A stretch of DNA of 64,000 nt from Spirochaetales bacterium (GTDB lineage Bacteria; Spirochaetota; Spirochaetia; JABMQR01), in the NCBI GenBank assembly GCA_018399255.1, contig JAGYPA010000007.1:1-64000 (forward strand), in the 5' to 3' direction. Under the pieces are notes generated by a model. It was not told where the DNA came from. It ran no database searches and saw nothing but the letters and a program-made list of their open reading frames with translations. Below, in pieces: positions 1 through 64,000 of this stretch (position 1 is its first letter; the number at the start of each line of letters is the position of its first letter). The position numbers and the translations under genes are program-made.

Positions 1-73
1 GACATGTTCCTGCCCGGATTCAGCAGCAGTTCGGTCTGCTCCTGTTCGGTCTGCTCCTGTTCGGTCCCGGCCA

Positions 74-742
74 TCAGGGGTCAGGAAAAACAAGCGGACG
101 TATTTTGCGGAGCACATCCGCAGAAGTCCGGAGCGCACCCCGGTATACGGTATCCCCCGGGAGATCCTGGGCAAACTCCCGATGAGTATAACCGTCTCCG
201 CCAAGCTTGAACGTCCCCGTCTTCCCGGCTTTCCCCGTCTTCCCGGCTTTGCCGGCGCTGCCCGCCTTGCTGGAATTACCCGAATTCCCCGAACTGCTCG
301 CTCTCAGACGCGGCAGTCTCCAGAAACTGTAAGCACAAACCTTCACATAAGAGGGCTTTTTCTCTTTATCTGCTAAGGCAGCGGCAAAATGCAGCCGCTG
401 CTCCGGACCGAGCGTGTAATAATTTGTATGACTGAAAAAATCCTGCACCGTATGCAGCAGAGCTCCGACTTCACGAAGAAGCCTCCCCCTTCTGCCGTTT
501 TTCGATGCCCGGGCTATTCTGGCTTCCCTTTCCTGAACAGCCAGCAATCCCATCTCCCAGGCATCAGCATGAGGCGAAAAGGGAATCCTCAAAACATGGA
601 ACTCCCGCCGATACCGCACATACGAGCAATACGTAACAAAGAGATTTCCCCTGAGAATCCGCCGTACATCCCTCTTGCCCAACTCAGGAAGAACATCTTT
701 CAACGCGTCCCGGGTCATCCGGCGATGGACTGAAACTTTCAC
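74..742 (-). CDS. Zinc-dependent phospholipase C / Het-C-like protein
   Basis: About 222 residues. The segment around residues 95-110 reads LLHTVQDFFSHTNYY, the histidine/aspartate signature of the zinc-dependent phospholipase C and Het-C-like superfamily; further His residues lie near the N-terminus (SVHRRMTRDAL). A Ser/Gly/Lys-rich low-complexity linker (residues about 150-180, with SGNSGNSSKAGSAGKAGKTG) is unusual in this fold. No signal peptide is visible, so a cytoplasmic location is likely. The frame opens with TTG at 745, but GTG at 742 is better spaced (8 nt) from the GGGAG upstream. It is the third gene of a minus-strand operon after the DtxR-FeoA regulator and the flavin reductase, whose stop codon almost touches it. 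Enzymatic activity is inferred from the motif only. Confidence 0.6.
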   Translation of the reverse strand: MKVSVHRRMTRDALKDVLPELGKRDVRRILRGNLFVTYCSYVRYRREFHVLRIPFSPHADAWEMGLLAVQEREARIARASKNGRRGRLLREVGALLHTVQDFFSHTNYYTLGPEQRLHFAAALADKEKKPSYVKVCAYSFWRLPRLRASSSGNSGNSSKAGSAGKAGKTGKAGKTGTFKLGGDGYTHREFAQDLPGDTVYRGALRTSADVLRKIRPLVFPDP

Positions 743-745
743 CAA

Positions 746-1336
746 TCAATCTCCCTGCCTGAGACCCTTCCGCTCAAGAATAGCTTCAACCCTGCCGATA
801 TACATTCTGTGATAATCCTTTCCAGGATAGAGCGCATGGACATCCATACTGGCAAAATTATCCGGAGACAGCTCGCCGCTGTAGAGCTTTCCGGCAGCAA
901 TTATTCGCTCAGCCTGCAGAAAACCCGTTGCCGGAATGTTGATTTCCAGACCGCCGGTTTCCGGACCGTCGGTTTTATCAACCCCATCGAGAAACAGCGG
1001 CGTAAGCCCGGTCTCTTCAGCCTTGTCGACATCCCTTCCCGAGTGACTTCCGCAGTAATCCAAAGCTTTTTTCCATTCAGGACCAAAAAACGAGAGGGTA
1101 AAATGTGAATTCTGCTCCATAAACTCATAGGTATAGCGACTGTAGCGGACAAATACAAACACTGCCGGGGTCCGCCATATAAAACCGATCCCTCCCCAGG
1201 CAGCGGTCATCGTATTCCAGCCGTCCCTGCCGCCAGCGGTAACCAGCATCCAGTCACTGCCTATCGAAGTAAATGGATTTACAGTGAACTGCTCCGGACT
1301 GATCAGTGAAAAATCATTCAGCGTCTGCTTCAACAT
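746..1336 (-). CDS. Flavin reductase family protein (flavoredoxin-like)
   Basis: 196 residues, close to the usual length for the flavin-reductase/FMN-binding split-barrel family. The N-terminal half carries the family pattern: NPFTSIGSDWMLVTAG, then NTMTAAWGGIGFIW and a VFVRYSRYTYEF strand, followed by FTLSFFGPEWKKALDYCGS, typical of flavoredoxin-like proteins that bind FMN and pass electrons to or from small redox partners. The start ATG at 1336 shares one base with the upstream stop (TAATG) and has AAGGAG 8 nt before it. The operon position behind an iron-type repressor suggests metal-responsive expression, for example as a ferric or flavin reductase, but the physiological partner is unknown. 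Confidence 0.8.
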   Translation of the reverse strand: MLKQTLNDFSLISPEQFTVNPFTSIGSDWMLVTAGGRDGWNTMTAAWGGIGFIWRTPAVFVFVRYSRYTYEFMEQNSHFTLSFFGPEWKKALDYCGSHSGRDVDKAEETGLTPLFLDGVDKTDGPETGGLEINIPATGFLQAERIIAAGKLYSGELSPDNFASMDVHALYPGKDYHRMYIGRVEAILERKGLRQGD

Positions 1337-2142
1337 TATTTCTGCTCCTTTCGCCTTCGCCCCGGCCTTCTGAGACCATGGTGCTCAGGTAATCTCTCTG
1401 ATTTACTACCCTTTCCAACAGAACGGCCCGCTCTTCCGATAGAGGCGCCTTCCGGCCGCTTCTGCAGCCAGACATGAATATGATCTGCAATCACCTCATC
1501 AACAGCCACAATGGAACCTTCACACTCAATTACAATCGTCGGGGACACCTGATGAACCCGAAGCCGGGCGCCGGGGCGCACCTGAAGATTTTCCAGCACA
1601 TGCAGACGGGTGTCATCATCAGCGTTAACCGAAGCAACCCTTCCCATATCACCGGTGCGCATACGACTTACCGGGACCGTCGGAGCCGGCTGGTTTTCAA
1701 AATGACGCAGACAGCAGTCACCCTCAGGAATAGGCAGCCCATCAGGACTTCTTCTCGGATGTCCGAGAAGCGTGCATATCCCGTCAATAAGGTTCGAGTC
1801 AATAATATGCTCAAACTCGCAGGCTCCCACCTCATAATCATCAATCCCCAGAACATCATGCAGAAGCCTTTCAGCCAGACGGTGAGCCCGGATAAGCTGG
1901 CGGCTCTTGCTCAGCCCCTCGGCCGTCAGGGCAATACCGTAAGCAATACCTTGGGCAATACCGTGGGAATGAAGAGTAATCTTCCCTTCCTGCACCAGCC
2001 CCTGAAGCACCGCTTCACTGAAAGAGTTTCCCACATATTCAGCAAGACGGGATTTATCCAGCTCACCTGCAGCATCACCTTTTTTTTCCAGCAGAACCCA
2101 GATTGCTTCTAGATATTCCTCTGTAATTTTTCCATCTTTCAT
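1336..2142 (-). CDS. DtxR/MntR-family metal-dependent repressor with C-terminal FeoA domain
   Basis: 268 residues from the ATG at 2142 (MKDGKITEEYLEAIW, the canonical DtxR N-terminus). An upstream in-frame GTG at 2184 would add 14 unlike residues. Residues 1-65 form the winged helix. The metal-binding dimerisation region keeps an H-x3-E pair (HRLAE, about residue 84) and the C-x-x-E-H ligand set in ACEFEH (about residue 107), matching the ancillary and primary sites of DtxR. The last ~75 residues (RMTGD-like start, LENLQVRPGARLRVHQV) form an SH3-like FeoA domain. It probably represses iron or manganese transport genes, with feoB 0.9 kb away as the obvious candidate target. A short repeated stretch (GIAQGIAYGIA) interrupts the wing. 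It heads a three-gene minus-strand operon. Confidence 0.88.
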   Translation of the reverse strand: MKDGKITEEYLEAIWVLLEKKGDAAGELDKSRLAEYVGNSFSEAVLQGLVQEGKITLHSHGIAQGIAYGIALTAEGLSKSRQLIRAHRLAERLLHDVLGIDDYEVGACEFEHIIDSNLIDGICTLLGHPRRSPDGLPIPEGDCCLRHFENQPAPTVPVSRMRTGDMGRVASVNADDDTRLHVLENLQVRPGARLRVHQVSPTIVIECEGSIVAVDEVIADHIHVWLQKRPEGASIGRAGRSVGKGSKSERLPEHHGLRRPGRRRKEQK

Positions 2143-2160
2143 TATACTATGATTATACGC
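2142..2160 (-). promoter_or_regulatory. -10 box very close to the DtxR start codon
   Basis: On the minus strand a perfect TATAAT lies only about nine bases before the ATG at 2142, so a transcript from it would be leaderless or nearly so. No Shine-Dalgarno sequence is visible in front of this ATG. The -35 region is poor. This is a positional inference; the transcription start has not been mapped. Confidence 0.45.
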
Positions 2161-2208
2161 AATTTCAGGATGACATGACAGCACTTGGCAGACCCTGAAG
2201 CGGTAATT

Positions 2209-2243
2209 TTATTTTCAAAAAAGCGAAGCATTTTGAAATGGGC
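2209..2243. repeat. Palindromic repeat, diverged copy 1
   Basis: An inverted repeat with arms TTTCAAAAAAGC and GCATTTTGAAA around GAA, followed by GGGCTC. It matches the core of the palindromes at 9113-9159 and 13410-13449 (TTTCAAAATGC / GCATTTTGAAA). It sits just upstream of the creatininase ribosome-binding site, so it would be in that transcript's leader. Confidence 0.6.
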
Positions 2244-2266
2244 TCAATACCCGGGAGGATTTTATT

Positions 2267-3025
2267 ATGAAACCCTATCTGCTCAAGGAATCCCGATGGA
2301 GTGAAATACGCAGTATCAACTATACTCTGGCAGTCCTGCCCTGGGGGGCAACAGAAGCCCACAACCGGCACCTGCCCTATGGAACCGACAACTATGAATC
2401 CGATTTCATATCCGAAGCGGCAGCTGAAAAAGCCTGGGAACGGGGTGCAAAACTTATTGTTCTTCCGACCATACCCTACGGTGTCAACACGGGTCAAACC
2501 GATATCCTGCTCGATATCAACATGAACCCGACAACCCAGCTGGCCATCCTGCGCGATATTCTCACCGTACTCTCACAACAGGGAATACACCGTTTTCTCG
2601 TGCTGAACAGCCATGGCGGAAATGATTTCAAGCCCCTGCTCCGCGAACTGGGACCCCAATTCCCCGATATGCTGCTGGCATCCTGCAACTGGTTTGACGC
2701 CCTGGACAAAGGCCGGTATTTTGACAACGACGGAGATCATGCCGATGAAATGGAAACCAGCCTGCTGCTCCATCTTGCTCCCAGTCTGGTACTCCCGCTC
2801 ACAGAAGCAGGGGACGGCCGTGCCAGACCATATGCCGTCAAAGCCTTCAGCCAATCCTGGACCTGGACTGAAAGAAAATGGAGTTCGGTAACTGATGACA
2901 CCGGAATCGGCAACCCGAAGCTGGCCACAGCCGATAAGGGTGCCCGTTTTTTCGCAGATCTGATCAGTCTGGTTTCAGATTTCTTCTACGATCTTGCCGT
3001 GCACACCGGCCCCTGGTATCAGTAG
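2267..3025 (+). CDS. Creatininase family protein (amidohydrolase)
   Basis: 252 residues, the usual size for the creatininase / FAPy-deformylase-like superfamily of Zn/Mn cyclic amidohydrolases. Family motifs are intact: LPWGATEAHNRHLPYGTDNY (residues 25-44; Glu, His and Asp metal ligands), IPYGVNTGQ, the glycine-rich LNSHGGND (residues about 114-121) and a late DGDHADEMETSLLLHL block carrying the distal Glu. The start is ATG 2267 with GGGAGG 8 nt upstream. Homologues act on creatinine, formamidopyrimidines or mycofactocin precursors, so the substrate is undetermined. It is a single-gene unit between the divergent DtxR operon and the convergent feoB. Confidence 0.85.
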   Translation: MKPYLLKESRWSEIRSINYTLAVLPWGATEAHNRHLPYGTDNYESDFISEAAAEKAWERGAKLIVLPTIPYGVNTGQTDILLDINMNPTTQLAILRDILTVLSQQGIHRFLVLNSHGGNDFKPLLRELGPQFPDMLLASCNWFDALDKGRYFDNDGDHADEMETSLLLHLAPSLVLPLTEAGDGRARPYAVKAFSQSWTWTERKWSSVTDDTGIGNPKLATADKGARFFADLISLVSDFFYDLAVHTGPWYQ

Positions 3026-3079
3026 AGCCAGGCAGTCGCCGAAGACTGCATTAACTAAGACTCCTCTGCTGTTCCTCTG

Positions 3080-5101
3080 CTAAAAAACAGCTTCCAGAAA
3101 CCGTGAAGCCCAATTGAGCATCCCGCCGATAAAAATGGTGGAAATATTGATGGCCAGGAGCATCAGAATTGCCGCCTTGGCCCCTGCCTCTTTGAACATC
3201 GCCACGATATTCGCAAAGCAGGGAACAAACATCGTGGTTACCACGACCGCAATAACACTCTGCATGAAATCCAGCATCCCCGCACGCGAAAGCCGAAGAA
3301 TCAGCCCCGCAGCAGCCTCTTCCCGGGCCAGCATAAGGACAAGGGCATCGACAAATTCGATAGGCAGTCCCAGCCACCAGACAACCAGCGGGTTGAGAAG
3401 CCGTCGAAGAAGAGCCAGGAACCCGACAACATCGAACAGAAAAATGATCAGGGCAGCAATGAGAAAGATCGGGATAGCTTCCTTGAGGAACCACCAGACC
3501 CGGTAGCCTGTCTTGCGCGCAATCTGAAGCAGCGACGGCGTCCGGAAGGGCGGCAGCTCCTGAATGAAAGCCTGCCGGGTATCAGACTTGATCATCTTGT
3601 TCATAATCACCCCGGCAGCCGCTTCCACAGCCACCAGCACAGCGCCCGCCAGCAGAAAAGCCAGAAACCCGGCCTGTCCGAGAATAGCAAAGTTAAGTCC
3701 CAGCTGGGCTGAGCAGGGAATGGCAAAGGCTATCAGATAGATGGCTATAAGACGCTCCTTGCGCGATTTCAGACTCCGGGTGGTCATGGTTGCCATGGTC
3801 TTGCAGCCAAACCCGAGAATAATCGGCATAACCGCCTTGCCTGACAGCCCCAGACGATTGAATGACCGCCGCAGCAGGATCGACAGATTGGGCAGATATC
3901 CCACATCCTCGAGAAAGCCCAGCAGAAAGAAGAAAATTGATAAAATGGGAAGCACCGTGATAAGCGCATTCAGCAGACCAAGGGTAAGCAGCCCGTATTC
4001 GCCGACCAGCAGATTTTCCACAAATGGGGACGGAACAAGATCACGTACAAACTGAACCAGCGGAGTTCCGACAAGCAGTTCAAGCTGCTCCCCCACCCAC
4101 CCGGCGGCATCGACTACCAGAACATAGGCTGCTGCAAGAACCAGTGCCAGCAGGATGAGACCCCATACGGGATGCCGGCTGTAGTAGGCCGCCTTGCGAG
4201 CAAAATCACCGTTAATGATCTCTTTTTCATGGAAGACCTTGGCAGTGATCCTGTTTGTCCACTGACCGCGCTCTTTGATAATAAGCGCCGCAGGATTCCC
4301 CGCTAAAGGTTCGGTAAGCAGGGCGCAGGTATCAGTCAGCATACGCCTGGCAGCCCTGTCCAGCCGCCAGTAGGCATAACCGCTGCTGCGGGATTCACAA
4401 TCAGTAATATACGGATCTCCCATCAGGCAGAGAAAAGCGCACACCCGTCCCTGCCCCGAAGGCAGACCGCTTATCTGGCTGAGCCGGTTTACTACCTCTT
4501 CCAGCTCTGCAGGATACAGGTGAGGGTCAGCAGGGACTTCAGCCCGGGCAACAGCCTCCCTGAGGTCGAACATCCCCTCTTTTCCGGGTAGTCCGGTCTC
4601 CACAACCGGAACTCTGAGCAGGCGTGAAAGGGCACCGGCATCTATCGTCTTTCCTTTCCGGGCCGTCTCATCTATAGCAGTCAGGCATACAACCAGCGGG
4701 AGACCGAGCCCGAGCAGTTCCGAAGTAAGATAGAGCGACTGCTTGAGGCGGTTGGCATCGATACACTGAATAATACTGTCGGGCGGTGTTTCAAGAAGGA
4801 TTTTCCGGAACACCAGCTCTTCCTCTGAGTTCGCGGTAAACCCGTTCATACCGGGCATATCGGTTACCGCATACACGGCATGCTGAAAAGTATAGAATTC
4901 TGTCCGGGGCTCGACGGTAGTCATAGGATAGTTCGCCACAAGACTGTAGGTGCCGGTAAGCTTGTTCCATAAGGTGGTTTTACCCGAATTCGCCAGGCCG
5001 GTTATAAGAATATGCCTGCTTGCTGACGGTTTTCTCATATCTGCAACATAAAGGTTATCGGGCAGGGCAGTCAATATCGATTTCCCGCGATTAATCAGCA
5101 T
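3080..5101 (-). CDS. feoB: Ferrous iron transporter FeoB
   Basis: 673 residues. An N-terminal G domain carries G1 (GLANSGKTT, residues about 34-42), a switch region with NYPMTTVEPRTE and G3 (DMPG). It is followed by a FeoB-type helical linker and two Gate/nucleoside-recognition membrane blocks (GFGCKTMATMTTRSL, later FVPCFANIVAMFKE), with about 8-10 hydrophobic helices. It imports Fe(II) through the inner membrane. The G4 motif, usually NxxD, reads TAID here, so guanine specificity may be relaxed. There is no separate feoA; the only FeoA domain nearby is fused to the DtxR regulator. ATG 5101 was chosen; AAGGAA lies about 11 nt upstream, a long spacing, and ATG 5038 is an alternative. It ends convergently with the creatininase gene. 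Confidence 0.9.
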   Translation of the reverse strand: MLINRGKSILTALPDNLYVADMRKPSASRHILITGLANSGKTTLWNKLTGTYSLVANYPMTTVEPRTEFYTFQHAVYAVTDMPGMNGFTANSEEELVFRKILLETPPDSIIQCIDANRLKQSLYLTSELLGLGLPLVVCLTAIDETARKGKTIDAGALSRLLRVPVVETGLPGKEGMFDLREAVARAEVPADPHLYPAELEEVVNRLSQISGLPSGQGRVCAFLCLMGDPYITDCESRSSGYAYWRLDRAARRMLTDTCALLTEPLAGNPAALIIKERGQWTNRITAKVFHEKEIINGDFARKAAYYSRHPVWGLILLALVLAAAYVLVVDAAGWVGEQLELLVGTPLVQFVRDLVPSPFVENLLVGEYGLLTLGLLNALITVLPILSIFFFLLGFLEDVGYLPNLSILLRRSFNRLGLSGKAVMPIILGFGCKTMATMTTRSLKSRKERLIAIYLIAFAIPCSAQLGLNFAILGQAGFLAFLLAGAVLVAVEAAAGVIMNKMIKSDTRQAFIQELPPFRTPSLLQIARKTGYRVWWFLKEAIPIFLIAALIIFLFDVVGFLALLRRLLNPLVVWWLGLPIEFVDALVLMLAREEAAAGLILRLSRAGMLDFMQSVIAVVVTTMFVPCFANIVAMFKEAGAKAAILMLLAINISTIFIGGMLNWASRFLEAVF

Positions 5102-5312
5102 TGAAAAGGGGTTCCTTAAAATTCTTGAACAGGTAGAATTGAATGAATATTATTATTGTATGATATTATGATAATTGCTGCTTGGGAACAGCTTTTTAAA
5201 GGTTGAAAGAATCCCGCTTTATCTGTATAGTAGGGAAACAGATTTTCCATTCTCCGGACTGATGTAAAGATGCTGGAAGAAATGGTTATTTTTTTATTCA
5301 AGGAGCAATACT
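5102..5312. other. Divergent intergenic region between feoB and the oad operon
   Basis: 211 bp. The feoB-proximal part (5140-5180) is very AT-rich with short imperfect palindromes (ATTATTATTG, ATGATATTATGATAAT), a reasonable place for the feoB promoter and a DtxR/Fur-type operator, but I cannot match a defined box. The oad-proximal part holds the promoter listed separately. Confidence 0.4.
5203..5231 (+). promoter_or_regulatory. Sigma-70-type promoter of the oad operon
   Basis: TTGAAA (5203-5208), a 17-nt spacer and TATAGT (5226-5231). This places the start of transcription near 5238, about 75 nt before oadG. It is a good match to the housekeeping consensus. Confidence 0.6.
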
Positions 5313-5576
5313 GTGTCGATAATGCAGCAAGGACTGACGTTAATGGCTACCGGGATGGCAGTGGTTTTTTCATTCCTCGTAATCCTGATTTATGTAACTA
5401 AATTTATATCCACCATCGTATCAAAATTCTTTCCTGAAAAACCGCTGCCGGTAAAACTGGCTGCCCAGGCAGCGCATCCGGTACCGTCTGCCAAACCTGC
5501 GGCAGCCGGCTTTGATGGAAGACAAAATGAAATCGCCGCGGCGATCGCTGCTGCTGCTTTTCAGCGAAGGCAGTAA
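5313..5576 (+). CDS. oadG: Oxaloacetate decarboxylase gamma chain (OadG)
   Basis: 87 residues: a single N-terminal membrane helix (residues about 8-30, TLMATGMAVVFSFLVILIYV) followed by a short basic, Pro/Ala-rich cytoplasmic tail, as in OadG subunits, which assemble the alpha and beta subunits of the Na+-pumping decarboxylase. It starts with GTG 5313: AAGGAG lies 7 nt upstream, whereas the next ATG (5322) is too far. It is the first gene of the oadG-oadA-oadB operon, 102 nt before oadA. Confidence 0.8.
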   Translation: MSIMQQGLTLMATGMAVVFSFLVILIYVTKFISTIVSKFFPEKPLPVKLAAQAAHPVPSAKPAAAGFDGRQNEIAAAIAAAAFQRRQ

Positions 5577-5678
5577 CCAGGACTGCATCACCTGAAAAAA
5601 GACTAAAGAAACAAGCCCTGCAGCGGTGACAGCAGAAGATGTTCTGTAACCGACATTTTTACGGGTTAAGGAGAATGT

Positions 5679-7859
5679 ATGAAAAAACGTGTTGAATTTA
5701 TGGTAACGGCATTCCGCGACGGTTTTCAGTCCGTGTATGGGGCCCGGGTGTTTACGAAAGATTTTCTGCCGGCTGTTGAAGCAGCTGCTCACGCAGGAAT
5801 CAAGCACTTCGAAGCAGGCGGAGGGGCTCGTTTCCAGTCACTGTATTTCTACAGCAATGAAGACGCTTTCGACATGATGGACCAGTTCCGGCAGGCTGCA
5901 GGACCGGATGCCGACCTTCAGACCCTGGCCAGGGGAGTTAATGTAGTAGGGCTCGATTCCCAGCCCCGGGATGTTATCAACCTGCACGCTAAATTATTTA
6001 AAAAACATGGAATTTCGACTATCCGAAATTTTGATGCATTGAATGATGTTGACAACCTCATCTATTCCGGACAGTGCATTGTTGATGCAGGACTGCGCCA
6101 CGAGGTCTGCGTAACCATGATGGCCCTTCCCCCGGGAGCTTCGGGCGCCCATGATCCCGATTTTTACGAAGCTACTCTGAAAAAGATTCTCGATGCCGGC
6201 ATTACGTTTGATTCGGTCTGCTTCAAGGATGCCTCGGGAACGTCAACACCAAAAGTTGTGTATGATACCATCAAACGGGCAAGAAAGCTGCTCGGCAAAG
6301 AGGCAAAGATTGTCTTCCACTCTCACGAGACGGCCGGCGTGTCAATTCAGCAGTATATGTCTGCCCTGGAAGCCGGCGCAAGCCAGATAGATTTGTCGAT
6401 GGCTCCCGTTTCCGGCGGTACCTGCCAGCCCGATATTATCACCATGTGGCATGCGCTGCGCGGCACAAATTTTGACCTGGGCATCGATATTAACAAGATC
6501 ATGGATGCCGAAGAGGTATTCAAAGAGTGTATGGCCGACTATTTTCTCCCCCCTGAGGCCACTATGGTCAATCCGCTTATACCGTTCTCTCCCCTGCCCG
6601 GCGGTGCGCTGACAGCGAACACCCAGATGCTCAGGGATAATGATCTGATGGACCGCTATCACGAGATCACTATGGCAATGGCCGAGGCTATCGAGCGCGG
6701 CGGTTTTGGAACATCGGTAACCCCGGTCTCCCAGTTCTATTTTCAGCAGGCTTTCAATAATGTGATGTTTGGCCCCTGGAAAAAGATTGCCGAAGGATAC
6801 GGTAAAATGGTTCTCGGGTATTTTGGCAAGACCCCGCTCCCCCCCGCCCCGGAAGTAATCAAGCAGGCTCAGGAACAGCTGGGCAAGGAACCGACAACCA
6901 AGCTGGTAGTTGATATTAACGATGCTGATCCGACCAAGGGCGTTGCTGCCGCCACTGCGATGCTCGAGAAAGAGCATCTGCCTGTAACCGATGAGAATGT
7001 ATTTATAGCGGCTGCATGCAAGGAGAAAGGCATACAGTTTCTCAAGGGTGAGGCTAAGAGCAATGTCCGCAAGAAAGAACCGGAAAAGGACGCAGGTGCA
7101 CCTGCGTCGGCTGCTGCCCCCCCTGCGGCTAAAGCACCCGCTCCGGATGCCTACACTGTTACGGTCAACAATATACCCTACGCGGTCAAGTTCCAGGGTG
7201 ATATTGCTGTAGTAAATGGCGTTGCATACAGTTTTGCTGTTAAGGAAGGAATTGATGCATCGGCCCGGCAGCCTGCTGCGGCGGCACCGGCTCCGGCACC
7301 TGTCAGCGGTGGTGCGAATATTGATGTATATGCCCCCATGCCGGGTCTCATTCTCCGTCTGATCAAGCAGGAAGGAGATTCGGTCAAGGATGGTGAACTG
7401 ATAATGGTGATGGAAGCCATGAAGATGGAGACCGAAATATTCGCCCCATGCGACGGGGTAATTAATTCCATCAATGTTCTGCAGGGAGATCAGAAGAAAG
7501 CCGGTGACCTGCTTGCGGTAATCAACTCCGGATCTCCAGCTGCTGCCGCTCCGCAGACGACGACTGCGGCCCCATCCCCCCCTACTTCTCCTCAGCCGGC
7601 ATCAAAACCGGCTGCAGCCCCTGCCCCCACGGTTAATACGGGACCGGGTACGGAAATTACCGCTCCCATGCCGGGCCTTATTCTCCGAATTGAAAAGAAT
7701 GTCGGCGATACTATTGCCGATGGCGATCTGGTTCTTGTTATGGAAGCTATGAAAATGGAGACAGAGATTTACGCTCCCTGCGCCGGAACTGTCTCTTCTA
7801 TAAATGTAAGCCAGGGCGAACAGAAACGGGCCGGCGACCTGCTTGCCGTTATCAACTAG
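5679..7859 (+). CDS. oadA: Oxaloacetate decarboxylase alpha subunit with two biotinyl domains
   Basis: 726 residues, longer than the usual ~590-600. The N-terminal TIM-barrel carboxyltransferase has TAFRDG (Asp metal ligand), FKDASG (the Lys position) and VFHSHETAG (His-x-His metal ligands). The conserved helical domain follows (ETTKLV-like region, residues about 330-460). After an Ala/Pro linker come two biotin carboxyl carrier domains, each with PMPGLILR and EAMKMETEI; the predicted biotinylated lysines are K582 and K692, 110 residues apart, separated by another Pro/Ala linker. It transfers CO2 from oxaloacetate to biotin for decarboxylation by OadB coupled to Na+ export. The catalytic motifs diverge somewhat from classical OadA (TVLRDAHQS, KDMAG), so a related decarboxylase substrate is possible. 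Confidence 0.88.
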   Translation: MKKRVEFMVTAFRDGFQSVYGARVFTKDFLPAVEAAAHAGIKHFEAGGGARFQSLYFYSNEDAFDMMDQFRQAAGPDADLQTLARGVNVVGLDSQPRDVINLHAKLFKKHGISTIRNFDALNDVDNLIYSGQCIVDAGLRHEVCVTMMALPPGASGAHDPDFYEATLKKILDAGITFDSVCFKDASGTSTPKVVYDTIKRARKLLGKEAKIVFHSHETAGVSIQQYMSALEAGASQIDLSMAPVSGGTCQPDIITMWHALRGTNFDLGIDINKIMDAEEVFKECMADYFLPPEATMVNPLIPFSPLPGGALTANTQMLRDNDLMDRYHEITMAMAEAIERGGFGTSVTPVSQFYFQQAFNNVMFGPWKKIAEGYGKMVLGYFGKTPLPPAPEVIKQAQEQLGKEPTTKLVVDINDADPTKGVAAATAMLEKEHLPVTDENVFIAAACKEKGIQFLKGEAKSNVRKKEPEKDAGAPASAAAPPAAKAPAPDAYTVTVNNIPYAVKFQGDIAVVNGVAYSFAVKEGIDASARQPAAAAPAPAPVSGGANIDVYAPMPGLILRLIKQEGDSVKDGELIMVMEAMKMETEIFAPCDGVINSINVLQGDQKKAGDLLAVINSGSPAAAAPQTTTAAPSPPTSPQPASKPAAAPAPTVNTGPGTEITAPMPGLILRIEKNVGDTIADGDLVLVMEAMKMETEIYAPCAGTVSSINVSQGEQKRAGDLLAVIN

Positions 7860-7883
7860 GTAAGCAGAGAAGGAGTCAATTAT

Positions 7884-9047
7884 ATGGATTTTGGACGTGC
7901 ATTAATGGAATTCTGGCGATCCACCGGAATCATGAACTTCACCTGGGGACAGGTGGTCATGATCGTGGTCGGGCTGGTTCTGCTTTATCTGGCCATTAAG
8001 AAAAAGTTTGAGCCGCTGCTGCTGGTGCCTATCGGGTTCGGAGCGATCCTGGCAAATATCCCGCTGGCAGAGATTGCCAATTATGCGGAAAATGGGTTTA
8101 TCGGGCTTCTCTACCACATGGGTGTGGAAACCGGGTTGTTCCCGCTCCTTATTTTTATGGGTGTTGGTGCTATGACTGATTTTGGCCCGTTGATTGCGAA
8201 CCCCAAAACATTAATTCTTGGGGCGGCGGCGCAGTTCGGTATTTTCGTCGCACTTCTAGGAGCCCTGGCCCTGGGGCTTACTCCCTGGATCAATTTTGAT
8301 CTTTTTGATGCCGCATCAATCGGTATCATCGGGGGAGCTGACGGCCCGACTGCGATTTATGTTACCAGCCGGCTTTCTCCGGACTTGCTGGGGCCGGTAG
8401 CGGTTGCGGCATATTCCTATATGGCGCTGGTTCCCATTATTCAGCCGCCGATCATGAAGTTGTTCACTACCAAGCAGGAACGTCAGATCAAGATGGAGCA
8501 GCTTCGGCATGTAACCCAGCTGGAAAAGATTCTTTTTCCGATTGGCGTGCTGATTCTCTGCATCATTCTGCTGCCTTCGGCAACTCCGCTTATCGGGGCT
8601 TTGATGTTCGGTAATCTGGCTAAGGAATCGGGCGTTGTCAATCGTCTTTCTGATACTATGCAGAATGCTCTGATCAATATTGTCACAATTTTCCTCGGAC
8701 TTTCAGTCGGTTCCAAGATGCAGGCTGACCAGTTCCTTAAGCTGGAAACTCTGGGAATCCTTATTCTGGGTTTGGTCGCCTTCAGCATTGGAACTATGAC
8801 CGGTGTACTGCTTGCCAAATTGATGAACAAGCTCTCCCGCCATAGTCAAATCAACCCGCTTATCGGGGCTGCCGGAGTATCTGCCGTACCCATGGCTGCC
8901 CGGGTTGTAAACAAGGTCGGCCAGGAAGAAAATAAACACAACTTTCTGCTCATGCATGCCATGGGGCCGAATGTTGCCGGAGTTATCGGGTCTGCGGTCG
9001 CTGCTGGTATTTTGCTGGCAATAGTTCCAATCATCTCCGGAGGCTGA
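7884..9047 (+). CDS. oadB: Oxaloacetate decarboxylase beta subunit, Na+ pump (OadB)
   Basis: 387 residues, with 9-11 hydrophobic helices throughout. It carries the OadB/MmdB/GcdB hallmarks: [31 protein letters not shown] (the region with the Asp needed for Na+ transport), [14 protein letters not shown] and a late [15 protein letters not shown]. It decarboxylates carboxybiotin on the alpha subunit and exports Na+. It lies 24 nt after oadA with AAGGAG upstream and is followed by a strong terminator, so the operon is oadG-oadA-oadB. Confidence 0.93.
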
Positions 9048-9069
9048 TAACCAGACTCCTGGAAAAGTG

Positions 9070-9098
9070 CAGCCCCCCTTTTTTTGAGGGGGGTTTTC
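9070..9098 (+). terminator. Rho-independent terminator of the oad operon
   Basis: A G/C stem CCCCCCT / AGGGGGG with a T-rich loop, followed by TTTTC. It begins about 25 nt after the oadB stop codon. Confidence 0.8.
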
Positions 9099-9112
9099 AT
9101 TTTACAACATAA

Positions 9113-9159
9113 TATAAGCCAATTTCAAAATGCTTCGCATTTTTGGAAATTGGCTTATA
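9113..9159. repeat. Palindromic repeat, copy 2 (near-perfect)
   Basis: Arms TATAAGCCAATTTCAAAATGC and GCATTTTTGGAAATTGGCTTATA pair almost completely around TTC; the right arm has two extra bases. It shares the core GAAATTGGCT with the element at 13410-13449. It lies between the convergent oad and sugar-ABC operons, next to both terminators. Confidence 0.85.
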
Positions 9160-9186
9160 AAAACGGCCTGCCGAGTTGGCAGGCCG
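9160..9186 (-). terminator. Rho-independent terminator of the sugar ABC operon
   Basis: Perfect stem GGCCTGCC / GGCAGGCC around GAGTT. Read on the minus strand it is followed by GTTTTTAT. It lies about 40 nt beyond the stop codon of the binding-protein gene. Confidence 0.82.
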
Positions 9187-9224
9187 AAGAGACTGAGAGC
9201 TATGAGACGAGCTCTGAAACCTGA

Positions 9225-10328
9225 TCAATCGTAGAGCAGACCCTTAATATCGTCGTCATCCATGTTGTCTTTATTGTAGAACTTGGCGCCGGTATCAACA
9301 TCAGCAACCGACTCACCTTTGTAGGCTTTATATGCTAATTCAACAGCCTTGTAGCCAATCGAATAGGGATCCTGAGTAATTGAACCAAGGAAGTATTCCT
9401 GGCGTACGGCATTTTTCTGACCTTCACCAGCATCATATCCGATAACCACAACGCCCGGGTATCTTGAAGGCAGATCAGCCCCGTCATTAGTAGCTGCAAG
9501 CAGCCCCTTAACCGTTGCTTCATTAGAACAGAAAATACCAAGAACATTATCGCTGGCCACTTTGTTCAGAATCGCAGTTGAAGCTGCGGCAGCATCAGTA
9601 GCAGCTGCAGAGGCAGGAACAACCATTTCAATCATAACCTTGCTGCCGCTTGTGGGACTGTCAGCAGCTATATAAGCCGGATTTCCCATAACCTTGACAT
9701 CAGCAGCTGAAAGGGCTGTGTTATCGGCAATCAACTTAACCATTGTGTCTCTGAACCCCTTACCGCGGCTCAGCAGAGATTCACCGGCAGCATCCTGATT
9801 CATAACAACAATCTTCACCGGATTAGAAGCAGTAGCCTTCTCGATATCACCCTTAATCACCTCGAACATCTTCTCAGCAGCCATACCGGCAGCATTGTAG
9901 TTGTCTGTAGAAGCATTTGCCCAGATCGATCCCTCGGGAGCCTCAGGAACACCAGAGTCAAAGCCGATAACCGGAATACCCTTGTTCAGAGTTTCCTGGA
10001 GCTGATCAAGCACCGAACTGGTATTGAGCGCCGCCAAAGCAATAGCGACAGGATTCTTAGCCATAGCGCTGTTCAGCATTTCAACCTGATCCTGCACATC
10101 ACTCTCAGAAGCAGGGCCCTCAAAAGTAATGTCAACATTATAGGTATCTGCTGCTGCGTTGGCACCAAGCTTAACCTGCTGCCAGAAATCGTGCTGCTCC
10201 CCTTTGGAAACAACAGCGATGTAGGGCTTCCCGCCTTCAGCTGCTGCCTGGGCAAACAGAGAAACTGAGAGAGAAACCATCAGTACCATAGCCAGAAGCA
10301 CGATACCAATCTTTTTAGAAATCTTCAT
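9225..10328 (-). CDS. Sugar ABC transporter substrate-binding protein (RbsB-like)
   Basis: 367 residues from ATG 10328, which has AGGAGG 6-7 nt upstream; the longer frame to 10394 lacks a signal. A Sec signal peptide (MKISKKIGIVLLAMVLMVSL...FAQAAAEGG) is followed by a type-I periplasmic binding fold of the ribose/galactose class: IAVVSKGEQHDFW, GANAAADTYNVDITF, GIPVIGFDSG, and a late VVVIGYDAGEGQKNAV. It captures a sugar or related polar ligand in the periplasm; the ligand cannot be read from sequence. It is the last gene of the operon ATPase-permease-binding protein, separated from the permease by about 108 nt, and is followed by a terminator. Confidence 0.88.
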   Translation of the reverse strand: MKISKKIGIVLLAMVLMVSLSVSLFAQAAAEGGKPYIAVVSKGEQHDFWQQVKLGANAAADTYNVDITFEGPASESDVQDQVEMLNSAMAKNPVAIALAALNTSSVLDQLQETLNKGIPVIGFDSGVPEAPEGSIWANASTDNYNAAGMAAEKMFEVIKGDIEKATASNPVKIVVMNQDAAGESLLSRGKGFRDTMVKLIADNTALSAADVKVMGNPAYIAADSPTSGSKVMIEMVVPASAAATDAAAASTAILNKVASDNVLGIFCSNEATVKGLLAATNDGADLPSRYPGVVVIGYDAGEGQKNAVRQEYFLGSITQDPYSIGYKAVELAYKAYKGESVADVDTGAKFYNKDNMDDDDIKGLLYD

Positions 10329-10436
10329 ATGATCCTCCTCTAAAATCCCGGAAAATACCTCTCCGGTTTTATCAAAACACACTATGTAATGCATCTTTCC
10401 CGATGCCTTACTGCCGCCACTTTATATCAGCTGCCG

Positions 10437-11693
10437 TCAGCTTTTATTCAGATTCTGGTGAAACTCACGCTCAGAAACCTTCTCCTCAGCCAGAATACTC
10501 GCCTTTTCAGCCTTTTCCTCAGCCTTCAGCCGACGGAATTCATTCTTCATATTCCTTTTCATCTCTGTTATCTGTTTCTTGAGAGAGGCACCCTTCGCAG
10601 TATCAGAACCGGCAAGCTGCAGATCTTCCCTGAGCTTTGTAATCTTACCGAGCATCTCTTCACGATACGCATCAGCCGGAGTCAGAATCCTGACCTCCGA
10701 AGCCTTCTTGTTACGGTAAATATCCAGTAGAACAGCACCAATAACAACCACTCCCGTAAAGAACGTCTGATAGTGAGCCTGCAGATCCATTGACGGCAGT
10801 CCGCTCCTCAGCACACTCATGATATAGACCCCAATCAGGGTTCCGAAAACTGATCCGATCCCCCCGGAGAGAGAAGTGCCGCCAATAACCGCTCCGGCAA
10901 TCGCATAAAGCTCAAAACCCTGCCCCTGGGCCGGCATGACCGTAGTATAGACCGCAGCAAAAGAGATACCGCCGATACCAGCCGTAAACCCGCTCACCAC
11001 ATAGGCCATCATCTCCCATTTCTTCACATTGACCCCGGAGAGCCTTGCAGCCTCCTTATTGCTGCCTATAGCAAAAATGTAGCGCCCCATCTTGGTCTTT
11101 GTAAGAACTATGAAAGCCAGAACAGCCACCCCAAACAGGACAATAGCACCGGTTGGAATCGAATTATTATCCTCGTTGATAAACTTGAATATACTTTTAA
11201 ACCAGCCGTCATCGGAGGATCGGGTAGGAAATGTTGCACTGCGCACATTCGAGACAATAGAACCGACCCCCATCGAAATCATCATCGTTCCGAGCGTTGC
11301 GATAAACGGGGGAAGCTTCAGCCGGGATACCATAATTCCATTGAAAAAGCCGAAAGCTGTGGCAACAACCAATATCAGAATCAGGGAAATCCCCATAGGC
11401 CATCCCCAGGATTTGTAGGCCGTGCCTCCGATAATTGCCGCACACATCATCACTGTGCCGACGGAAAGATCAATTCCACCGGTAATAATAACAAAGGTCA
11501 CCCCGATAGCAAGAAATCCGATATAGTAGGATGAATCCAGAATATTGACCAACGTTGTATATGAGAAAAAATTTCTGCCAAAAAAACCAAAAAACACGTA
11601 CAGGATAACCAGCGCGGCAGGAGCCAGAAATTTCTGCATGCCAATTTCCTTCATACTCTCAATCCATTTTTTCTCTTTTCCGATGCTTTCCAT
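10437..11693 (-). CDS. Sugar ABC transporter permease (RbsC-like) with charged C-terminal tail
   Basis: 418 residues; RbsC-type permeases are usually ~320. Membrane helices occupy residues about 20-335 with BPD_transp_2 family motifs (GVTFVIITGGIDLSVGTV, GSNKEAARLSGVNV, AGAVIGGTSLSGGIGS). The final ~80 residues form a Lys/Glu-rich predicted coiled coil (ITKLREDLQLAGS, KKQITEMKRNMKNEFRRL, EEKAEKASILAEEK), an extension I do not know from RbsC. The start ATG 11693 has AGGAGT upstream that overlaps the stop codon of the ATPase gene (6 nt apart), so translation is probably coupled. Confidence 0.87.
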   Translation of the reverse strand: MESIGKEKKWIESMKEIGMQKFLAPAALVILYVFFGFFGRNFFSYTTLVNILDSSYYIGFLAIGVTFVIITGGIDLSVGTVMMCAAIIGGTAYKSWGWPMGISLILILVVATAFGFFNGIMVSRLKLPPFIATLGTMMISMGVGSIVSNVRSATFPTRSSDDGWFKSIFKFINEDNNSIPTGAIVLFGVAVLAFIVLTKTKMGRYIFAIGSNKEAARLSGVNVKKWEMMAYVVSGFTAGIGGISFAAVYTTVMPAQGQGFELYAIAGAVIGGTSLSGGIGSVFGTLIGVYIMSVLRSGLPSMDLQAHYQTFFTGVVVIGAVLLDIYRNKKASEVRILTPADAYREEMLGKITKLREDLQLAGSDTAKGASLKKQITEMKRNMKNEFRRLKAEEKAEKASILAEEKVSEREFHQNLNKS

Positions 11694-11699
11694 TATCGA

Positions 11700-13205
11700 T
11701 TACTCCTGATTGCGCAGCGTTGCAAAGTGCATGATTTTTTCCTGGCTAGCCTCTTCAATAGCAAGGGATCCAGTAACCCTGCCCTCACACATGACCATAA
11801 TCCGATCACTCATACGCAGGATTTCGGGAAGTTCAGATGAAATCATAATGATCGCCTTCCCCTCTTTCGTCAGCTCATTCATCAATGTATAAATTTCACT
11901 CTTAGCACCGACGTCTATTCCGCGAGTCGGTTCATCAAAAATCAAAATTTCACTATTCTTGATCAGCCACTTAGCTATGACCACTTTCTGCTGATTTCCT
12001 CCGGACAGGTTTCTCAGCAGCTGGTCAATACTGGGAGTCTTGATTTTCAATTTATTGACATATTCTTCGGTTATTCTGGCAATTTTCCTGGCGTGAATAA
12101 ACAAACCCTTCTCAAAATCCTCATAAGAGGCCATTATTGCGTTACCGGCCACACTGAGATTGAGGGCAAGTCCGTACCGTTTCCGATCTTCGGACAAATA
12201 CCCGATCCCATGCGATACCGCTTCCATCGGCGACTTGATTCTGATCGGTCTGCCGTGAATTTCCACCATGCCGCTCTCGATAGGATCGGCCCCGAACAGG
12301 GCTCGGGCCGTTTCGGTCCTGCCGGCTCCCATCAAGCCGGCAAATCCAAGAATTTCCCCTCGGTGCAGGTCAAAACTGACATCCTGCACCATTTTGCCGG
12401 CCGTCAGTCCCCGAACCTGAAGTACTGTTTCCGCATCCTCGGGAACATTGCTTTTTGCCTTCGGTTTCTCATAAATAACCCGGCCGACCATCATGTTTAT
12501 AATCTGCTCTTTTGTAATATCTTTGGTATTGGCTGTACCGACGTACTCCCCGTCCCGCAGAACAGTAACCCGGTCAGTTATCTTATTAATCTCATCCATT
12601 CGGTGCGAGATATAGATCATCGCTACCTGCTTTTCTGCAAGGTCCCGCATAATGGTGAAAAGTTCCTGAATCTCCGTCTCGGTGAGGGCTGCTGACGGTT
12701 CATCAAGGATGAGAACCTGCAGATTGTGGGAGACAGCCTTTGCTATTTCAACCATCTGCTGTTTGCCGACGGTGAGATTTCCCAGAGTTTCTGTAGGATC
12801 GATATTCATATTAAGACGCTTGAAAAGATCTGCAGCCCGCTGATTCTGGTCCTTCTCGTTCAGGAACAGTCCCCGGGCCTTGGTTGATTCCCGGCCGATG
12901 TAAATATTCTGGGCAACGGTAAGATGGTCCATCATGTTCAGTTCCTGATGGATAATACCGATCCCCATCTGCAAAGCCTGCTTGGGATTGCGTGGATTGA
13001 ACAATTTACCGAGAAAATGGATTTCACCTGAATCTTTCGGATAAATACCGGTCAACGCCTTCATGAGGGTGGACTTGCCCGCTCCATTTTCTCCCACCAG
13101 AGCATGTATTTCTCCTGCCTGAAGTTCAAAATTCACTCCCTTCAAGGCATGCACACCCATGAAACGCTTATCAATTTTTTTCATTTCGAGAACTGTCTCG
13201 CTCAA
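11700..13205 (-). CDS. Sugar ABC transporter ATP-binding protein (RbsA/MglA-like, two ABC cassettes)
   Basis: 501 residues, the standard length for the double-cassette ATPases of ribose/galactose-type importers. Cassette 1 has Walker A GENGAGKST, a Q-loop, and a Walker B region ending LILDEPSAALT. Cassette 2 has GLMGAGRTE in place of Walker A, signature LSGGNQQKV, and Walker B ILIFDEPTRGID. It powers import from the cytoplasmic face. The start is TTG 13205: AGGAG sits 8 nt upstream, and the first ATG (residue 8) would be much too distant. It is the first gene of the three-gene operon. Confidence 0.92.
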   Translation of the reverse strand: MSETVLEMKKIDKRFMGVHALKGVNFELQAGEIHALVGENGAGKSTLMKALTGIYPKDSGEIHFLGKLFNPRNPKQALQMGIGIIHQELNMMDHLTVAQNIYIGRESTKARGLFLNEKDQNQRAADLFKRLNMNIDPTETLGNLTVGKQQMVEIAKAVSHNLQVLILDEPSAALTETEIQELFTIMRDLAEKQVAMIYISHRMDEINKITDRVTVLRDGEYVGTANTKDITKEQIINMMVGRVIYEKPKAKSNVPEDAETVLQVRGLTAGKMVQDVSFDLHRGEILGFAGLMGAGRTETARALFGADPIESGMVEIHGRPIRIKSPMEAVSHGIGYLSEDRKRYGLALNLSVAGNAIMASYEDFEKGLFIHARKIARITEEYVNKLKIKTPSIDQLLRNLSGGNQQKVVIAKWLIKNSEILIFDEPTRGIDVGAKSEIYTLMNELTKEGKAIIMISSELPEILRMSDRIMVMCEGRVTGSLAIEEASQEKIMHFATLRNQE

Positions 13206-13342
13206 AACCGTTTCTCCTGACTGTAAATGGATAGCAGCAGGGATAAGCCTGAAGACTCACTGCTCAGCGTATAGTCTAGAACAGGTTTTTTGATAAAAAC
13301 ATGGATGATTCTGACCGGAACATTGAAAATTCTCATCATAGG

Positions 13343-13457
13343 CCAACTGCAAATTGCTTCGCATTTTTTAACATGTGAGGCTCTTGCAAAAAGCAAGAGC
13401 GACGATTTGGAGCCAATTTCAAAAATGCGAAGCATTTTGAAATTGGCTCATGTTAAC
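13343..13457. repeat. Composite palindromic element (copies 3a and 3b plus an inner hairpin)
   Basis: Three nested or adjacent inverted repeats. A nearly perfect palindrome GAGCCAATTTC.../...GAAATTGGCTC lies at 13410-13449 with ATGCGAAGCAT at its centre. A hairpin GCTCTTGC-AAAAA-GCAAGAGC lies at 13380-13400. An outer pair TTAACATG (13368-13375) / CATGTTAA (13450-13457) encloses both. A degenerate half copy (GCCAACTGCAAATTGCTTCGC) lies at 13343-13363. Same family as 9113-9159. Confidence 0.75.
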
Positions 13458-13489
13458 ACTTTTTGTCAAATTCAGGTCACCTTCCTCAA

Positions 13490-13530
13490 AAAAAACGGGA
13501 ACCCGATGGAACCGGGAACCCTGACGGCAG
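13490..13530 (-). terminator. Probable terminator of the TetR/ABC exporter operon
   Basis: On the minus strand a GC-rich stretch with GGGTTCCCG repeated around CGGTTCCATC and a short CCCG/CGGG stem runs directly into a tract of eight T. The stem is weak on paper, but the position, about 60 nt beyond the last gene of the operon, and the T tract fit a terminator. Confidence 0.45.
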
Positions 13531-13582
13531 AACTGAGACGAGTAACCTGAGGCTAAAGAATTGAGAAGGTTTGCCGGAAAAT

Positions 13583-13795
13583 CTACGCGCCAAGGACAAA
13601 GAAGACGATTCCGGCAATACCGACAATGATGCCGAAAATATTCATGATCTTTGCCGCCGTCTCATCCTTGATTTTATCACCGCCCAGCTTCGCTTTAGCA
13701 AGCTTCCAGATAATCCCTTCCTTTTTCCAGGCTGTGTAGAGAACCAGCACAGTATACAGAATCGCCGCGATACCGCCTATTGTCCATCCGCTCAT
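13583..13795 (-). CDS. Small two-helix membrane protein
   Basis: 70 residues: a hydrophobic helix at residues about 4-23 (WTIGGIAAILYTVLVLYTAW), a basic amphipathic middle (KEGIIWKLAKAKLGGDKIK) and a second helix at residues about 46-69. ATG 13795 is preceded by GGAGGGGAG. It is the last gene of the TetR-controlled ABC exporter operon, 42 nt after the second permease. I do not recognise a family. A small accessory subunit of the exporter is possible but only by position. Confidence 0.6.
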   Translation of the reverse strand: MSGWTIGGIAAILYTVLVLYTAWKKEGIIWKLAKAKLGGDKIKDETAAKIMNIFGIIVGIAGIVFFVLGA

Positions 13796-13837
13796 ATCTC
13801 CCCTCCATTATTGTAATACCTGGCAGCACAGAAGCCG

Positions 13838-14854
13838 CTACATTGAGCGCAGCCCCAGCTTGATCTTTTTCGATGATATAATGAGGAACACCAGAGACAA
13901 CGCCAACGTCAGCCCGGCATTGATCCCGAAGTCTCCCCACCCGGCATGCAGATTAAAGATGCCGTCAAAGGCTTTGTACATCCAGTAAAATGGCGACCAC
14001 CAGAGAAAAAACTGCCACTTATCGGGAATAAACAGCGAACCGGCAAAGGAAACAACAAGGGGAAGAAACGAGAACTTCATCATGCCGATAGCGGCGATCT
14101 GATCCTTGGCAGCAACGCCTATCAGAAACCCTATAATCAGTCCCGATATCAGTCCGGGAATCCACATCGCCAGAACCATCAGCAGATTGACCGGATAGAT
14201 TCCCAGCATGAATATAATAACGTACATCTGAAACAGAGCCGCTGCAGAACCGAACAGCGCTTTACCCAATATCAGTTCCGGGATGGTGAGCGGAGAGACG
14301 TTAAGGGCGCTCATGGTATTCGACTCTTTTTCCTCAACAAGCGAGAGTCCGACCATAAAGCCTGGTATGGCAAGGATATACAACATGATAAAAAGCGATC
14401 CGGCCGTTCTGAACGGAGATTCGCTCTTACCCAGATCATCCAGACGCACATCAAAATTCATAGCCTTTCTGCCGAAAAACGCATCCAGGAGCATAGCCCC
14501 GGTCATATCGGTTCCTTCACTCTCATTCCCCTGCAGGAGAATACCGTAATCATCTGCCGCTGGTCCGGTTTTATCAAATCCTATCACCTCATCCAACTGT
14601 TCAACCCGCTCCACCAGTGCCTCCCGATCGGCATGTACAGATACCTGCCCGTAGTTCTCGAGAAAACTGATCAGCTCCGTATCCATCGCTTCGGTTACCG
14701 CAAATTTTACGGTAATCTCATTGCTTTTCGGCGTAACTGCCGTTATGACAATTGCCATGACAAAGGGCATAATCACCATAATCAGAAACATGGAATCCCT
14801 CATCCCGCTGCGGATATCCCTTCCGGCAACCTTCATTACACGTTTAATTTTCAT
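13838..14854 (-). CDS. ABC-2 type transporter permease
   Basis: 338 residues with the ABC-2 architecture: one N-terminal helix (SMFLIMVIMPFVMAIVITAV), a large extracytoplasmic domain (residues about 45-150), then five or six helices (FIMLYILAIPGFMVGLSLVEEKES, MYVIIFMLGIYPVNLLMVL, FSFLPLVVSFAGSLFIP). The EEKE element between helices is typical of NatB/YhaP-like exporters. It probably pairs with the neighbouring permease and the upstream ATPase to export a lipophilic compound, ion or peptide. ATG 14854 lies 16 nt after the preceding gene with a GGGGGAGG ribosome-binding site. Confidence 0.82.
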   Translation of the reverse strand: MKIKRVMKVAGRDIRSGMRDSMFLIMVIMPFVMAIVITAVTPKSNEITVKFAVTEAMDTELISFLENYGQVSVHADREALVERVEQLDEVIGFDKTGPAADDYGILLQGNESEGTDMTGAMLLDAFFGRKAMNFDVRLDDLGKSESPFRTAGSLFIMLYILAIPGFMVGLSLVEEKESNTMSALNVSPLTIPELILGKALFGSAAALFQMYVIIFMLGIYPVNLLMVLAMWIPGLISGLIIGFLIGVAAKDQIAAIGMMKFSFLPLVVSFAGSLFIPDKWQFFLWWSPFYWMYKAFDGIFNLHAGWGDFGINAGLTLALSLVFLIISSKKIKLGLRSM

Positions 14855-14869
14855 ACATTCCTCCCCCTG

Positions 14870-15946
14870 TCAGCTTTTCGTCCGCAGGGCTCGTTCATAA
14901 GCGAATCTGGAAATTCCGAAGAGCACTATCCCTTCGACAGCCAGCAGCAGCGCTCCCCGATAGACTCCGGCACTCCCGTAAACAGGAATAACCGCATCCC
15001 TTGCCGCAAAAAGCATGGTATACGTCGGCAATACCCGTACCCACACCGGTGAAAAATTGGGGAACATGTAGGTGATCAAAGGGAGCATCAGCAGAAACAT
15101 CAGCGCAAAGACCAGCATCATCGCTTTCTGGAGAGAGTTGAAAAATGCGCCAAAAGCCAGTCCTATTGAGGATCCGAGAAATGAGCCTGCGGTAATAATT
15201 ACCAGAAGCAGCCAGTAGTTTGCATTGAAACCTCTGATCAGCAGGGTCATGGAAAATGACGAGATGAGTCCAAGAACGACCATTACCAGGACCTTCGAAA
15301 GCAGATGCTCGGTAAGTCCTCCGGGAGAAATCATATAGGCGGTATGCATCCGCTGATCTTTTTCGGCAAAAAGCATCACGGCCAGAAGGAACATGCCTAT
15401 CAGTGACGATTCCATCACCAGAAACACCGGCAGGAAGGTGTCACGGTAGGGCAGATTGCGGAGCTCCGGATGCAGGAATTCTGTCTTGAAGTCCGTAGGG
15501 TACTCCTCCATGGCGGCCGATATGCCCATAGACAACCCGATATTAAGCTGAAGTTCTACCAGCCGGGCCCATTTTCCCTCTGCACTTCCCGGTGAAACTA
15601 TGGTTATACGGGGTTTCGCTGCAGCTGACTCGCCCCGCTCGATTATCAGCCCATAGGATGACGGGTTATTCTCCATCTCCGCATAAACAGCGTCCCGGCT
15701 GTCCAGCCGCACCAGTTCCTCACCGCTCCCGCTGCCCATCTCCTGCTCCATAGCCTCTTCAAGGCCCGGAATTGATCCGAAGGCAGGATCGACATACTGG
15801 TAGACGGTGATCTGCTGGTAGGCTTCAGGCAGCAGGAAGCGGATAAAGACAAAGAATATGATTACGGTTGCCAGGGTAATCCACAGATAATGGGTCCGAT
15901 AGCCTATCCGCCAATCCTTTTTGAAATTAAGCAGCAGGTTCTTCAT
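14870..15946 (-). CDS. ABC-2 type transporter permease
   Basis: 358 residues from ATG 15946, which begins 1 nt after the ATPase stop codon (TGATATG); a TTG at 15955 also opens the frame but abuts the AGGGGG ribosome-binding site. Topology matches its partner: helix 1 (HYLWITLATVIIFFVFIRFLL), an extracytoplasmic domain, then five helices from residue about 175 (VFLVMESSLIGMFLLAVMLFAEKDQR, the family's EKD loop). It is the heterodimeric partner of the permease at 13838-14854. Confidence 0.82.
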   Translation of the reverse strand: MKNLLLNFKKDWRIGYRTHYLWITLATVIIFFVFIRFLLPEAYQQITVYQYVDPAFGSIPGLEEAMEQEMGSGSGEELVRLDSRDAVYAEMENNPSSYGLIIERGESAAAKPRITIVSPGSAEGKWARLVELQLNIGLSMGISAAMEEYPTDFKTEFLHPELRNLPYRDTFLPVFLVMESSLIGMFLLAVMLFAEKDQRMHTAYMISPGGLTEHLLSKVLVMVVLGLISSFSMTLLIRGFNANYWLLLVIITAGSFLGSSIGLAFGAFFNSLQKAMMLVFALMFLLMLPLITYMFPNFSPVWVRVLPTYTMLFAARDAVIPVYGSAGVYRGALLLAVEGIVLFGISRFAYERALRTKS

Positions 15947-15947
15947 A

Positions 15948-16802
15948 TCAGTCAAGCCCCCTTCCTGTCAGCTCGATAAAGACATGTTCGAGCGTCGCCT
16001 CCTTTGAATGGACGGTTTCCACCTTCCCTTCTTTCATGAGGACATGCAGTCTCTCCCAGCCGGTATCATCAATAAGCGATATCTGCTCCTCTGCTGTTCT
16101 GCCGTTATCCTTATATTCGACATTGATGATTTTCTGTCCGTACCTGAGCTTCAGGTTGCGCGGGGTATCGAGAACCACGATCTTCCCCTCATCGAGAAAA
16201 GCGACGCGGTCACAGAGCTCATCGGCAATATGCATATCATGGGTAGTAAGAAATATCGTTGTACCGCGGTCCTTTATCCCCTTGATGACATTCTTGATAT
16301 TCCGGGCCGAAGTCGGGTCCAGACCGGAAATCGGTTCATCCAGGAAGAGCATTTCCGGATCGTTGAGCAGGGACCGGGCAAAGATCAGCCGCTGCTTCAT
16401 TCCTTTGGAATACTCACCTACTTTCATATTGACGGCCTCCTCGAGACCTGCCAGTTTCAGAAGCTCACCGGGATCCCGGGTAGGGACATCAAACAGTCCG
16501 GCAAAATATTCGAGATTCTCGAGTCCGGTAAGCTTGTTGTAGGCATTGGCTATCTCGAACGAGACGCCGATTTTGTTGAAGAATTTGCTTTTCTGGCCGT
16601 TCACATCGATCCCGGCTACGCTCGCCGAACCCTGCTGCATGGGAAGCAGCCCGGTCAGAATCTTCTGGGTAGTAGATTTTCCTGCCCCGTTGGGACCGAG
16701 GAAGCCGAAGGTCTCCCCCTTGCTTACAGAAAAGGAAATACCATCAACGGCATAATCCTTCCCGCCATTGTATGAGTACCTGAGATTTTTCACTTCCAAC
16801 AT
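15948..16802 (-). CDS. ABC exporter ATP-binding protein
   Basis: 284 residues. Walker A GPNGAGKST (residues about 35-43), signature YSKGMKQRL, Walker B EMLFLDEPISGLDP, and switch His in TIFLTTHDMH. The C-terminal ~60 residues (KTVHSKEATLEHVFIELTGRGLD-like) resemble the DUF4162 tail of NatA/CcmA-type exporter ATPases. It drives the two ABC-2 permeases encoded directly downstream and lies 67 nt after the TetR gene in the same operon. Confidence 0.9.
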   Translation of the reverse strand: MLEVKNLRYSYNGGKDYAVDGISFSVSKGETFGFLGPNGAGKSTTQKILTGLLPMQQGSASVAGIDVNGQKSKFFNKIGVSFEIANAYNKLTGLENLEYFAGLFDVPTRDPGELLKLAGLEEAVNMKVGEYSKGMKQRLIFARSLLNDPEMLFLDEPISGLDPTSARNIKNVIKGIKDRGTTIFLTTHDMHIADELCDRVAFLDEGKIVVLDTPRNLKLRYGQKIINVEYKDNGRTAEEQISLIDDTGWERLHVLMKEGKVETVHSKEATLEHVFIELTGRGLD

Positions 16803-16869
16803 GCGTCTTCTCCTTATGTTGCTGCTGCCAGTTTTTATATCCAGCAGACATTATTCTTACAGAGCCCTT

Positions 16870-17502
16870 TCACTGGTATTCCTCTTTGTAGAAGAGTTTC
16901 CTGACATACCCGAAAAACTCCTGAGATCCGCTGAAAGCGGCTTCTACATCGATGCTGCCCTCTTCCTGCTTGATTTTTTCAATAAGGGTGTTACCGTACC
17001 CTTCAAACATCCATTTTATGGCATCCAGGGATCGTGGTTCAGCCAATTCATCACGGAAAAACGTCCAGTCCACATTGTCGAAAAGACGGTCGAAAATATT
17101 GAGCGCCAGCAGGTCCCGGGTTTTCATCAGCTCATTCATGATATCAGGCGGAGTATCAACAAACATCTGCTGAAAAAAGCCGAACATGGTCGGGTAGTAA
17201 CTGTTTATTTTCATTTTGAATTCGACAACTTCCCAGAGGCGTGAAATCACATCCCGATTGTCTAGATCCACTTCACGATTGAAACGATCCATAAAGTAGC
17301 CCATTGCCCAGTCAAACAGATAGATAAAGAGCTGTTTTTTGTTCCCGAAATAGTGGAAGAGAATGCCTTTCGAAATTCCGGCTCTTTTGACGATTTCATT
17401 TGTGGAGGCTTGTTTGTATGATTTTTCGGAAAATTCCGCCAGGGCAGCATTGAGAATTATCTGCTGTTTTTCGCTGTCAAGCTGCTCAAACTTACTGTAC
17501 AC
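16870..17502 (-). CDS. TetR/AcrR family transcriptional regulator
   Basis: 210 residues from GTG 17502, which has GGAGGAG 7 nt upstream. The frame is open to 17709, but that extension crosses the promoter and operators. The N-terminal helix-turn-helix (residues about 10-55) is classical TetR: ILNAALAEFSEKSYKQ, ASTNEIVKRAGISKGILFHY, then FGNKKQLFIYLFD. The ligand domain is typical of exporter regulators and gives no clue to the inducer. It probably binds the two TTGACC-N5-GGTCAA palindromes just upstream and so controls itself and the exporter genes that follow. Confidence 0.9.
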   Translation of the reverse strand: MYSKFEQLDSEKQQIILNAALAEFSEKSYKQASTNEIVKRAGISKGILFHYFGNKKQLFIYLFDWAMGYFMDRFNREVDLDNRDVISRLWEVVEFKMKINSYYPTMFGFFQQMFVDTPPDIMNELMKTRDLLALNIFDRLFDNVDWTFFRDELAEPRSLDAIKWMFEGYGNTLIEKIKQEEGSIDVEAAFSGSQEFFGYVRKLFYKEEYQ

Positions 17503-17532
17503 GGCAAAGCTCCTCCACCGGGCAGGTAATAG

Positions 17533-17561
17533 ATTATACTGATCATCTCCAACACATTGAC
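17533..17561 (-). promoter_or_regulatory. Promoter of the tetR-ABC exporter operon
   Basis: A perfect TATAAT (minus strand, 17538-17533) stands 17 nt from a weak -35 (GTCAAT) that lies inside the proximal TetR operator. Repressor binding would therefore cover the -35 element. Confidence 0.6.
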
Positions 17562-17607
17562 CGGTATGGTCAATACAAAGATAGCACGGTTGACCAGTGC
17601 GGTCAAT
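17556..17607. promoter_or_regulatory. Two TetR-type operators
   Basis: Two identical half-site pairs, TTGACC-N5-GGTCAA: centres at about 17565 (within 17556-17574) and 17598 (within 17589-17607), 33 bp apart, about three helical turns. They have perfect 6-bp arms with different 5-bp spacers, which argues for selection on the arms. They lie upstream of the tetR gene and overlap its promoter. Confidence 0.8.
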
Positions 17608-17662
17608 ATCATTGTTCATCTTTGTGCAAAAAAAAAGGTTTTTCATTCTACTTACTTTTCCT

Positions 17663-17684
17663 GACAAAAAAGCTCTTTTTTGTC
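17663..17684. repeat. Perfect AT-rich palindrome in the tetR-etfB intergenic region
   Basis: GACAAAAAAG and CTTTTTTGTC flank CT. It could be a small terminator-like hairpin or an operator; there is no upstream gene for it to terminate on either strand. Confidence 0.5.
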
Positions 17685-17693
17685 TATAAAAAA

Positions 17694-17722
17694 TTGAAGA
17701 AACTTTCATCTTGTGCTACAGT
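17694..17722 (+). promoter_or_regulatory. Promoter of the etfBA-acyl-CoA dehydrogenase operon
   Basis: TTGAAG (17694-17699), a 17-nt spacer and TACAGT (17717-17722). Transcription would start near 17729, about 33 nt before the etfB ATG. Confidence 0.5.
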
Positions 17723-17738
17723 TGGGCACAGCAACTGT
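17718..17738. promoter_or_regulatory. Candidate operator at the etf promoter
   Basis: A perfect inverted repeat ACAGTTG-N7-CAACTGT overlaps the -10 element and the expected start of transcription of the etf operon. A repressor bound here would block transcription. No matching regulator gene is evident next to it. Confidence 0.45.
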
Positions 17739-17761
17739 CTGATATGTAATAGGAGGAATAG

Positions 17762-18643
17762 ATGGGACTCAATCTGATTGTTCTCGTCAAGCAAGTGCCT
17801 GACACCCAGAACATAACCGGGGAGGCCATGAAAGAAGACGGAACCGTCAATCGTGCCGCGCTGCCCGCAATATTCAACCCGGAAGACCTGCATGCGCTCG
17901 AAGCGGCACTCACCCTGAAAGACAGCATTTCCGGAACAACCGTTCATGTTATTACGATGGGACCCCCTTCGGCCATCCAGGTCCTCAAGGAATCACTCTA
18001 TCGCGGGGCGGACACCGTAGCGCTGGTCTCTGACCGTAAATTTGCCGGTGCCGATACCCTCGCGACATCTTACGCCCTCAAGTGCGCAATAGAAAAGATC
18101 GGAGCCTACGATATCGTTTTCTGCGGCCGTCAGGCAATCGACGGCGATACAGCCCAGGTCGGCCCCCAGACCGCGGAAAAGCTGGGGATAAACCAGATAA
18201 CCTGTGTATCGAGCATAGAAAAAGTTGACCCGGAGAAAAAAATAATCATCGCCAACCGCTCCATCGAAGGGGGGTTTGAACAGGTTCAGGCACCCTTCCC
18301 GGTTCTGCTGACCATTACCGACGAAGGCTACCATCCGCGCCCGCCATCGGTTATCAAAGTCATGACCTATAAGAACGCCTCAGCGGAGATGAGCGACGAA
18401 CAGTATGATGAATCCTATATTGATGCAGGGGTGGAACGAAAAACCGGACAGCCCATCAGTCTCTGGGATATCGGCGCCATCGGGGCGGATCCGGAGAGCT
18501 GCGGACTGGCAGGATCTCCGACCAAAGTAAAAACCATAGAATCCGTCATCCTGAAATCAGGTGATATCCGGATGATTGAGAACACAGATGATGCGATAGC
18601 AGGTATGGTGCACGAGCTGATAGCCGACCATACCCTGGGATAA
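17762..18643 (+). CDS. etfB: Electron transfer flavoprotein beta subunit
   Basis: 293 residues, somewhat longer than the ~255-265 typical of EtfB. Conserved EtfB features: IVLVKQVPDTQNITG near the start, the NPEDLHALEAAL helix, VHVITMGPPSAIQVLKESLYRGAD, and FCGRQAIDGDTAQVGPQTAEKLG. It pairs with EtfA to carry electrons from acyl-CoA dehydrogenases. ATG 17762 follows AGGAGG. It is the first gene of the etfB-etfA-acyl-CoA dehydrogenase operon; the same-operon dehydrogenase is the likely electron donor. Confidence 0.93.
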   Translation: MGLNLIVLVKQVPDTQNITGEAMKEDGTVNRAALPAIFNPEDLHALEAALTLKDSISGTTVHVITMGPPSAIQVLKESLYRGADTVALVSDRKFAGADTLATSYALKCAIEKIGAYDIVFCGRQAIDGDTAQVGPQTAEKLGINQITCVSSIEKVDPEKKIIIANRSIEGGFEQVQAPFPVLLTITDEGYHPRPPSVIKVMTYKNASAEMSDEQYDESYIDAGVERKTGQPISLWDIGAIGADPESCGLAGSPTKVKTIESVILKSGDIRMIENTDDAIAGMVHELIADHTLG

Positions 18644-18654
18644 AGGAGAGAGCC

Positions 18655-19668
18655 GTGAGTAAACAAAACAGCGTTATGGTCTTCGTCCAGCAGGACGACG
18701 GACAAATTGCCGAAGTAAGCATTGAGCTCCTCTGCAAAGCCCGCGAACTTGCCGACCGGCTCAAGGTCCAGGTTACCGGAGTTCTGATCGGCAAAGATGT
18801 CGAGAATCAGGCAAAAAACCTGCTTTCGTACGGAGTGGACGAAATGTTCATAGTCCAGGACAGTCGGCTCGAACACTACACCCCCATTCCCTATACAAAA
18901 CTGATGGCGGGGATTATCCTGAAACAGAAACCGCAGATTGTCCTCTATGGTGCAACGACTGCCGGCCGGGATCTGGGCCCGAGAATTGCCTCCCAGCTTA
19001 AAGTCGGACTGACCGCAGACTGCACCGACCTGCAGATTGGCGACCACACGGTGAAGGGGGTGGCATATACTGACATTCTCTACCAGATTCGCCCGGCATT
19101 CGGCGGCAATATTATTGCGACTATCGTTTCCCCGGAGAAAAAGCCGCAGATGGCTACCGTTCGCGAGGGGGTCATGAAACTGACCACCCCTGATCCCGGT
19201 TATAAGGGAACCGTAACAGAAGTCAAGGCTGCTCTTGAAGAAAGCGATTTTCCTTCGGTCATTATCCAGCGGATAAAGGAAGAAAAGCTGGTCAATCTGA
19301 AAGGAGCTCAGGTTATCGTTTCCGGAGGCATCGGGGTTGAGACAAAGGAGAATTTCAAACTGATATACGACTTGGCCCGCACCCTTGGGGCAGAAGTCGG
19401 GGCATCCAGAGCTGCCGTCGACGCGGGTCTGATTCCCAAGGATCACCAGGTAGGACAGACAGGCACTACCGTCAGACCAAAGCTCTATATAGCCTGCGGT
19501 ATTTCGGGATCAGTCCAGCACCGGGCGGGGATGGATGAATCTGCCCGCATTATCGCCATAAACAGCGACCCGGAAGCACCGATATTTCAGATAGCACATT
19601 ACGGGATAATCGGAGACTTGAAGGACGTGATACCGAGATTTATCAAAGCATTCAAGGCAAAGGGCTAA
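18655..19668 (+). CDS. etfA: Electron transfer flavoprotein alpha subunit
   Basis: 337 residues. The N-terminal Rossmann-like domain includes LYGATTAGRDLGPRIASQL. The C-terminal FAD-binding domain is well conserved: GAQVIVSGGIGVETKENF, GASRAAVDAGLIP, HQVGQTGTTVRPKLYIACGISG, QHRAGM, IIAINSDPEAPIF. It starts with GTG 18655 after AAAGGAGAG, 12 nt behind etfB. It binds FAD and shuttles electrons from the dehydrogenase encoded next to an Etf:quinone or other oxidoreductase not present in the window. Confidence 0.94.
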   Translation: MSKQNSVMVFVQQDDGQIAEVSIELLCKARELADRLKVQVTGVLIGKDVENQAKNLLSYGVDEMFIVQDSRLEHYTPIPYTKLMAGIILKQKPQIVLYGATTAGRDLGPRIASQLKVGLTADCTDLQIGDHTVKGVAYTDILYQIRPAFGGNIIATIVSPEKKPQMATVREGVMKLTTPDPGYKGTVTEVKAALEESDFPSVIIQRIKEEKLVNLKGAQVIVSGGIGVETKENFKLIYDLARTLGAEVGASRAAVDAGLIPKDHQVGQTGTTVRPKLYIACGISGSVQHRAGMDESARIIAINSDPEAPIFQIAHYGIIGDLKDVIPRFIKAFKAKG

Positions 19669-19680
19669 AGGGAGAACAGC

Positions 19681-21390
19681 ATGGAAAATTACTTTTTGGA
19701 CAATGACGATATTCTGTTCCAGTTGGAACATCTGGATCTTGACCGAGTGATCACCTACAGAGAAGACAATTTCAAGGAAGCCGACCGGTACGCCTATGCT
19801 CCATCCGATACTGCCGATGCCCGAGACTCCTATCGCAAGGTTCTGGAGATTGTCGGAGAGATAAGCGGCGAAACACTGGCTCCGCTGGCGGCGGAGATCG
19901 ATGAGGAAGGGGTCGTCCTGGAAAACGGGGAAGTCCGCTACGCAAAAGGAACTAAGCAGGTTCTCGACATGTTCGGCAAGGCCGATCTGATGGGCTTCTG
20001 CATGCCCCGGAAATATGGAGGCCTCAACTTTCCCACTATCATGCTGACCATAGCCGGTGAAATCGTTTCCCGGGCCGACGCCTCATTTCTCAATTTCGGC
20101 CTGCAGCAGGATATCGGTGAAACGCTTAACAAGTTCGGCTCGGAACAGCAGAAGGCTGAAGTACTGCCCAAGCTGACCTCGGGGGAGTGGGGCTCTTCCA
20201 TGATTCTCACCGAGCCCGATGCCGGCAGCGACCTGCAGGCGGTTAATCTGCGGGCCCACCAGGATGAGCACGGAAACTGGTACCTGAGCGGAGTCAAACG
20301 CTTCATAACTAACGGCAACGGTAAAGTCGGGCTTGTCCTGGCCAGAAGCGAGGACGGGCAGACGGGAGCTCGCGGACTCTCGTTTTTTCTCTACAAGCGT
20401 GATGAGCACATGAAAATCCGTCGTCTCGAGCAAAAGCTGGGAATTCACGGTTCGCCGACCTGCGAGCTGCAGTTCATCAACGCCCCGGCCACCCTGGTGG
20501 GAGAACGCCGGAGGGGACTGACCAAGTACACCATGTGGCTGATGAACAGCGCCCGCCTGGGAATCGCATCCCAGGCACTCGGTATTGCTGAAGCCGCCTA
20601 CCGTGAGGCGGATAAGTATGCACGGGAGCGCATCCAGTTTGGTAAAACGATTCGGGAGCTCCCCCCTGTCTATGAGATGCTCACAGAAATGCGGGTCGGC
20701 ATAGAAGCCGGACGCACCCTCCTCTATGAAACGGCCATCATTGTCGATCTGAAGGAAGGACTTGAGCACATGAAGGAGAAATACCCCGAGCGGGCCGGCG
20801 AGTTCAATTCGGATCTCAAGAAATATTCACGTTTGGCCAATCTGCTTACCCCGATGGTAAAGGCCTACACGACCGAACTGGCAAACAAAGCCGCTTATGA
20901 CGGCATCCAGATTCACGGCGGGCCGGGCTACATGAAGGATTTCAATGCCGAGCGTCACTACCGGGATGCACGGATTACCAATATTTATGAGGGCACAACC
21001 CAGCTGCAGGTTGTTGCCGCCATCGGGGGGGTCACCTCCGGCACGGCCTCAGCCGCGCTCGATGAATACGACGAAGAAGAGTACAACTATGCCCCCGAGC
21101 TGCTCAAAAAACTGCGCAAAACACGGATCGATTATGACAAGGCCCTTATCGGAGTCCGCGAGTCGGAAGATGAGGATTTTGTCACCTTTCACTCGAGACG
21201 ATGCGTGGAGATGGCTACCGACCTTGTACAGGGCTACCTGCTGCTGCGGGATGCAAAATATTCTGCCCGAAAGCTGCGGATTGCTGAAATTTTCATCGAA
21301 AAGATGCAGACCAGGATCCATATGAACATGCACTATATACTAGACGGCGGATCTACGTTCCTGAAAAATTTTCAGGATGTGCTGGGCTGA
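19681..21390 (+). CDS. Acyl-CoA dehydrogenase with C-terminal extension
   Basis: 569 residues, well above the ~380 of the core family. The core has the FAD-contact segment SMILTEPDAGSDLQAVNLRA, YARERIQFGKTI, and QIHGGPGYMKDFNAERHYRDARITNIYEGTTQLQ, whose Glu in YEGTT is at the catalytic base position of medium-chain-type enzymes. The extra ~130 C-terminal residues form a helical domain like that of the large dehydrogenases (DmdC-like or very-long-chain-like). It oxidises an acyl-CoA to the 2-enoyl-CoA and passes electrons to the co-encoded Etf. The chain length is not readable. The start lies 13 nt after etfA with GGGAG upstream. Confidence 0.9.
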   Translation: MENYFLDNDDILFQLEHLDLDRVITYREDNFKEADRYAYAPSDTADARDSYRKVLEIVGEISGETLAPLAAEIDEEGVVLENGEVRYAKGTKQVLDMFGKADLMGFCMPRKYGGLNFPTIMLTIAGEIVSRADASFLNFGLQQDIGETLNKFGSEQQKAEVLPKLTSGEWGSSMILTEPDAGSDLQAVNLRAHQDEHGNWYLSGVKRFITNGNGKVGLVLARSEDGQTGARGLSFFLYKRDEHMKIRRLEQKLGIHGSPTCELQFINAPATLVGERRRGLTKYTMWLMNSARLGIASQALGIAEAAYREADKYARERIQFGKTIRELPPVYEMLTEMRVGIEAGRTLLYETAIIVDLKEGLEHMKEKYPERAGEFNSDLKKYSRLANLLTPMVKAYTTELANKAAYDGIQIHGGPGYMKDFNAERHYRDARITNIYEGTTQLQVVAAIGGVTSGTASAALDEYDEEEYNYAPELLKKLRKTRIDYDKALIGVRESEDEDFVTFHSRRCVEMATDLVQGYLLLRDAKYSARKLRIAEIFIEKMQTRIHMNMHYILDGGSTFLKNFQDVLG

Positions 21391-21407
21391 TTGATTGAGA
21401 AGCTGAT

Positions 21408-21470
21408 AAAAAGCCTGCTTCAAGTATCTGTCATAAGACTGAACCGGAAGCAGGCTTTGCTTTTATCTTT
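21408..21470. terminator. Bidirectional terminator between the acyl-CoA dehydrogenase and fabZ genes
   Basis: A perfect 12-bp stem AAAGCCTGCTTC (21410-21421) / GAAGCAGGCTTT (21447-21458) with a 25-nt loop. It is followed by GCTTTTATCTTT on the plus strand and preceded by a run of A that becomes T on the minus strand. It can serve both convergent operons. Confidence 0.75.
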
Positions 21471-21476
21471 GCAGCG

Positions 21477-21923
21477 CTACTGAATAAGATCTTCACTGAC
21501 TCCTACAATACACATCCACTGAGCTTCCGTGCAAACCTCACCGTTCACTTTCACCACACCGGACTGCTTCAGCATAGCCCGGCTGACACGAAGATTCCTG
21601 ATCTCGATAACTGCCCTGTCTCCCGGCTTAATCTCTTTCCGGAACTTCGCCTTATCAACGGTTGCCAGAAAAAAGAGCCCCTTTTCGGGAATGAGACCTG
21701 CCTGCTTAAGCCCGGCACCGCCGCACTGAGCCATCATCTCGATTACCAGTACGCCTGGAACTACGGGATAGCCCGGAAAATGTCCTGCAAAGTAGACCTC
21801 CTCACCGGTAAAGGTATATTCACCATGAATTTCTTCCCTGGTACAGAAGGTAAGCCGGTCAACAAATACAAACGGAGCCCTATGAGGCAGCAGATCATGG
21901 ATAGTACGATATGTTTCAGCCAT
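21477..21923 (-). CDS. fabZ: 3-hydroxyacyl-ACP dehydratase FabZ
   Basis: 148 residues, standard hot-dog-fold FabZ. LLPHRAPFVFVDRL near the N-terminus and FAGHFPGYPVVPGVLVIEMM, with the catalytic His and Glu. It dehydrates 3-hydroxyacyl-ACP in fatty-acid elongation. It is the last gene of the minus-strand fab operon, 5 nt after fabF. Confidence 0.93.
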   Translation of the reverse strand: MAETYRTIHDLLPHRAPFVFVDRLTFCTREEIHGEYTFTGEEVYFAGHFPGYPVVPGVLVIEMMAQCGGAGLKQAGLIPEKGLFFLATVDKAKFRKEIKPGDRAVIEIRNLRVSRAMLKQSGVVKVNGEVCTEAQWMCIVGVSEDLIQ

Positions 21924-21928
21924 AATCC

Positions 21929-23191
21929 CTATTCCTTATACTCTTTTACAATAACAGCCCCGTTGTGCCCGCCGAAACCGAGTGATTCCGACAAAGCTGC
22001 CCGTATCCGTCCGGACACACCGACATTGGGAACATAATCCAGATCGCAGGCCGGATCTGCCTCGTTGAGGTTTATCGTAGCAGGAAAATACTGATCCCTG
22101 ATAGCCAGTATCGAAATGATAAGCTCCACCCCACCGGCACCACCGATAAGGTGAGAGGTCATCGATTTGGTTGAGGAAACTTTCAGCTTATAAGCGTGTT
22201 CACCAAAAGCGAGCTTGATGGCTTTGGTCTCCATCGGATCGTTAACTGGAGTTGAGGTTCCATGGGCATTGATGTAGTCAATATCTTCAGGCTGCATACC
22301 GGCATCCTCCAGGGCAACTTTCATAGCTCGGGCTGCACCGGCGCCGTCAGGATTCGGAGCGGTAAGATGATACGCATCGCAAGTCTGCCCGTATCCGGCT
22401 ATTTCCCCATAAATGCGGGCACCGCGAGCTTTAGCATGTTCAAGTTCTTCAAGAACGAGAATTCCAGCACCCTCGCCGATAATGAAGCCGTCCCGATCTT
22501 TGTCAAAAGGTCGACAGGACTCTTCCGGGCGATCGTTGTACGCTGTGGACAAAGCCTGAATCCGGCAGAAGCCGCCAATAGCCAACTGGGTTATTGCCGC
22601 CTCCGTTCCGCCGGTAACAGCAGCCTCGACAGTTCCGAGCCTGATGGCCTGATATGCGGCTCCGACCGCATCGGTTCCAGAGGCACAGGCGGTAGCAATC
22701 GTTGTACAGGGTCCGTGCAGCCCGAATTTTATGGCAATATTCCCGCCGGCTTCGTTGGTAATCATCTTGGGTATGGTCATGGGAGGAATACCCTTGTGGC
22801 CGCGCTGAAGAAGCTTGGTTACCCCCTCTTCAGCGATATCAAATCCGCCGATTCCATTTCCCAGATAGACGCCGACCCGTTCCGGGTTATAGCCGCCCTC
22901 GCCTTGGGGGCCGAATCCGGCATCAGCCATGGCTTCCACTGCCCCGGCAACGGCAAACTGGGAAAATCGGGCCATATTCCGGGCCTCTTTCTTATCCATA
23001 AAATCACTAGGGTTAAAATTCTTAACCTCACCAGCTACCTGCGAAGGATAGTCGGTCGGATCAATCTGCGTTATCCGGGCGATTCCCGACCGCCCCTCCT
23101 TAATTCCGGTCCAAAGGGCCTGCACGCTATGTCCAAGCGGGGTTATTGCTCCCATGCCGGTAACTACAACTCTTCTTCTATTGTCGCTCAT
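21929..23191 (-). CDS. fabF: 3-oxoacyl-ACP synthase II FabF
   Basis: 420 residues, full length. VTGMGAITPLGHSVQALW at the start, active-site Cys in TIATACASGTDAVG (about residue 168), catalytic His in INAHGTSTPVND and SMTSHLIGGAGGVE, and a C-terminal SLGFGGHNGAV. It condenses malonyl-ACP with acyl-ACP. ATG 23191 has AAGGAG about 10 nt upstream. It lies between fabG and fabZ in the operon. Confidence 0.95.
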   Translation of the reverse strand: MSDNRRRVVVTGMGAITPLGHSVQALWTGIKEGRSGIARITQIDPTDYPSQVAGEVKNFNPSDFMDKKEARNMARFSQFAVAGAVEAMADAGFGPQGEGGYNPERVGVYLGNGIGGFDIAEEGVTKLLQRGHKGIPPMTIPKMITNEAGGNIAIKFGLHGPCTTIATACASGTDAVGAAYQAIRLGTVEAAVTGGTEAAITQLAIGGFCRIQALSTAYNDRPEESCRPFDKDRDGFIIGEGAGILVLEELEHAKARGARIYGEIAGYGQTCDAYHLTAPNPDGAGAARAMKVALEDAGMQPEDIDYINAHGTSTPVNDPMETKAIKLAFGEHAYKLKVSSTKSMTSHLIGGAGGVELIISILAIRDQYFPATINLNEADPACDLDYVPNVGVSGRIRAALSESLGFGGHNGAVIVKEYKE

Positions 23192-23258
23192 AAACTTGTA
23201 TCTCCTTATCTCTTATCGTCTTATCTATAGCATAACTGTCAAGCATGTTAATCTGTCA

Positions 23259-24011
23259 CTACATTGCCATACCGCCGTCTACAGCAAGGACCTGTCCCGT
23301 TATGTAACCGGCCTTCTCTGAAGCCAAAAACTGCACAGCCCGGGCTATCTCTTCGGGTTTTCCAATCCGACCCAGCGGAATCTGTACTTTAAGTGCTTCC
23401 TGATACTCTTCCTTCAAGTCCTGCGTCATCTGAGTCGCCACAAATCCCGGAGCTATAACATTCACCCGGATATTCCGAGAGGCAAGTTCTTTTGCCAGAC
23501 TTTTTGAAAACCCTATCAGGCCTGCCTTGGAGGCGGCATAGTTGGTCTGGCCCCCGTTGCCCATAATCCCGACAACCGATGAAATATTGATAATAGCCCC
23601 TTTGCGGGCTTTGGTCATGGATCTGGCCAGGGCCCGGCAGGCAATAAACGTTCCAGTCAAATTCACCTTGATAACATCATCCCATGCATCAGTCTTCATG
23701 CGCATGATGAGGCCGTCCCGGGCTATTCCTGCATTATTGACCAGCACGTCAACCGTACCGGCCTCACCTAGCACCTGCTTCACTGCTTCCTCGATCGAAG
23801 CTTCCTCGGCCATGTCGGTAGGAATCCACCTGAGCTTACCACCGGCAGCCTCAGCAGCGACGGCAATTTCGCCATGGTTCTCAGCCTCCGTCCTGCTCAG
23901 ATACCAGACCGATGCTCCATCGCTGACAAAGAGTTCAACTATGGCCAATCCAATGCCTTTGGATCCTCCAGTTACCACAATATTCTGGTTCTGCCATTCA
24001 CTGCCGCTCAT
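23259..24011 (-). CDS. fabG: 3-oxoacyl-ACP reductase FabG
   Basis: 250 residues, classical SDR: cofactor loop VTGGSKGIGLA (residues about 12-22), NNAGIARD, catalytic Ser in INISSVVGIMGN, YAASKAG with Tyr and Lys, and C-terminal GYITGQVLAVDGG. It reduces 3-oxoacyl-ACP with NADPH. Operon context with fabD and fabF supports FabG over a general SDR. GGGGAG precedes ATG 24011. Confidence 0.93.
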   Translation of the reverse strand: MSGSEWQNQNIVVTGGSKGIGLAIVELFVSDGASVWYLSRTEAENHGEIAVAAEAAGGKLRWIPTDMAEEASIEEAVKQVLGEAGTVDVLVNNAGIARDGLIMRMKTDAWDDVIKVNLTGTFIACRALARSMTKARKGAIINISSVVGIMGNGGQTNYAASKAGLIGFSKSLAKELASRNIRVNVIAPGFVATQMTQDLKEEYQEALKVQIPLGRIGKPEEIARAVQFLASEKAGYITGQVLAVDGGMAM

Positions 24012-24039
24012 ATCAATCTCCCCTTAATTTCCTCTATTT

Positions 24040-25023
24040 TTAGCTATTTATGCTTTCCTGCATGGCTGCAATATTATTGACTGTACCAGCCGGACGACAG
24101 ACAGCATCACTGCCGCTGTTTTTCCAGAGTCCCGCCAGAACTTTGCCCGGACCCGCTTCACAACAGACCGAAATTTCTCCCGAACCGGCAATATTCTTCA
24201 TAAGCGTCGTCCAGCGGACTGGAGATATTTGCTGACGTACCAGATTCTCCTTCGCCTCAGCCCCGCTCGCGACCAGAGCGCCGGTAACGTTAGTATAGAC
24301 TTTGCGTACGGGATCGGCAAAGGTAAAATCGGCAATCAGCTCCCGGAACTCCTCAGAAGCGGGAATCAGAAAGGGGGTATGAAACGGTGCACTCACCTTC
24401 AGGGGAATAATTCTGCGGGTACCTGCGGCTTTAAGCAGCTCGGTAAGCTGCTGTATTCCCTGCTCGACCCCGGCAACCACCACCTGGTTCGGACCGTTGT
24501 CATTGGCCGGATAGACATGCGCCAATCCCGACTCCCGGATGACAGCCTCAATTTCGGCAAAACTCTTGCCGATAACCGCAGCCATTCCGAGACTTCCATA
24601 GGAAGCAACCGCCTCAGCAGCGGCTTTGGCCATCAGCCGGCCGCGCATATTGGCAATGGTAAAAAGCGTCTGCAAATCATATATTCCGGCAGCGTAATAG
24701 GCTGAAAGCTCTCCAAGACTGAATCCCGCATATACCGGTTCAGCTCCCCCGCCCCCGCCGGTCTCATTCGAGCCAAGCAGTCCCCGTTCTGCAAGAACGG
24801 CATGCGCAGCAGCACTCACCAGCGTAACCGCTACCTGAGTATTGTCAGTATTCTTCAAGTCAGCTTCAGATCCGTTGAATATCAGGTCCTTCAAATCCCT
24901 GCCGGCAGCATCGGAGGCCTGAACGAATATATCCCGCACAGTTTCCGATGCCTCATACAAATCTCTTCCCATTCCTTCATACTGAGCCCCCTGACCGGGG
25001 AAAAAGCACACTATTTTTTTCAT
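24040..25023 (-). CDS. fabD: Malonyl-CoA:ACP transacylase FabD
   Basis: 327 residues. It begins FFPGQGAQYEGMGRDLYE; the nucleophile motif is GFSLGELSAYY (Phe where most FabD proteins have His next to the Ser), followed by RGRLMAKAA, the catalytic His in SAPFHTPFL, and SPVRWTTLM. It loads malonate on acyl carrier protein. The gene lies between fabH and fabG. A Gly-rich loop (NETGGGGGAEP, residues about 84-94) precedes the active site and is longer than usual. Confidence 0.92.
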   Translation of the reverse strand: MKKIVCFFPGQGAQYEGMGRDLYEASETVRDIFVQASDAAGRDLKDLIFNGSEADLKNTDNTQVAVTLVSAAAHAVLAERGLLGSNETGGGGGAEPVYAGFSLGELSAYYAAGIYDLQTLFTIANMRGRLMAKAAAEAVASYGSLGMAAVIGKSFAEIEAVIRESGLAHVYPANDNGPNQVVVAGVEQGIQQLTELLKAAGTRRIIPLKVSAPFHTPFLIPASEEFRELIADFTFADPVRKVYTNVTGALVASGAEAKENLVRQQISPVRWTTLMKNIAGSGEISVCCEAGPGKVLAGLWKNSGSDAVCRPAGTVNNIAAMQESINS

Positions 25024-25098
25024 AGCTGGTTAATCCTTTTCATATCTGCTTTTATCTGACCACAATACCGATATCTGAACTATATTACCGATAATCGC

Positions 25099-26136
25099 TT
25101 ACCAGGTAAACAGGTTCCCGCCATATGTCAAGCCGGCCCCGAATCCAACCGTCAGCACCACATCCCCGGGACGCAGAAGGTTTTTCCCCTGCATTTCCGA
25201 AAGGGCTATGGGAATCGAGGCTGCTGAGGTATTGGCCAGATCCTCAATATTCATAAAAAACTTATCCAGCGGTATTTTCAGGCGCTTTGCTGCAGCCTGA
25301 ATTATCCGACTGTTTGCCTGATGGGGCACGATCCAGTCAATATCATCATAAGAAAGCTCATTCCGCTCCGCCAGCTCCTTTATTATATCACTGACAGCCT
25401 TTACCGCAAAGTTGTAGACCCTGCGGCCATCCATGTGAAGCGACACGTCTTCTTTCTTTACCATTCCTCCGCGAATAGGATTTCGTGACCCCCCGGCAGG
25501 AACCGTAAGCGAGTCGTAGCCGGTTCCGTCCGTGTAGAGAACCGAATCGATAATCCCCGGTCTGGTGAATTTCCGGCTGCTGCGGTCCTCCAGCTGAAAG
25601 GATGATGCTTCCGATGAGATTACTGCGCATCCGGCTCCATCCCCGAACAGTACCGCAGTATCGCGATCGTCCCAATTCACAATGCTCGAAAGCTTTTCAG
25701 CCCCGATAACCAGAATATTCTTCATATGACTGTCTTTCATGAAAGCCATGGCAATCTCGAGAGCATAGATAAATCCCGTACATCCGGCAGTTACGTCGAA
25801 GGCCGGGATCTTTTTCAGCCCGAGGGCCTGCTGCACTACGCAAGCGGTTGCCGGGAACCCCACATAATCGGGGGTAGCCGTAGCCACTACAATACAGTCA
25901 ATATCCTGCATATCCATTCCCGCCCGCTCTACCGCACTGCGGGCAGCTCCGACAGCAAGATCGGAGGTCGCCTGAGAATCTTCAGCAAGATGACGCGCTC
26001 CTATCCCGGTATGGGACCGGATCCATTCATCGGAAGTATCAACTGTTCTGGACAGTTCTTCATTTGTCACGCGCCTTTCCGGAATCCAGGCACCGAAAGA
26101 ACGTATATATACCGGAAGCAAATTTTCTTCTTTCAT
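25099..26136 (-). CDS. fabH: 3-oxoacyl-ACP synthase III FabH
   Basis: 345 residues. Cys-His-Asn triad visible: DVTAGCTGFIYALEIA (about residue 121), IVPHQANSRIIQAAA (about residue 271) and ANTSAASIPIALSEM (about residue 301); GFGAGLTYGGNLFTW closes the protein. It initiates fatty-acid synthesis from acyl-CoA and malonyl-ACP. ATG 26136 has TAGGAGA upstream. It is the first gene of the operon fabH-fabD-fabG-fabF-fabZ; no acpP lies in the cluster. Confidence 0.94.
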   Translation of the reverse strand: MKEENLLPVYIRSFGAWIPERRVTNEELSRTVDTSDEWIRSHTGIGARHLAEDSQATSDLAVGAARSAVERAGMDMQDIDCIVVATATPDYVGFPATACVVQQALGLKKIPAFDVTAGCTGFIYALEIAMAFMKDSHMKNILVIGAEKLSSIVNWDDRDTAVLFGDGAGCAVISSEASSFQLEDRSSRKFTRPGIIDSVLYTDGTGYDSLTVPAGGSRNPIRGGMVKKEDVSLHMDGRRVYNFAVKAVSDIIKELAERNELSYDDIDWIVPHQANSRIIQAAAKRLKIPLDKFFMNIEDLANTSAASIPIALSEMQGKNLLRPGDVVLTVGFGAGLTYGGNLFTW

Positions 26137-26199
26137 ACTATCTCCTACAGTTATTGAGTTATCAAGGTGAATCAGTTCTTACAACAGGCACAAATGAAA

Positions 26200-26401
26200 G
26201 GTATCGATACCCCAGGGCAAGCGGCATTCCCGAAGGGAATGCTTGGGACCCGAGGCACTTCGTGCCTCCGTTCCGCCCCAAGGGGCGGGGTATCTCAACC
26301 TTGCGATCCCGGCACTCGCTCGGGAATGGAACCAACAAGTTGGTTCCGCTCCTCTCGCTTCGTTTGGGAATGACCAACCGCTGCATAATTTTCCCTGGGG
26401 G
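26200..26401. repeat. Cluster of nested stem-loops (possible mobile palindromic element or structured RNA)
   Basis: Within about 200 bp: GGTATCGATACC (26200-26211); GATACCCC (26206-26213) pairing with GGGGTATC (26287-26294); hairpins GCATTCCC-GAA-GGGAATGC (26224-26242), GAGGCAC-TTC-GTGCCTC (26252-26268), CCGCCCC-AA-GGGGCGG (26273-26288), TCCCG/CGGGA (26307-26325), GGAACCAAC-AA-GTTGGTTCC (26328-26347); and an outer pair CCCCAGGG (26210-26217) / CCCTGGGG (26393-26400). The pairing is far beyond chance and mutually nested. No coding or known-RNA match was recognised. Confidence 0.7.
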
Positions 26402-26570
26402 CAAAAGCATTCACCGCTGTTCACTCATGAATTCTCGTCCCATTCCTATTTTTTACAATTTATTGCAATTTGTCAATAATAACATGGGCGTATGGATTTG
26501 TAATTTACAAAAAATTGTTTCGCATGTACTGCGCCCAGGCTCTTTACTGTGCCCTGGCTCTTTCTTTCCC

Positions 26571-26597
26571 TTGACAATCATCCCGTTTCCCTATATT
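26571..26597 (+). promoter_or_regulatory. Possible promoter of the hpt-purA-purB cluster
   Basis: TTGACA (26571-26576) with TATATT at 26592-26597 (15-nt spacer) or TATTCA at 26594-26599 (17-nt spacer). Either reading leaves a leader of about 130 nt before hpt. Confidence 0.45.
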
Positions 26598-26732
26598 CAA
26601 TAAGTGGAAATTGTCGGTCTCCATGAATTCCGGACCAACCTTAACCGGACTCTTTCCGTTCACAGTATCAGACAGCATCCAACCGGTCTGCCAGCCGGGA
26701 AAAGCTGAAACTATACGTAAAAGGACGTCTGC

Positions 26733-27293
26733 ATGCCATCAGCAATATTCCCTCCCCTCACTTCTGATCTTGTCAGAGTACTTATCGATGCCGATACTAT
26801 CCAGAATCGGGTAGATGAACTTGCAAAAACTATTACCGAAGACTACCAGAATGTCGATGAACTGGTAATTGTCGGCGTACTGAAGGGCTCGTTCATTTTC
26901 ATGAGCGACCTTGCCCGCCGTCTCGGCATACCCCACACAGTCGATTTTATCGCGCTGTCAAGCTACGGCAATTCCGAACGATCTTCCGGAAACGTACGGA
27001 TGATCATGGATGTCCGGGAAAATCTGGCCGGACGTCATGTCCTGATCATCGAAGATATCCTCGACAGCGGATACACGCTCGAATACCTGATCAGAAACTT
27101 TGAATCCCGACGCCCTGCATCGTTGAAAACCGTAGCGCTGCTCGACAAACCAGACCGGAGAATCGTCAATGTAGAACTCGACTACCTCGGATTTGAGATA
27201 CCTGATGTCTGGGTTGTGGGATATGGTCTCGATTATGCGGAAAAATACCGGACCCTGCCGTATATTGCGGAGATGAAACCGGTAACCGCCTGA
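26733..27293 (+). CDS. hpt: Hypoxanthine phosphoribosyltransferase
   Basis: 186 residues, the standard bacterial HPRT size. The PRPP-binding motif is VLIIEDILDSGYTL (residues about 107-120); VGVLKGSFIFMSDLARR and VDFIALSSYG near the N-terminus; VALLDKPDRR and PDVWVVGYGLDYAEKYR at the end, which is diagnostic of hypoxanthine/guanine enzymes. It converts hypoxanthine (or guanine) and PRPP to IMP/GMP. It is the first gene of a purine cluster with a second phosphoribosyltransferase, purA and purB. Confidence 0.93.
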   Translation: MPSAIFPPLTSDLVRVLIDADTIQNRVDELAKTITEDYQNVDELVIVGVLKGSFIFMSDLARRLGIPHTVDFIALSSYGNSERSSGNVRMIMDVRENLAGRHVLIIEDILDSGYTLEYLIRNFESRRPASLKTVALLDKPDRRIVNVELDYLGFEIPDVWVVGYGLDYAEKYRTLPYIAEMKPVTA

Positions 27294-27352
27294 CCCGGGT
27301 ATCAGTAAAAACCGTTGGTCATTAATGCCTGAATCTTGTGGGAGGAACAACC

Positions 27353-27886
27353 ATGGACAGCAAACTCTATGTCACCTATAACGATATTCACAAAGCAGTC
27401 AGAAAACTGGCCCGGGAAATAGAAGAATCCGGATTTGATCCCGACGTTATCGTTGCCATCGGTTCCGGCGGCTTCATCCCCGCCAGAATTATGAAAACCT
27501 TTATTAACCGGCCGATCTTTGCTGTCGGAATATCTTATTACGGTATAGACAACAAGCCTTCGGGCGTCCCCCAGAAGATCCAGTGGATCGACGAAGTGGA
27601 AAAAAAACTGGCCGGCAAAAAAGTCCTGCTGATAGATGAAGTGGACGATACGCGCGCGACTCTCAGCTATTGCGTCAGCGAGCTGCTCCGTCATCAGCCC
27701 CGGGAAATCGCCGTTCTTGTGATTCATAATAAGAAAAAGAAAAAAAATGCCGACTTCCCGGCAGAAATCCAGCGCTACTTTCCTGCTGTCGAGGTGGGGG
27801 ACCAATGGATCAAGTATCCGTGGGATGCTGATGATATAGAAATGCATGATGCAAAGAACAAATCAATGGAGGAGAACAGAGTATGA
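27353..27886 (+). CDS. Purine phosphoribosyltransferase (XPRT/Hpt1-like)
   Basis: 177 residues from ATG 27353 (GGGAGG 7 nt upstream). The PRPP loop reads [15 protein letters not shown] (residues about 86-100), and [16 protein letters not shown] is the substrate-side loop. It ends with [15 protein letters not shown], a tail I associate with XPRT-like and yeast Hpt1-type enzymes rather than with bacterial Hpt. The likely substrate is xanthine, guanine or hypoxanthine. It lies between hpt and purA and overlaps the purA start by four bases (ATGA), so it is translationally coupled to purA. Confidence 0.8.
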
Positions 27887-29158
27887 GTGTAACCGCAATC
27901 GTTGGAGCTCAATGGGGCGATGAGGGTAAAGGCCGACTGGTGGACTACCTGGCCCAGAACGCCGATATGGTTATCCGCTACCAGGGAGGGGACAATGCCG
28001 GTCACACGGTCATTAACGAGCATGGAAAATTTGCCCTGCACATTCTTCCTTCCGGAATATTCAACCCCGAAACAATTTGTCTGGTAGGAGCCGGCACCGT
28101 TGTCAATTTCAACACCATGGAAAAGGAGCTGGCCGAAGTTGCCGCCACCGGCTTTACTGTAAGCAATCTCTATGTTGACAAACGGGCTCACTTAATCATG
28201 CCCTTCCATTGTCTTCTGGACGGAGCCGAAGAGGCCGGACGAAAAAAAGGCTGGGAAGTGGGTACCACCAAACGGGGAATTGGCCCGGTCTATTCGGACA
28301 AAGCTTCCCGGATCGGCATCCGTGCGGTAGATATACTCGACCCCGAACGCCTTACTGTGCGGCTTGAAATGCTGCTGCCCCGCAAGAACCGCGAACTCGC
28401 CTATTTCGGACTCCCCGAGGTAACAGTCGAGGAAATGCTGGAACTCTGCGCATCGTGGCGCGATAAATTCGGAGATATTATCATAGACTCTGTGCCGCTC
28501 GTCAGGGACGCCGTCCTTTCAGGTAAACGGATTGTGATGGAAGGCCAGCTGGGAATCATGCGCGATCTGGACTGGGGCATCTATCCCTACACCACAAGCT
28601 CAAGTCCGACAGCTGGAGGCGTCAGTTCCGGTGCCGGCATATCACCGCGCAGAATTGATACCATTATCGGCATTGTAAAAGCCTACTCCACCTCGGTCGG
28701 CGGCGGTCCATTCACGGTTGAGCTGTTCGATGAAACGGGTGACAAGCTCCGATCTATCGGCGGAGAATACGGAGCCACTACCGGAAGACCCAGACTGCTG
28801 CGGCTGGTTTGACGGTGTTGCCGCCGCTTATTCCTGCTGGATAAACGGTTTTACCGATATTGCCGTAACAAAGCTCGATGTACTCGACACCTTTGAAACC
28901 CTGAAAATCTGTACCGGCTACCGGGTGAATGGTGAGATTATAGATTACGTTCCCGAAACGGCTCTCCAGGAGATTGCTGAACCGGTCTATGAAGAATGGG
29001 CAGGCTGGATGAGCGATACCACAAAAGTCAGAAACTGGGATGTTCTCCCGGATGCTGCAAAAGCCTATCTGTCCCGTATTGAAGAGCTTACCGGCGCCCC
29101 GATTTCCTTCGTATCAGTCGGACCGGAGAGGGATCAGATTATTGTGAAGCAGATCTAA
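27883..29158 (+). pseudogene. purA: Adenylosuccinate synthetase, interrupted by a one-base frameshift
   Basis: It starts with [18 protein letters not shown], the GTP-binding P-loop of PurA, and runs normally to [12 protein letters not shown], then reads LLRLV and stops at 28812. The normal continuation ([51 protein letters not shown]) is present in the next frame to 29158. The family motif TGRPRRCGWFD is restored if one base of CTGC at 28795-28798 is removed (for example T28796). The full product would be about 424 residues and would convert IMP plus aspartate to adenylosuccinate using GTP. No other break is visible, so a sequence error is a real possibility; otherwise the enzyme is inactive, since the truncation removes the C-terminal substrate-binding part. 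Confidence 0.9.
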
Positions 29159-29218
29159 CCGAGCTGCTGAACAATCCCGGCTTACTTGGCAGACGAATAT
29201 CGCAGGGAGTTTTCTATT

Positions 29219-30631
29219 ATGACGGATATTTTCTATCAGCATGATACCTATATCTCACCTTTTACCTGGCGTTACGGCAGCAAAAAGATGCGGTGGACTT
29301 GGTCAGAAGCTCACAAACGGCTGCTTTTACGAAAGTTCTGGATAGCTCTTGCCAGAGCTGAGATGCAGGCAGGCATTGTAACTGAAGAACAGGTAGCTGA
29401 TCTGGAAAAATCGGCTGATTCCATCGATATCGCCCGGGCAGCGGAAATTGAATCTGAAATTCACCATGACTTGATGGCTGAAATTAAAACATTTGCCGAA
29501 CAGTGTCCTCTGGGAGGCAGTATTATCCATCTGGGTGCAACCAGTATGGATGCCCTGGATAATATGGATGCAGTCAGACTGAAAGAGGCGATGGATATCA
29601 TCATCTCGGGAACAATCGAACTGGCAGCAGATATTGCAGAAAAAATTCGCGAGTATGCCCACACTCCCTGTATGGCCTTTACCCACATTCAGCCGGCCGA
29701 GCCGACAACTATCGGATATCGGCTTGCGCAGTACGGACAGGACCTGGCTATGGATCTTGAAGAGCTGTACCGGGTTCGGGCCTCCATTCGCGGAAAAGGA
29801 TTAAAAGGAGCCGTCGGATCCAGCTCATCCTATACTGAACTTCTCCGGGGCACAGAGATGAAGCCGGCTGACCTCGAGTCCCTGGTTATGGATGAGCTAG
29901 GGCTCAAGTCATTCACGGCAGCAACCCAGGTCTACCCGCGCAAGCAGGATCTGGTTATTCTCAATGCTCTTTCCAACCTTGGCGCTACCCTTTACAAGAT
30001 GGCATTTGACATACGGCTGATGCAGTCTCCCCCCTTCGGGGAAATGAGCGAACCCTTCGGTGCAAAGCAGGTGGGATCATCGGCTATGCCCTTCAAACGT
30101 AATCCGATACGTTCGGAAAAGGTAAATTCGCTGGCACGCCTGTTATCAACCTTTCCGACAACTGCCTGGCATAATGCTGCTCATACCCTGCTGGAACGTA
30201 CTCTGGATGATTCTGCAAACAGGCGTGAACTTCTGCCGACAGCGTTTCTGGCAGCAGACGAAATTTTACGGACCATGAATACAATTGCTTCCGGGCTGCG
30301 GTTCAATCCCACCGCTATAAATAGAAATCTTGATGTATACGGGGTTTTTTCGGCAACTGAACGGTTACTGATGGAACTTGGGCGTCAGGGAGCAGACCGG
30401 CAGGAGATGCATGAGGTTATTCGCGGACATTCGCTGGCTGCCTGGGATGCGCTCCAGAATGGAAAAGAAAACCCCCTGCGGGAGCTGCTTTCCCGAGATC
30501 CGGCTGTTACTGCCTACATCCCGGAAAATGCTGTACGTACGCTTCTTGATGCGGCTGACTATACCGGCGATGCGTCTGAACGGGCAATTGCGGTTGCCGA
30601 AGAGATGGAATCCCTGCTCACCAGTCGGTAA
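29219..30631 (+). CDS. purB: Adenylosuccinate lyase
   Basis: 470 residues from ATG 29219, with GGGAG about 9 nt upstream; the open frame extends to a TTG at 29186 without a better signal. It belongs to the fumarase/aspartase superfamily: HDLMAEIKTFAEQCP, HLGATSMDALDNMDA, AFTHIQPAEPTTIGYRLAQY and the mobile signature loop GSSAMPFKRNPIRSEKVNSL (Ser nucleophile region, about residue 286). It acts twice in purine synthesis, including the step after PurA. The gene follows the broken purA by 60 nt. Confidence 0.92.
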   Translation: MTDIFYQHDTYISPFTWRYGSKKMRWTWSEAHKRLLLRKFWIALARAEMQAGIVTEEQVADLEKSADSIDIARAAEIESEIHHDLMAEIKTFAEQCPLGGSIIHLGATSMDALDNMDAVRLKEAMDIIISGTIELAADIAEKIREYAHTPCMAFTHIQPAEPTTIGYRLAQYGQDLAMDLEELYRVRASIRGKGLKGAVGSSSSYTELLRGTEMKPADLESLVMDELGLKSFTAATQVYPRKQDLVILNALSNLGATLYKMAFDIRLMQSPPFGEMSEPFGAKQVGSSAMPFKRNPIRSEKVNSLARLLSTFPTTAWHNAAHTLLERTLDDSANRRELLPTAFLAADEILRTMNTIASGLRFNPTAINRNLDVYGVFSATERLLMELGRQGADRQEMHEVIRGHSLAAWDALQNGKENPLRELLSRDPAVTAYIPENAVRTLLDAADYTGDASERAIAVAEEMESLLTSR

Positions 30632-30665
30632 TTTCATTACTGGAAAGTAATTTTATTACTGGAAA
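30628..30665. repeat. Tandem 19-bp repeat after purB
   Basis: Two adjacent 19-bp copies (30628-30646 and 30647-30665) differing at one base. Each contains the inverted repeat GTAAT-N3-ATTAC. The first copy overlaps the purB stop codon. It may be an operator pair for the downstream lipoprotein gene or part of a weak terminator. Confidence 0.45.
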
Positions 30666-30760
30666 AAATTTGCTCATCAATTGAAACCTCATGGTCCTCA
30701 TTCCAGTTTGACATTGTGTAATTCGACTGCCTCAGTATATACTGTTTCGGAGGAGTTCTG

Positions 30761-31519
30761 ATGAGAAAGGTATTGATTCTGCTTACAATGGCAATCCTCT
30801 TGCCTCTGCTTCTGTTGTCATGTGAAACAAGTCAACTGACAAAAGGCGCAAAGCCGTCTACCGAATCAGACGATACTGCTATAGTTGAGGATGTAGAATC
30901 TCTGCCTGCACATGATGATAGACCGAAAGACCTTCTCTCTTCCGACACTGCCGATAGAGCCGTTATTAATACCGAAGCCGAACAGGAGAACTCCGAAGAA
31001 GCCCGTTTAGCCGAAGAGGCCCGGGCTAAGGCCGAGGAAGAAGCTCGTCTTGCCGAAGAAGCTCGTCTTGCCGAAGAAGCTCGTCTTGCCGAAGAAGCTC
31101 GTCTGGCCGAAGAAGCTCGTCTGGCCGAAGAAGCTCGTCTGGCCGAAGAAGCTCGTCTGGCCGAAGAAGCTCGTTTAGCCGAAGAAGCCCGTTTAGCCGA
31201 AGAAGCCCGTCTAGCCGAGGAAGCTCGTTTAGCTGAAGAAGCTCGTTTAGCTGAAGAAGCTCGCGCTAAGGCTGCCGAAGAGGCTCGTCTAGCCGAAGAA
31301 GCCCGTTTAGCCGAAGAAGCCCGTCTGGCCGAAGAGGCTCGTTTAGCCGAAGAAGCCCGTTTAGCCGAAGAAGCTCGTTTTGCTGAAGAAGCTCGGCCAA
31401 GGCCGAGGAAGAAGCTCGTCTTGCCGAAGAAGCTCGTCTTGCCGAAGAAGCTCGTCTTGCCGAAGAAGCCCGTCTTGCCGAAGAAGCCCGGGCTAAGGCC
31501 GAGGAAGAAGCTCGTTTAG
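30761..31519 (+). CDS. Lipoprotein with long EARLAEEA helical repeat (N-terminal part of a giant repeat/ankyrin protein)
   Basis: ATG 30761 follows CGGAGGAG. A lipoprotein signal peptide (residues 1-20, lipobox LLSC) predicts lipid anchoring at Cys21. It is followed by an acidic, Ser/Asp-rich linker (residues 22-78) and then the hexapeptide repeat A-R-L-A-E-E. The frame slips at about 31396, where CGGCCAAGG replaces the CGGGCCAAGG seen elsewhere, and then reads [13 protein letters not shown] to a stop at 31519. Restoring that G and six later indels joins this reading to the ankyrin frame, so this is probably the first part of one protein of about 1,740 residues ending at 35982. Whether the frame is truly broken or mis-sequenced is uncertain. 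Confidence 0.75.
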
Positions 31520-33270
31520 CCGAAGAAGCCCGTTTAGCCGAAGAGGCCCGTTTAGCCGAAGAAGCCCGTTTAGCCGAAGAAGCCCGTTTAGCCGAAGAAG
31601 CTCTCGTCTTGCCGAAGAAGCTCGTCTTGCCGAAGAAGCTCGTCTTGCCGAAGAGGCTCGTCTTGCCGAAGAAGCTCAAGTTAAGGCTGAAGAAGCTCCG
31701 TCTTGCCGAAGAAGCTCGGGTTAAGGCTGAAGAAGCTCGTCTTGCCGAAGAAGCTCGGGTTAAGGCTGAAGAAGCCCGTCTGGCCGAAGAAGCTCGTCTT
31801 GCTGAAGAAGCTCGCCAAGGCCGAGGAAGAAGCTCGTCTTGCCGAAGAAGCTCGTCTTGCCGAAGAAGCTCGTCTTGCCGAAGAAGCTCTGTCTGCCGAA
31901 GAGGCTCGTCTTGCCGAAGAAGCTCGTCTGGCCGAAGAAGCTCTCGTCTGGCTGAAGAAGCCCGTCTGGCCGAAGAAGCTCGTCTTGCTGAAGAAGCTCG
32001 GGCTAAGGCCGAGGAAGAAGCTCGTCTTGCCGAAGAAGCTCGTCTTGCCGAAGAAGCTCGTCTTGCCGGAAGAAGCTCGTCTGGCTGAAGAGGCTCGGCT
32101 CCGGCCGAAGAAGCTCGTCTTGCCGAAGAAGCCCGTCTTGCCGAAGAAGCCCGGGCTAAGGCCGAGGAAGAAGCTCGTTTAGCCGAAGAGGCCCGTTTAG
32201 CCGAAGAAGCCCGCTTAGCCGAAGAAGCCCGTTTAGCCGAAGAAGCCCGTTTAGCTGAAGAAGCCCGTTTAGCTGAAGAAGCTCGTCTTGCCGAAGAAGC
32301 TCGTCTTGCCGAAGAAGCTCGTCTTGCCGAAGAAGCTCGTCTTGCCGAAGAGGCCCGTTTAGCTGAAGAAGCCCGTTTAGCTGAAGAAGCCCGTTTAGCT
32401 GAAGAAGCTCGTTTAGCTGAAGAAGCCCGTTTAGCTGAAGAAGCTCGTTTAGCTGAAGAAGCTCGGGTTAAGGCTGAAGAAGCACGTCTAGCCGAAGAAG
32501 CTCGTCTTGCCGAAGAAGCTCGTCTTGCCGAAGAAGCCCGTCTTGCCGAAGAAGCCCGGGCTAAGGCCGAGGAAGAAGCTCGTTTAGCCGAAGAGGCCCG
32601 TTTAGCTGAGGAAGCTCGTTTAGCTGAGGAAGCTCGTTTAGCTGAGGAAGCTCGTTTAGCTGAGGAAGCTCGTTTAGCTGAGGAAGCCCGTTTAGCTGAA
32701 GAAGCCCGTTTAGCTGAAGAAGCTCGGGTTAAGGCTGAAGAAGCCCGTCTTGCCGAAGAAGCCCGTCTTGCCGAAGAAGCTCGTCTTGCCGAAGAAGCTC
32801 GTCTTGCCGAAGAAGCTCGTCTTGCCGAAGAAGCTCGTCTTGCCGAAGAAGCTCGGGTTAAGGCTGAAGAAGCCCGTCTTGCCGAAGAAGCCCGTTTAGC
32901 TGAAGAAGCACGTCTAGCCGAAGAAGCACGTCTAGCCGAAGAAGCCCGTCTTGCCGAAGAAGCCCGTTTAGCTGAAGAAGCCCGTCTTGCCGAAGAAGCA
33001 CGTCTTGCCGAAGAAGCACGTCTAGCCGAAGAAGCACGTCTAGCCGAAGAAGCCCGTTTAGCTGAAGAAGCTCGTTTAGCTGAAGAAGCTCGTTTAGCTG
33101 AAGAAGCTCGTTTAGCTGAAGAAGCTCGGGCTAAGGCTGAAGAAGCCCGGGCTAAGGCCGAGGAAGAAGCTCGGGTTAAGGCTGAAGAAGCTCGTTTAGC
33201 CGAAGAAGCTCGTCTGGCCGAAGAGGCCCGTTTAGCCGAAGAAGCTCGGGCCAAAGCTGCCGAGGAAGCA
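30994..33270 (+). repeat. Coding tandem repeat, 18-bp unit (ARLAEE), about 120 copies
   Basis: About 2.3 kb of an 18-bp unit of the type GCTCGTCTTGCCGAAGAA, with synonymous variants (CGT TTA GCC, CGT CTG GCC) and an interspersed longer unit encoding ARAKAEEE or ARVKAEE. The encoded peptide has the i/i+3/i+4 Arg-Glu pattern of single alpha-helix (SAH) or coiled-coil segments. Reading-frame slips are confined to 31396-32096 (seven events); the parts on either side are clean. The block sequence of synonymous variants (runs of CTT then runs of TTA) suggests expansion by duplication of blocks. Confidence 0.9.
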
Positions 33271-33426
33271 CCTCCTCAAATCATCTACACAAATATTTTT
33301 GACAGCATAAAAGACGGCAAAGTCTCCATAACTGAAAGACTCATTCTTGACGGAGCAAATCCCGACAAACCAGATGCACAGGGAATTACCCCCCTCTACA
33401 CAGCCGCATCAACTGGCAATGAACAA

Positions 33427-35982
33427 ATGGTGCAGCTTCTCCTTAAGCACGGAGCTGACCCGTCAGTAAAAACCAGTGAAGGTCTTCTTCCCATTCATGC
33501 AGCTGCTGCCAACTCATCCTACTTACTCGCCTCCCAGCTTGCGGGTAAGGGCTCCCTGCTGTTCATAACCGATCCCGAGGGGGAAAGCACCCTGCAGAAA
33601 GCCCTGGCCTCCGGCCCGAAGGCATTAAGTGACCTGCTAGGAGAAGACCTGGTAAACGCCACTGATACGCAGGGCAGCACCCCCATACATTACACCGCAG
33701 AAAACGGACAACTGGAGAACCTGGAACAGCTCATTGCTAACGGAGCCGACATCAACATCAGAAACCGGAAAAATCAACTGCCGCTGGATCTTGCCCTCAG
33801 CTTTACCTCAAGTGATAAGCACGTAAAAATCGCAGAAAGATTAATCCGCACCTACTCCGACATTCCAGCAGATCAGCAATTTTACTACGCATATCAAGCT
33901 CTATCCAACACCGGAGCAGAATCCCGATTTGAGCAGGGATTCACCGTCCTACATTATGCGGCACTGCATAATCATCCGGCTCTTCTAGAACTGTTTATCA
34001 GAAAAGGCGCACGACTCGATGCACGAGATGAAACTAATCAAGCCCCGATTCATGTCTCAATAACCCACGGCAATTACAATATCGCCAAACAGCTTATCCA
34101 GGCTGGCGCAGATGCAGATGCCCGAAACGGATCCGGCAGCACACCGCTGCATCTTGCCGTACAGTCAGAAAACAGTTTGGAAATAATCAGCTTCCTTCTG
34201 ACAAATGGGGCAGACATAGACAGCCTTAACCTCAATGGTGACTCACCCCTCCATCTTGCAGCTGAACCAGGCACAGACCCGAAAACAGTTTCCTTACTGC
34301 TGAGCAGCGGTGCCAACCCCGACAGCCGCGACCGGATCGGCAACACACCGATCATGCTGGCCTTGGCCAAGAATAATCGACCAGCGGTCGAGAACCTGCT
34401 GCTCTACCAGGCAGACCTCTATGCCCGAAACTATAACGAAATAACCCCCATGATACGCGCCCTGATGAAAGGTCTACCCGTCGTAGAATGGTTCTACAAA
34501 CCATCGATGAATGAGACCATAGATGTGACAGGAAACACTCCTCTGCATATTGCTGTTATGAACGGAGCAGATATCGCAGTAGTACAATTTATTATCAAGG
34601 CAGGAGCGGCACCGAACCGTAAAAACCTCCTTGGAGATACGGCTCTGCATACAGCCGTGGCAGCAAACTTTGCTGATGCGGCAGTAATGCTGATTACTTA
34701 TGGGGCAGACCCCTTTCTGCCTAACAATCAGGGAAAATCCCCAACAGTACTTGCCTTTGAAAAGGGGACAACTGCTGCATCATGGATCATCACAACTGAA
34801 AATCTGGAGCACAAGGATTCAAACGGCAATACCCCCCTGCACATGGCTGCCGCCTGGGACTTTCCGGAAATCACAAGCTATCTGATCAACCAGGGAGCCG
34901 ACACCAATCAGCATAACCGTGAAGGCCTGACACCCCTTCATTCAGCCGTAAAGAACAACAGTATAAAAGTCTGCCAAATATTAACCAATAACGGAGCAGA
35001 AATTGATTCACGCGATTCTTACGGCAACACTCCCCTGCATACAGCCATAAACTGGGAAGCCTCTCAGACCGCTAAATTTCTTCTCCTCAGAGGAGCAGAT
35101 GTTCGGTTACGGAACCTGAGCGGCAATACCCCCCTGCACACAGCCGTTCTGCAACGTGACGAAGAAAGCGTCAAGATGCTGGCAGAGTTCGGAGCAATGC
35201 TGGAAGCCCGCGATAACATGGGAATGACTCCGCTCATCCTGGCGGCTCGAAGAAACTATTGGGAAATATCCGAACTGCTCATCTCCCTTGGTGCCGATTA
35301 CAATACCCGTGACAATCGCGGTAACACGCCCCTCCATGAAGCAGTCAGAAACCGAAACAAGCAGATATGTCAGCTGCTGATTAAACAGGGAGCTGCTGTT
35401 TTTGCAGAAAACCGATATGGAGACACCCCCATAGGCCTGGCTTTTCAGGCCGGTCTTGAAGTAGCAGACTGGTTTCTGGGAACCCCATCCATTTCTGCCA
35501 GAGATGATAAAGGCAACACCCTGCTTCATACGGCAATTCAGCAAAATGCCTCCGAACAGATTATCTCCCTGCTTATACAAAAACAGGTTGACATAGACAG
35601 CAGGAACAACCTGATCAACACACCGCTCCATACCGCATTTATCAGCCTGAATAAAAAAGCAGTCCTGATATTAGTCGAAGCCGGGGCAGATATCTTCTCC
35701 CTCAATGGAGAAGGCAGCTCCCCATTATCGATGGCAATAGCAATGGGAACCGAGGCTCTCTCCTGGATCATAACTGCAGAAAACATGACTTCTGCTGATT
35801 CCTACGGCAATTCCCCCCTTCACATAGCCGCCGCATCCGGAAGCCTGGAGGCGATATCCTACCTGCTTTCGCTCGGGATTCCCGCAGAAATACGGAATCT
35901 TGCCGGCGATACTCCAGTCGATGCAGCAGAGAAACAGGGACATAAAGAAGCCGCCGTACTGCTGCAGCTTTCAGACCAGTAG
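33427..35982 (+). CDS. Ankyrin-repeat protein (C-terminal part of the giant lipoprotein)
   Basis: 851 residues from the first Met, but the frame is open far upstream: ankyrin sequence already begins near 33283 (FDSIKDGKVSITERLILDGA) and the repeat helix feeds into it in the same frame, so ATG 33427 is not the real start. I count about 26 ankyrin repeats of ~33 residues, recognised by GNTPLHTA-type turns and ...LLxxGADxxxR helices. Several repeats are degenerate (NEITPMIRA, GKSPTVLA). Ankyrin arrays bind proteins. The expected topology is a lipid anchor, a long helical stalk and a large ankyrin head, probably in the periplasm or outside the cell. It is followed convergently by the VTT-domain gene 3 nt away. 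Confidence 0.88.
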   Translation: MVQLLLKHGADPSVKTSEGLLPIHAAAANSSYLLASQLAGKGSLLFITDPEGESTLQKALASGPKALSDLLGEDLVNATDTQGSTPIHYTAENGQLENLEQLIANGADINIRNRKNQLPLDLALSFTSSDKHVKIAERLIRTYSDIPADQQFYYAYQALSNTGAESRFEQGFTVLHYAALHNHPALLELFIRKGARLDARDETNQAPIHVSITHGNYNIAKQLIQAGADADARNGSGSTPLHLAVQSENSLEIISFLLTNGADIDSLNLNGDSPLHLAAEPGTDPKTVSLLLSSGANPDSRDRIGNTPIMLALAKNNRPAVENLLLYQADLYARNYNEITPMIRALMKGLPVVEWFYKPSMNETIDVTGNTPLHIAVMNGADIAVVQFIIKAGAAPNRKNLLGDTALHTAVAANFADAAVMLITYGADPFLPNNQGKSPTVLAFEKGTTAASWIITTENLEHKDSNGNTPLHMAAAWDFPEITSYLINQGADTNQHNREGLTPLHSAVKNNSIKVCQILTNNGAEIDSRDSYGNTPLHTAINWEASQTAKFLLLRGADVRLRNLSGNTPLHTAVLQRDEESVKMLAEFGAMLEARDNMGMTPLILAARRNYWEISELLISLGADYNTRDNRGNTPLHEAVRNRNKQICQLLIKQGAAVFAENRYGDTPIGLAFQAGLEVADWFLGTPSISARDDKGNTLLHTAIQQNASEQIISLLIQKQVDIDSRNNLINTPLHTAFISLNKKAVLILVEAGADIFSLNGEGSSPLSMAIAMGTEALSWIITAENMTSADSYGNSPLHIAAASGSLEAISYLLSLGIPAEIRNLAGDTPVDAAEKQGHKEAAVLLQLSDQ

Positions 35983-35985
35983 CTA

Positions 35986-36594
35986 TCAGACGGCAAATCT
36001 TTCTGCAAGCGAAAACCCGCCACGAATCAGGAGATAATAGATAATCATCCGCGGCAGCCGGGAAAAACCCGCATAGAATACGCTTTTTGCTGGCACTTTC
36101 AGCAGCCCTGCAATCCAGCAGACAGTCGAATATGGAACAGGCGTCAACCCTGCAATCACAACCGCCCATGCCCCATATTTCCTTATCAGGCCCTCTCCTC
36201 GCTCCCGATAGGAACGCGTTACCCGATGAACATAGCCGAAATGATTAAAACTTCGGGCAATCCAGTATCCGGATATCCCCCCCAACATCGAAGCAGCTGA
36301 CATGATCGGCAGCAGCACATAGGGATTCCAGTCCAGAGCAAAAGGAAAAACCACATCAGCCGTTGCCGGGACAATAATTGTATCAACAACATAGGTGTAG
36401 AGAAAGACACCGCCGTATCCAAGAGTATTTCCAAGCCATATTCCAGCTAAAGCAAGCTGCTTACGGAACAACAGAGCCAGAACAATATAGAAAAGTAAAA
36501 AGAGCACCGCTGCCCGAAGCGTTTTGAATATGAGCAGTTTCCATTCCAGAGAATTCTCATCATCCGGTGGTTTCACATCAGATTCACTTTTCAC
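35986..36594 (-). CDS. VTT-domain (DedA/SNARE-associated-like) membrane protein
   Basis: 202 residues. An N-terminal helix (residues about 25-48), then GNTLGYGGVFLYTYVVDTII, a membrane segment, GGISGYWIARSFNHFG, and the VTT-type region KYGAWAVVIAGLTPVPYSTVCWIAGL with the conserved Gly/Pro turn, then a last helix. The family includes DedA/TMEM41-like lipid scramblases and undecaprenyl-phosphate flippases. The specific role is unknown. Its ATG at 36594 overlaps the stop of the AlkD-like gene (ATGA). Confidence 0.75.
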   Translation of the reverse strand: MKSESDVKPPDDENSLEWKLLIFKTLRAAVLFLLFYIVLALLFRKQLALAGIWLGNTLGYGGVFLYTYVVDTIIVPATADVVFPFALDWNPYVLLPIMSAASMLGGISGYWIARSFNHFGYVHRVTRSYRERGEGLIRKYGAWAVVIAGLTPVPYSTVCWIAGLLKVPAKSVFYAGFSRLPRMIIYYLLIRGGFSLAERFAV

Positions 36595-37346
36595 GGTGAC
36601 CCGTTCCCATACGAATTTTCCGGAATCTCACCCCGTAGATACGCCTGCCGCTCCTCCTCCGGAAATTTTTCAATAGCATAACGGAGCATCGTTCTCGGCA
36701 TACGCTTATAGCGTAAATCGAGAAAACCCCGCTCAGCCTGCGGATCCCGGTTGCCAACCTCCCTGACCATCCAGCCGACAGCCTTGTGAATCAGATCATG
36801 AGGATGATCCAGAAGAATATCAGCAATTTCGAAAGTTGTCGTAAAATCCAACTCCCTGATAAAAAAGAGCGTGGTAATGATAGAAATTCTCTGATACCAG
36901 AGATTGCCAGATCTGGCCAAATCCAGCAGCGGCTCCCTGCTGCGAGTCAAAAACCAGGGTCCGAGAATTTTCGGACAGGTAACATCAACAAGATCCCAAT
37001 TATTGACATAATCAAGATGAGACAGATATACATTAACATAGGGTTCAGGATCCGATCGGCCCTTCCGGCTTTCCGCCCCATACACGAGCATAAGCAGCCC
37101 TGTCATCCGATGATCGTGCACCGGTGACTTAATTAGTATGCTTATCTGATCAAATGAGCAAAAACGAAAATAGAGCCTGGCAATAACCCGCTGATCTGGA
37201 ATACCCACCCCGAGAAACGTATCACCCTCTCCATAATCACCCGGCCCGGTTTTGAAAAACCGCTTCAGCTGGACAGCCTTGGCAGGATCAGCTTTTTCCT
37301 GCAGTTTATCCATAATGAATTGCGCAGCAACCTGGTCATTATCCAT
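36591..37346 (-). CDS. DNA alkylation repair protein (AlkD-like, HEAT-repeat glycosylase)
   Basis: 251 residues. Helical AlkD/AlkC-type HEAT-like repeats: LKRFFKTGPGDYGEGDTFLGVGIP, YVNNWDLVDVTCPKILG (Trp and Asp of the active cleft), NLWYQRISIITTLFFI, HDLIHKAVGWMVREVGNRD. The family excises N3- and N7-alkylated purines without base flipping. The start is ATG 37346; no strong ribosome-binding site is visible. It is translationally coupled to the membrane protein downstream. Confidence 0.88.
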   Translation of the reverse strand: MDNDQVAAQFIMDKLQEKADPAKAVQLKRFFKTGPGDYGEGDTFLGVGIPDQRVIARLYFRFCSFDQISILIKSPVHDHRMTGLLMLVYGAESRKGRSDPEPYVNVYLSHLDYVNNWDLVDVTCPKILGPWFLTRSREPLLDLARSGNLWYQRISIITTLFFIRELDFTTTFEIADILLDHPHDLIHKAVGWMVREVGNRDPQAERGFLDLRYKRMPRTMLRYAIEKFPEEERQAYLRGEIPENSYGNGSP

Positions 37347-37429
37347 CCTGACACCCTCCCCACTCTTAGCAAATGCTTTATCCGACTTTCAATCCCCATA
37401 GCCGTCGATAGACTTGGTAGAAACTCTCA

Positions 37430-38647
37430 TCAGGCACCAGCCGTCTCACGAAAAGCCCTGAGAAACTCAGCCCCATTCTCCGGTTTTGATCCTTTCCCCT
37501 GCCACACCGGCGTTCTGCCGCCGCCCTTTGCCTCAATAATTTTGAATAGCCGATCCCGAATCATAGAGAAATCAATCAGCCCATCCCGGTTTGCAGCAAT
37601 TACCCAGCGGATATCCTCAGCCCCGACCCGCTGAATCCCGCAAAACAGAATCGGCTCATCCTCCGGAATCTGCTGAACCGCCCGCGAAAGAAATCCGGAT
37701 TTCTCCTGACTGAAATCTCCAGTGATTATCTTTACCGACCCGGAGATATCCGCTTGAGAAGCAAGATTTCTGATCAGCAGCGCGGCATAGCGCCGTTCCT
37801 GGTCATCAAGTTCCTGCCGGAGGATCCTCATTTGCTCAAGTCTGTTCTGAGCCTGCCCGACTATCCCCTCCAAAGGCGTTGAATAGAGATCGGAAAGCAC
37901 TCGAACTACCGCCGTCTTCTCCCGATAGTCCTGGATGGCACGATCTCCAACCTTCCAGTACAAACGCAAATGGCCGCGGATTTTTTCACTTCCAATCCAC
38001 ATAGCCAGACGGGCTTCACTGCTGCTGGCGGTGTGCATACCCCCGCAGGCAACCGTATCGGCATCCCCGACCCTTACCAGCCTGACAACCCCGGATACCT
38101 TGGGTTCTCTCCGCAGCCGCATCGCCAGAGCCCGGGCCTCATCTACCTCAACAGCAGTAACCGGAATATTGCTGCTGATTATCCTGTTGGCAGCATCCTC
38201 CACAGCCTCAATCTCCTCCTGCAGCATATCAGCCCTGTCGGTCTCGATAGTCAAGTAGGTCTCACCCTGATGAACCGACACCGTATTGATCTCAAACAGG
38301 GTATGCAGAACACCGGAAAGAATATGCTGACCGGTATGCTGCTGCATGTAATCATAGCGGCGCTCCCAATCAAGACGACAAGTTACCGTCTCTCCCCTGG
38401 AAAGATCGGGCTGACTGCCCGTAATATGATAGATATTACCGTCACGCTTTATGGTTGTACGGATGTCAACTGCCCCGACAGTTCCCGAATCCCCCGGCTG
38501 GCCGCCGCCCTCAGGATAAAAAATGGTTCGATCGAGCAGAATCCCCCACTCTTTGCCGACCGCTGCCACATCCTGCACAACTGCCTCGAGTTCCCTGATA
38601 TACTGATCCTGATAATTTACCTGTTTAGTTACAATTGGTGTCATCAT
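37430..38647 (-). CDS. Alanyl-tRNA editing protein (AlaX-L, with DHHA1 domain)
   Basis: 405 residues from ATG 38647 (or the adjacent ATG 38644); the frame stays open to 38833, but those 62 residues look like non-coding sequence. It has a threonyl/alanyl-tRNA editing domain with Zn ligands in QQHTGQHILSGV (H-x3-H) and CGGMHTASS (C-x3-H), preceded by ILLDRTIFYPEGGGQPGD. The C-terminal ~150 residues match a DHHA1 tail with KGGGRTPVWQGKG. It hydrolyses mischarged Ser- or Gly-tRNA(Ala) in trans. No clear Shine-Dalgarno sequence is visible. Confidence 0.88.
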   Translation of the reverse strand: MMTPIVTKQVNYQDQYIRELEAVVQDVAAVGKEWGILLDRTIFYPEGGGQPGDSGTVGAVDIRTTIKRDGNIYHITGSQPDLSRGETVTCRLDWERRYDYMQQHTGQHILSGVLHTLFEINTVSVHQGETYLTIETDRADMLQEEIEAVEDAANRIISSNIPVTAVEVDEARALAMRLRREPKVSGVVRLVRVGDADTVACGGMHTASSSEARLAMWIGSEKIRGHLRLYWKVGDRAIQDYREKTAVVRVLSDLYSTPLEGIVGQAQNRLEQMRILRQELDDQERRYAALLIRNLASQADISGSVKIITGDFSQEKSGFLSRAVQQIPEDEPILFCGIQRVGAEDIRWVIAANRDGLIDFSMIRDRLFKIIEAKGGGRTPVWQGKGSKPENGAEFLRAFRETAGA

Positions 38648-38797
38648 GGAGCTATTGTAAGGAGTTTCCCGACAACAGGCAAGACAACCCCTTTGATAAG
38701 CACGACAACTTATACGTCCCGGACAGCCCCCACCGACTCCGCTGTATTCACCGAAGGCTGATCCCCGAAGTGTCTTACCCGAAAGGATTCTTTTTAC

Positions 38798-38826
38798 TTG
38801 AATATGCAGGGAAACTTCGCTATCTT
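38798..38826 (+). promoter_or_regulatory. Promoter upstream of the 198-residue helical protein
   Basis: TTGAAT (38798-38803), a 17-nt spacer and TATCTT (38821-38826). This gives a leader of about 60 nt. Confidence 0.45.
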
Positions 38827-38894
38827 TTAGCATATAACTTTATTCAGCTCTTCTGCTGGAAATCAAAGCCTGAAGCATGATAATGGAGCACAAT

Positions 38895-39491
38895 ATGGCA
38901 CGTATACGATCCGCCCTGGAAATAGTACTGGAAAAAACCGAATCAGTTGTCGGAGATCCCGAAAAAATCAGAAAAAGCGAGCTCGAGAAGACCGGGAAAC
39001 GCCTCATGGGAACGTTTCTTTTCGATATAGATGCTGATGTTGACTCCCTGAAAAAGCAGTATGAGGCTGTACCCGAAGCTGATCGCGCAATCGTCCGGGA
39101 ACAAATGGGCGAGACCCTTCTGACCAACATCTCCCTGCCCCAGGACGACCTCTATGTTCATGCCCTCGGAAAGGTAAAAAAGGCTGCCGAATTTCTATCA
39201 GAAAGCAGTGAAGAAATAACCGCGCTGTTTGTACAAATCGACCAAATGTACCAGCAGTATCTTCAGTCACGTGATCAGCTCCTCGATATGGCGAAGCAGC
39301 AGTACGAACCCCACCTCAAGCGCAAGCAGCAGCAAATGTCTCAGCAGACGGGTCGTCAGGTAAACCTCCAGGCCGAACAGGATCCGGACTTCATAAAGTT
39401 CCTCGAGTCAAACTATCAGCACCTGGAAGAGAGTTTCCAGGAGGGTGTTGAAGAGATCCGCAAGAACCTCAGGGAAATTATCAATGCCTGA
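38895..39491 (+). CDS. Hypothetical helical protein
   Basis: 198 residues from ATG 38895, with GGAG 7 nt upstream; two earlier in-frame ATGs (38877, 38883) lack a signal. It is predicted to be mostly alpha-helical and soluble: acidic/basic heptad-like stretches (KIRKSELEKTGKRLMGTFLF, ADVDSLKKQYEAV), a Gln-rich segment (YEPHLKRKQQQMSQQTGRQ) and a final LEESFQEGVEEIRKNLREI. There is no signal peptide, no Cys-rich motif and no recognised family. It is preceded by its own promoter and followed by the ABC/GntR operon with its own promoter, so it appears to be monocistronic. Confidence 0.7.
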   Translation: MARIRSALEIVLEKTESVVGDPEKIRKSELEKTGKRLMGTFLFDIDADVDSLKKQYEAVPEADRAIVREQMGETLLTNISLPQDDLYVHALGKVKKAAEFLSESSEEITALFVQIDQMYQQYLQSRDQLLDMAKQQYEPHLKRKQQQMSQQTGRQVNLQAEQDPDFIKFLESNYQHLEESFQEGVEEIRKNLREIINA

Positions 39492-39556
39492 GAAAATGCC
39501 TGAGAAAATGTAACATTTCAACTTGAAAAAAAAGTAAAAAAAAGTTTTCCCAGCTC

Positions 39557-39585
39557 TTGACAGACTGCTCCAACTGTTTTATATT
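39557..39585 (+). promoter_or_regulatory. Promoter of the ABC/GntR operon
   Basis: A consensus TTGACA (39557-39562), exactly 17 nt, then TATATT (39580-39585). It is the best promoter match I found in the window; transcription is expected near 39592. Confidence 0.75.
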
Positions 39586-39586
39586 C

Positions 39587-39614
39587 CTAGTGTATTAGTT
39601 GATTAGGACACTAG
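39587..39614. promoter_or_regulatory. Candidate operator for the GntR (YtrA-type) regulator
   Basis: A perfect inverted repeat CTAGTGT-N14-ACACTAG placed directly over the expected transcription start of the ABC operon whose third gene encodes the GntR regulator. The long spacer with short perfect arms fits YtrA-type operators. Autoregulation is inferred from position. Confidence 0.65.
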
Positions 39615-39640
39615 TAGGATAAAACAAAAAGGAGCAGCAT

Positions 39641-40546
39641 ATGATTCAGATTCAAGATGCAGCATTTCACTACAGCAAAGCCCGTCTATTTGAAGGCCTC
39701 ACCCTCTCCATCCCCGGCGGAAACATCTACGGCCTGCTGGGCATGAACGGAGCAGGTAAAACAACCCTGCTTAAAATCCTCTCCGGCCAGATTTATCTCC
39801 AGAAAGGCCAGGCAGAAGTGATGGGACATGATCCCGGAAAGCGGGAAGCCGCCCTGCTGGAGAAAATCTTCTACCTGCCGGAGGAGTTCTACCTGCCCAA
39901 TGTTGAGCTGAAAGAGTACCTCAGCCTCAACGCCGCCTTCTATCCCGCCTTCGACCGCGAAGCCTTTGAAGCCTATTCAAAAGCCTTTGGACTGGACTAC
40001 AATAAAAAACTCAGCCAGCTCTCATACGGACAGAAGAAAAAATTCCTCCTCTCCTTCGGACTGGCCTCCAACACATCCCTGCTGATACTCGATGAACCGA
40101 CAAACGGCCTGGACATCCCCTCAAAAAGCCAGTTTCGACGAACGATAGCCTCAGCAATGCGCGATGACCGGACCTTTATCATCTCTACTCATCAAGTCCG
40201 GGATATGGAAAATCTGATCGACCCGATAATCATCCTTCACGAAGGAAAAGTCGTTTTCAACTCCCCACTGGATGATGTTTCCTCAGCCCTGACCCTGACC
40301 CTTACCCCATCTGAACCGACAGATGCCGCCTGTCTCTACAAAGAGCAGGTACCTGGAGGCTGGTCCTCGCTGCGGGCCCGCAAGCCGGATGATATGGAGA
40401 CCAACATCGATCTTGAAACCCTGTTCAATGCAGTTATCACCAACCCTGAAGCTGTAAGCGGCCTCGTGCCGCTGCGCACCTCAAAGCAGATAACACCAAA
40501 TCAAACCCGGCCCGGAATCTCGGGCTCCCAAAAAGGAGGCAACTAA
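39641..40546 (+). CDS. ABC transporter ATP-binding protein (YtrB-like)
   Basis: 301 residues. Walker A GMNGAGKTT (about residues 37-45), signature LSYGQKKKFLLS, Walker B LLILDEPTNGLD, and switch His in FIISTHQVRDM. The ~80-residue C-terminal extension is less conserved. It energises the permease encoded next, whose start overlaps this stop by one base. This is a GntR-controlled system of the type linked to cell-envelope or antibiotic stress in other bacteria (Ytr-like); the substrate is unknown. Confidence 0.88.
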   Translation: MIQIQDAAFHYSKARLFEGLTLSIPGGNIYGLLGMNGAGKTTLLKILSGQIYLQKGQAEVMGHDPGKREAALLEKIFYLPEEFYLPNVELKEYLSLNAAFYPAFDREAFEAYSKAFGLDYNKKLSQLSYGQKKKFLLSFGLASNTSLLILDEPTNGLDIPSKSQFRRTIASAMRDDRTFIISTHQVRDMENLIDPIIILHEGKVVFNSPLDDVSSALTLTLTPSEPTDAACLYKEQVPGGWSSLRARKPDDMETNIDLETLFNAVITNPEAVSGLVPLRTSKQITPNQTRPGISGSQKGGN

Positions 40547-41337
40547 TGAGAACCATCAACCTGCTAAGGAAAGACCTGCTAGAGAGCCGAAAAGCCATGA
40601 TGATATACGGTCTTACGCTCTTTATCATCATGCTGATTTCCAGCATCCTCACCATACTGACAGAAGGCCCCTATTACTACAATACCAGCAGCAACTCTTA
40701 TCTGGATTTCTTCATCAGCTTCCTTTTTCTCGGGGGATTCATTATCGGCAGCATTGCCTTTCGGGATGACATGTACGGAAAATCAACCCAGCACAACTGG
40801 CTCATGCTGCCCGCTTCCCCGGTGGAAAAACTCGCGGTAAAAATGATTACCGTCCTGATCATATATCCGGTCGCCCTGCTTCTATTCATAACAGCATCAT
40901 CACTCATAGTTGAAGGATTCAACCTTCTCGTCTTCAAAACCAGCTTCCAGGTACTCAACCCTCTCAACCCGTCAATCTGGAAAAGCATCCTTAACTTTAT
41001 GGTTGTCGGATCGATATTCCTGATGGGATCCGCCTATTTCCGAAAGGCCGCCTTCATAAAAACCGTCCTGGTTCTTGGACTTATCGGATTCGGTCTGGGA
41101 ATGGTAACCATTCTGGCAGGAAGGGTCGTATTCAGCGAATTCTTTACCGGCATGAACTTCAATAACGAACTTTTCATCAGCAACTTTGCCGTCAGATTTG
41201 ATTCACCAGACCAATACGTGGAATTCCGAGTATTTGAAACAATCGGAAAGGTTATCTACTGGGCCCTGCTTGCCCCCTTCTGCTGGGTAGTCAGTTACTT
41301 CAGAGTTAGGGAGGTTCAGGCATATGATGCAGTTTAA
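40546..41337 (+). CDS. ABC-2 type permease
   Basis: 263 residues with six hydrophobic helices (MMIYGLTLFIIMLISSIL, FFISFLFLGGFIIGSIAFRDD, ITVLIIYPVALLLFITASSL, a later FMVVGSIFLMGSAYF, TVLVLGLIGFGLGMVTIL, and a C-terminal VIYWALLAPFCWVVSYF). YGKSTQHNWLMLPASPVEKLAVK between helices 2 and 3 is the signature of this permease group. It overlaps the upstream ATPase gene (TAATG) and the downstream regulator. Confidence 0.82.
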   Translation: MRTINLLRKDLLESRKAMMIYGLTLFIIMLISSILTILTEGPYYYNTSSNSYLDFFISFLFLGGFIIGSIAFRDDMYGKSTQHNWLMLPASPVEKLAVKMITVLIIYPVALLLFITASSLIVEGFNLLVFKTSFQVLNPLNPSIWKSILNFMVVGSIFLMGSAYFRKAAFIKTVLVLGLIGFGLGMVTILAGRVVFSEFFTGMNFNNELFISNFAVRFDSPDQYVEFRVFETIGKVIYWALLAPFCWVVSYFRVREVQAYDAV

Positions 41338-41707
41338 AGAACAAAAATCGATATATCTGCAAATTGCGGATCGACTGGAAGAGAATTTTATCCTGCGGGT
41401 GTGGCGCAACAGCGAGCGCCTGCCTGCCATCCGGGAAATTGCGGTACAGATGGAAGTAAACCCGAACACCATCCTGCGTACCTATACGCATCTGCAGGAT
41501 AAGGGGATAATTTTCAACAAACGGGGAATCGGCTACTTTGCCGCAGAAGATGCCAGGGAACGCGTGCTGGCAGAAAGGAAAACACTGTTTATTGAAAAAC
41601 AGCTGCCGGATCTGTTCAGGACAATGAGAACCCTGCAGATCCCCCCGGAGGAAATCCTCACCCGCTATGAAAAATCAATCAAGGAGTCTGAAGATGAAAA
41701 CAAGTAA
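41324..41707 (+). CDS. GntR family transcriptional regulator (YtrA subfamily)
   Basis: 127 residues, the short length of the YtrA subfamily, which has a winged helix and only a small dimerisation helix. N-terminal QKSIYLQIADRLEENFILR, recognition region LPAIREIAVQMEVNPNTI, wing DKGIIFNKRGIGYFAAEDA, then a C-terminal helical tail. It overlaps the permease gene by 14 nt. It probably binds CTAGTGT-N14-ACACTAG at the operon promoter. Confidence 0.88.
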   Translation: MMQFKEQKSIYLQIADRLEENFILRVWRNSERLPAIREIAVQMEVNPNTILRTYTHLQDKGIIFNKRGIGYFAAEDARERVLAERKTLFIEKQLPDLFRTMRTLQIPPEEILTRYEKSIKESEDENK

Positions 41708-41861
41708 CAAACTGCTGATCGGTGCCGTAACTTTTATGGTGGTGCTGGTAATAACCTTTTTGCTGACCGGTAAGGCGGTGCTGGCAAAAGAACTCAAAAA
41801 CAGTGCAGCGCTGACGATGACGGAAACGACAGCTGCAGTTGTCGCCAGTCAGCTGCAGTAG
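41694..41861 (+). CDS. Small single-span membrane protein
   Basis: 55 residues from ATG 41694 (AGGAG 7 nt upstream), overlapping the end of the GntR gene by 14 nt. Residues 7-26 form one hydrophobic helix (LLIGAVTFMVVLVITFLLTG) preceded by Lys and followed by a short Thr/Ala-rich tail. Its N-terminus resembles the start of larger head-GIN (DUF2807) proteins often encoded beside YtrA operons, so it could be a truncated relic of one. A genuine small membrane protein of the ABC system is equally possible. Confidence 0.6.
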   Translation: MKTSNKLLIGAVTFMVVLVITFLLTGKAVLAKELKNSAALTMTETTAAVVASQLQ

Positions 41862-41904
41862 TTTAAATGCATTGACAGCGGCCGGCAAGCCATTATCAGA
41901 TAAG

Positions 41905-41945
41905 AAAGCCCGCTGCGGGAAAAAACTCCTGCGGCGGGCTTCTAT
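41905..41945. terminator. Bidirectional terminator between the GntR operon and malic enzyme
   Basis: Stem AAGCCCGC (41906-41913) / GCGGGCTT (41934-41941) with inner GC complementarity. It lies between convergent genes; T-rich sequence is weak on the plus side (CTATTTG). A second stem (GTTTGCCTG / CAGGCAAAC, about 41966-41996) follows nearer the malic enzyme stop. Confidence 0.6.
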
Positions 41946-42007
41946 TTGCCTTCAGCTAATCTGCCGGTTTGCCTGCCAATCCGTCAGGCAAACTGGTTAT
42001 CCGGGAT

Positions 42008-43294
42008 TTATTCCCAGTACTTTTTCATCCGCTCACGGAGTCCGGCAGCATAACCGTCCCAATCGGTGATGGGATACTTTGCCAGACCTTCCTCGCAGGC
42101 CGCCTTGGCAACGGCAACCGCTTCCCACTCGATAACTCTCGGATCGAACGGTTTAGGCACAATATAATCCCGCCCGAATGAGAATTCTCTACCTCCATAG
42201 GCCTTCTTGATGGATTCAGGAACCGGCTGTTTCGCAAGATCTGCAAGTGCCTTTGCTGCGGCCATTTTCATGCCTTCAGAGATTGTTGTAGCCCGAACAT
42301 CAAGCGCACCCCTGAAAATAAAAGGAAAACCCAGAACATTGTTAATCTGATTGGGGTAATCACTGCGGCCCGTGGCCATGATTACATCACTCCGCGTTGC
42401 TGTAGCGGTCTCATAGGTGATTTCAGGATTAGGATTGCTCATGGCAAAAACAATGGGATTGTCCGCCATGGAAAGGAGCATTTCAGGAGTAACGCAATCT
42501 GCGACCGACAGACCGATAAAAGCATCCGCACCGACCAGGGCTTCTGCCAGGGTTCTCGCATCAGTTTCAACAGCCATCTCTTCCTTCTCCGGAGTCATTC
42601 GCTCAGTCCGTCCCTTGAAGATAACTCCCTTGCTGTCGCACATAATAATGTTTTCTTTTTTCACCCCTGCCGCGGCAAACATTTTACCGCAGGAAACCCC
42701 CGCAGCACCTGCTCCGTTGAACACAACCTTCAGATCTTCCATCTTACGGCCGGTAATCTCGGCTGCATTCATGATACCCGCTGTTGATATAATAGCCGTC
42801 CCATGCTGATCATCATGAAAGATCGGAATATTGCACTCCCTGATCAGCGTCTGTTCTATCTCAAAACATTCCGGGGCCTTGATATCTTCAAGGTTAACCC
42901 CGCCGAATGTAGGCTCCAGCAGCTTAACGATTTCTATCAGCTTCTGGGGGTCTTTGGTATCAACTTCAAGATCAAATACATCGATGTCGGCAAATCTCTT
43001 GAAGAGAACCCCTTTCCCTTCCATAACCGGCTTTGAGGCGAGTGCTCCACGATCACCGAGACCGAGGATTGCTGTTCCGTTGGAAATAACCGCTACAAGA
43101 TTTCCCTTTGAGGTATACTTGTAGGCATCTTCAGGATTGTCGGCAATCTCGAGAACCGGCTTAGCAACTCCAGGGGTATAAGCCAGGGAGAGCTCGTCCG
43201 CCGTCTGGCAGGGTTTTGTTGGTACTACTTCAATTTTACCCGGCTTACCGCCCATCGTGTGATACCTGAGTGCTTTCTCTTTCAGTTCATCCAT
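42008..43294 (-). CDS. NAD(P)-dependent malic enzyme
   Basis: 428 residues, the size of short bacterial malic enzymes. Catalytic and metal sites are intact: AYTPGVAKPV, SNGTAILGLGDRG, PTFGGVNLEDIKAPECFEIE, IPIFHDDQHGTAI, the Rossmann loop FNGAGAAGVS, and AMSNPNPEI. It decarboxylates malate to pyruvate with reduction of NAD(P). It lies 91 nt downstream of the Ldh2-type dehydrogenase in a DeoR-headed minus-strand cluster. Confidence 0.93.
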   Translation of the reverse strand: MDELKEKALRYHTMGGKPGKIEVVPTKPCQTADELSLAYTPGVAKPVLEIADNPEDAYKYTSKGNLVAVISNGTAILGLGDRGALASKPVMEGKGVLFKRFADIDVFDLEVDTKDPQKLIEIVKLLEPTFGGVNLEDIKAPECFEIEQTLIRECNIPIFHDDQHGTAIISTAGIMNAAEITGRKMEDLKVVFNGAGAAGVSCGKMFAAAGVKKENIIMCDSKGVIFKGRTERMTPEKEEMAVETDARTLAEALVGADAFIGLSVADCVTPEMLLSMADNPIVFAMSNPNPEITYETATATRSDVIMATGRSDYPNQINNVLGFPFIFRGALDVRATTISEGMKMAAAKALADLAKQPVPESIKKAYGGREFSFGRDYIVPKPFDPRVIEWEAVAVAKAACEEGLAKYPITDWDGYAAGLRERMKKYWE

Positions 43295-43385
43295 AATTTT
43301 TCTCCTTGCTGTAATAGCTTTTTTTATATATGCGTCACAGGCTGCCTCAAATACATCCGCTGGCGGCTGTCCGGGTATAGCCTGT

Positions 43386-44516
43386 TCAGTCCTGTTCGAA
43401 ATCGAAGGTGTAGTCCATTTTCCAGCGGTCTCTCAGTTCGATCATTACTTTCTGCAGAGATGGCGGAACCGGGCACCCATGCTCTTTTCTGTACTGCCAG
43501 GCTATAAATTCCTTCTCTCCAGCTGTATATATTTTCTCTTCTCCGGGGGCTTTCTGCGAGTTCCTAACATCCCGGCAGATGTTTCCGGCAATCCGTTTGA
43601 ATGTTTCCAGTCCCATAAACCGCTCAGGGTCTATTGCTATGAAAAAGTGTCCGAGAGGATACGGCAGCTTCTTCCCTTCGGCATCAAAACCGTTAAGGTC
43701 TTTCAGGTAGGCGCCGTCCTGAAGGGCTGCTGATAGAATTTCAACAACCATGGCATAGCCGTAGCCTTTGTAGCCGCCGGTCTGTTCTCCGATTCCTCCA
43801 AGGGGAGCCAAGGCGGCCTTTCCTTTTGTCAGGTCAATAAGCACCTGTTTGGTATCAGTCCGTGTCTGCCCGTCGCTGCCGATTACCCAGCCTGCTGGCA
43901 GGTCTTTTCCAGCCCTTCCGTATACTTCTATTTTGCCTCGTTGGGATACTGATGTGGCACAGTCAAGAATAAATGGAAATTCCTCGTCCGTTGGTATCCC
44001 GAATGTGAGGGGATTGGTTCCCAGCATGTTTTCCACTCCAAAAGTTGGAGCAATTGATGGTCGGGCATTTGTTCCTGTTATACCGATCATCCCCGCATCG
44101 GTAGCCATTGAAGCAAAATATCCGGCTATACCGTAATGGGTTGAGTTTCTTACGGCTACCATGCCCATGCCGTATTCCTTGGCCTTTTCTATGGCCAGTT
44201 CCATGGCTTTTTTTGATACTACATGGCCCATTCCATTGTTTCCATCCAGCACGGCTGCAGTCTTATCATCCTTGATTATATCAATTTTTGTTACCGGATT
44301 GAGAATTCCGGCATCAATCCGGTCTATATATATAGGTTTGAGTCTGCCGATTCCGTGCGAATCAATCCCTCGCTTGTCAGAGGTGATGAGGACTTCTCCT
44401 ACGATCTCCGCATCAGCCTCCGGAACACCGGAATGTAGCAGAACGTCTTTCATAAATTTTTCCAAAACTTCAAAATCAACCCAAACACAATCTTTGTACG
44501 CTTCCTCATACGCCAT
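43386..44516 (-). CDS. Malate/L-lactate dehydrogenase family oxidoreductase (Ldh2/YlbC-type)
   Basis: 376 residues from ATG 44516, which has a strong AAGGAGG 6 nt upstream; the open frame to 44627 is an overextension. Family motifs: KRGIDSHGIGRL (conserved His), GMVAVRNSTHYGIAGYFA, ITGTNARPSIAPTFG, LGTNPLTFGIP, QTGGYKGYGYAMVVEILS. The family reduces 2-keto acids (oxaloacetate, pyruvate, 2,3-diketogulonate and others) with NAD(P)H. The downstream malic enzyme favours a malate/lactate-type substrate. Preceded by a DeoR regulator. Confidence 0.88.
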   Translation of the reverse strand: MAYEEAYKDCVWVDFEVLEKFMKDVLLHSGVPEADAEIVGEVLITSDKRGIDSHGIGRLKPIYIDRIDAGILNPVTKIDIIKDDKTAAVLDGNNGMGHVVSKKAMELAIEKAKEYGMGMVAVRNSTHYGIAGYFASMATDAGMIGITGTNARPSIAPTFGVENMLGTNPLTFGIPTDEEFPFILDCATSVSQRGKIEVYGRAGKDLPAGWVIGSDGQTRTDTKQVLIDLTKGKAALAPLGGIGEQTGGYKGYGYAMVVEILSAALQDGAYLKDLNGFDAEGKKLPYPLGHFFIAIDPERFMGLETFKRIAGNICRDVRNSQKAPGEEKIYTAGEKEFIAWQYRKEHGCPVPPSLQKVMIELRDRWKMDYTFDFEQD

Positions 44517-44595
44517 ATTGTGCCTCCTTTTCAATTCTCTTCCCGGCAATACGCCGGTACGCACTGACTGCAGCTGCAGAACTGGTGCGATTAGG

Positions 44596-45393
44596 TTATG
44601 TTGCAGTGTTCCCTGAGCTCCCGGCAATTATCATTTCGATGCCGGCCTGGTTCAGTTCGTTTTCTGATAATATGTTTTTTGCTCCTTCGTCGGTTATCAG
44701 GTAGTCGATGCGGCGCAGGTCTGCTGTCCGAAAATTGGACACTACTCCTATTTTGCTGCTGTCGGCCACAACAATAATGGTTCCGACGGTCGCTTCTATC
44801 ATTTTTCTTGTCATTTCAGCTTCCTGCATTATTGGTGTTGTCAAGCCATAGGTAAGGCTGAATCCATCCACTCCAATAACGGCTTTGTTGGCATATATTC
44901 TTCCTAATGCCAGCAGGCCGATGTCACCGGTGACAGACTGAGACTTAGTTCTGTAGTTTCCCCCGATAAATATGAGATCAAAATCAGCAGCATCCGCTAT
45001 TCTGGCTGCTCCAATGTTGTTGGTTATTATGGTGATTTTCTTATGTGCCAGAGCACTGATTACAGCCTGGGTGGTTGAGCCGCTGTTTATCAAGACCATA
45101 TCCCCGTCCTGTATCAACTCAACGGCAGCGCGAGCTATCTGCTCTTTTTCGTTTTTTCGTATTTGTTCTTTTTGCGAATACAGCGGTTCTACCGGCATAT
45201 TCTGGCGAAGTATGGCCCCCCCGTGAGTTCGCTCAAGAACTCCCCGTTGTTCAAGCAAGTCAAGGTCGCGCCGTATTGTGAGAACAGAAACATCAAACAT
45301 TTCACTCAGTTCGTTGACTCGAACGATACCCTGATGATGAATCATCTCTCTGATGGCTTTCTGCCTGTCTGCCGGTATCAGTCCTGCTGCCAT
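44596..45393 (-). CDS. DeoR/GlpR family transcriptional regulator
   Basis: 265 residues. The DeoR helix-turn-helix RVNELSEMFDVSVLTIRRDL occupies residues about 24-43, followed by the wing GVLERTHGGA and a sugar-phosphate-isomerase-like sensor domain (LINSGSTTQAVISAL, ITIITNNIGAA, FIGGNYR, VIGVDGFSLTYG). Effectors of this family are usually phosphorylated sugars or polyols. It probably controls the two dehydrogenase genes behind it. Codon third positions here are noticeably more T/A-rich than in the fab or etf operons. Confidence 0.88.
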   Translation of the reverse strand: MAAGLIPADRQKAIREMIHHQGIVRVNELSEMFDVSVLTIRRDLDLLEQRGVLERTHGGAILRQNMPVEPLYSQKEQIRKNEKEQIARAAVELIQDGDMVLINSGSTTQAVISALAHKKITIITNNIGAARIADAADFDLIFIGGNYRTKSQSVTGDIGLLALGRIYANKAVIGVDGFSLTYGLTTPIMQEAEMTRKMIEATVGTIIVVADSSKIGVVSNFRTADLRRIDYLITDEGAKNILSENELNQAGIEMIIAGSSGNTAT

Positions 45394-45756
45394 ACGCTAT
45401 TCCTCATTAATGGATTTAAATTAGAATTATGGTTTTTTATGAATCTTTTTTATCGTTTTTGAATTCCAAGGTCAGAATATATGGTGGGAGTAGGGTTGTC
45501 AAGAGCCAAAACTGATTTTTAACGAACTTTTAACAACATGTCCCGAAAAGAGTGTGGTCCGCACTTTCTGGAAATGGCCTGACCGATACACGCTATAAGT
45601 CATGTTTTTGCTCGGTAAATGATACCCATCTCAACTTTTTTCAAAAACTTTTCTCAAACTTGAATATTTTCCCAACTCTCCGAAGTACATATATATAGAG
45701 CATACGCTGAGCTCCTCAGCCGCTCGTATTCCACTACCCCGATCCAGGAGGTCCCC
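45394..45756. other. Intergenic region: deoR upstream side and left end of the insertion sequence
   Basis: 363 bp. 45394-45534 is AT-rich and should contain the deoR promoter on the minus strand; no convincing -35/-10 pair was found. 45535-45756 is the left part of the insertion sequence, including its terminal repeat and a GGAGG in front of the transposase start. Confidence 0.5.
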
Positions 45757-46929
45757 ATGAATCATCCCCCCCATTGCCCTAACCCCGATTGCCCGCTGCA
45801 CTACCCAGAAGCAGTAGAAAAACTCCGAGAGGAAAATGAGCCCACCTTCCAGAAGTGCGGCACTCGCTCTACCCAAGCATTCGGCATCGTCCAGCGCTTC
45901 CTCTGCACCATCTGCGGCAAGACCTGCAGTGAGCAGACCTTCAGCCTCGACTATTACGCCAAACGCGTTATCGACTACGAGGAACTTGAGCGGCTCACCC
46001 ATGCTTCTACCGGCCTCCGTGCAACCGCCCGCCACCTCAACTGCTCCCCTGATACCGTCTCCAACCGCAATATGCGCCTGAGTCGCCAGTTTATCGCTGC
46101 CAATGCCGAAATCCTCGAAACCCATGAGCTAAAGGAAAATATCGCCCTCGACGGCTTCGAATCCAAAACCCTCAGCAACTATCATCCCAATAACATCAAC
46201 ATCGCTGCCGGCTCCGATTCCCAGTTCGTCTATGGAGCCTCCTTTACCCAGCTCAACCGCAAGGGCCGCATGACCAAGGAGCAGAAGGTCAGAACCAGAA
46301 ACTAAAAATCAGGAACCCCAGCCCTTCTACAAGCGACAAGGCTGTCAGATCCTTTACCCTCCCAGGTCGACCCGAGCCATCCCGACCGGACAAAAACTCA
46401 CCGTCTTCTCGATGAGCATCTTGCCTACCCGGAAGCCTATTGCCCGGTATCCATGCAGGTTACCCATAAGACCAGCTCCAGGACCTGGACCCGGATGAAT
46501 CCTGTTTCCGGTCAACTACGTGGACCGGGAAGTTTCAGGATCTCAGGAGCATGGACGCAAGACCGTCTGCATTGCCGAAACGTCAAATACCCAGCTCGAG
46601 CGCATGCACAGCTATCTCTTTTACCATAACTATCTGAAGCAGTTCCGTATTAACGATCCGGTGTCGATGATGACACTATCGCCAATTACCATCCAGGCCG
46701 GTATTGATGAGCAGGCGGTGAAGCAGGCGACTGCCAATATCTACACCCGCAGGAAGTTCTTCAGCCATGTGCGGACGAAGCTGACCTGGTTTGAGCAGCT
46801 GGTCTGGATGCGCCTGGTGAAGAATCCTGAGGTGCACACGGCAATGTACCTCCCCCGATTCCTTACCTGTTACTGAGTGGAGCAGGGTCGGGCAGCTCTG
46901 CGCCGTCCCTGCTGTCTTCGTGACATGTT
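45535..46929 (+). mobile_element. Decayed insertion sequence (IS1/IS1595-like) with terminal inverted repeats
   Basis: Imperfect 18-bp terminal inverted repeats, AACATGTCCCGAAAAGAG at 45535-45552 and, on the other strand, AACATGTCACGAAGACAG at 46929-46912 (15 of 18 positions match). Between them lies one broken transposase gene. I saw no convincing target-site duplication. The element is about 1.4 kb and lies between deoR and the dCMP deaminase gene. Confidence 0.75.
45757..46876 (+). pseudogene. Transposase (zinc-ribbon DDE type), degenerate
   Basis: ATG 45757 follows GGAGG. Residues 1-60 form a zinc-ribbon (CPNPDCPLHY ... CTICGKTC), then a helix-turn-helix (GLRATARHLNCSPDTVSNR) and the first catalytic segment ENIALDGFESK ... 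NNINIAAGSDSQFVYG. The frame breaks near 46290-46305; the C-terminal part (SNTQLERMHSYLFYHNYLKQFRIN, TKLTWFEQLVWMRLV) is in other frames and resumes at 46520-46876, with at least two frameshifts between. Both halves look like one IS1-type transposase, now inactive. Confidence 0.78.
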
Positions 46930-46977
46930 ATAAAAACTATGGTAATATGGGTCGATAATACTGACAAGGAAGAGCCT

Positions 46978-47472
46978 ATGGGAAAACGAAAAGACTACAT
47001 CGGCTGGGACGACTATTTTATGGGAATTGCCCTGCTCTCTGCCCAGCGAAGCAAAGACCCCTCAACGCAGGTTGGAGCATGCATAGTAAATACCGATAAA
47101 AAAATTGTCGGTGTCGGGTATAACGGATTTCCTAAAGGCTGCGATGATGATGTTCTTCCCTGGGCGCGTGAAGGAAGTTTTCTCGAGACTAAGTATCCAT
47201 TTGTCTGTCATGCGGAATTGAATGCGATTCTTAACAGCATATCTCGGGACCTTTCCGGGTGCAGCATCTATGTAGCCCTGTTCCCCTGCAATGAGTGCGC
47301 CAAGGCAATCATCCAGTCCGGCATCCGCGAAATAATCTACCTCTCTGATAAATACGCAGAAACTGACATAGTAAAAGCTTCTAAAATGATGCTGGATCAA
47401 GCCGGGGTCAGTTACCGGAGAATGGAACCAACTTATAAAAAAATTATTCTTGACCTTGATATCCGGGAGTAA
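46978..47472 (+). CDS. dCMP deaminase (ComE-like cytidine/deoxycytidylate deaminase)
   Basis: 164 residues from ATG 46978 (AAGGA 7 nt upstream); the longer frame from 46939 is not supported. Zinc motifs are complete: CHAELNAIL (His and catalytic Glu) and PCNECAKAI (two Cys), with [11 protein letters not shown] and [11 protein letters not shown] characteristic of dCMP deaminases. It deaminates dCMP to dUMP for thymidylate synthesis. It starts only 49 bp after the IS right end, so its promoter probably lies in or next to the element. Followed 3 nt later by the PfkB kinase gene. Confidence 0.9.
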
Positions 47473-47475
47473 CCA

Positions 47476-48396
47476 ATGAAAGATGCATCATATTTAGTTG
47501 TCTGCCTAAATCCAACATTCCAGAAAACCCTGGTACTTCCAAAACTTCAGGTAAACGAAGTTAACAGAAGTCAGGAATATTACCTTACCCTTGCCGGAAA
47601 AGGGATGAATACCGCACGGATACTCATGCAGCTTGGCTGCCGGGTTAAGCACCTCACCCATCTTGGAGGCAGCCAGAAAGAAATTTTCCTCTCCATGGTC
47701 AATAAAGACGGCATACCCCTGCTGTGGGTCGACTCAGAAAGTGAGATACGCACCTGCACAACCCTCGTTGACATAACAAATCACACAACTACCGAAATTG
47801 TAGAAGAACCCGAAAGAGTACGTGAGGAAGCACAGAATCAAATCATAGCCGCCTATGAGGGAGCAATGCCTCATTTTGACGCAGTCATTATTGCTGGAAC
47901 CAGCGCACCGGGATATGACGAAGAGACCCTGCCGCGAATGGTCAAATCAGCCCGGGAAAAGGATAAGCTCGTAATACTTGACATCAAAGGGAACGATCTG
48001 CGGAATTCGCTCCCCTTCGGACCATCAATCATTAAACCCAACTTCTCGGAATTCCTGAAAACATTCAAACCAGAGGCAGAACAGGGCGAACATGCGATCG
48101 CTGCCGAAGAGCATAAATTTGTAACAGAACAAATGCTGGAAATCTATAAAACCTTCAAAACAACAACAGTTATCACTTCGGGAGCCAATCCTACCCTTTT
48201 TATTGAAGAAGGAAAAATAACATCCCTCCCTGTACATTCAATAGTCCCGGTAAACACCATAGGCTCCGGAGATGCCTTTACAGCTGGATTAGCTGCAGCT
48301 ATCGGAGCAGGCAGTACTATTTCCGATGCCGTGAGAAACGGGCAGAAATGCGGAGCAAAAAACGCAGAACTCATAATTCCTGGAACAATCATCTGA
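47476..48396 (+). CDS. PfkB-family sugar kinase (1-phosphofructokinase-like)
   Basis: 306 residues. PfkB signatures: the GKGMNTARILMQLG segment near the N-terminus and VNTIGSGDAFTAGLA near the C-terminus with catalytic Asp. The NPTFQKTLVLPKLQVNEVNR start and the IIKPNFSEF segment favour the hexose-phosphate (1-phosphofructokinase/tagatose-6-phosphate kinase) group over ribokinase. No PTS genes are nearby, so the sugar phosphate is undetermined. Probably co-transcribed with the dCMP deaminase and the SDR gene downstream. Confidence 0.85.
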   Translation: MKDASYLVVCLNPTFQKTLVLPKLQVNEVNRSQEYYLTLAGKGMNTARILMQLGCRVKHLTHLGGSQKEIFLSMVNKDGIPLLWVDSESEIRTCTTLVDITNHTTTEIVEEPERVREEAQNQIIAAYEGAMPHFDAVIIAGTSAPGYDEETLPRMVKSAREKDKLVILDIKGNDLRNSLPFGPSIIKPNFSEFLKTFKPEAEQGEHAIAAEEHKFVTEQMLEIYKTFKTTTVITSGANPTLFIEEGKITSLPVHSIVPVNTIGSGDAFTAGLAAAIGAGSTISDAVRNGQKCGAKNAELIIPGTII

Positions 48397-48477
48397 AAAC
48401 ACAGGTGGTTGAGGAAATTTCACAATTATTTCATGTTGAAATATCCTCTCACCAAGTTGCAATAAAGAGAGAACAAC

Positions 48478-49215
48478 ATGACAACAGAAAAACTATCCGG
48501 AAAACGGGCAATTATTACGGGAGGATCTCGCGGAATCGGATTCTCCACAGCTAAAGCACTGGCTGCCCATGGGGTTAACCTGCTGATCAGCGGAAAAAAC
48601 CCTGAATCCATCGCTAAGGCTGCAAAAGCAGTGGCTGATGAATACAGAAATATTACCGTAATGCCCTTTGCTGCAGACCTGTCCAGCAAGGAGACACCTC
48701 AAGCAATCATTTACGAGGCTGTTAACAAACTGGGCGGCATCGACTTTCTGATAAACAATGCCGGAATTTCCCTGTCAAAACCCCTGGAAAACACAGAGGA
48801 AGACGAATGGGATGCAGTAATGACCGTAAACGCCAAAGCACCCTACTTTCTTTGCAAGTACGCCCTGCCGCACCTCAGAAAATCAATTCATCCAGTAATA
48901 ATCCAAATAGCCTCAGTAGTTGCCTTCAAGGGATATGAACACCAAAGTGCCTATGCAGCTTCAAAACACGCTATTCTTGGCTTTACCAAAACACTTACCA
49001 AAGAAGTACAAAATGATGGTATACGCGTATACACAATCTCACCGGGAGGAGTTGCAACAGATATGGCCACGGCAATTCGTCCGGATCTTGATACAACCGA
49101 CCTCATACACCCAGATGAAATTGCTGAAACGCTGGTGTATCTCCTTCAGCAGACTGGCAATGCCATGATAGACAACATCTCCCTCCATCGTTTTACAAAA
49201 CCTGGTTGGCTATAG
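48478..49215 (+). CDS. SDR family NAD(P)-dependent oxidoreductase
   Basis: 245 residues. Cofactor loop ITGGSRGIGFSTA (residues about 13-25), FLINNAGISLS, catalytic region IQIASVVAFKG ... YAASKHAILG with Tyr-x3-Lys, and SPGGVATDMA. This is a classical SDR; the substrate may be a sugar, polyol or 3-oxo compound. An AGAGAG-type ribosome-binding site precedes ATG 48478, 81 nt after the PfkB gene. Confidence 0.85.
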   Translation: MTTEKLSGKRAIITGGSRGIGFSTAKALAAHGVNLLISGKNPESIAKAAKAVADEYRNITVMPFAADLSSKETPQAIIYEAVNKLGGIDFLINNAGISLSKPLENTEEDEWDAVMTVNAKAPYFLCKYALPHLRKSIHPVIIQIASVVAFKGYEHQSAYAASKHAILGFTKTLTKEVQNDGIRVYTISPGGVATDMATAIRPDLDTTDLIHPDEIAETLVYLLQQTGNAMIDNISLHRFTKPGWL

Positions 49216-49276
49216 CAACATCAAGAATACTATACCTTCTGAGCTTGCCAGGAGTTTACCGAAATTCTTTGCAGCC

Positions 49277-49307
49277 AAAAAAACCAGTTGGTGAACACGC
49301 CAACTGA
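49277..49307 (-). terminator. Rho-independent terminator of the BMP-type ABC operon
   Basis: Stem CAGTTGG (49285-49291) / CCAACTG (49300-49306) with an 8-nt loop; on the minus strand it is followed by seven T. It lies about 27 nt beyond the ATPase stop codon. Confidence 0.8.
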
Positions 49308-49332
49308 TTGTGGTGATAAATCCGACAGGTTA

Positions 49333-50892
49333 CTAGTCCTGGCAGACGGCCTCAGCCGGCTCCGGCCTGGGCGGATCCTCGGGATTGATACCCGCCATAA
49401 GCAGACCGAGGGTTTGGATGTCGGTATCCTGACGATTGAAAACACCCATAATCTGCCCCTCATAAATAACCGCAATACGGTCAGAAAGCCCGTAGAGCTC
49501 ATCAAGATCCTCCGAGGTCAGCAAAATAGCTGTTCCGGAATCCCGCTGCTTGAGCAACTGCTGATGAATATATTCCGAAGCCCCAATATCAACCCCGCGG
49601 GTCGGCTGGGCTGCAATCAGAACCGAAGGCTTGCGGGAAAGCTCCCGCGCCATAATCAGTTTCTGAATATTGCCCCCTGAAAGGTTTTTTATGGGAGTAT
49701 CCAGCGTAGGCGTCTTAACCGTAAAATCGCGCACCAGCTTCTGGGCATGTTCCGCCATCTTGGGAAAATTAAGAAAAATACCCTTGCGAAAGGGCTTAAC
49801 CATATGATCATGCAGAAAAACATTCTCCTGCACAGAAAAATCTTTAACCGCTCCGTCAAGCATACGCTCTTCGGGAATAATTGCCAGACCCTTGTCAATC
49901 CGCTGATTAAGCTTCATATCAGTAATATCGACACCATTCAGGATAACAGTCCCCGAATCAGCTTTACGAACACCGATCAGGCACTCGGCCAGCTCCAGCT
50001 GTCCATTACCGGAAACCCCGGCCAATCCCAGAATCTCTCCCGAATGGACTTGCAGATCTATACCGGCCAGCGCTTCCGTACCGCGGTCTCCGGTTACTCG
50101 AAGCTGACTGATGCTGAGCCGTTCCGGACCCGGTTTGTATTCACGATGAACCAGCTTCTTAAGTTCGCGGCCTACCATCATCTTTATCAGATCATCCCGC
50201 GATACCCCCCGGGCCGGAGTCGTACCCATTTTCTTGCCGTCACGCAGTACCGTTATACGATCGCACAAGGCAGTCACTTCATGCAGCTTGTGGGAGATAA
50301 AAACCAGTCCATGCCCCTCTTTGACCATTTTGCGAAGAACCACAAAAAGATCATCAACCTCCTGAGGCGTCAATACAGCCGTTGGTTCGTCGAGGATAAT
50401 AATACCCGCCCCGCGGTACAAAGCCTTGACAATTTCAACCCGCTGCTGCTCACCTACCGACAGGTGCCCGACCAGATCGTTCGGTTTTATCCTCAGTCCA
50501 TATTCTGCCGACAAGTCACAGAGCCGCTCACTTACTGCCTGTAAATCGAGCATTACTTTGGGTCCTGTTGAATCACCAAGCGCCACATTCTGAGCAACGG
50601 TCATAGTCGGCACCAGCATGAAATGCTGATGAATCATACCGATACCGGCTGAAAGGGCATCGGCGGGAGAATGAAAATGCTGGATCGCACCATCCAGGCT
50701 GATGGAGCCCCCATCAATCTGGTACATACCATACAGGATCTTCATTAGGGTACTCTTGCCAGCCCCATTTTCCCCTAGCAGCGCATGCACCTCACCGGCA
50801 CGCAAATCAAAATCAATATGATCACAGGCCAACACTCCAGGAAAACGTTTGACAATACCTGCCATTTCAACATGTTGAATCATGCCCGTCAT
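49333..50892 (-). CDS. Nucleoside-type (BMP family) ABC importer ATP-binding protein
   Basis: 519 residues from ATG 50892 (AGAGGAG about 9 nt upstream); the open frame to 50937 crosses a hairpin. Two ABC cassettes: Walker A GENGAGKST, Walker B IIILDEPTAVLT, second signature LSGGNIQKL and a second Walker-like region ending QPTRGVD. The GIVKRFPGVLACDHIDFDL start and the HLSVGEQQRVEIVKAL signature are those of the NupO/YufO group, which imports purine nucleosides with a BMP lipoprotein. It is the only intact gene of its operon; the binding protein and both permeases upstream carry frameshifts. Confidence 0.9.
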   Translation of the reverse strand: MTGMIQHVEMAGIVKRFPGVLACDHIDFDLRAGEVHALLGENGAGKSTLMKILYGMYQIDGGSISLDGAIQHFHSPADALSAGIGMIHQHFMLVPTMTVAQNVALGDSTGPKVMLDLQAVSERLCDLSAEYGLRIKPNDLVGHLSVGEQQRVEIVKALYRGAGIIILDEPTAVLTPQEVDDLFVVLRKMVKEGHGLVFISHKLHEVTALCDRITVLRDGKKMGTTPARGVSRDDLIKMMVGRELKKLVHREYKPGPERLSISQLRVTGDRGTEALAGIDLQVHSGEILGLAGVSGNGQLELAECLIGVRKADSGTVILNGVDITDMKLNQRIDKGLAIIPEERMLDGAVKDFSVQENVFLHDHMVKPFRKGIFLNFPKMAEHAQKLVRDFTVKTPTLDTPIKNLSGGNIQKLIMARELSRKPSVLIAAQPTRGVDIGASEYIHQQLLKQRDSGTAILLTSEDLDELYGLSDRIAVIYEGQIMGVFNRQDTDIQTLGLLMAGINPEDPPRPEPAEAVCQD

Positions 50893-50926
50893 TAAAGAAT
50901 TCTCCTCTTGGTGAAAGCAGGCGGCT

Positions 50927-50960
50927 GGTTCTTTCAAAATTAAAGAATTTTGAAAGAACC
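50927..50960. repeat. Perfect hairpin between the BMP and ATPase genes
   Basis: GGTTCTTTCAAAATT (50927-50941) and AATTTTGAAAGAACC (50946-50960) around AAAG: a perfect 15-bp stem. Its core resembles the palindromic family at 2.2, 9.1 and 13.4 kb (TTTCAAAAT / ATTTTGAAA). It lies inside the operon and could attenuate or stabilise the transcript. Confidence 0.7.
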
Positions 50961-50979
50961 TCGATTACCATTACTTCTG

Positions 50980-51999
50980 CTACTGCATCACCTTTATACT
51001 GTCGTTTTTAATTCCTTCAATTGCAGCATCTTGAAGCCAGGCCCGAATATCAGCAGGAAGGCTGAATGCCGGGTTGAAGTCGATCCGGAGTCCGCCGTTA
51101 GCCAGTGTAAGAACATACGGGCATCGCCGCCAAGTTTTCCAGAATCACGATTGGCAATAATATCCTGAGCATACCGGTCCAGTCATAAATCTGGAAGTGA
51201 CAATCAGTTCAGGAGCAAGAAGCCTGATCTGACTGAGTACTGAACCACAGAACATCACCGGCTTCCTTGGCAGCGCCAGATAGATCCAATAACAGACTGT
51301 GATGATCCGGGTGAGAGATTCAGCCCGTTGGCAATATGGGTCTTGGCGGTCAGCGGCCATGAGGCCACATCAGAAACTTCCAGTCCAGGTCTTGAGATAG
51401 TGATGTTTTTGCCAACAGAGTTAACACTGTTAACAAAACCGTCAATATAGGTCTTTGCATCACCAACTTCAACGGGACCGGTTACTTCCCAGGCGTCCGC
51501 TCTTGTTGAGAAGTGCGGCAACGACACCACAAGCACATATCCGCCCCGTTCGGCTGCAGCAGTATAGGCATACACATTCGTCAAGCCAAAAGTATTGACA
51601 TCGGTCCCCCCAGGAAGCCAACCTCAGGGAAATCAGGGGCAATCCACGTACAACTGAGCCATACTGGGACCCATGGGCTATTACGCTGATATCATACCCT
51701 GGCTGGTATAGCGCCGCCGGAATTGCCGAAGCGGCATCGGGAAGTAATGAACATGTTTTTGTGAATAGACCACCCAGGGCACTTTCACCGCCCAGCTCAG
51801 CCTGCATTTTCACTAAAGCATCCTAATATAGACTGGCTGAACGCCAAATCAGTAACGGCACTTGGCATTACAACTGCAATCCGCAGCGACTCATCCTTTC
51901 GCTCGCAGCTCAGCTCCTTTCTGCTCCCGGCAAAACCACATACCCGCCGCTGCCAGCAGCAGTACCATAAAAAATCATTAATGTTTTGATCGACCTCAT
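50980..51999 (-). pseudogene. BMP-family substrate-binding lipoprotein, multiple frameshifts
   Basis: It begins at ATG 51999 (AGGAAG upstream). Reading across indels gives a lipoprotein signal (MRSIKTLMIF-MVLLLAAAGMWFC), then ESLRIAVVMPSAVTDLAFSQSI, KMQAELGGESAL, VIAHGSQYGSVV, GPVEVGDAKTYIDGFVNSV and a C-terminal LRIDFNPAFSLPADI ... KNDSIKVMQ ending at TAG 50980. This is the domain order of Bmp/PnrA/Med purine-nucleoside-binding proteins. The first slip falls in a run of T (about 51970). At least six frame changes are needed over about 1 kb, with amino-acid identity preserved between them. Confidence 0.7.
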
Positions 52000-52193
52000 T
52001 GTAGCAAATCTTCCTGAAATTAAAATCACCCCCGCTCCAACGAGCCGGGATATAGAAGGAAGCTCAACGGCCTCCCGAAACTCCATTCTGATAGTCCACA
52101 GGCAGTTCCAATAATCCAATAATCGCAGATATTGAAACCTCAAACATCCTGCAAAACAGAAACCTCAGTTCTCACCCCGGAAAAACCGCTTGT

Positions 52194-53095
52194 TCAACGC
52201 AGCCGGCTGCTTCCCCGGTTAACAGCAACCGTCAGAACCACATAAATGGTCAGGACATACGGCAGCATAACCGCCAGACTGGCTGAACATTGACGCCAAG
52301 CACCTGCAGCCACAACTGTGGCCGAGTTGGCCAGACTGAACAGCAGGAGCCCCGGCGACGCCGACCGGCGTCCACTCCTCCGAAATAGACCTCAGGGCAA
52401 CGGCGATAAACCCCGCCCCTGCCGTCAGGTTGTCCTGAAACAGATTGGCAATCGATATTGAAAGGGACGCTCCCGCACCCAGCCAGGACTGCTCCGAAGC
52501 AGACGCTGAAATAGCGAATGCGATTGACGCTTATGTTTACCGAGTCGGCCGCGGCAGGATTCTGCCCGACAGCCTTTATTTTGAGTCCAAGGTTAGTCTT
52601 CTCAAGAATCCACCAGCAGACAGGAACGAGCATGAAGGCTCCTGCACACCAGCAGGCTGTTATTGAAGAAAATTTGCCCGATGAAGGGAATATCACCCAG
52701 CAGCGGTATTTTACCGGGGTAAACCCTGATACCGTTTTAATCTGTACCGACAGTGACCTTGAACAGCAGGCTTGACATTCCCAGCCCGAACATCTGCAGG
52801 CCGATACCGCTGATTCCCTGCTGAGCCTTCAGGGTAACGCTCACAAAGCTCATCATCAGTCCCATAATCAGACCGACAAGCATGGCTATCAGCAGTCCCA
52901 GCCAGATGCTGCCTGCCGATATACGGCATAGAAAGCAAAATGCACTGAGAAGCATAATGCCGTCAACACCAAGATTGACCACCCTGACAACTGTGAAAAG
53001 GTCTCTCCTAATGCTGCATACAAAAATGGTGTTGACAGGGCGATCATGGTCCGGAGCACACCGGAAATAACGCGTTAAAGAAAAACATTGTTCAT
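52194..53095 (-). pseudogene. BMP-type ABC permease 2 (NupQ-like), multiple frameshifts
   Basis: It starts at ATG 53095, overlapping the end of permease 1 (ATGA). After MNNVFL the frame hits TAA at codon 7, but the sequence continues across frames as RVISGVLRTMIALSTPFLYA, VVNLGVDGIMLLSAF, AMLVGLIMGLMMSFVSVTLKA, KTNLGLKIKAVGQNPAAADS, LWLQVLGVNV and AVMLPYVLTIYVVLTVAVNR to TGA 52196-52194. This matches a permease of the nucleoside/BMP importer. 52000-52193, between it and the BMP gene, shows nothing I can identify. Confidence 0.7.
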
Positions 53096-54234
53096 GACTC
53101 AATATCCTCGGATGACACGATAATTGCGGCGGCAGTCTTGCGCTTCTTGATGACTGATTGATCCACAAGGGGCCGATCCGGAAACGAAAAGCACCACAAG
53201 CCTAAGAATGGCATTTATAAGAGCTGCGGGTATCTGAACAGCCCGCTGCATGGTATTAGCTCCAACCAGCAGTCCGCCGAAGAGAACCGAGGTTGGAATA
53301 AGTCCCCAGCGGGCAGGCTTCCCCAGAAGGGCCGCCACAATACCGGTAAACCCATAACCGCCGGTAAGCCCTTCCATTATGCGCCGGTGAACACCTTATC
53401 ACTTCAATCACCGCCCAGCCCGGCCAGCCCGCCGGCAATGGTCAGAGAGAGCATCTGATTAAAAGGAACATTAATTCCAGAATAGTGCGAGGCTCGCGGA
53501 TTAAGCCCTACCGAACGGATCTGGTAGCCGGTTGTGGTGCGCCAGAGAAAAATAAACACAAGCACGGCAAAAGCCAAAGCAATATAGAGACCGGAATGGA
53601 GCATGGTACGGGGTATCAGCCGGGCTAGCCAAGCCCCCTCGGGAAGACGGGCGGATTGAGCAAGGTAGGTGCCGGCAGCAATGCCTTCCGGATCCATCAT
53701 CGGACCCTGCAAAAGGAAATTCATAAACTGCAAAGCTATCGAGTTAAGCATGATTGTGCTGAGAATTTCGTTTACTTTATATCTTGCCTTGAGAAAACCG
53801 GGGATAAGTCCCCAGAAAGCACCGGCAAGAAACCCCATCATCATGCAGCCGGGGAGCAGGATAAACCGCGGAAGTTCCGGAAAAGTCAGGGCAAACCAGG
53901 TGCCGGCAACAGCACCGAGAATAATCTGACCTTCCCCGCCGACATTTATGACACTGGCTCGAAAGGCTATGCAGATACCGAGACCTACCAGAAGCAGCGG
54001 CGTCGCCTTAACCAGACTCTGGGACCATCCGTTTATTGAGCCGAAGGCTCCTCTAAACATGGAACCATAGGCAACAATCGGATTTGTCTTAAGTAAAAGC
54101 AGGATGACCGCACTTATGAGCAAAGCCGCTACTACTCCAAGGAAAGGAATGAAAGTGCGCAGTAAAAACTCAAACCAATCATCATGGGATTGCCGCGAAG
54201 TTGGTTTTTTCTTTTCAGGAAACGTTAACGCCAT
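53092..54234 (-). pseudogene. BMP-type ABC permease 1 (NupP-like), frameshifted near its 3' end
   Basis: From ATG 54234 (AGGGG 7 nt upstream) a clean 276-codon frame with membrane helices runs to a stop at 53404. It includes RASVINVGGEGQIILGAVAG, KARYKVNEILSTIMLN, and TTTGYQIRSVGLNPRASHYSG-type motifs of nucleoside-importer permeases. Right after LAGLGG, two or more single-base indels break the frame; GLTGGYGFTGIVAALLGK, FGGLLVGANTMQRAVQIPAALINA and a final IIVSSEDIES continue in other frames to TGA at 53094-53092. The reading frame is otherwise well conserved. Confidence 0.78.
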
Positions 54235-54295
54235 GCATTTGCCCCTGGACTGTATATTACGTGAAGGAAAGACTCGTTCACTTTTTCCTTGTGCT

Positions 54296-54323
54296 ATTAT
54301 ACCATTGATTTTCATATTCACAA
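54296..54323 (-). promoter_or_regulatory. Promoter of the BMP-type ABC operon
   Basis: On the minus strand TTGTGA (54323-54318), a 16-nt spacer and a perfect TATAAT (54301-54296), about 60 nt before the permease 1 start. Confidence 0.6.
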
Positions 54324-54330
54324 GAATTTT

Positions 54331-54423
54331 GTTGCGCATTGTTGCATTTTTTTCATTCATTAAAACCAGCCGTTCCGGGATGCTGGAGCATGGTACACTT
54401 CCATCATGTTGCAATATGTTGCA
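54331..54423. promoter_or_regulatory. Repeated GTTGCA/TTGCAA motifs, candidate operators
   Basis: GTTGCGCATTGTTGCA at 54331-54346, just upstream of the ABC promoter, and TGTTGCAATATGTTGCAA at 54406-54423, just upstream of the hydroxylase promoter. Both are two TTGC-type half sites spaced about 10 bp apart, so one regulator could act on both transcription units. Confidence 0.4.
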
Positions 54424-54440
54424 AATTTAGAATCTTTCCA

Positions 54441-54469
54441 TTGTCTTTTCGAAATTCATGCTTTAGAAT
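54441..54469 (+). promoter_or_regulatory. Promoter of the molybdenum hydroxylase genes
   Basis: TTGTCT (54441-54446), a 17-nt spacer and TAGAAT (54464-54469), giving a leader of about 58 nt. Confidence 0.5.
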
Positions 54470-54533
54470 AGAATGAAAACCGGCTTCAGCAAGCTGCTCC
54501 AGCTGCTCCAGCTGCCATAAAACAGGATATCAG

Positions 54534-56795
54534 ATGATGCAAGAAAAACCTTTTCGTAATGATGGTTATGCAAAAGTCACCGGCAGGGCAGCCTATGCCG
54601 ATGACTATTCGATCTCGGGCATGCTCCACATGGTCCCCGTCTATGCTGATTATGTTGCCGCAAAGAATCTTGCCGTAGATTACAGCGAAGCCCTGAAAGT
54701 TCCCGGGTGCGTCCGGGTCTTCACGGCAAAGGATGTCCCCGGATCCAACGTCTTCGGTCAGATAGAAAAAGACTATCCCATAATTGCATCTGACAGGGTT
54801 CGATCCTGGGGCGATGTCTGTGCCCTGGTCGTGGCAGAAACCCGAAAAGCCGCCCTGGAGGCGGCAACGAAGGTCTCCATAACGGCTGATCCGGTAAGAG
54901 CTGTCCTTACCATTGAAGAAGCCCTCAAAGACAATGCACCGGTAGTCCCTTCCTACGGGAAGTCCAATATCGTTGTCGAGCACAAACTCAGACACGGAAA
55001 TCCGGATCAGGCTTTTGATTCCTGCGAACTCATCCTCGAGGAAGAGTTCGAAACACAGGCCATTGAGCAGGGCTATATGGAACCGGAATCGGCCCTCTGC
55101 GTACCGCGCCACGACGGGGTTATCGAGATTTACGGCAGCATGCAGCATCCCTTCAGCACGCGACGCTTTACTGCGGCGCTTTTGGGAGAACCCCTGTCAA
55201 ATATTGAAGTGTACACGATAGCAGTCGGCGGCGGCTTTGGCGGCAAGGACGATAATGCTGCAGCTGTCTGCGCCCGGGCAGCCCTTGGGGCACGCCTTCT
55301 CAAGCGCCCGGTCAAGCTCACCTACAGCCGGGAATGGTCATTCCGGGAGACCTACAAACGTCACCCCTACAAACTCAGCTACAAAGTCGGCTTTACCAGT
55401 GAAGGCCTCGTCAAAGCTGTCAAGGCAAAGATGTATGCCGACTCCGGCCCCTATCTGTCCGTAACGCCCTGGGTAACCTGGCGCTCCACAGCCCAGTGCT
55501 TCGGCCCCTACTCAGTTGAGAACATCCATGCCGACGTCTACGGTGTTGCCACCAATAATATTTTCTGCGGGGCTATGCGGGGCTTCGGGGCTCCCCAGGT
55601 AAACTTCTCGGTAGAACAGATTATGGATATTGCAGCCCATACGCTGGGAATCCATCCTCTCGGCATGCGCAGGATGAATATGGTGAAGCAGGGCAGCGAG
55701 ACGGTTACCGGGCAGATTCTCGACGATCATACCGTAAGCCTTGAAGAAGTCATGAACAAAGTAGTCCACGCCATCGGCTACCGTAAAAAATATGAAAAAT
55801 GCACATTCGGAAAATCTGAAAACGATGAACTCTATGGCATCGGACTGGCAATCAGCTATCGGGGATCGAGCCTCGGGGCGGAAGGAATGGACTTCTGTTC
55901 CGCCATAATCAACGGACAGTTTGACGGATCTATTCTGCTTGAGACCGGGATCCATGAAAACGGGCAGGGTTCCGAGTCGGTCATGATGCTGATTCTGGCC
56001 GATGAGCTCGGGGTAAATCTTGATCGAATCCGCTACAGGCGTTCATCAACCAGCAGTATTCCAGACAGCGGCACTACGGTTGCCACGCGGGGAACGATCA
56101 TGGGAGGGAGTGCGGTTGTCACCGCCGTCAGAAAATTCCGTGAACTGCTCTCTTTCCATCTGGCCGAACGGCTCAGATGCAAACCGGAAGAGGTAACCTA
56201 TCATGATGACAAAATATGGGGACTCAACTTCGCCTACAGCCTTACCTGGGAAGAAGCAATGCGGGAGCTCTACCTGCAGCAGGTTACCCCCTACGCATTC
56301 GGAACGTATCAGGCTCCCCCTGTAAGCTGGGACGATACTACCGGCCAGGGAAATGCCTATTTCACCTACGTCTACAGCTGTCAGGCAGTTGAGCTGACGG
56401 TCAAGAAATCCACCGGAAAAATCACCCTGAAGAATGTCGTGGCAGGACATGATATCGGCAAGGCGGTTAACCGGGCTATGGTGCTTGGTCAAATGTACGG
56501 CGGCATCACGCAGGGAGCCGGTATGGCCCTTATGGAAGAATTCCGCATGGAAGAGGGAAAGGTTGTAACCGACAATTTTGATACCTATAAAATCCCCCGA
56601 ATGACCGATATGCCCGAGATGACCGGAATAATTATTGAAAACAGTGATCCCCACTCCCTCACCGGGGCTAAGGGAATCGGGGAACCGGCTCTTGAACTTA
56701 TTGCTCCGGCCATTGCCAATGCTGTCTACAATGCAACCGGCATCCGCTCCAAGAAAATGCCTATAACGATAGATCCGGAGGACTTGAATGAATAG
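54534..56795 (+). CDS. Xanthine dehydrogenase family protein, molybdopterin-binding subunit
   Basis: 753 residues, the usual size for the large subunit. N-terminal RNDGYAKVTGRAAYADDY, PESALCVPRHDG (residues about 182-193), VGGGFGGKDDNAAAVCARAA, FCGAMRGFGAPQVNFSVEQ (molybdopterin contacts), GIHENGQGSESVMMLILADELG and the catalytic Glu in GAKGIGEPALELIAPAIANAV. It hydroxylates a purine or other N-heterocycle or aldehyde. The adjacent BMP-type importer suggests a purine. ATG 54534 has AGGA 6 nt upstream. It overlaps the FeS subunit gene by 8 nt. Confidence 0.92.
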   Translation: MMQEKPFRNDGYAKVTGRAAYADDYSISGMLHMVPVYADYVAAKNLAVDYSEALKVPGCVRVFTAKDVPGSNVFGQIEKDYPIIASDRVRSWGDVCALVVAETRKAALEAATKVSITADPVRAVLTIEEALKDNAPVVPSYGKSNIVVEHKLRHGNPDQAFDSCELILEEEFETQAIEQGYMEPESALCVPRHDGVIEIYGSMQHPFSTRRFTAALLGEPLSNIEVYTIAVGGGFGGKDDNAAAVCARAALGARLLKRPVKLTYSREWSFRETYKRHPYKLSYKVGFTSEGLVKAVKAKMYADSGPYLSVTPWVTWRSTAQCFGPYSVENIHADVYGVATNNIFCGAMRGFGAPQVNFSVEQIMDIAAHTLGIHPLGMRRMNMVKQGSETVTGQILDDHTVSLEEVMNKVVHAIGYRKKYEKCTFGKSENDELYGIGLAISYRGSSLGAEGMDFCSAIINGQFDGSILLETGIHENGQGSESVMMLILADELGVNLDRIRYRRSSTSSIPDSGTTVATRGTIMGGSAVVTAVRKFRELLSFHLAERLRCKPEEVTYHDDKIWGLNFAYSLTWEEAMRELYLQQVTPYAFGTYQAPPVSWDDTTGQGNAYFTYVYSCQAVELTVKKSTGKITLKNVVAGHDIGKAVNRAMVLGQMYGGITQGAGMALMEEFRMEEGKVVTDNFDTYKIPRMTDMPEMTGIIIENSDPHSLTGAKGIGEPALELIAPAIANAVYNATGIRSKKMPITIDPEDLNE

Positions 56796-57288
56796 CATTA
56801 CCATAAATGGTAAGGAATACACCATCGGTGAAGATCAGCTGGAGATGTCGCTGCTGAATTTTCTGCGTGAAAACCTGATCATGACCGGCACAAAGAACGG
56901 CTGTGAAAAGGGGGTATGCGGAAGCTGCACCGTAACTGCCGATAATCGGGCGGTCAGATCCTGCCGCATGAGTATGGAAAAGATGGCCGGCAAGCAGATC
57001 ATCACTATCGAAGGCATGGAGTACCCTGACGGCACGCTTCATCCAATTCAGCAAGGGTTCATCGATGCCGGTGCAATCCAGTGCGGATTCTGCACTCCCG
57101 GGATGGTCATGAGCGCTTACGCGCTCCTGCTTGCTAATCCAGAACCTTCCCGGGAAGAGATCAGAAAAGCCATGCGGGGCAATCTCTGCCGCTGCACCGG
57201 CTACCAGCAGATTGTTGATGCGGTGGAGCTGGCAGCAAAGCGGATTAAGGAAGAGCACCTGTCAGTAACCGCCGGCTGTCTTGCCTGA
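56788..57288 (+). CDS. Xanthine dehydrogenase family protein, [2Fe-2S] subunit
   Basis: 166 residues. A plant-type ferredoxin cluster (NGCEKGVCGSCTV with a later Cys in VRSC) and the second all-helical cluster domain (QCGFCTPGMVMSAYALL, GNLCRCTGYQQIVDAV). It passes electrons from the Mo centre. The gene is translationally coupled to the large subunit. No FAD subunit gene (CoxM/XdhB type) is present next to it, so electrons must go to a partner encoded elsewhere or to an unconventional acceptor. Confidence 0.94.
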   Translation: MNSITINGKEYTIGEDQLEMSLLNFLRENLIMTGTKNGCEKGVCGSCTVTADNRAVRSCRMSMEKMAGKQIITIEGMEYPDGTLHPIQQGFIDAGAIQCGFCTPGMVMSAYALLLANPEPSREEIRKAMRGNLCRCTGYQQIVDAVELAAKRIKEEHLSVTAGCLA

Positions 57289-57380
57289 AGGCCGGCCAAG
57301 CTAAAGGCCGATAAGCCAGCTGACTCGAACCCCTGAGAACCCCTGAGAACCTGTCAGAGACTATCTGTGTCTTTGAAATA

Positions 57381-58367
57381 TTACTGTGCGTTCGCTTTTC
57401 CCGGTGACGGAGTCAGGTTCAGTTCCCAGTTGTCACTCCCGTCGGGAAGACGGCCGGCGCTGTCCGCATGTCCGGACCAGGATCGAATATCGACTATCTG
57501 GCCGTTCCGCCGCAGGATGGCTGTATCGTAAGAACCCAGTCCAAAGCCCTCGGCAGGCGGGATCACCACCATCCGGCTCGCTGCGGATTCACTTCGAGGA
57601 GTGCCGCTGCCGTCAGTGAAAACCGTCAGGTAACCGCCGGCTGGAACAGTAACATCTCTGGGGATTACGATTACGGTATCTTTTCCGATATCCTCGAGCG
57701 TCCAGGCACCGGAAGAAAATGCAAGCTCCGTACTTCCTGTATTATAGAGCTCGATAAAATCATCACCTCTCGACCGTATTTCATTAATCACCAGCCGATA
57801 ATCTGTTCTCGCCGCAGGTTCTTTAACGTTCTTCGTTCCCGGTGTCGGCTGCAGCAGTGTTGAAAATTCGGCTGGACGGTCCGGAAGCCGTCCGATACTG
57901 TTTACATCCGTTTCCCAGGAAATCATATCTACAACAATTCCATTATAGTACAACATCACCGAATCGATTTGATTGAGCCCGAATGCTATATCTACCAATG
58001 CCGTCTCCGGTATTGCTTCATTATTCAGTACATCGGCCGCTTTATCCAGAGTAAAGGGGCAGACAAGCAGATACCCGCCGGCCGGTATGAATATCCCCGC
58101 CGGCAGACTGAGAGCACGGGCCCCCTCCTGATACTCCTCTCCGTTATCATCGAGAACCCAGCCTTCTCCCAGTATTATCGGATGGTTCATGATATTATGC
58201 AGCTCGACAAATTCATATTCCCCGGTAGAAGCTGCTTCATTGATGACAACCATCCGGGGTTCTGCCGGCACCGGCTCAAGACCGGCAACTGCTGCAGTTA
58301 CGCAGGAAACCATCGATCCTGCTGCCAGGATGAGAAGAATCCCGGTCAGTACGCTATTTTTCTTCAT
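57381..58367 (-). CDS. Lipoprotein with two lamin-tail domains
   Basis: 328 residues. A lipoprotein signal (MKKNSVLTGILLILAAGSMVSC, Cys22) is followed by two lamin-tail domains (LTD): residues about 40-180, beginning VVINEAASTGEYEFVELHN, and about 195-325, beginning LVINEIRSRGDDFIELYN. Each closes with an IGRLPD/AGRLPDGS turn and a TPSPGKAN-like end. LTDs are Ig-like modules of surface and nuclease proteins. It lies 3 nt after the CotH/LTD gene and is the last of a three-gene export cluster. The function is unknown; surface adhesion or a cell-wall role is speculative. Confidence 0.82.
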   Translation of the reverse strand: MKKNSVLTGILLILAAGSMVSCVTAAVAGLEPVPAEPRMVVINEAASTGEYEFVELHNIMNHPIILGEGWVLDDNGEEYQEGARALSLPAGIFIPAGGYLLVCPFTLDKAADVLNNEAIPETALVDIAFGLNQIDSVMLYYNGIVVDMISWETDVNSIGRLPDRPAEFSTLLQPTPGTKNVKEPAARTDYRLVINEIRSRGDDFIELYNTGSTELAFSSGAWTLEDIGKDTVIVIPRDVTVPAGGYLTVFTDGSGTPRSESAASRMVVIPPAEGFGLGSYDTAILRRNGQIVDIRSWSGHADSAGRLPDGSDNWELNLTPSPGKANAQ

Positions 58368-58370
58368 ATG

Positions 58371-60998
58371 CTACTCCAATCTCACGTTGTCGATAAACAC
58401 TTCCTGCCCCTCAGCCAGTTGCCCTACCCTGAACTGCAGGCGCCCGTTAACGAGTTCAGGCCCGGTGTAGGATACCGGTATTCGTATCTTTTTCCAGACT
58501 GATGTCGGCCTGAATGTGTAATTGAACACTTCGGGTCCGGTATCCACTGCAAAGAGGATAACCATGATCTCTTTGCTCTGTGATGAGATGCCGGCGGTTT
58601 TCACGTCAAACGAAAAGACAAACTCCTCACGCTCACCTACATAGAGGGCATCCTGAACAAAAGCGACAGAATCCCAGAATTGAGTTTTCTGCTCAAGGAT
58701 TTTCAGGTATCCGCCTTTGCTGCCGGTATCCAGGGTAATGATTTTCTGCTCGACGCTATCCTGGCTCCAGGCGAGATTCCATTTTTCTGCACCGTTCTCA
58801 AAATCTCCGCCGGGAATTCTGTCGGCAGAAGAGGGAACAAATCCCGCTTTCAGTTCTTCCAGATACTTCGTTACATAGCCTGGGCGCAGGCGGGCAAACT
58901 CCCGCAGGATTTCAACCTCCCGCTGCCAGCGCTCTTCGCTGAGGTTCCAATACCAGCCGGACTCCGGGTCATCCCCCTGCCAGCGTCCTATGTGTCGCGC
59001 AATTTCATCCTCAATCCAGACTGCATGTCTTTCCACAGCCTGCAGGAGATTCTCCGTCGTGAATACCGTTTCCAGAAGCTCTTCATAGCGGAAGACCATC
59101 CGGTTAAAATATACCTCCTGCTTCATCAGGTTCTTGAAAAGACTGCTGAATAAATCGTTATTGAATTCCTCCCCCAGCAGATAGGTGAAGCTGTTGAAGT
59201 CCGGGGTTCCCGAAACTCTCTCCAGACTTCCCGTCCAATACCCTGTCGTGTCAAACCCGGCATCGGTATCATACAGAATCCAGCGCCATTTCACCTCGTC
59301 ATCCACCGAGCGCCAGAATTTAGCATTGCTCCACGGCCAGTCGGTATTGTTATAAAAGCTCTGGAATATAAAGTAGTCGATCATGCTGTCGATATCGAGC
59401 AGGTCCTCCGCTTTCTGAATAATCGGTTCGATGCCGGATGGGAGGCTTTGCGCCAGAGCCAGCAGCTCATTGCTGCCGGCAGCATCACCTTCGTTTATCT
59501 GAAATGATGAGCTGTAGGCCCCCTCAACAACATCAACCGCATCCGGATCGATGCCGTGATTATCTTCGAGAAAATATTCGTTTATTTTTTCCCGGATATT
59601 GAGAATACCCCAGTACTGGCCGTTGAGAAAAACCACCGAAGGCTGAAAATCCTGCTTGTCCACATCATATCCGGTAGCGAGTCCGGCCATCATTCCATCC
59701 CGGAAGAGGGTTCTTTCTGCATCCCCCCCGGAGCTGCGCAGGACAATCGAATAAAAATCGGGAACATCCCCGGCAGACCCTTCGAAAAAGAAGTGGTTGG
59801 GAATTCGCTCTTCTGATGCCGGCTCTTTGGCATAGAGAGCAAAGGATTTAAGCGGAAACCCCCGGGATGAGCTGCCGTAGAGCCGCAGCAAGTAGATGTC
59901 CCGCAGGTCGGGCTGTTCGCGGGAAGTATTCCGGAAAAATTCCATATGTGCCATCCGAAACCATTTTTCCCGGAAATTAGGTGCTTCGGTATCGTCACCA
60001 ATTGCATGGATTCCATATTCTGTCCCCCAGAGATCATCCGGATCCATCGTTATCGAAAAGACCGGAAGTTCTGTCTCTTCCCCTATAAAATAGGTGCGCA
60101 CGGCAATGGGACCGGCTGCCCCGGTTGGTGAGTAGAAGCGCGCCTTGACTGCTCCGGTCCGCCCTATCTCCCGCGGGGTATCAAATAGCGTGCCTGACAC
60201 ATTGGTTGGATAGATCCAGGTTCGTTCATTCACAGGGCGATCATTGGCGTTAAATTCCATCCCGTCATTTATGGTATACCGGATTTCCCAACCGGGATAG
60301 TCGAAAGCATTGGTAAAATCAAGCGCAGCAGACTCAGCAAAAAACCCTGAATCCTCAGCAAACTCGGGAACCGGCAGGCGCACATCATTCGGCAGTCCGG
60401 GTGTTGGGTTATCAGCTATTCTGACGGCTGACGGAAATTCCGGATCACGGATGAGAGAGATATTCCGTACCGGAGGAGCTGCCTTGTCCGGTACGGCGGG
60501 TTCCGGCAGAACAAAGCGGTCAGAAATGACTCCTTCAGCATTCTTCAGGACAATTGATGCGGTATTCTCCGGGATTTCGGCAAAAATTCGAATACTCTTT
60601 ACCGATAGCGTGGACCCGGTGGGGACAAACATAATGACGGGATAGTCCCCCGGCCGAATGCTGAAGGCAGGGAATCGGGGCAGTTCCTGCTGCGTCCCAT
60701 CCTTCAGGAAAAATACCAGCTTCCAGCCTTCGATATCTACCGCTTTCTCACTGGCTGCCGCAAGTTCCAGCCATGCGGGCAGAGTGTGATCATCGGCTTC
60801 CAGCAAGGAATCATTTTTCAGCATAACTTCATTGATCCGTACCGGTCCAGGCAGGGCAGCAGCGAGCTCTTCATCAGAAAAGCGCTCACCATACACTGCG
60901 GGATCGGGCAGGGTTTCACATCCTGAGACTGATACTATCAGAACAAGGACTGCAAGAGCTTTTTTCAGGAACTTTACGAAACAAACAGCTTTCTGCAT
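58371..60998 (-). CDS. CotH-kinase and lamin-tail-domain lipoprotein
   Basis: 875 residues from ATG 60998 (AGGCAGG upstream); a TTG at 61016 opens the frame earlier. A lipoprotein signal ends at SGC. Residues about 45-170 are an LTD (VRINEVMLKNDSLLEADDHTLPAWLEL). The middle is a CotH-like kinase domain (LRLYGSSSRGFPLKSFALYA, FYSIVLRSSGGDAERTLFRD, PSVVFLNGQYWGILNIREKINEYF, FKLADN-type helix with DSMIDYFIFQSFYNNTDW and the RWILYDTDAGF box). The last ~150 residues form a carbohydrate-binding-like beta-sandwich (GGDFENGAEKWNL, FVFSFDVKTAG). CotH domains phosphorylate proteins in spore coats; here it is extracytoplasmic and probably surface-associated. Confidence 0.88.
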   Translation of the reverse strand: MQKAVCFVKFLKKALAVLVLIVSVSGCETLPDPAVYGERFSDEELAAALPGPVRINEVMLKNDSLLEADDHTLPAWLELAAASEKAVDIEGWKLVFFLKDGTQQELPRFPAFSIRPGDYPVIMFVPTGSTLSVKSIRIFAEIPENTASIVLKNAEGVISDRFVLPEPAVPDKAAPPVRNISLIRDPEFPSAVRIADNPTPGLPNDVRLPVPEFAEDSGFFAESAALDFTNAFDYPGWEIRYTINDGMEFNANDRPVNERTWIYPTNVSGTLFDTPREIGRTGAVKARFYSPTGAAGPIAVRTYFIGEETELPVFSITMDPDDLWGTEYGIHAIGDDTEAPNFREKWFRMAHMEFFRNTSREQPDLRDIYLLRLYGSSSRGFPLKSFALYAKEPASEERIPNHFFFEGSAGDVPDFYSIVLRSSGGDAERTLFRDGMMAGLATGYDVDKQDFQPSVVFLNGQYWGILNIREKINEYFLEDNHGIDPDAVDVVEGAYSSSFQINEGDAAGSNELLALAQSLPSGIEPIIQKAEDLLDIDSMIDYFIFQSFYNNTDWPWSNAKFWRSVDDEVKWRWILYDTDAGFDTTGYWTGSLERVSGTPDFNSFTYLLGEEFNNDLFSSLFKNLMKQEVYFNRMVFRYEELLETVFTTENLLQAVERHAVWIEDEIARHIGRWQGDDPESGWYWNLSEERWQREVEILREFARLRPGYVTKYLEELKAGFVPSSADRIPGGDFENGAEKWNLAWSQDSVEQKIITLDTGSKGGYLKILEQKTQFWDSVAFVQDALYVGEREEFVFSFDVKTAGISSQSKEIMVILFAVDTGPEVFNYTFRPTSVWKKIRIPVSYTGPELVNGRLQFRVGQLAEGQEVFIDNVRLE

Positions 60999-61085
60999 AT
61001 CAACCTGCCTTGGCAACTTTTTTATTTCGGGACATAATTTTCAGTATCTGGAACATTGTGCAGCTGCCTCCCTCCACGATGCTTT

Positions 61086-62036
61086 CTACTTCCGGTTCGG
61101 CTTGCCCGGAGTCAGAAATGTCTTCATATACCAGTTTTCACTTCCGTCAGGATACCGCCCGGCACTTACTACGTGCTCTGCCCAGCTGAACGAATCTGCT
61201 ATCAGATTGTTGTACCGCAGAAACACGGTATCACTGCTTCCCAGACCAAACCTGTTTCCGGCTGACGAGGCCACGGAATTTCTGCCGGCGGAAAAGGGGA
61301 GCCGCAGAACATCGGGATAGATGACGAGCAGGCCGCCGGGAGGAATCACGGTTCCTTCCGGTAAAAAAACGGTATCTTTCTTTTGGGAGTCATCGATTCT
61401 CCATTCCTCTCTGCCGACCGTAATTGAACGGGAGGTGATGTTGATAATTTCTACATAATCGAGGCCTCTGGAGCATACTTCGTTCAGGAGCAGGGGAGAC
61501 TCTCCCTGATAACGGGCTTCAGCTTTGTTCTGTGCCCCCGGTGTCGGAATCAGCATGGTGCTGACTGCTTCAGAACCGTCCGGGATTCTGCCGATTGTAT
61601 TTACTGCGGTAGACCAGGTAACGAAATCGACCAGGCTGCCATTATGGAAGAGACTAATTTCATCTACTGAACCGATCCCGAAAGAACGGAAAGCCAGTGC
61701 CGTATCCGGGATATCCGTGGGAACAGCGGCCGCCATCCCGCTCGTCTTATAGGGGGCAATCAAGAGATATCCTCCGGCTGGAATAACGGTCCCGGCTGGA
61801 ATCTGTATCATTGGATCATTGTCCATCCGGCTCTCCTTGCGGTCGGCCAGCTCCCATTCGGGTCCCAGGACAAGATCTGCAGTAGTTCTATTGTAGAGTT
61901 CGATAAAGTCGAAATCCCCGGTCGAGGCAACTTCGTTTATGACAATATCCCCCGGGCGGGCACTCTCAGCAGCAGAAACCCTCACGGCTGCCAGTAAAAG
62001 CAGAACAACAATTATTCGATAGAAAATTTTCATCAT
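61086..62036 (-). CDS. Secreted protein with two lamin-tail domains
   Basis: 316 residues from ATG 62036 (adjacent ATG 62033 and GTG 62045 are alternatives; no clear Shine-Dalgarno sequence). A Sec signal peptide without lipobox (residues 1-25, IIVVLLLLAAVRVSAAES) is followed by two LTDs, starting IVINEVASTGDFDFIELYN and LLLNEVCSRGLDYVEIIN, with matching IGRIPDGS and AGRYPDGS turns. It is a clear paralogue of the lipoprotein at 57381-58367 and first of the LTD/CotH/LTD trio. Confidence 0.82.
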   Translation of the reverse strand: MMKIFYRIIVVLLLLAAVRVSAAESARPGDIVINEVASTGDFDFIELYNRTTADLVLGPEWELADRKESRMDNDPMIQIPAGTVIPAGGYLLIAPYKTSGMAAAVPTDIPDTALAFRSFGIGSVDEISLFHNGSLVDFVTWSTAVNTIGRIPDGSEAVSTMLIPTPGAQNKAEARYQGESPLLLNEVCSRGLDYVEIINITSRSITVGREEWRIDDSQKKDTVFLPEGTVIPPGGLLVIYPDVLRLPFSAGRNSVASSAGNRFGLGSSDTVFLRYNNLIADSFSWAEHVVSAGRYPDGSENWYMKTFLTPGKPNRK

Positions 62037-62323
62037 CCGCACCACACTTTATTCAATATCGGTATACATCAATATCGACAATATCGTCCTCAATCAATAC
62101 AGGCACAACCATTCAGCAAGTCTGACCGTTCAGGAAATATTTACACCATAGTAACATCAACAATGAGTAATGAAAAGGGAAATTGTAATCTGTTGCCCCC
62201 ATCTAATGCCCCCTTCTCCCGTTTTGTATGGTATGATAAAGACAGTACTCAGGCGGGTACTGCCTTGCGATGGTTATTGCCCTATGGGGGCGTTGCCTTA
62301 CAGAGACCATTCTGGAGGATACT
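62037..62323. other. Intergenic region / pyruvate kinase leader
   Basis: 287 bp. Near the left end are three CAATATCG copies (about 62055-62090). Closer to pyk an inverted repeat GCCCCCAT (62195-62202) / ATGGGGGC (62284-62291) encloses about 80 nt containing a second one, AGTAC / GTACT. No convincing -35/-10 pair was found. Confidence 0.4.
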
Positions 62324-63778
62324 ATGGAAACAAAACCGACCTATACCAAGATTGTGGCGACCATCGGACCTGCATCTGAAACCTATGACTCGATCAGAAC
62401 TATCATCAGTCTCGGCGCACGTGCAATCCGGCTCAATTTCAGCCATGGTACGCACGCGGTACAGCAGCTCCGATACGATGCGGCTCGCCGTGCATCGCAG
62501 GAGCTTGGCATACCCATTGCGATATTTATCGATCTGCAGGGTCCGAAAATAAGAATCGGTCAGCTCTCGGCTCCTGAAATTCGTGTGAACAGCGGAGACG
62601 AGCTGATAATTACGACAGAATCCTGTGTGGGAACAGCGGAAAAGATGAGCATTGACTATCCATATCTTCATGAGGAAATTTCTCCGGGAAACCGGATTCT
62701 GATCGATGACGGACTTATAGCCCTGCGGGTACAACAGGTTTCCGGTAACAACATCCACTGTATCGTGGAGGACGGAGGAGTCATTCGCCCACGCAAAGGG
62801 GTTAATCTTCCCGGCATTCCGCTGCACCATCTTTCATCATTTACCAAAAAAGATGAGCATGATGTAGAATTCGCCTTTAAAAATCAGGTCGATTATGTCG
62901 CTCTGTCGTTTGTCCGAAGCGCAAGGGATGTCGCTGCTCTGCGAACCTATATGAAGCAGACCTTCGGCGGTGAACTACCCATCATCTCCAAAATTGAAAA
63001 GCCGGAAGCTGTTGAGGATATCGAGGCGATAATCGAACAGTCAAGCGCCATCATGATCGCCCGTGGAGATCTCGGGGTGGAGGTTGCTCCCGAAAAGGTT
63101 CCGGTAATCCAGAAATCGATCATACGGGCCTGCAATCTGGGTGGAGTGCCGGTTATCACGGCCACGCAGATGCTGGAAACGATGATGCACAATCCGCGCC
63201 CTACCCGTGCGGAAACCGGTGATGTCGCCAATGCGGTTCTGGATGGAACCAGTGCCATCATGCTTTCCGGGGAGACGGCTGCCGGGGAATTTCCGTTTCG
63301 GGCAGTCGAGATGATGCAAAGGATAGCGGCATTTACCGAATCGAGCATCGAATACCAGCGGCTTGTTCTCGATCAGCGGCTCAATTGGGAACAGATAGAG
63401 CTGAGGCGGCGGAAAAGCATCACCGAAGCGGTCGGGATTGCCGCCCGTGAGCTTGCTCTGGCCGTGAGGGCTGCCTATATCGGATGCTTCACCCATTCCG
63501 GCGGATCAGCCCGTCTCATATCAAAATTCCGTCCCGGCATCCCTATTATCGGCTTTTCCCCGAAACTGCAGACAGTGCAGCGGCTCGCGTTATCATGGGG
63601 GGTAACTCCGGTCCATATTCAGGATTTCTCGTCATTCGATCAGCTGCTCGCCTATGCCCCGGATTACCTGAAATCCCTCGGGTTCGTCAAGACCGGCGAC
63701 CAGGTGGTCATTACAGCCGGTGTTCCTGTGGGCAGTCCGGGTAAAACCAACACTATCAAGGTAGTGGAAATAGTCTGA
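62324..63778 (+). CDS. pyk: Pyruvate kinase
   Basis: 484 residues from ATG 62324, which has GGAGG 5 nt upstream; the frame from 62270 adds an unlikely leader. TKIVATIGPAS, RLNFSHGTH, DLQGPKIRIG, active-site Lys in IISKIEKPEAVE, MIARGDLGVEVAPEKVP, ITATQMLETMMHNPRPTRAE (Mg/K site) and a C-terminal allosteric domain. It makes pyruvate and ATP from phosphoenolpyruvate. Apparently a single-gene unit. Confidence 0.95.
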   Translation: METKPTYTKIVATIGPASETYDSIRTIISLGARAIRLNFSHGTHAVQQLRYDAARRASQELGIPIAIFIDLQGPKIRIGQLSAPEIRVNSGDELIITTESCVGTAEKMSIDYPYLHEEISPGNRILIDDGLIALRVQQVSGNNIHCIVEDGGVIRPRKGVNLPGIPLHHLSSFTKKDEHDVEFAFKNQVDYVALSFVRSARDVAALRTYMKQTFGGELPIISKIEKPEAVEDIEAIIEQSSAIMIARGDLGVEVAPEKVPVIQKSIIRACNLGGVPVITATQMLETMMHNPRPTRAETGDVANAVLDGTSAIMLSGETAAGEFPFRAVEMMQRIAAFTESSIEYQRLVLDQRLNWEQIELRRRKSITEAVGIAARELALAVRAAYIGCFTHSGGSARLISKFRPGIPIIGFSPKLQTVQRLALSWGVTPVHIQDFSSFDQLLAYAPDYLKSLGFVKTGDQVVITAGVPVGSPGKTNTIKVVEIV

Positions 63779-63796
63779 CCGAGCCGCTGGAGCAGC

Positions 63797-63832
63797 AAAA
63801 AAGGCTGTCCTCCCTGAAGAAGACAGCCTGGT
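63797..63832 (-). terminator. Terminator between pyk and the Cys-rich gene
   Basis: Stem AGGCTGTC (63802-63809) / GACAGCCT (63822-63829); six A on its left become T on the minus strand, so it best serves the minus-strand gene entering from the right. It might also end pyk, but the plus-strand tail is T-poor (GGTATTTCGG). Confidence 0.6.
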
Positions 63833-63860
63833 ATTTCGGATTATTCAGCTGCAGTCCATC

Positions 63861-63899
63861 GGCCGGCTATCGGTATCGTCATGACTCCTGACAGCCGGC
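63861..63899. repeat. Inverted repeat GCCGGCT / AGCCGGC
   Basis: Perfect 7-bp arms (GCCGGCT near 63862, AGCCGGC near 63893) separated by about 24 nt, lying downstream of the minus-strand Cys-rich gene. Probably part of its 3' untranslated region. Confidence 0.4.
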
Positions 63900-63924
63900 A
63901 AAACTCAACTTCAGCCTGCAGAGA

Positions 63925-64000
63925 TCAGCAGCAGCCGCAGCCTGCTCCGCCTTTGCCGCAGCAGACAGCATACTGGCCGGGCTTGATCTCATCACCGCAC
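63925..64000 (-). CDS. C-terminal end of a small Cys/Gly-rich protein (partial)
   Basis: Only the last 24 codons lie in the window, ending CGDEIKPGQYAVCCGK, then GGAGCGCC and TGA at 63925. The 5' end is beyond position 64000. A CG-x(n)-VCCGK pattern suggests a zinc ribbon or rubredoxin/desulforedoxin-like metal site, and the GCGCC tail could be an additional metal-binding segment. The family cannot be decided from this fragment. Confidence 0.5.
   Translation of the reverse strand, partial: CGDEIKPGQYAVCCGKGGAGCGCC

Follow-up and report, generated by a model that had tools for sequence, protein, structure and literature searches.

A probable single gene for a lipid-anchored ankyrin solenoid on an expanded tether in a Spirochaetales bacterium

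Does a stretch of Spirochaetales DNA that spells out a lipoprotein start, a long charged repeat and a large set of ankyrin repeats, in a frame that is interrupted as assembled, belong to one gene? The window analysed here is the whole stretch of 64,000 nucleotides at the start of contig JAGYPA010000007.1, and the genome it comes from (G000) is a draft of 246 contigs. All parts of the lipoprotein-repeat-ankyrin gene were found at positions 30761 to 35982 on the plus strand (Table 1), which bears out the layout proposed in the initial annotation: a lipobox, an acidic linker, an ARLAEE-type repeat and then ankyrins. The open reading frame that carries the lipobox is 30761–31519 as assembled. TRF placed the array at 30993–33248, with an 18-bp period and about 120 copies, and by DNA length the stretch from the lipobox Cys to the ankyrins is about 818 residues. 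When the best frame path (909 residues to position 33500) is joined to the remaining ankyrin part, the full protein comes to ~1,735 residues, close to the 1,740 or so first claimed. We hold with moderate confidence that this is a single gene for a lipid-anchored ankyrin solenoid on an expanded tether. Where purB ends, shortly before the gene, window positions 30628–30665 hold a 19-bp direct duplication.

Table 1. Features of the ankyrin lipoprotein locus, in window coordinates.
Feature	Position	Strand	Evidence
purB (adenylosuccinate lyase), upstream neighbour and synteny marker	29186..30631	+	Pfam Lyase_1/ADSL_C
Lipoprotein signal peptide with lipobox LLSC, Cys21 at 30821-30823	30761..30823	+	sequence
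Ser/Thr-rich acidic linker, about 56 residues	30824..30992	+	sequence
18-bp tandem array coding for about 750 residues of (EARLAE)n interspersed with AKAE/VKAE; a candidate single alpha-helix	30993..33258	+	
Array segment holding every frame break: seven shifts and, in addition, a compensating pair	31394..32102	+	frame-path calculation
27 ankyrin repeats, about 900 residues	33274..35979	+	Pfam Ank, AlphaFold helix pairs, orthologues
Stop codon TAG	35980..35982	+	sequence

Those relatives of G000 that carry names are Spirochaetia metagenome-assembled genomes. In G003, from a sister genus in the same family, an intact ORF of 1,654 residues follows purB; its lipobox is joined to the same head by a linker of 733 residues. 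By eye, the lipobox region of G000 can be aligned with MRKFFGILITAVLLSLFLFSC in G003 and MRKIFGVLVTAVVLSVFLVSC in G002, each in the corresponding position behind purB. Two contig ends share the G002 gene, each breaking off inside the linker, with purB adjoining the lipobox end. In G001 (same genus, 87% identity) the contig opens within the EARLAE repeat, which leads in frame into the ankyrins; that genome yielded neither a purB nor a lipobox end. Stop-to-stop frames are intact in G005 (1,029 residues) and G031 (1,020), where the linker measures about 85–90 residues (the lipobox position of G005 was read by eye), and gene order with purB is conserved in G003, G005, G031 and L055. The EARLAE form itself occurs in two genomes only, G000 and G001, the latter keeping just its last ~26 residues. 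Judged by these sequences, the lipoprotein and the ankyrins are shown to be one gene in relatives. Because G003 has both in one intact ORF and G001 has repeat and ankyrins in frame, it is excluded that the two parts are invariably encoded apart, and the single-gene reading with which the initial annotation began has survived the search of related genomes that it called for.

The head belongs to a much wider family. Profile A1, built from nine orthologues, gave long collinear matches at E ≤ 1e-60 in 79 of the 297 Spirochaetia genomes sampled; across the phylum-wide sample its matches came from genomes of the same class only. G000 scored 1511.9 bits over profile positions 40–938, its own row being part of the profile. 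An independent single-sequence search returned long matches at 31–87% identity, and ankyrin matches outside the spirochaetes were mostly non-collinear. Among the named carriers are Treponema putidum, T. saccharophilum and T. ruminis, whose ankyrin lipoproteins share the collinear head, a lipobox in most cases and a family-specific insert. These three orthologues are 30–31% identical to G000 and have about 5–12 residues between Cys and ankyrins, compared with about 800 in G000. Literature searches turned up no described lipoprotein-helix-ankyrin protein and nothing on TP0835 together with ankyrin. The layout, which the initial annotation knew from no described protein, is not isolated: there is an apparently uncharacterised, class-wide ankyrin lipoprotein family, of which the G000 gene is a long-tether variant. 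A second exported lipoprotein-like gene is present elsewhere in the genome (L161:1-3753, G000:C14), with a lipobox, about 200 acidic residues, ankyrins and C-terminal rhodanese domains.

Most family members have a Cys-to-ankyrin distance of about 5–20 residues. This short linker is common, not strictly defining, and is exceeded in G000, G003 and the f3 members. Linkers at the purA-purB locus form a series of about 30, then 85–90, then 730–820 residues. The tree unites the long-tether genomes with f3 and L055 in one supported clade, with purA-purB synteny wherever it is visible. L055 has purA, purB and the ankyrin gene in this order, and its linker is short. With short linkers also the rule in the family, growth of the tether is derived; these comparisons show an expansion, which we read as lineage-specific and as having taken place inside a short-linker family.

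The G000 tether has the sequence pattern of a single alpha-helix (SAH), that is, salt bridges with no hydrophobic stripe. Glu (33%), Ala (34%), Arg (16%) and Leu (14%) dominate the right half of the array, from which Pro and Gly are absent. The array has 0.52 favourable i+3/i+4 pairs per residue and 0.00 same-charge pairs. Because 18 residues make five turns, the Leu residues fall at 60, 180 and 300 degrees and so occupy three faces spaced by 120 degrees, which makes no coiled-coil stripe. The hydrophobic moment of the array at 100 degrees was 0.034–0.068, compared with 0.245 in a coiled-coil control, and a coiled-coil stalk is disfavoured in the absence of a hydrophobic stripe. An AlphaFold model covering 32380–35979 placed helices at residues 2–153 and 178–290 of the modelled stretch (152 and 113 residues), with pLDDT of about 40–77. 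The composition, together with this low-confidence model, makes the array a strong and plausible candidate for a single alpha-helix. The structure prediction that the initial annotation suggested thus gave helices in the array at low confidence and an ankyrin head mostly at pLDDT of about 90. A phmmer search of the array repeat against the PDB at E ≤ 0.01 gave 0 matches. Array-like repeats at E ≤ 1e-9 were present in three genomes besides G000 among 393 from the phylum; ankyrins were absent from the one array-like protein inspected and from a G020 protein with a transmembrane segment and an OmpA-like domain. That protein (L162:2310-3392, G020:C25) is unrelated; in it a KAEEAR repeat separates a hydrophobic segment from a C-terminus that looks OmpA-like by eye, apparently another use of a charged helical spacer.

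How far such a tether would reach was calculated with textbook polymer estimates. A 752-residue helix would have a contour of 113 nm and an rms reach of 45–71 nm for assumed persistence lengths of 10–30 nm, and a 733-residue disordered chain of the G003 type would reach a broadly similar distance, about 28–40 nm. The repeat, which the initial annotation considered as a possible helix on the order of 100 nm long, is a strong single-helix candidate, but a rigid rod of that length is unsupported because a single helix bends; it would be a semi-flexible tether with a mean reach of about 45–70 nm. Nor is there support for a helix being essential to the stalk, because the sister-genus spacer is of similar length and contains 17.7% Pro. 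With 25.5% Glu as well, the Pro/Glu-rich G003 linker cannot be one helix. The tethers are chemically opposite, Pro/Glu-rich in G002 and G003 and helical Glu/Ala/Arg/Leu in G000.

Given opposite chemistries at similar length, and the parallels with TolA/TonB spacers and the Pal linker, we take the tether to be a device for reach, in which one secondary structure would do as well as another. TolA and TonB domain II spacers range from helix-rich to Pro-rich forms, and they too are long, low-complexity envelope spacers built as a charged helix or a Pro-rich chain (PMC12204202). The G000 protein differs from them in having no TM helix, motor box or TolA/TonB C-terminal domain and, in their place, a lipobox signal peptide and an ankyrin head. 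Membership of the TolA/TonB force transducers was rejected on these grounds, as the N-terminus is a lipobox signal peptide and the C-terminal part is, in Pfam, essentially ankyrin. In Pal, the length of the disordered N-terminus serves as a spacer; it is likewise a lipoprotein spacer, but its linker is far shorter and its head binds peptidoglycan (PMC12826056). Myosin SAH domains are the same kind of charged helix, without a hydrophobic stripe and with dense i+3/i+4 salt bridges (PMC5378345, PMC4183817). In myosins, SAHs only rarely exceed 80 residues and reach about 200 at most (PMC5378345), whereas the G000 array has about 750 residues, with nearly twice as many E as R+K. A helix continuous over that length would rank with the longest single alpha-helices known. 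We put forward only tentatively, and with some doubt, the stronger proposal that the array is a continuous helix of ~750 residues (~110 nm contour) and that sister genera independently evolved, at the same gene, tethers of similarly great length but opposite secondary structure because reach is under selection.

The head was modelled as 27 helix pairs, mostly with pLDDT of about 90, beside the ~26 ankyrin repeats counted at first. It includes an extra, family-specific helix behind the sixth repeat, and four of its repeats are variants with a W motif (EWFY, SWII, DWFL and SWII), and the orthologues are collinear with it end to end. Compared with G001, dN was 0.067 and dS 0.50 (dN/dS about 0.13), values that show purifying selection. 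Above cut-off, Pfam matched the C-terminal part with essentially nothing but ankyrin models, head matches in the PDB were ankyrin proteins in general, and Foldseek with the whole model gave ankyrin-repeat proteins only among the matches listed, with low TM-scores. Among curated functional families (NCBIfam), the head was above no cut-off. A Legionella Dot/Icm ankyrin effector (NCBIfam AnkY, AnkH, AnkG etc.) was rejected, since the best score was 289.8 bits against a cut-off of 600 and reflected the shared ankyrin consensus only. By default, a modelled solenoid of 27 ankyrin repeats would be expected to bind protein.

On which side of the membrane would the head work? The orthologues L154, L156 and L067 have, judged by eye, apparent plain signal peptides without a lipobox Cys, and because some orthologues seem to be exported in this way we favour the periplasmic side as more likely than the outside. 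Surface lipoproteins of Borrelia and Bacteroidetes often have disordered or acidic N-terminal tethers. It is conceivable by analogy that the product of the same gene is shown on the cell surface, its acidic tether clearing the polysaccharide so that the head can bind cells or particles, and the estimated reach of about 45–70 nm is long for a periplasm. We nevertheless regard surface display as rather unlikely: most relatives carry the same conserved head on 5–20 residue linkers, export of some relatives apparently without lipid fits a periplasm better, and no dedicated export system was seen beside the gene. Further along the window (57381–62045, minus strand) is a gene for an 881 aa CotH-kinase-domain protein between two exported Lamin-Tail-Domain proteins.

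The purA/purB context of the gene (f1) gave no functional clue. In five Treponema loci (L059, L063, L065, L069 and L075), the gene immediately upstream, in the same orientation, is of the Fur/PerR family; it is preceded by rubrerythrin in L065, and in L061 desulfoferrodoxin is upstream of the ankyrin lipoprotein gene. We know of no long tether in AnkB of P. aeruginosa or in the Leptospira Ank of ank-katE. These are likewise exported or periplasm-acting ankyrin proteins, partly with PerR-type neighbours, and Leptospira perR adjoins ank-katE by locus number (PMC7567364). Among the near neighbours of the G000 gene examined, there was no catalase gene partner of the AnkB or Ank-KatE type. Gene order in Treponema and the Leptospira analogy offer a weak lead only towards a protective role in oxidative stress, and it is unlikely that the head protects against such stress in the periplasm as AnkB and the ank-katE operon do, because the arrangement occurs in few Treponema lineages, probably mostly through one inheritance, and is absent from the f1/f3 locus.

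We now return to the frame breaks of G000. The best frame path needs no frame change in the left 400 bp (30993–31393) or the right 1,150 bp (32103–33258) of the array, and the ankyrin frame is open from the right half of the array through to the stop. If breaks were evenly spread over the array, the chance of all of them falling in 31394–32102 would be 3e-5 to 3e-4. In the clean parts, 71 EARLAE units are encoded by 18 distinct 18-mers whose differences are synonymous only, a figure biased towards synonymous change because EARLAE units alone were counted. The sole other variant in the EARLAE register there is one unit with an L to F change, beside the AKAE/VKAE spacers. In the right half, the coding frame is free of stops and its hexapeptide entropy is 3.49 bits, compared with 33–34 stops and 6.5 bits in the other two plus-strand frames. 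One antisense frame of the right half is likewise stop-free and of low entropy, as expected of a repeat, and a 662-aa antisense ORF (31266–33254, minus) was rejected as a gene for being a by-product of the stop-free repeat. Upstream, purA is frameshifted at window positions 28785–28790 relative to the intact G003 homologue, which suggests indel errors in the G000 assembly; twelve genes compared between G000 and G001 had no frameshift like it.

The clustering, the pattern of the clean units, the purifying selection on the ankyrins and the purA frameshift together make assembly error the most likely cause of the breaks, as inferred from the assembled sequence. The length of the array in the assembly may itself be wrong. 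Taken further, the array could be mostly a product of assembly, over-expanded or stitched, with a real tether that is far shorter. The G001 and G002 contigs do break within their linkers, and 18-bp repeats are beyond the resolution of short reads, but 18 distinct unit types are present and the independent G003 assembly has its 733-residue linker in one clean ORF, so we think this improbable. Genuine breaks in a decaying gene, reduced to a 252-residue lipoprotein stub and an ankyrin part that is untranslated or internally started, are very unlikely, because the breaks, though present in the sequence as given and of a kind that slippage within an 18-bp array could produce, are limited to about 31% of the array while the right half and the ankyrins are fully open, the ankyrin part has the low dN/dS given above, and nearby purA has the same kind of frameshift, as assembly errors would give. 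Programmed frameshifting was rejected, as the shifts are too many and all clustered in one zone.

The preferred reading is a single gene whose product is anchored by lipid and carries its ankyrin solenoid on an expanded tether. The signal peptide would direct lipidation of Cys21, and a tether of roughly 800 residues would join that residue to the 27-repeat head, whose binding partners are most likely one or several proteins of the cell envelope, with the periplasm a more probable site than the outside. Growth of the tandem repeat would have lengthened the tether and let the head work further from its membrane, with reach as the property presumably selected.

These comparisons bring to light a conserved, apparently uncharacterised family of spirochaete envelope proteins, with Treponema among its carriers. 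On one conserved head, the family offers a natural series of tethers of about 5–20, 30, 85–90 and 730–820 residues. That series makes it testable whether reach, not fold, is selected in lipoprotein linkers.
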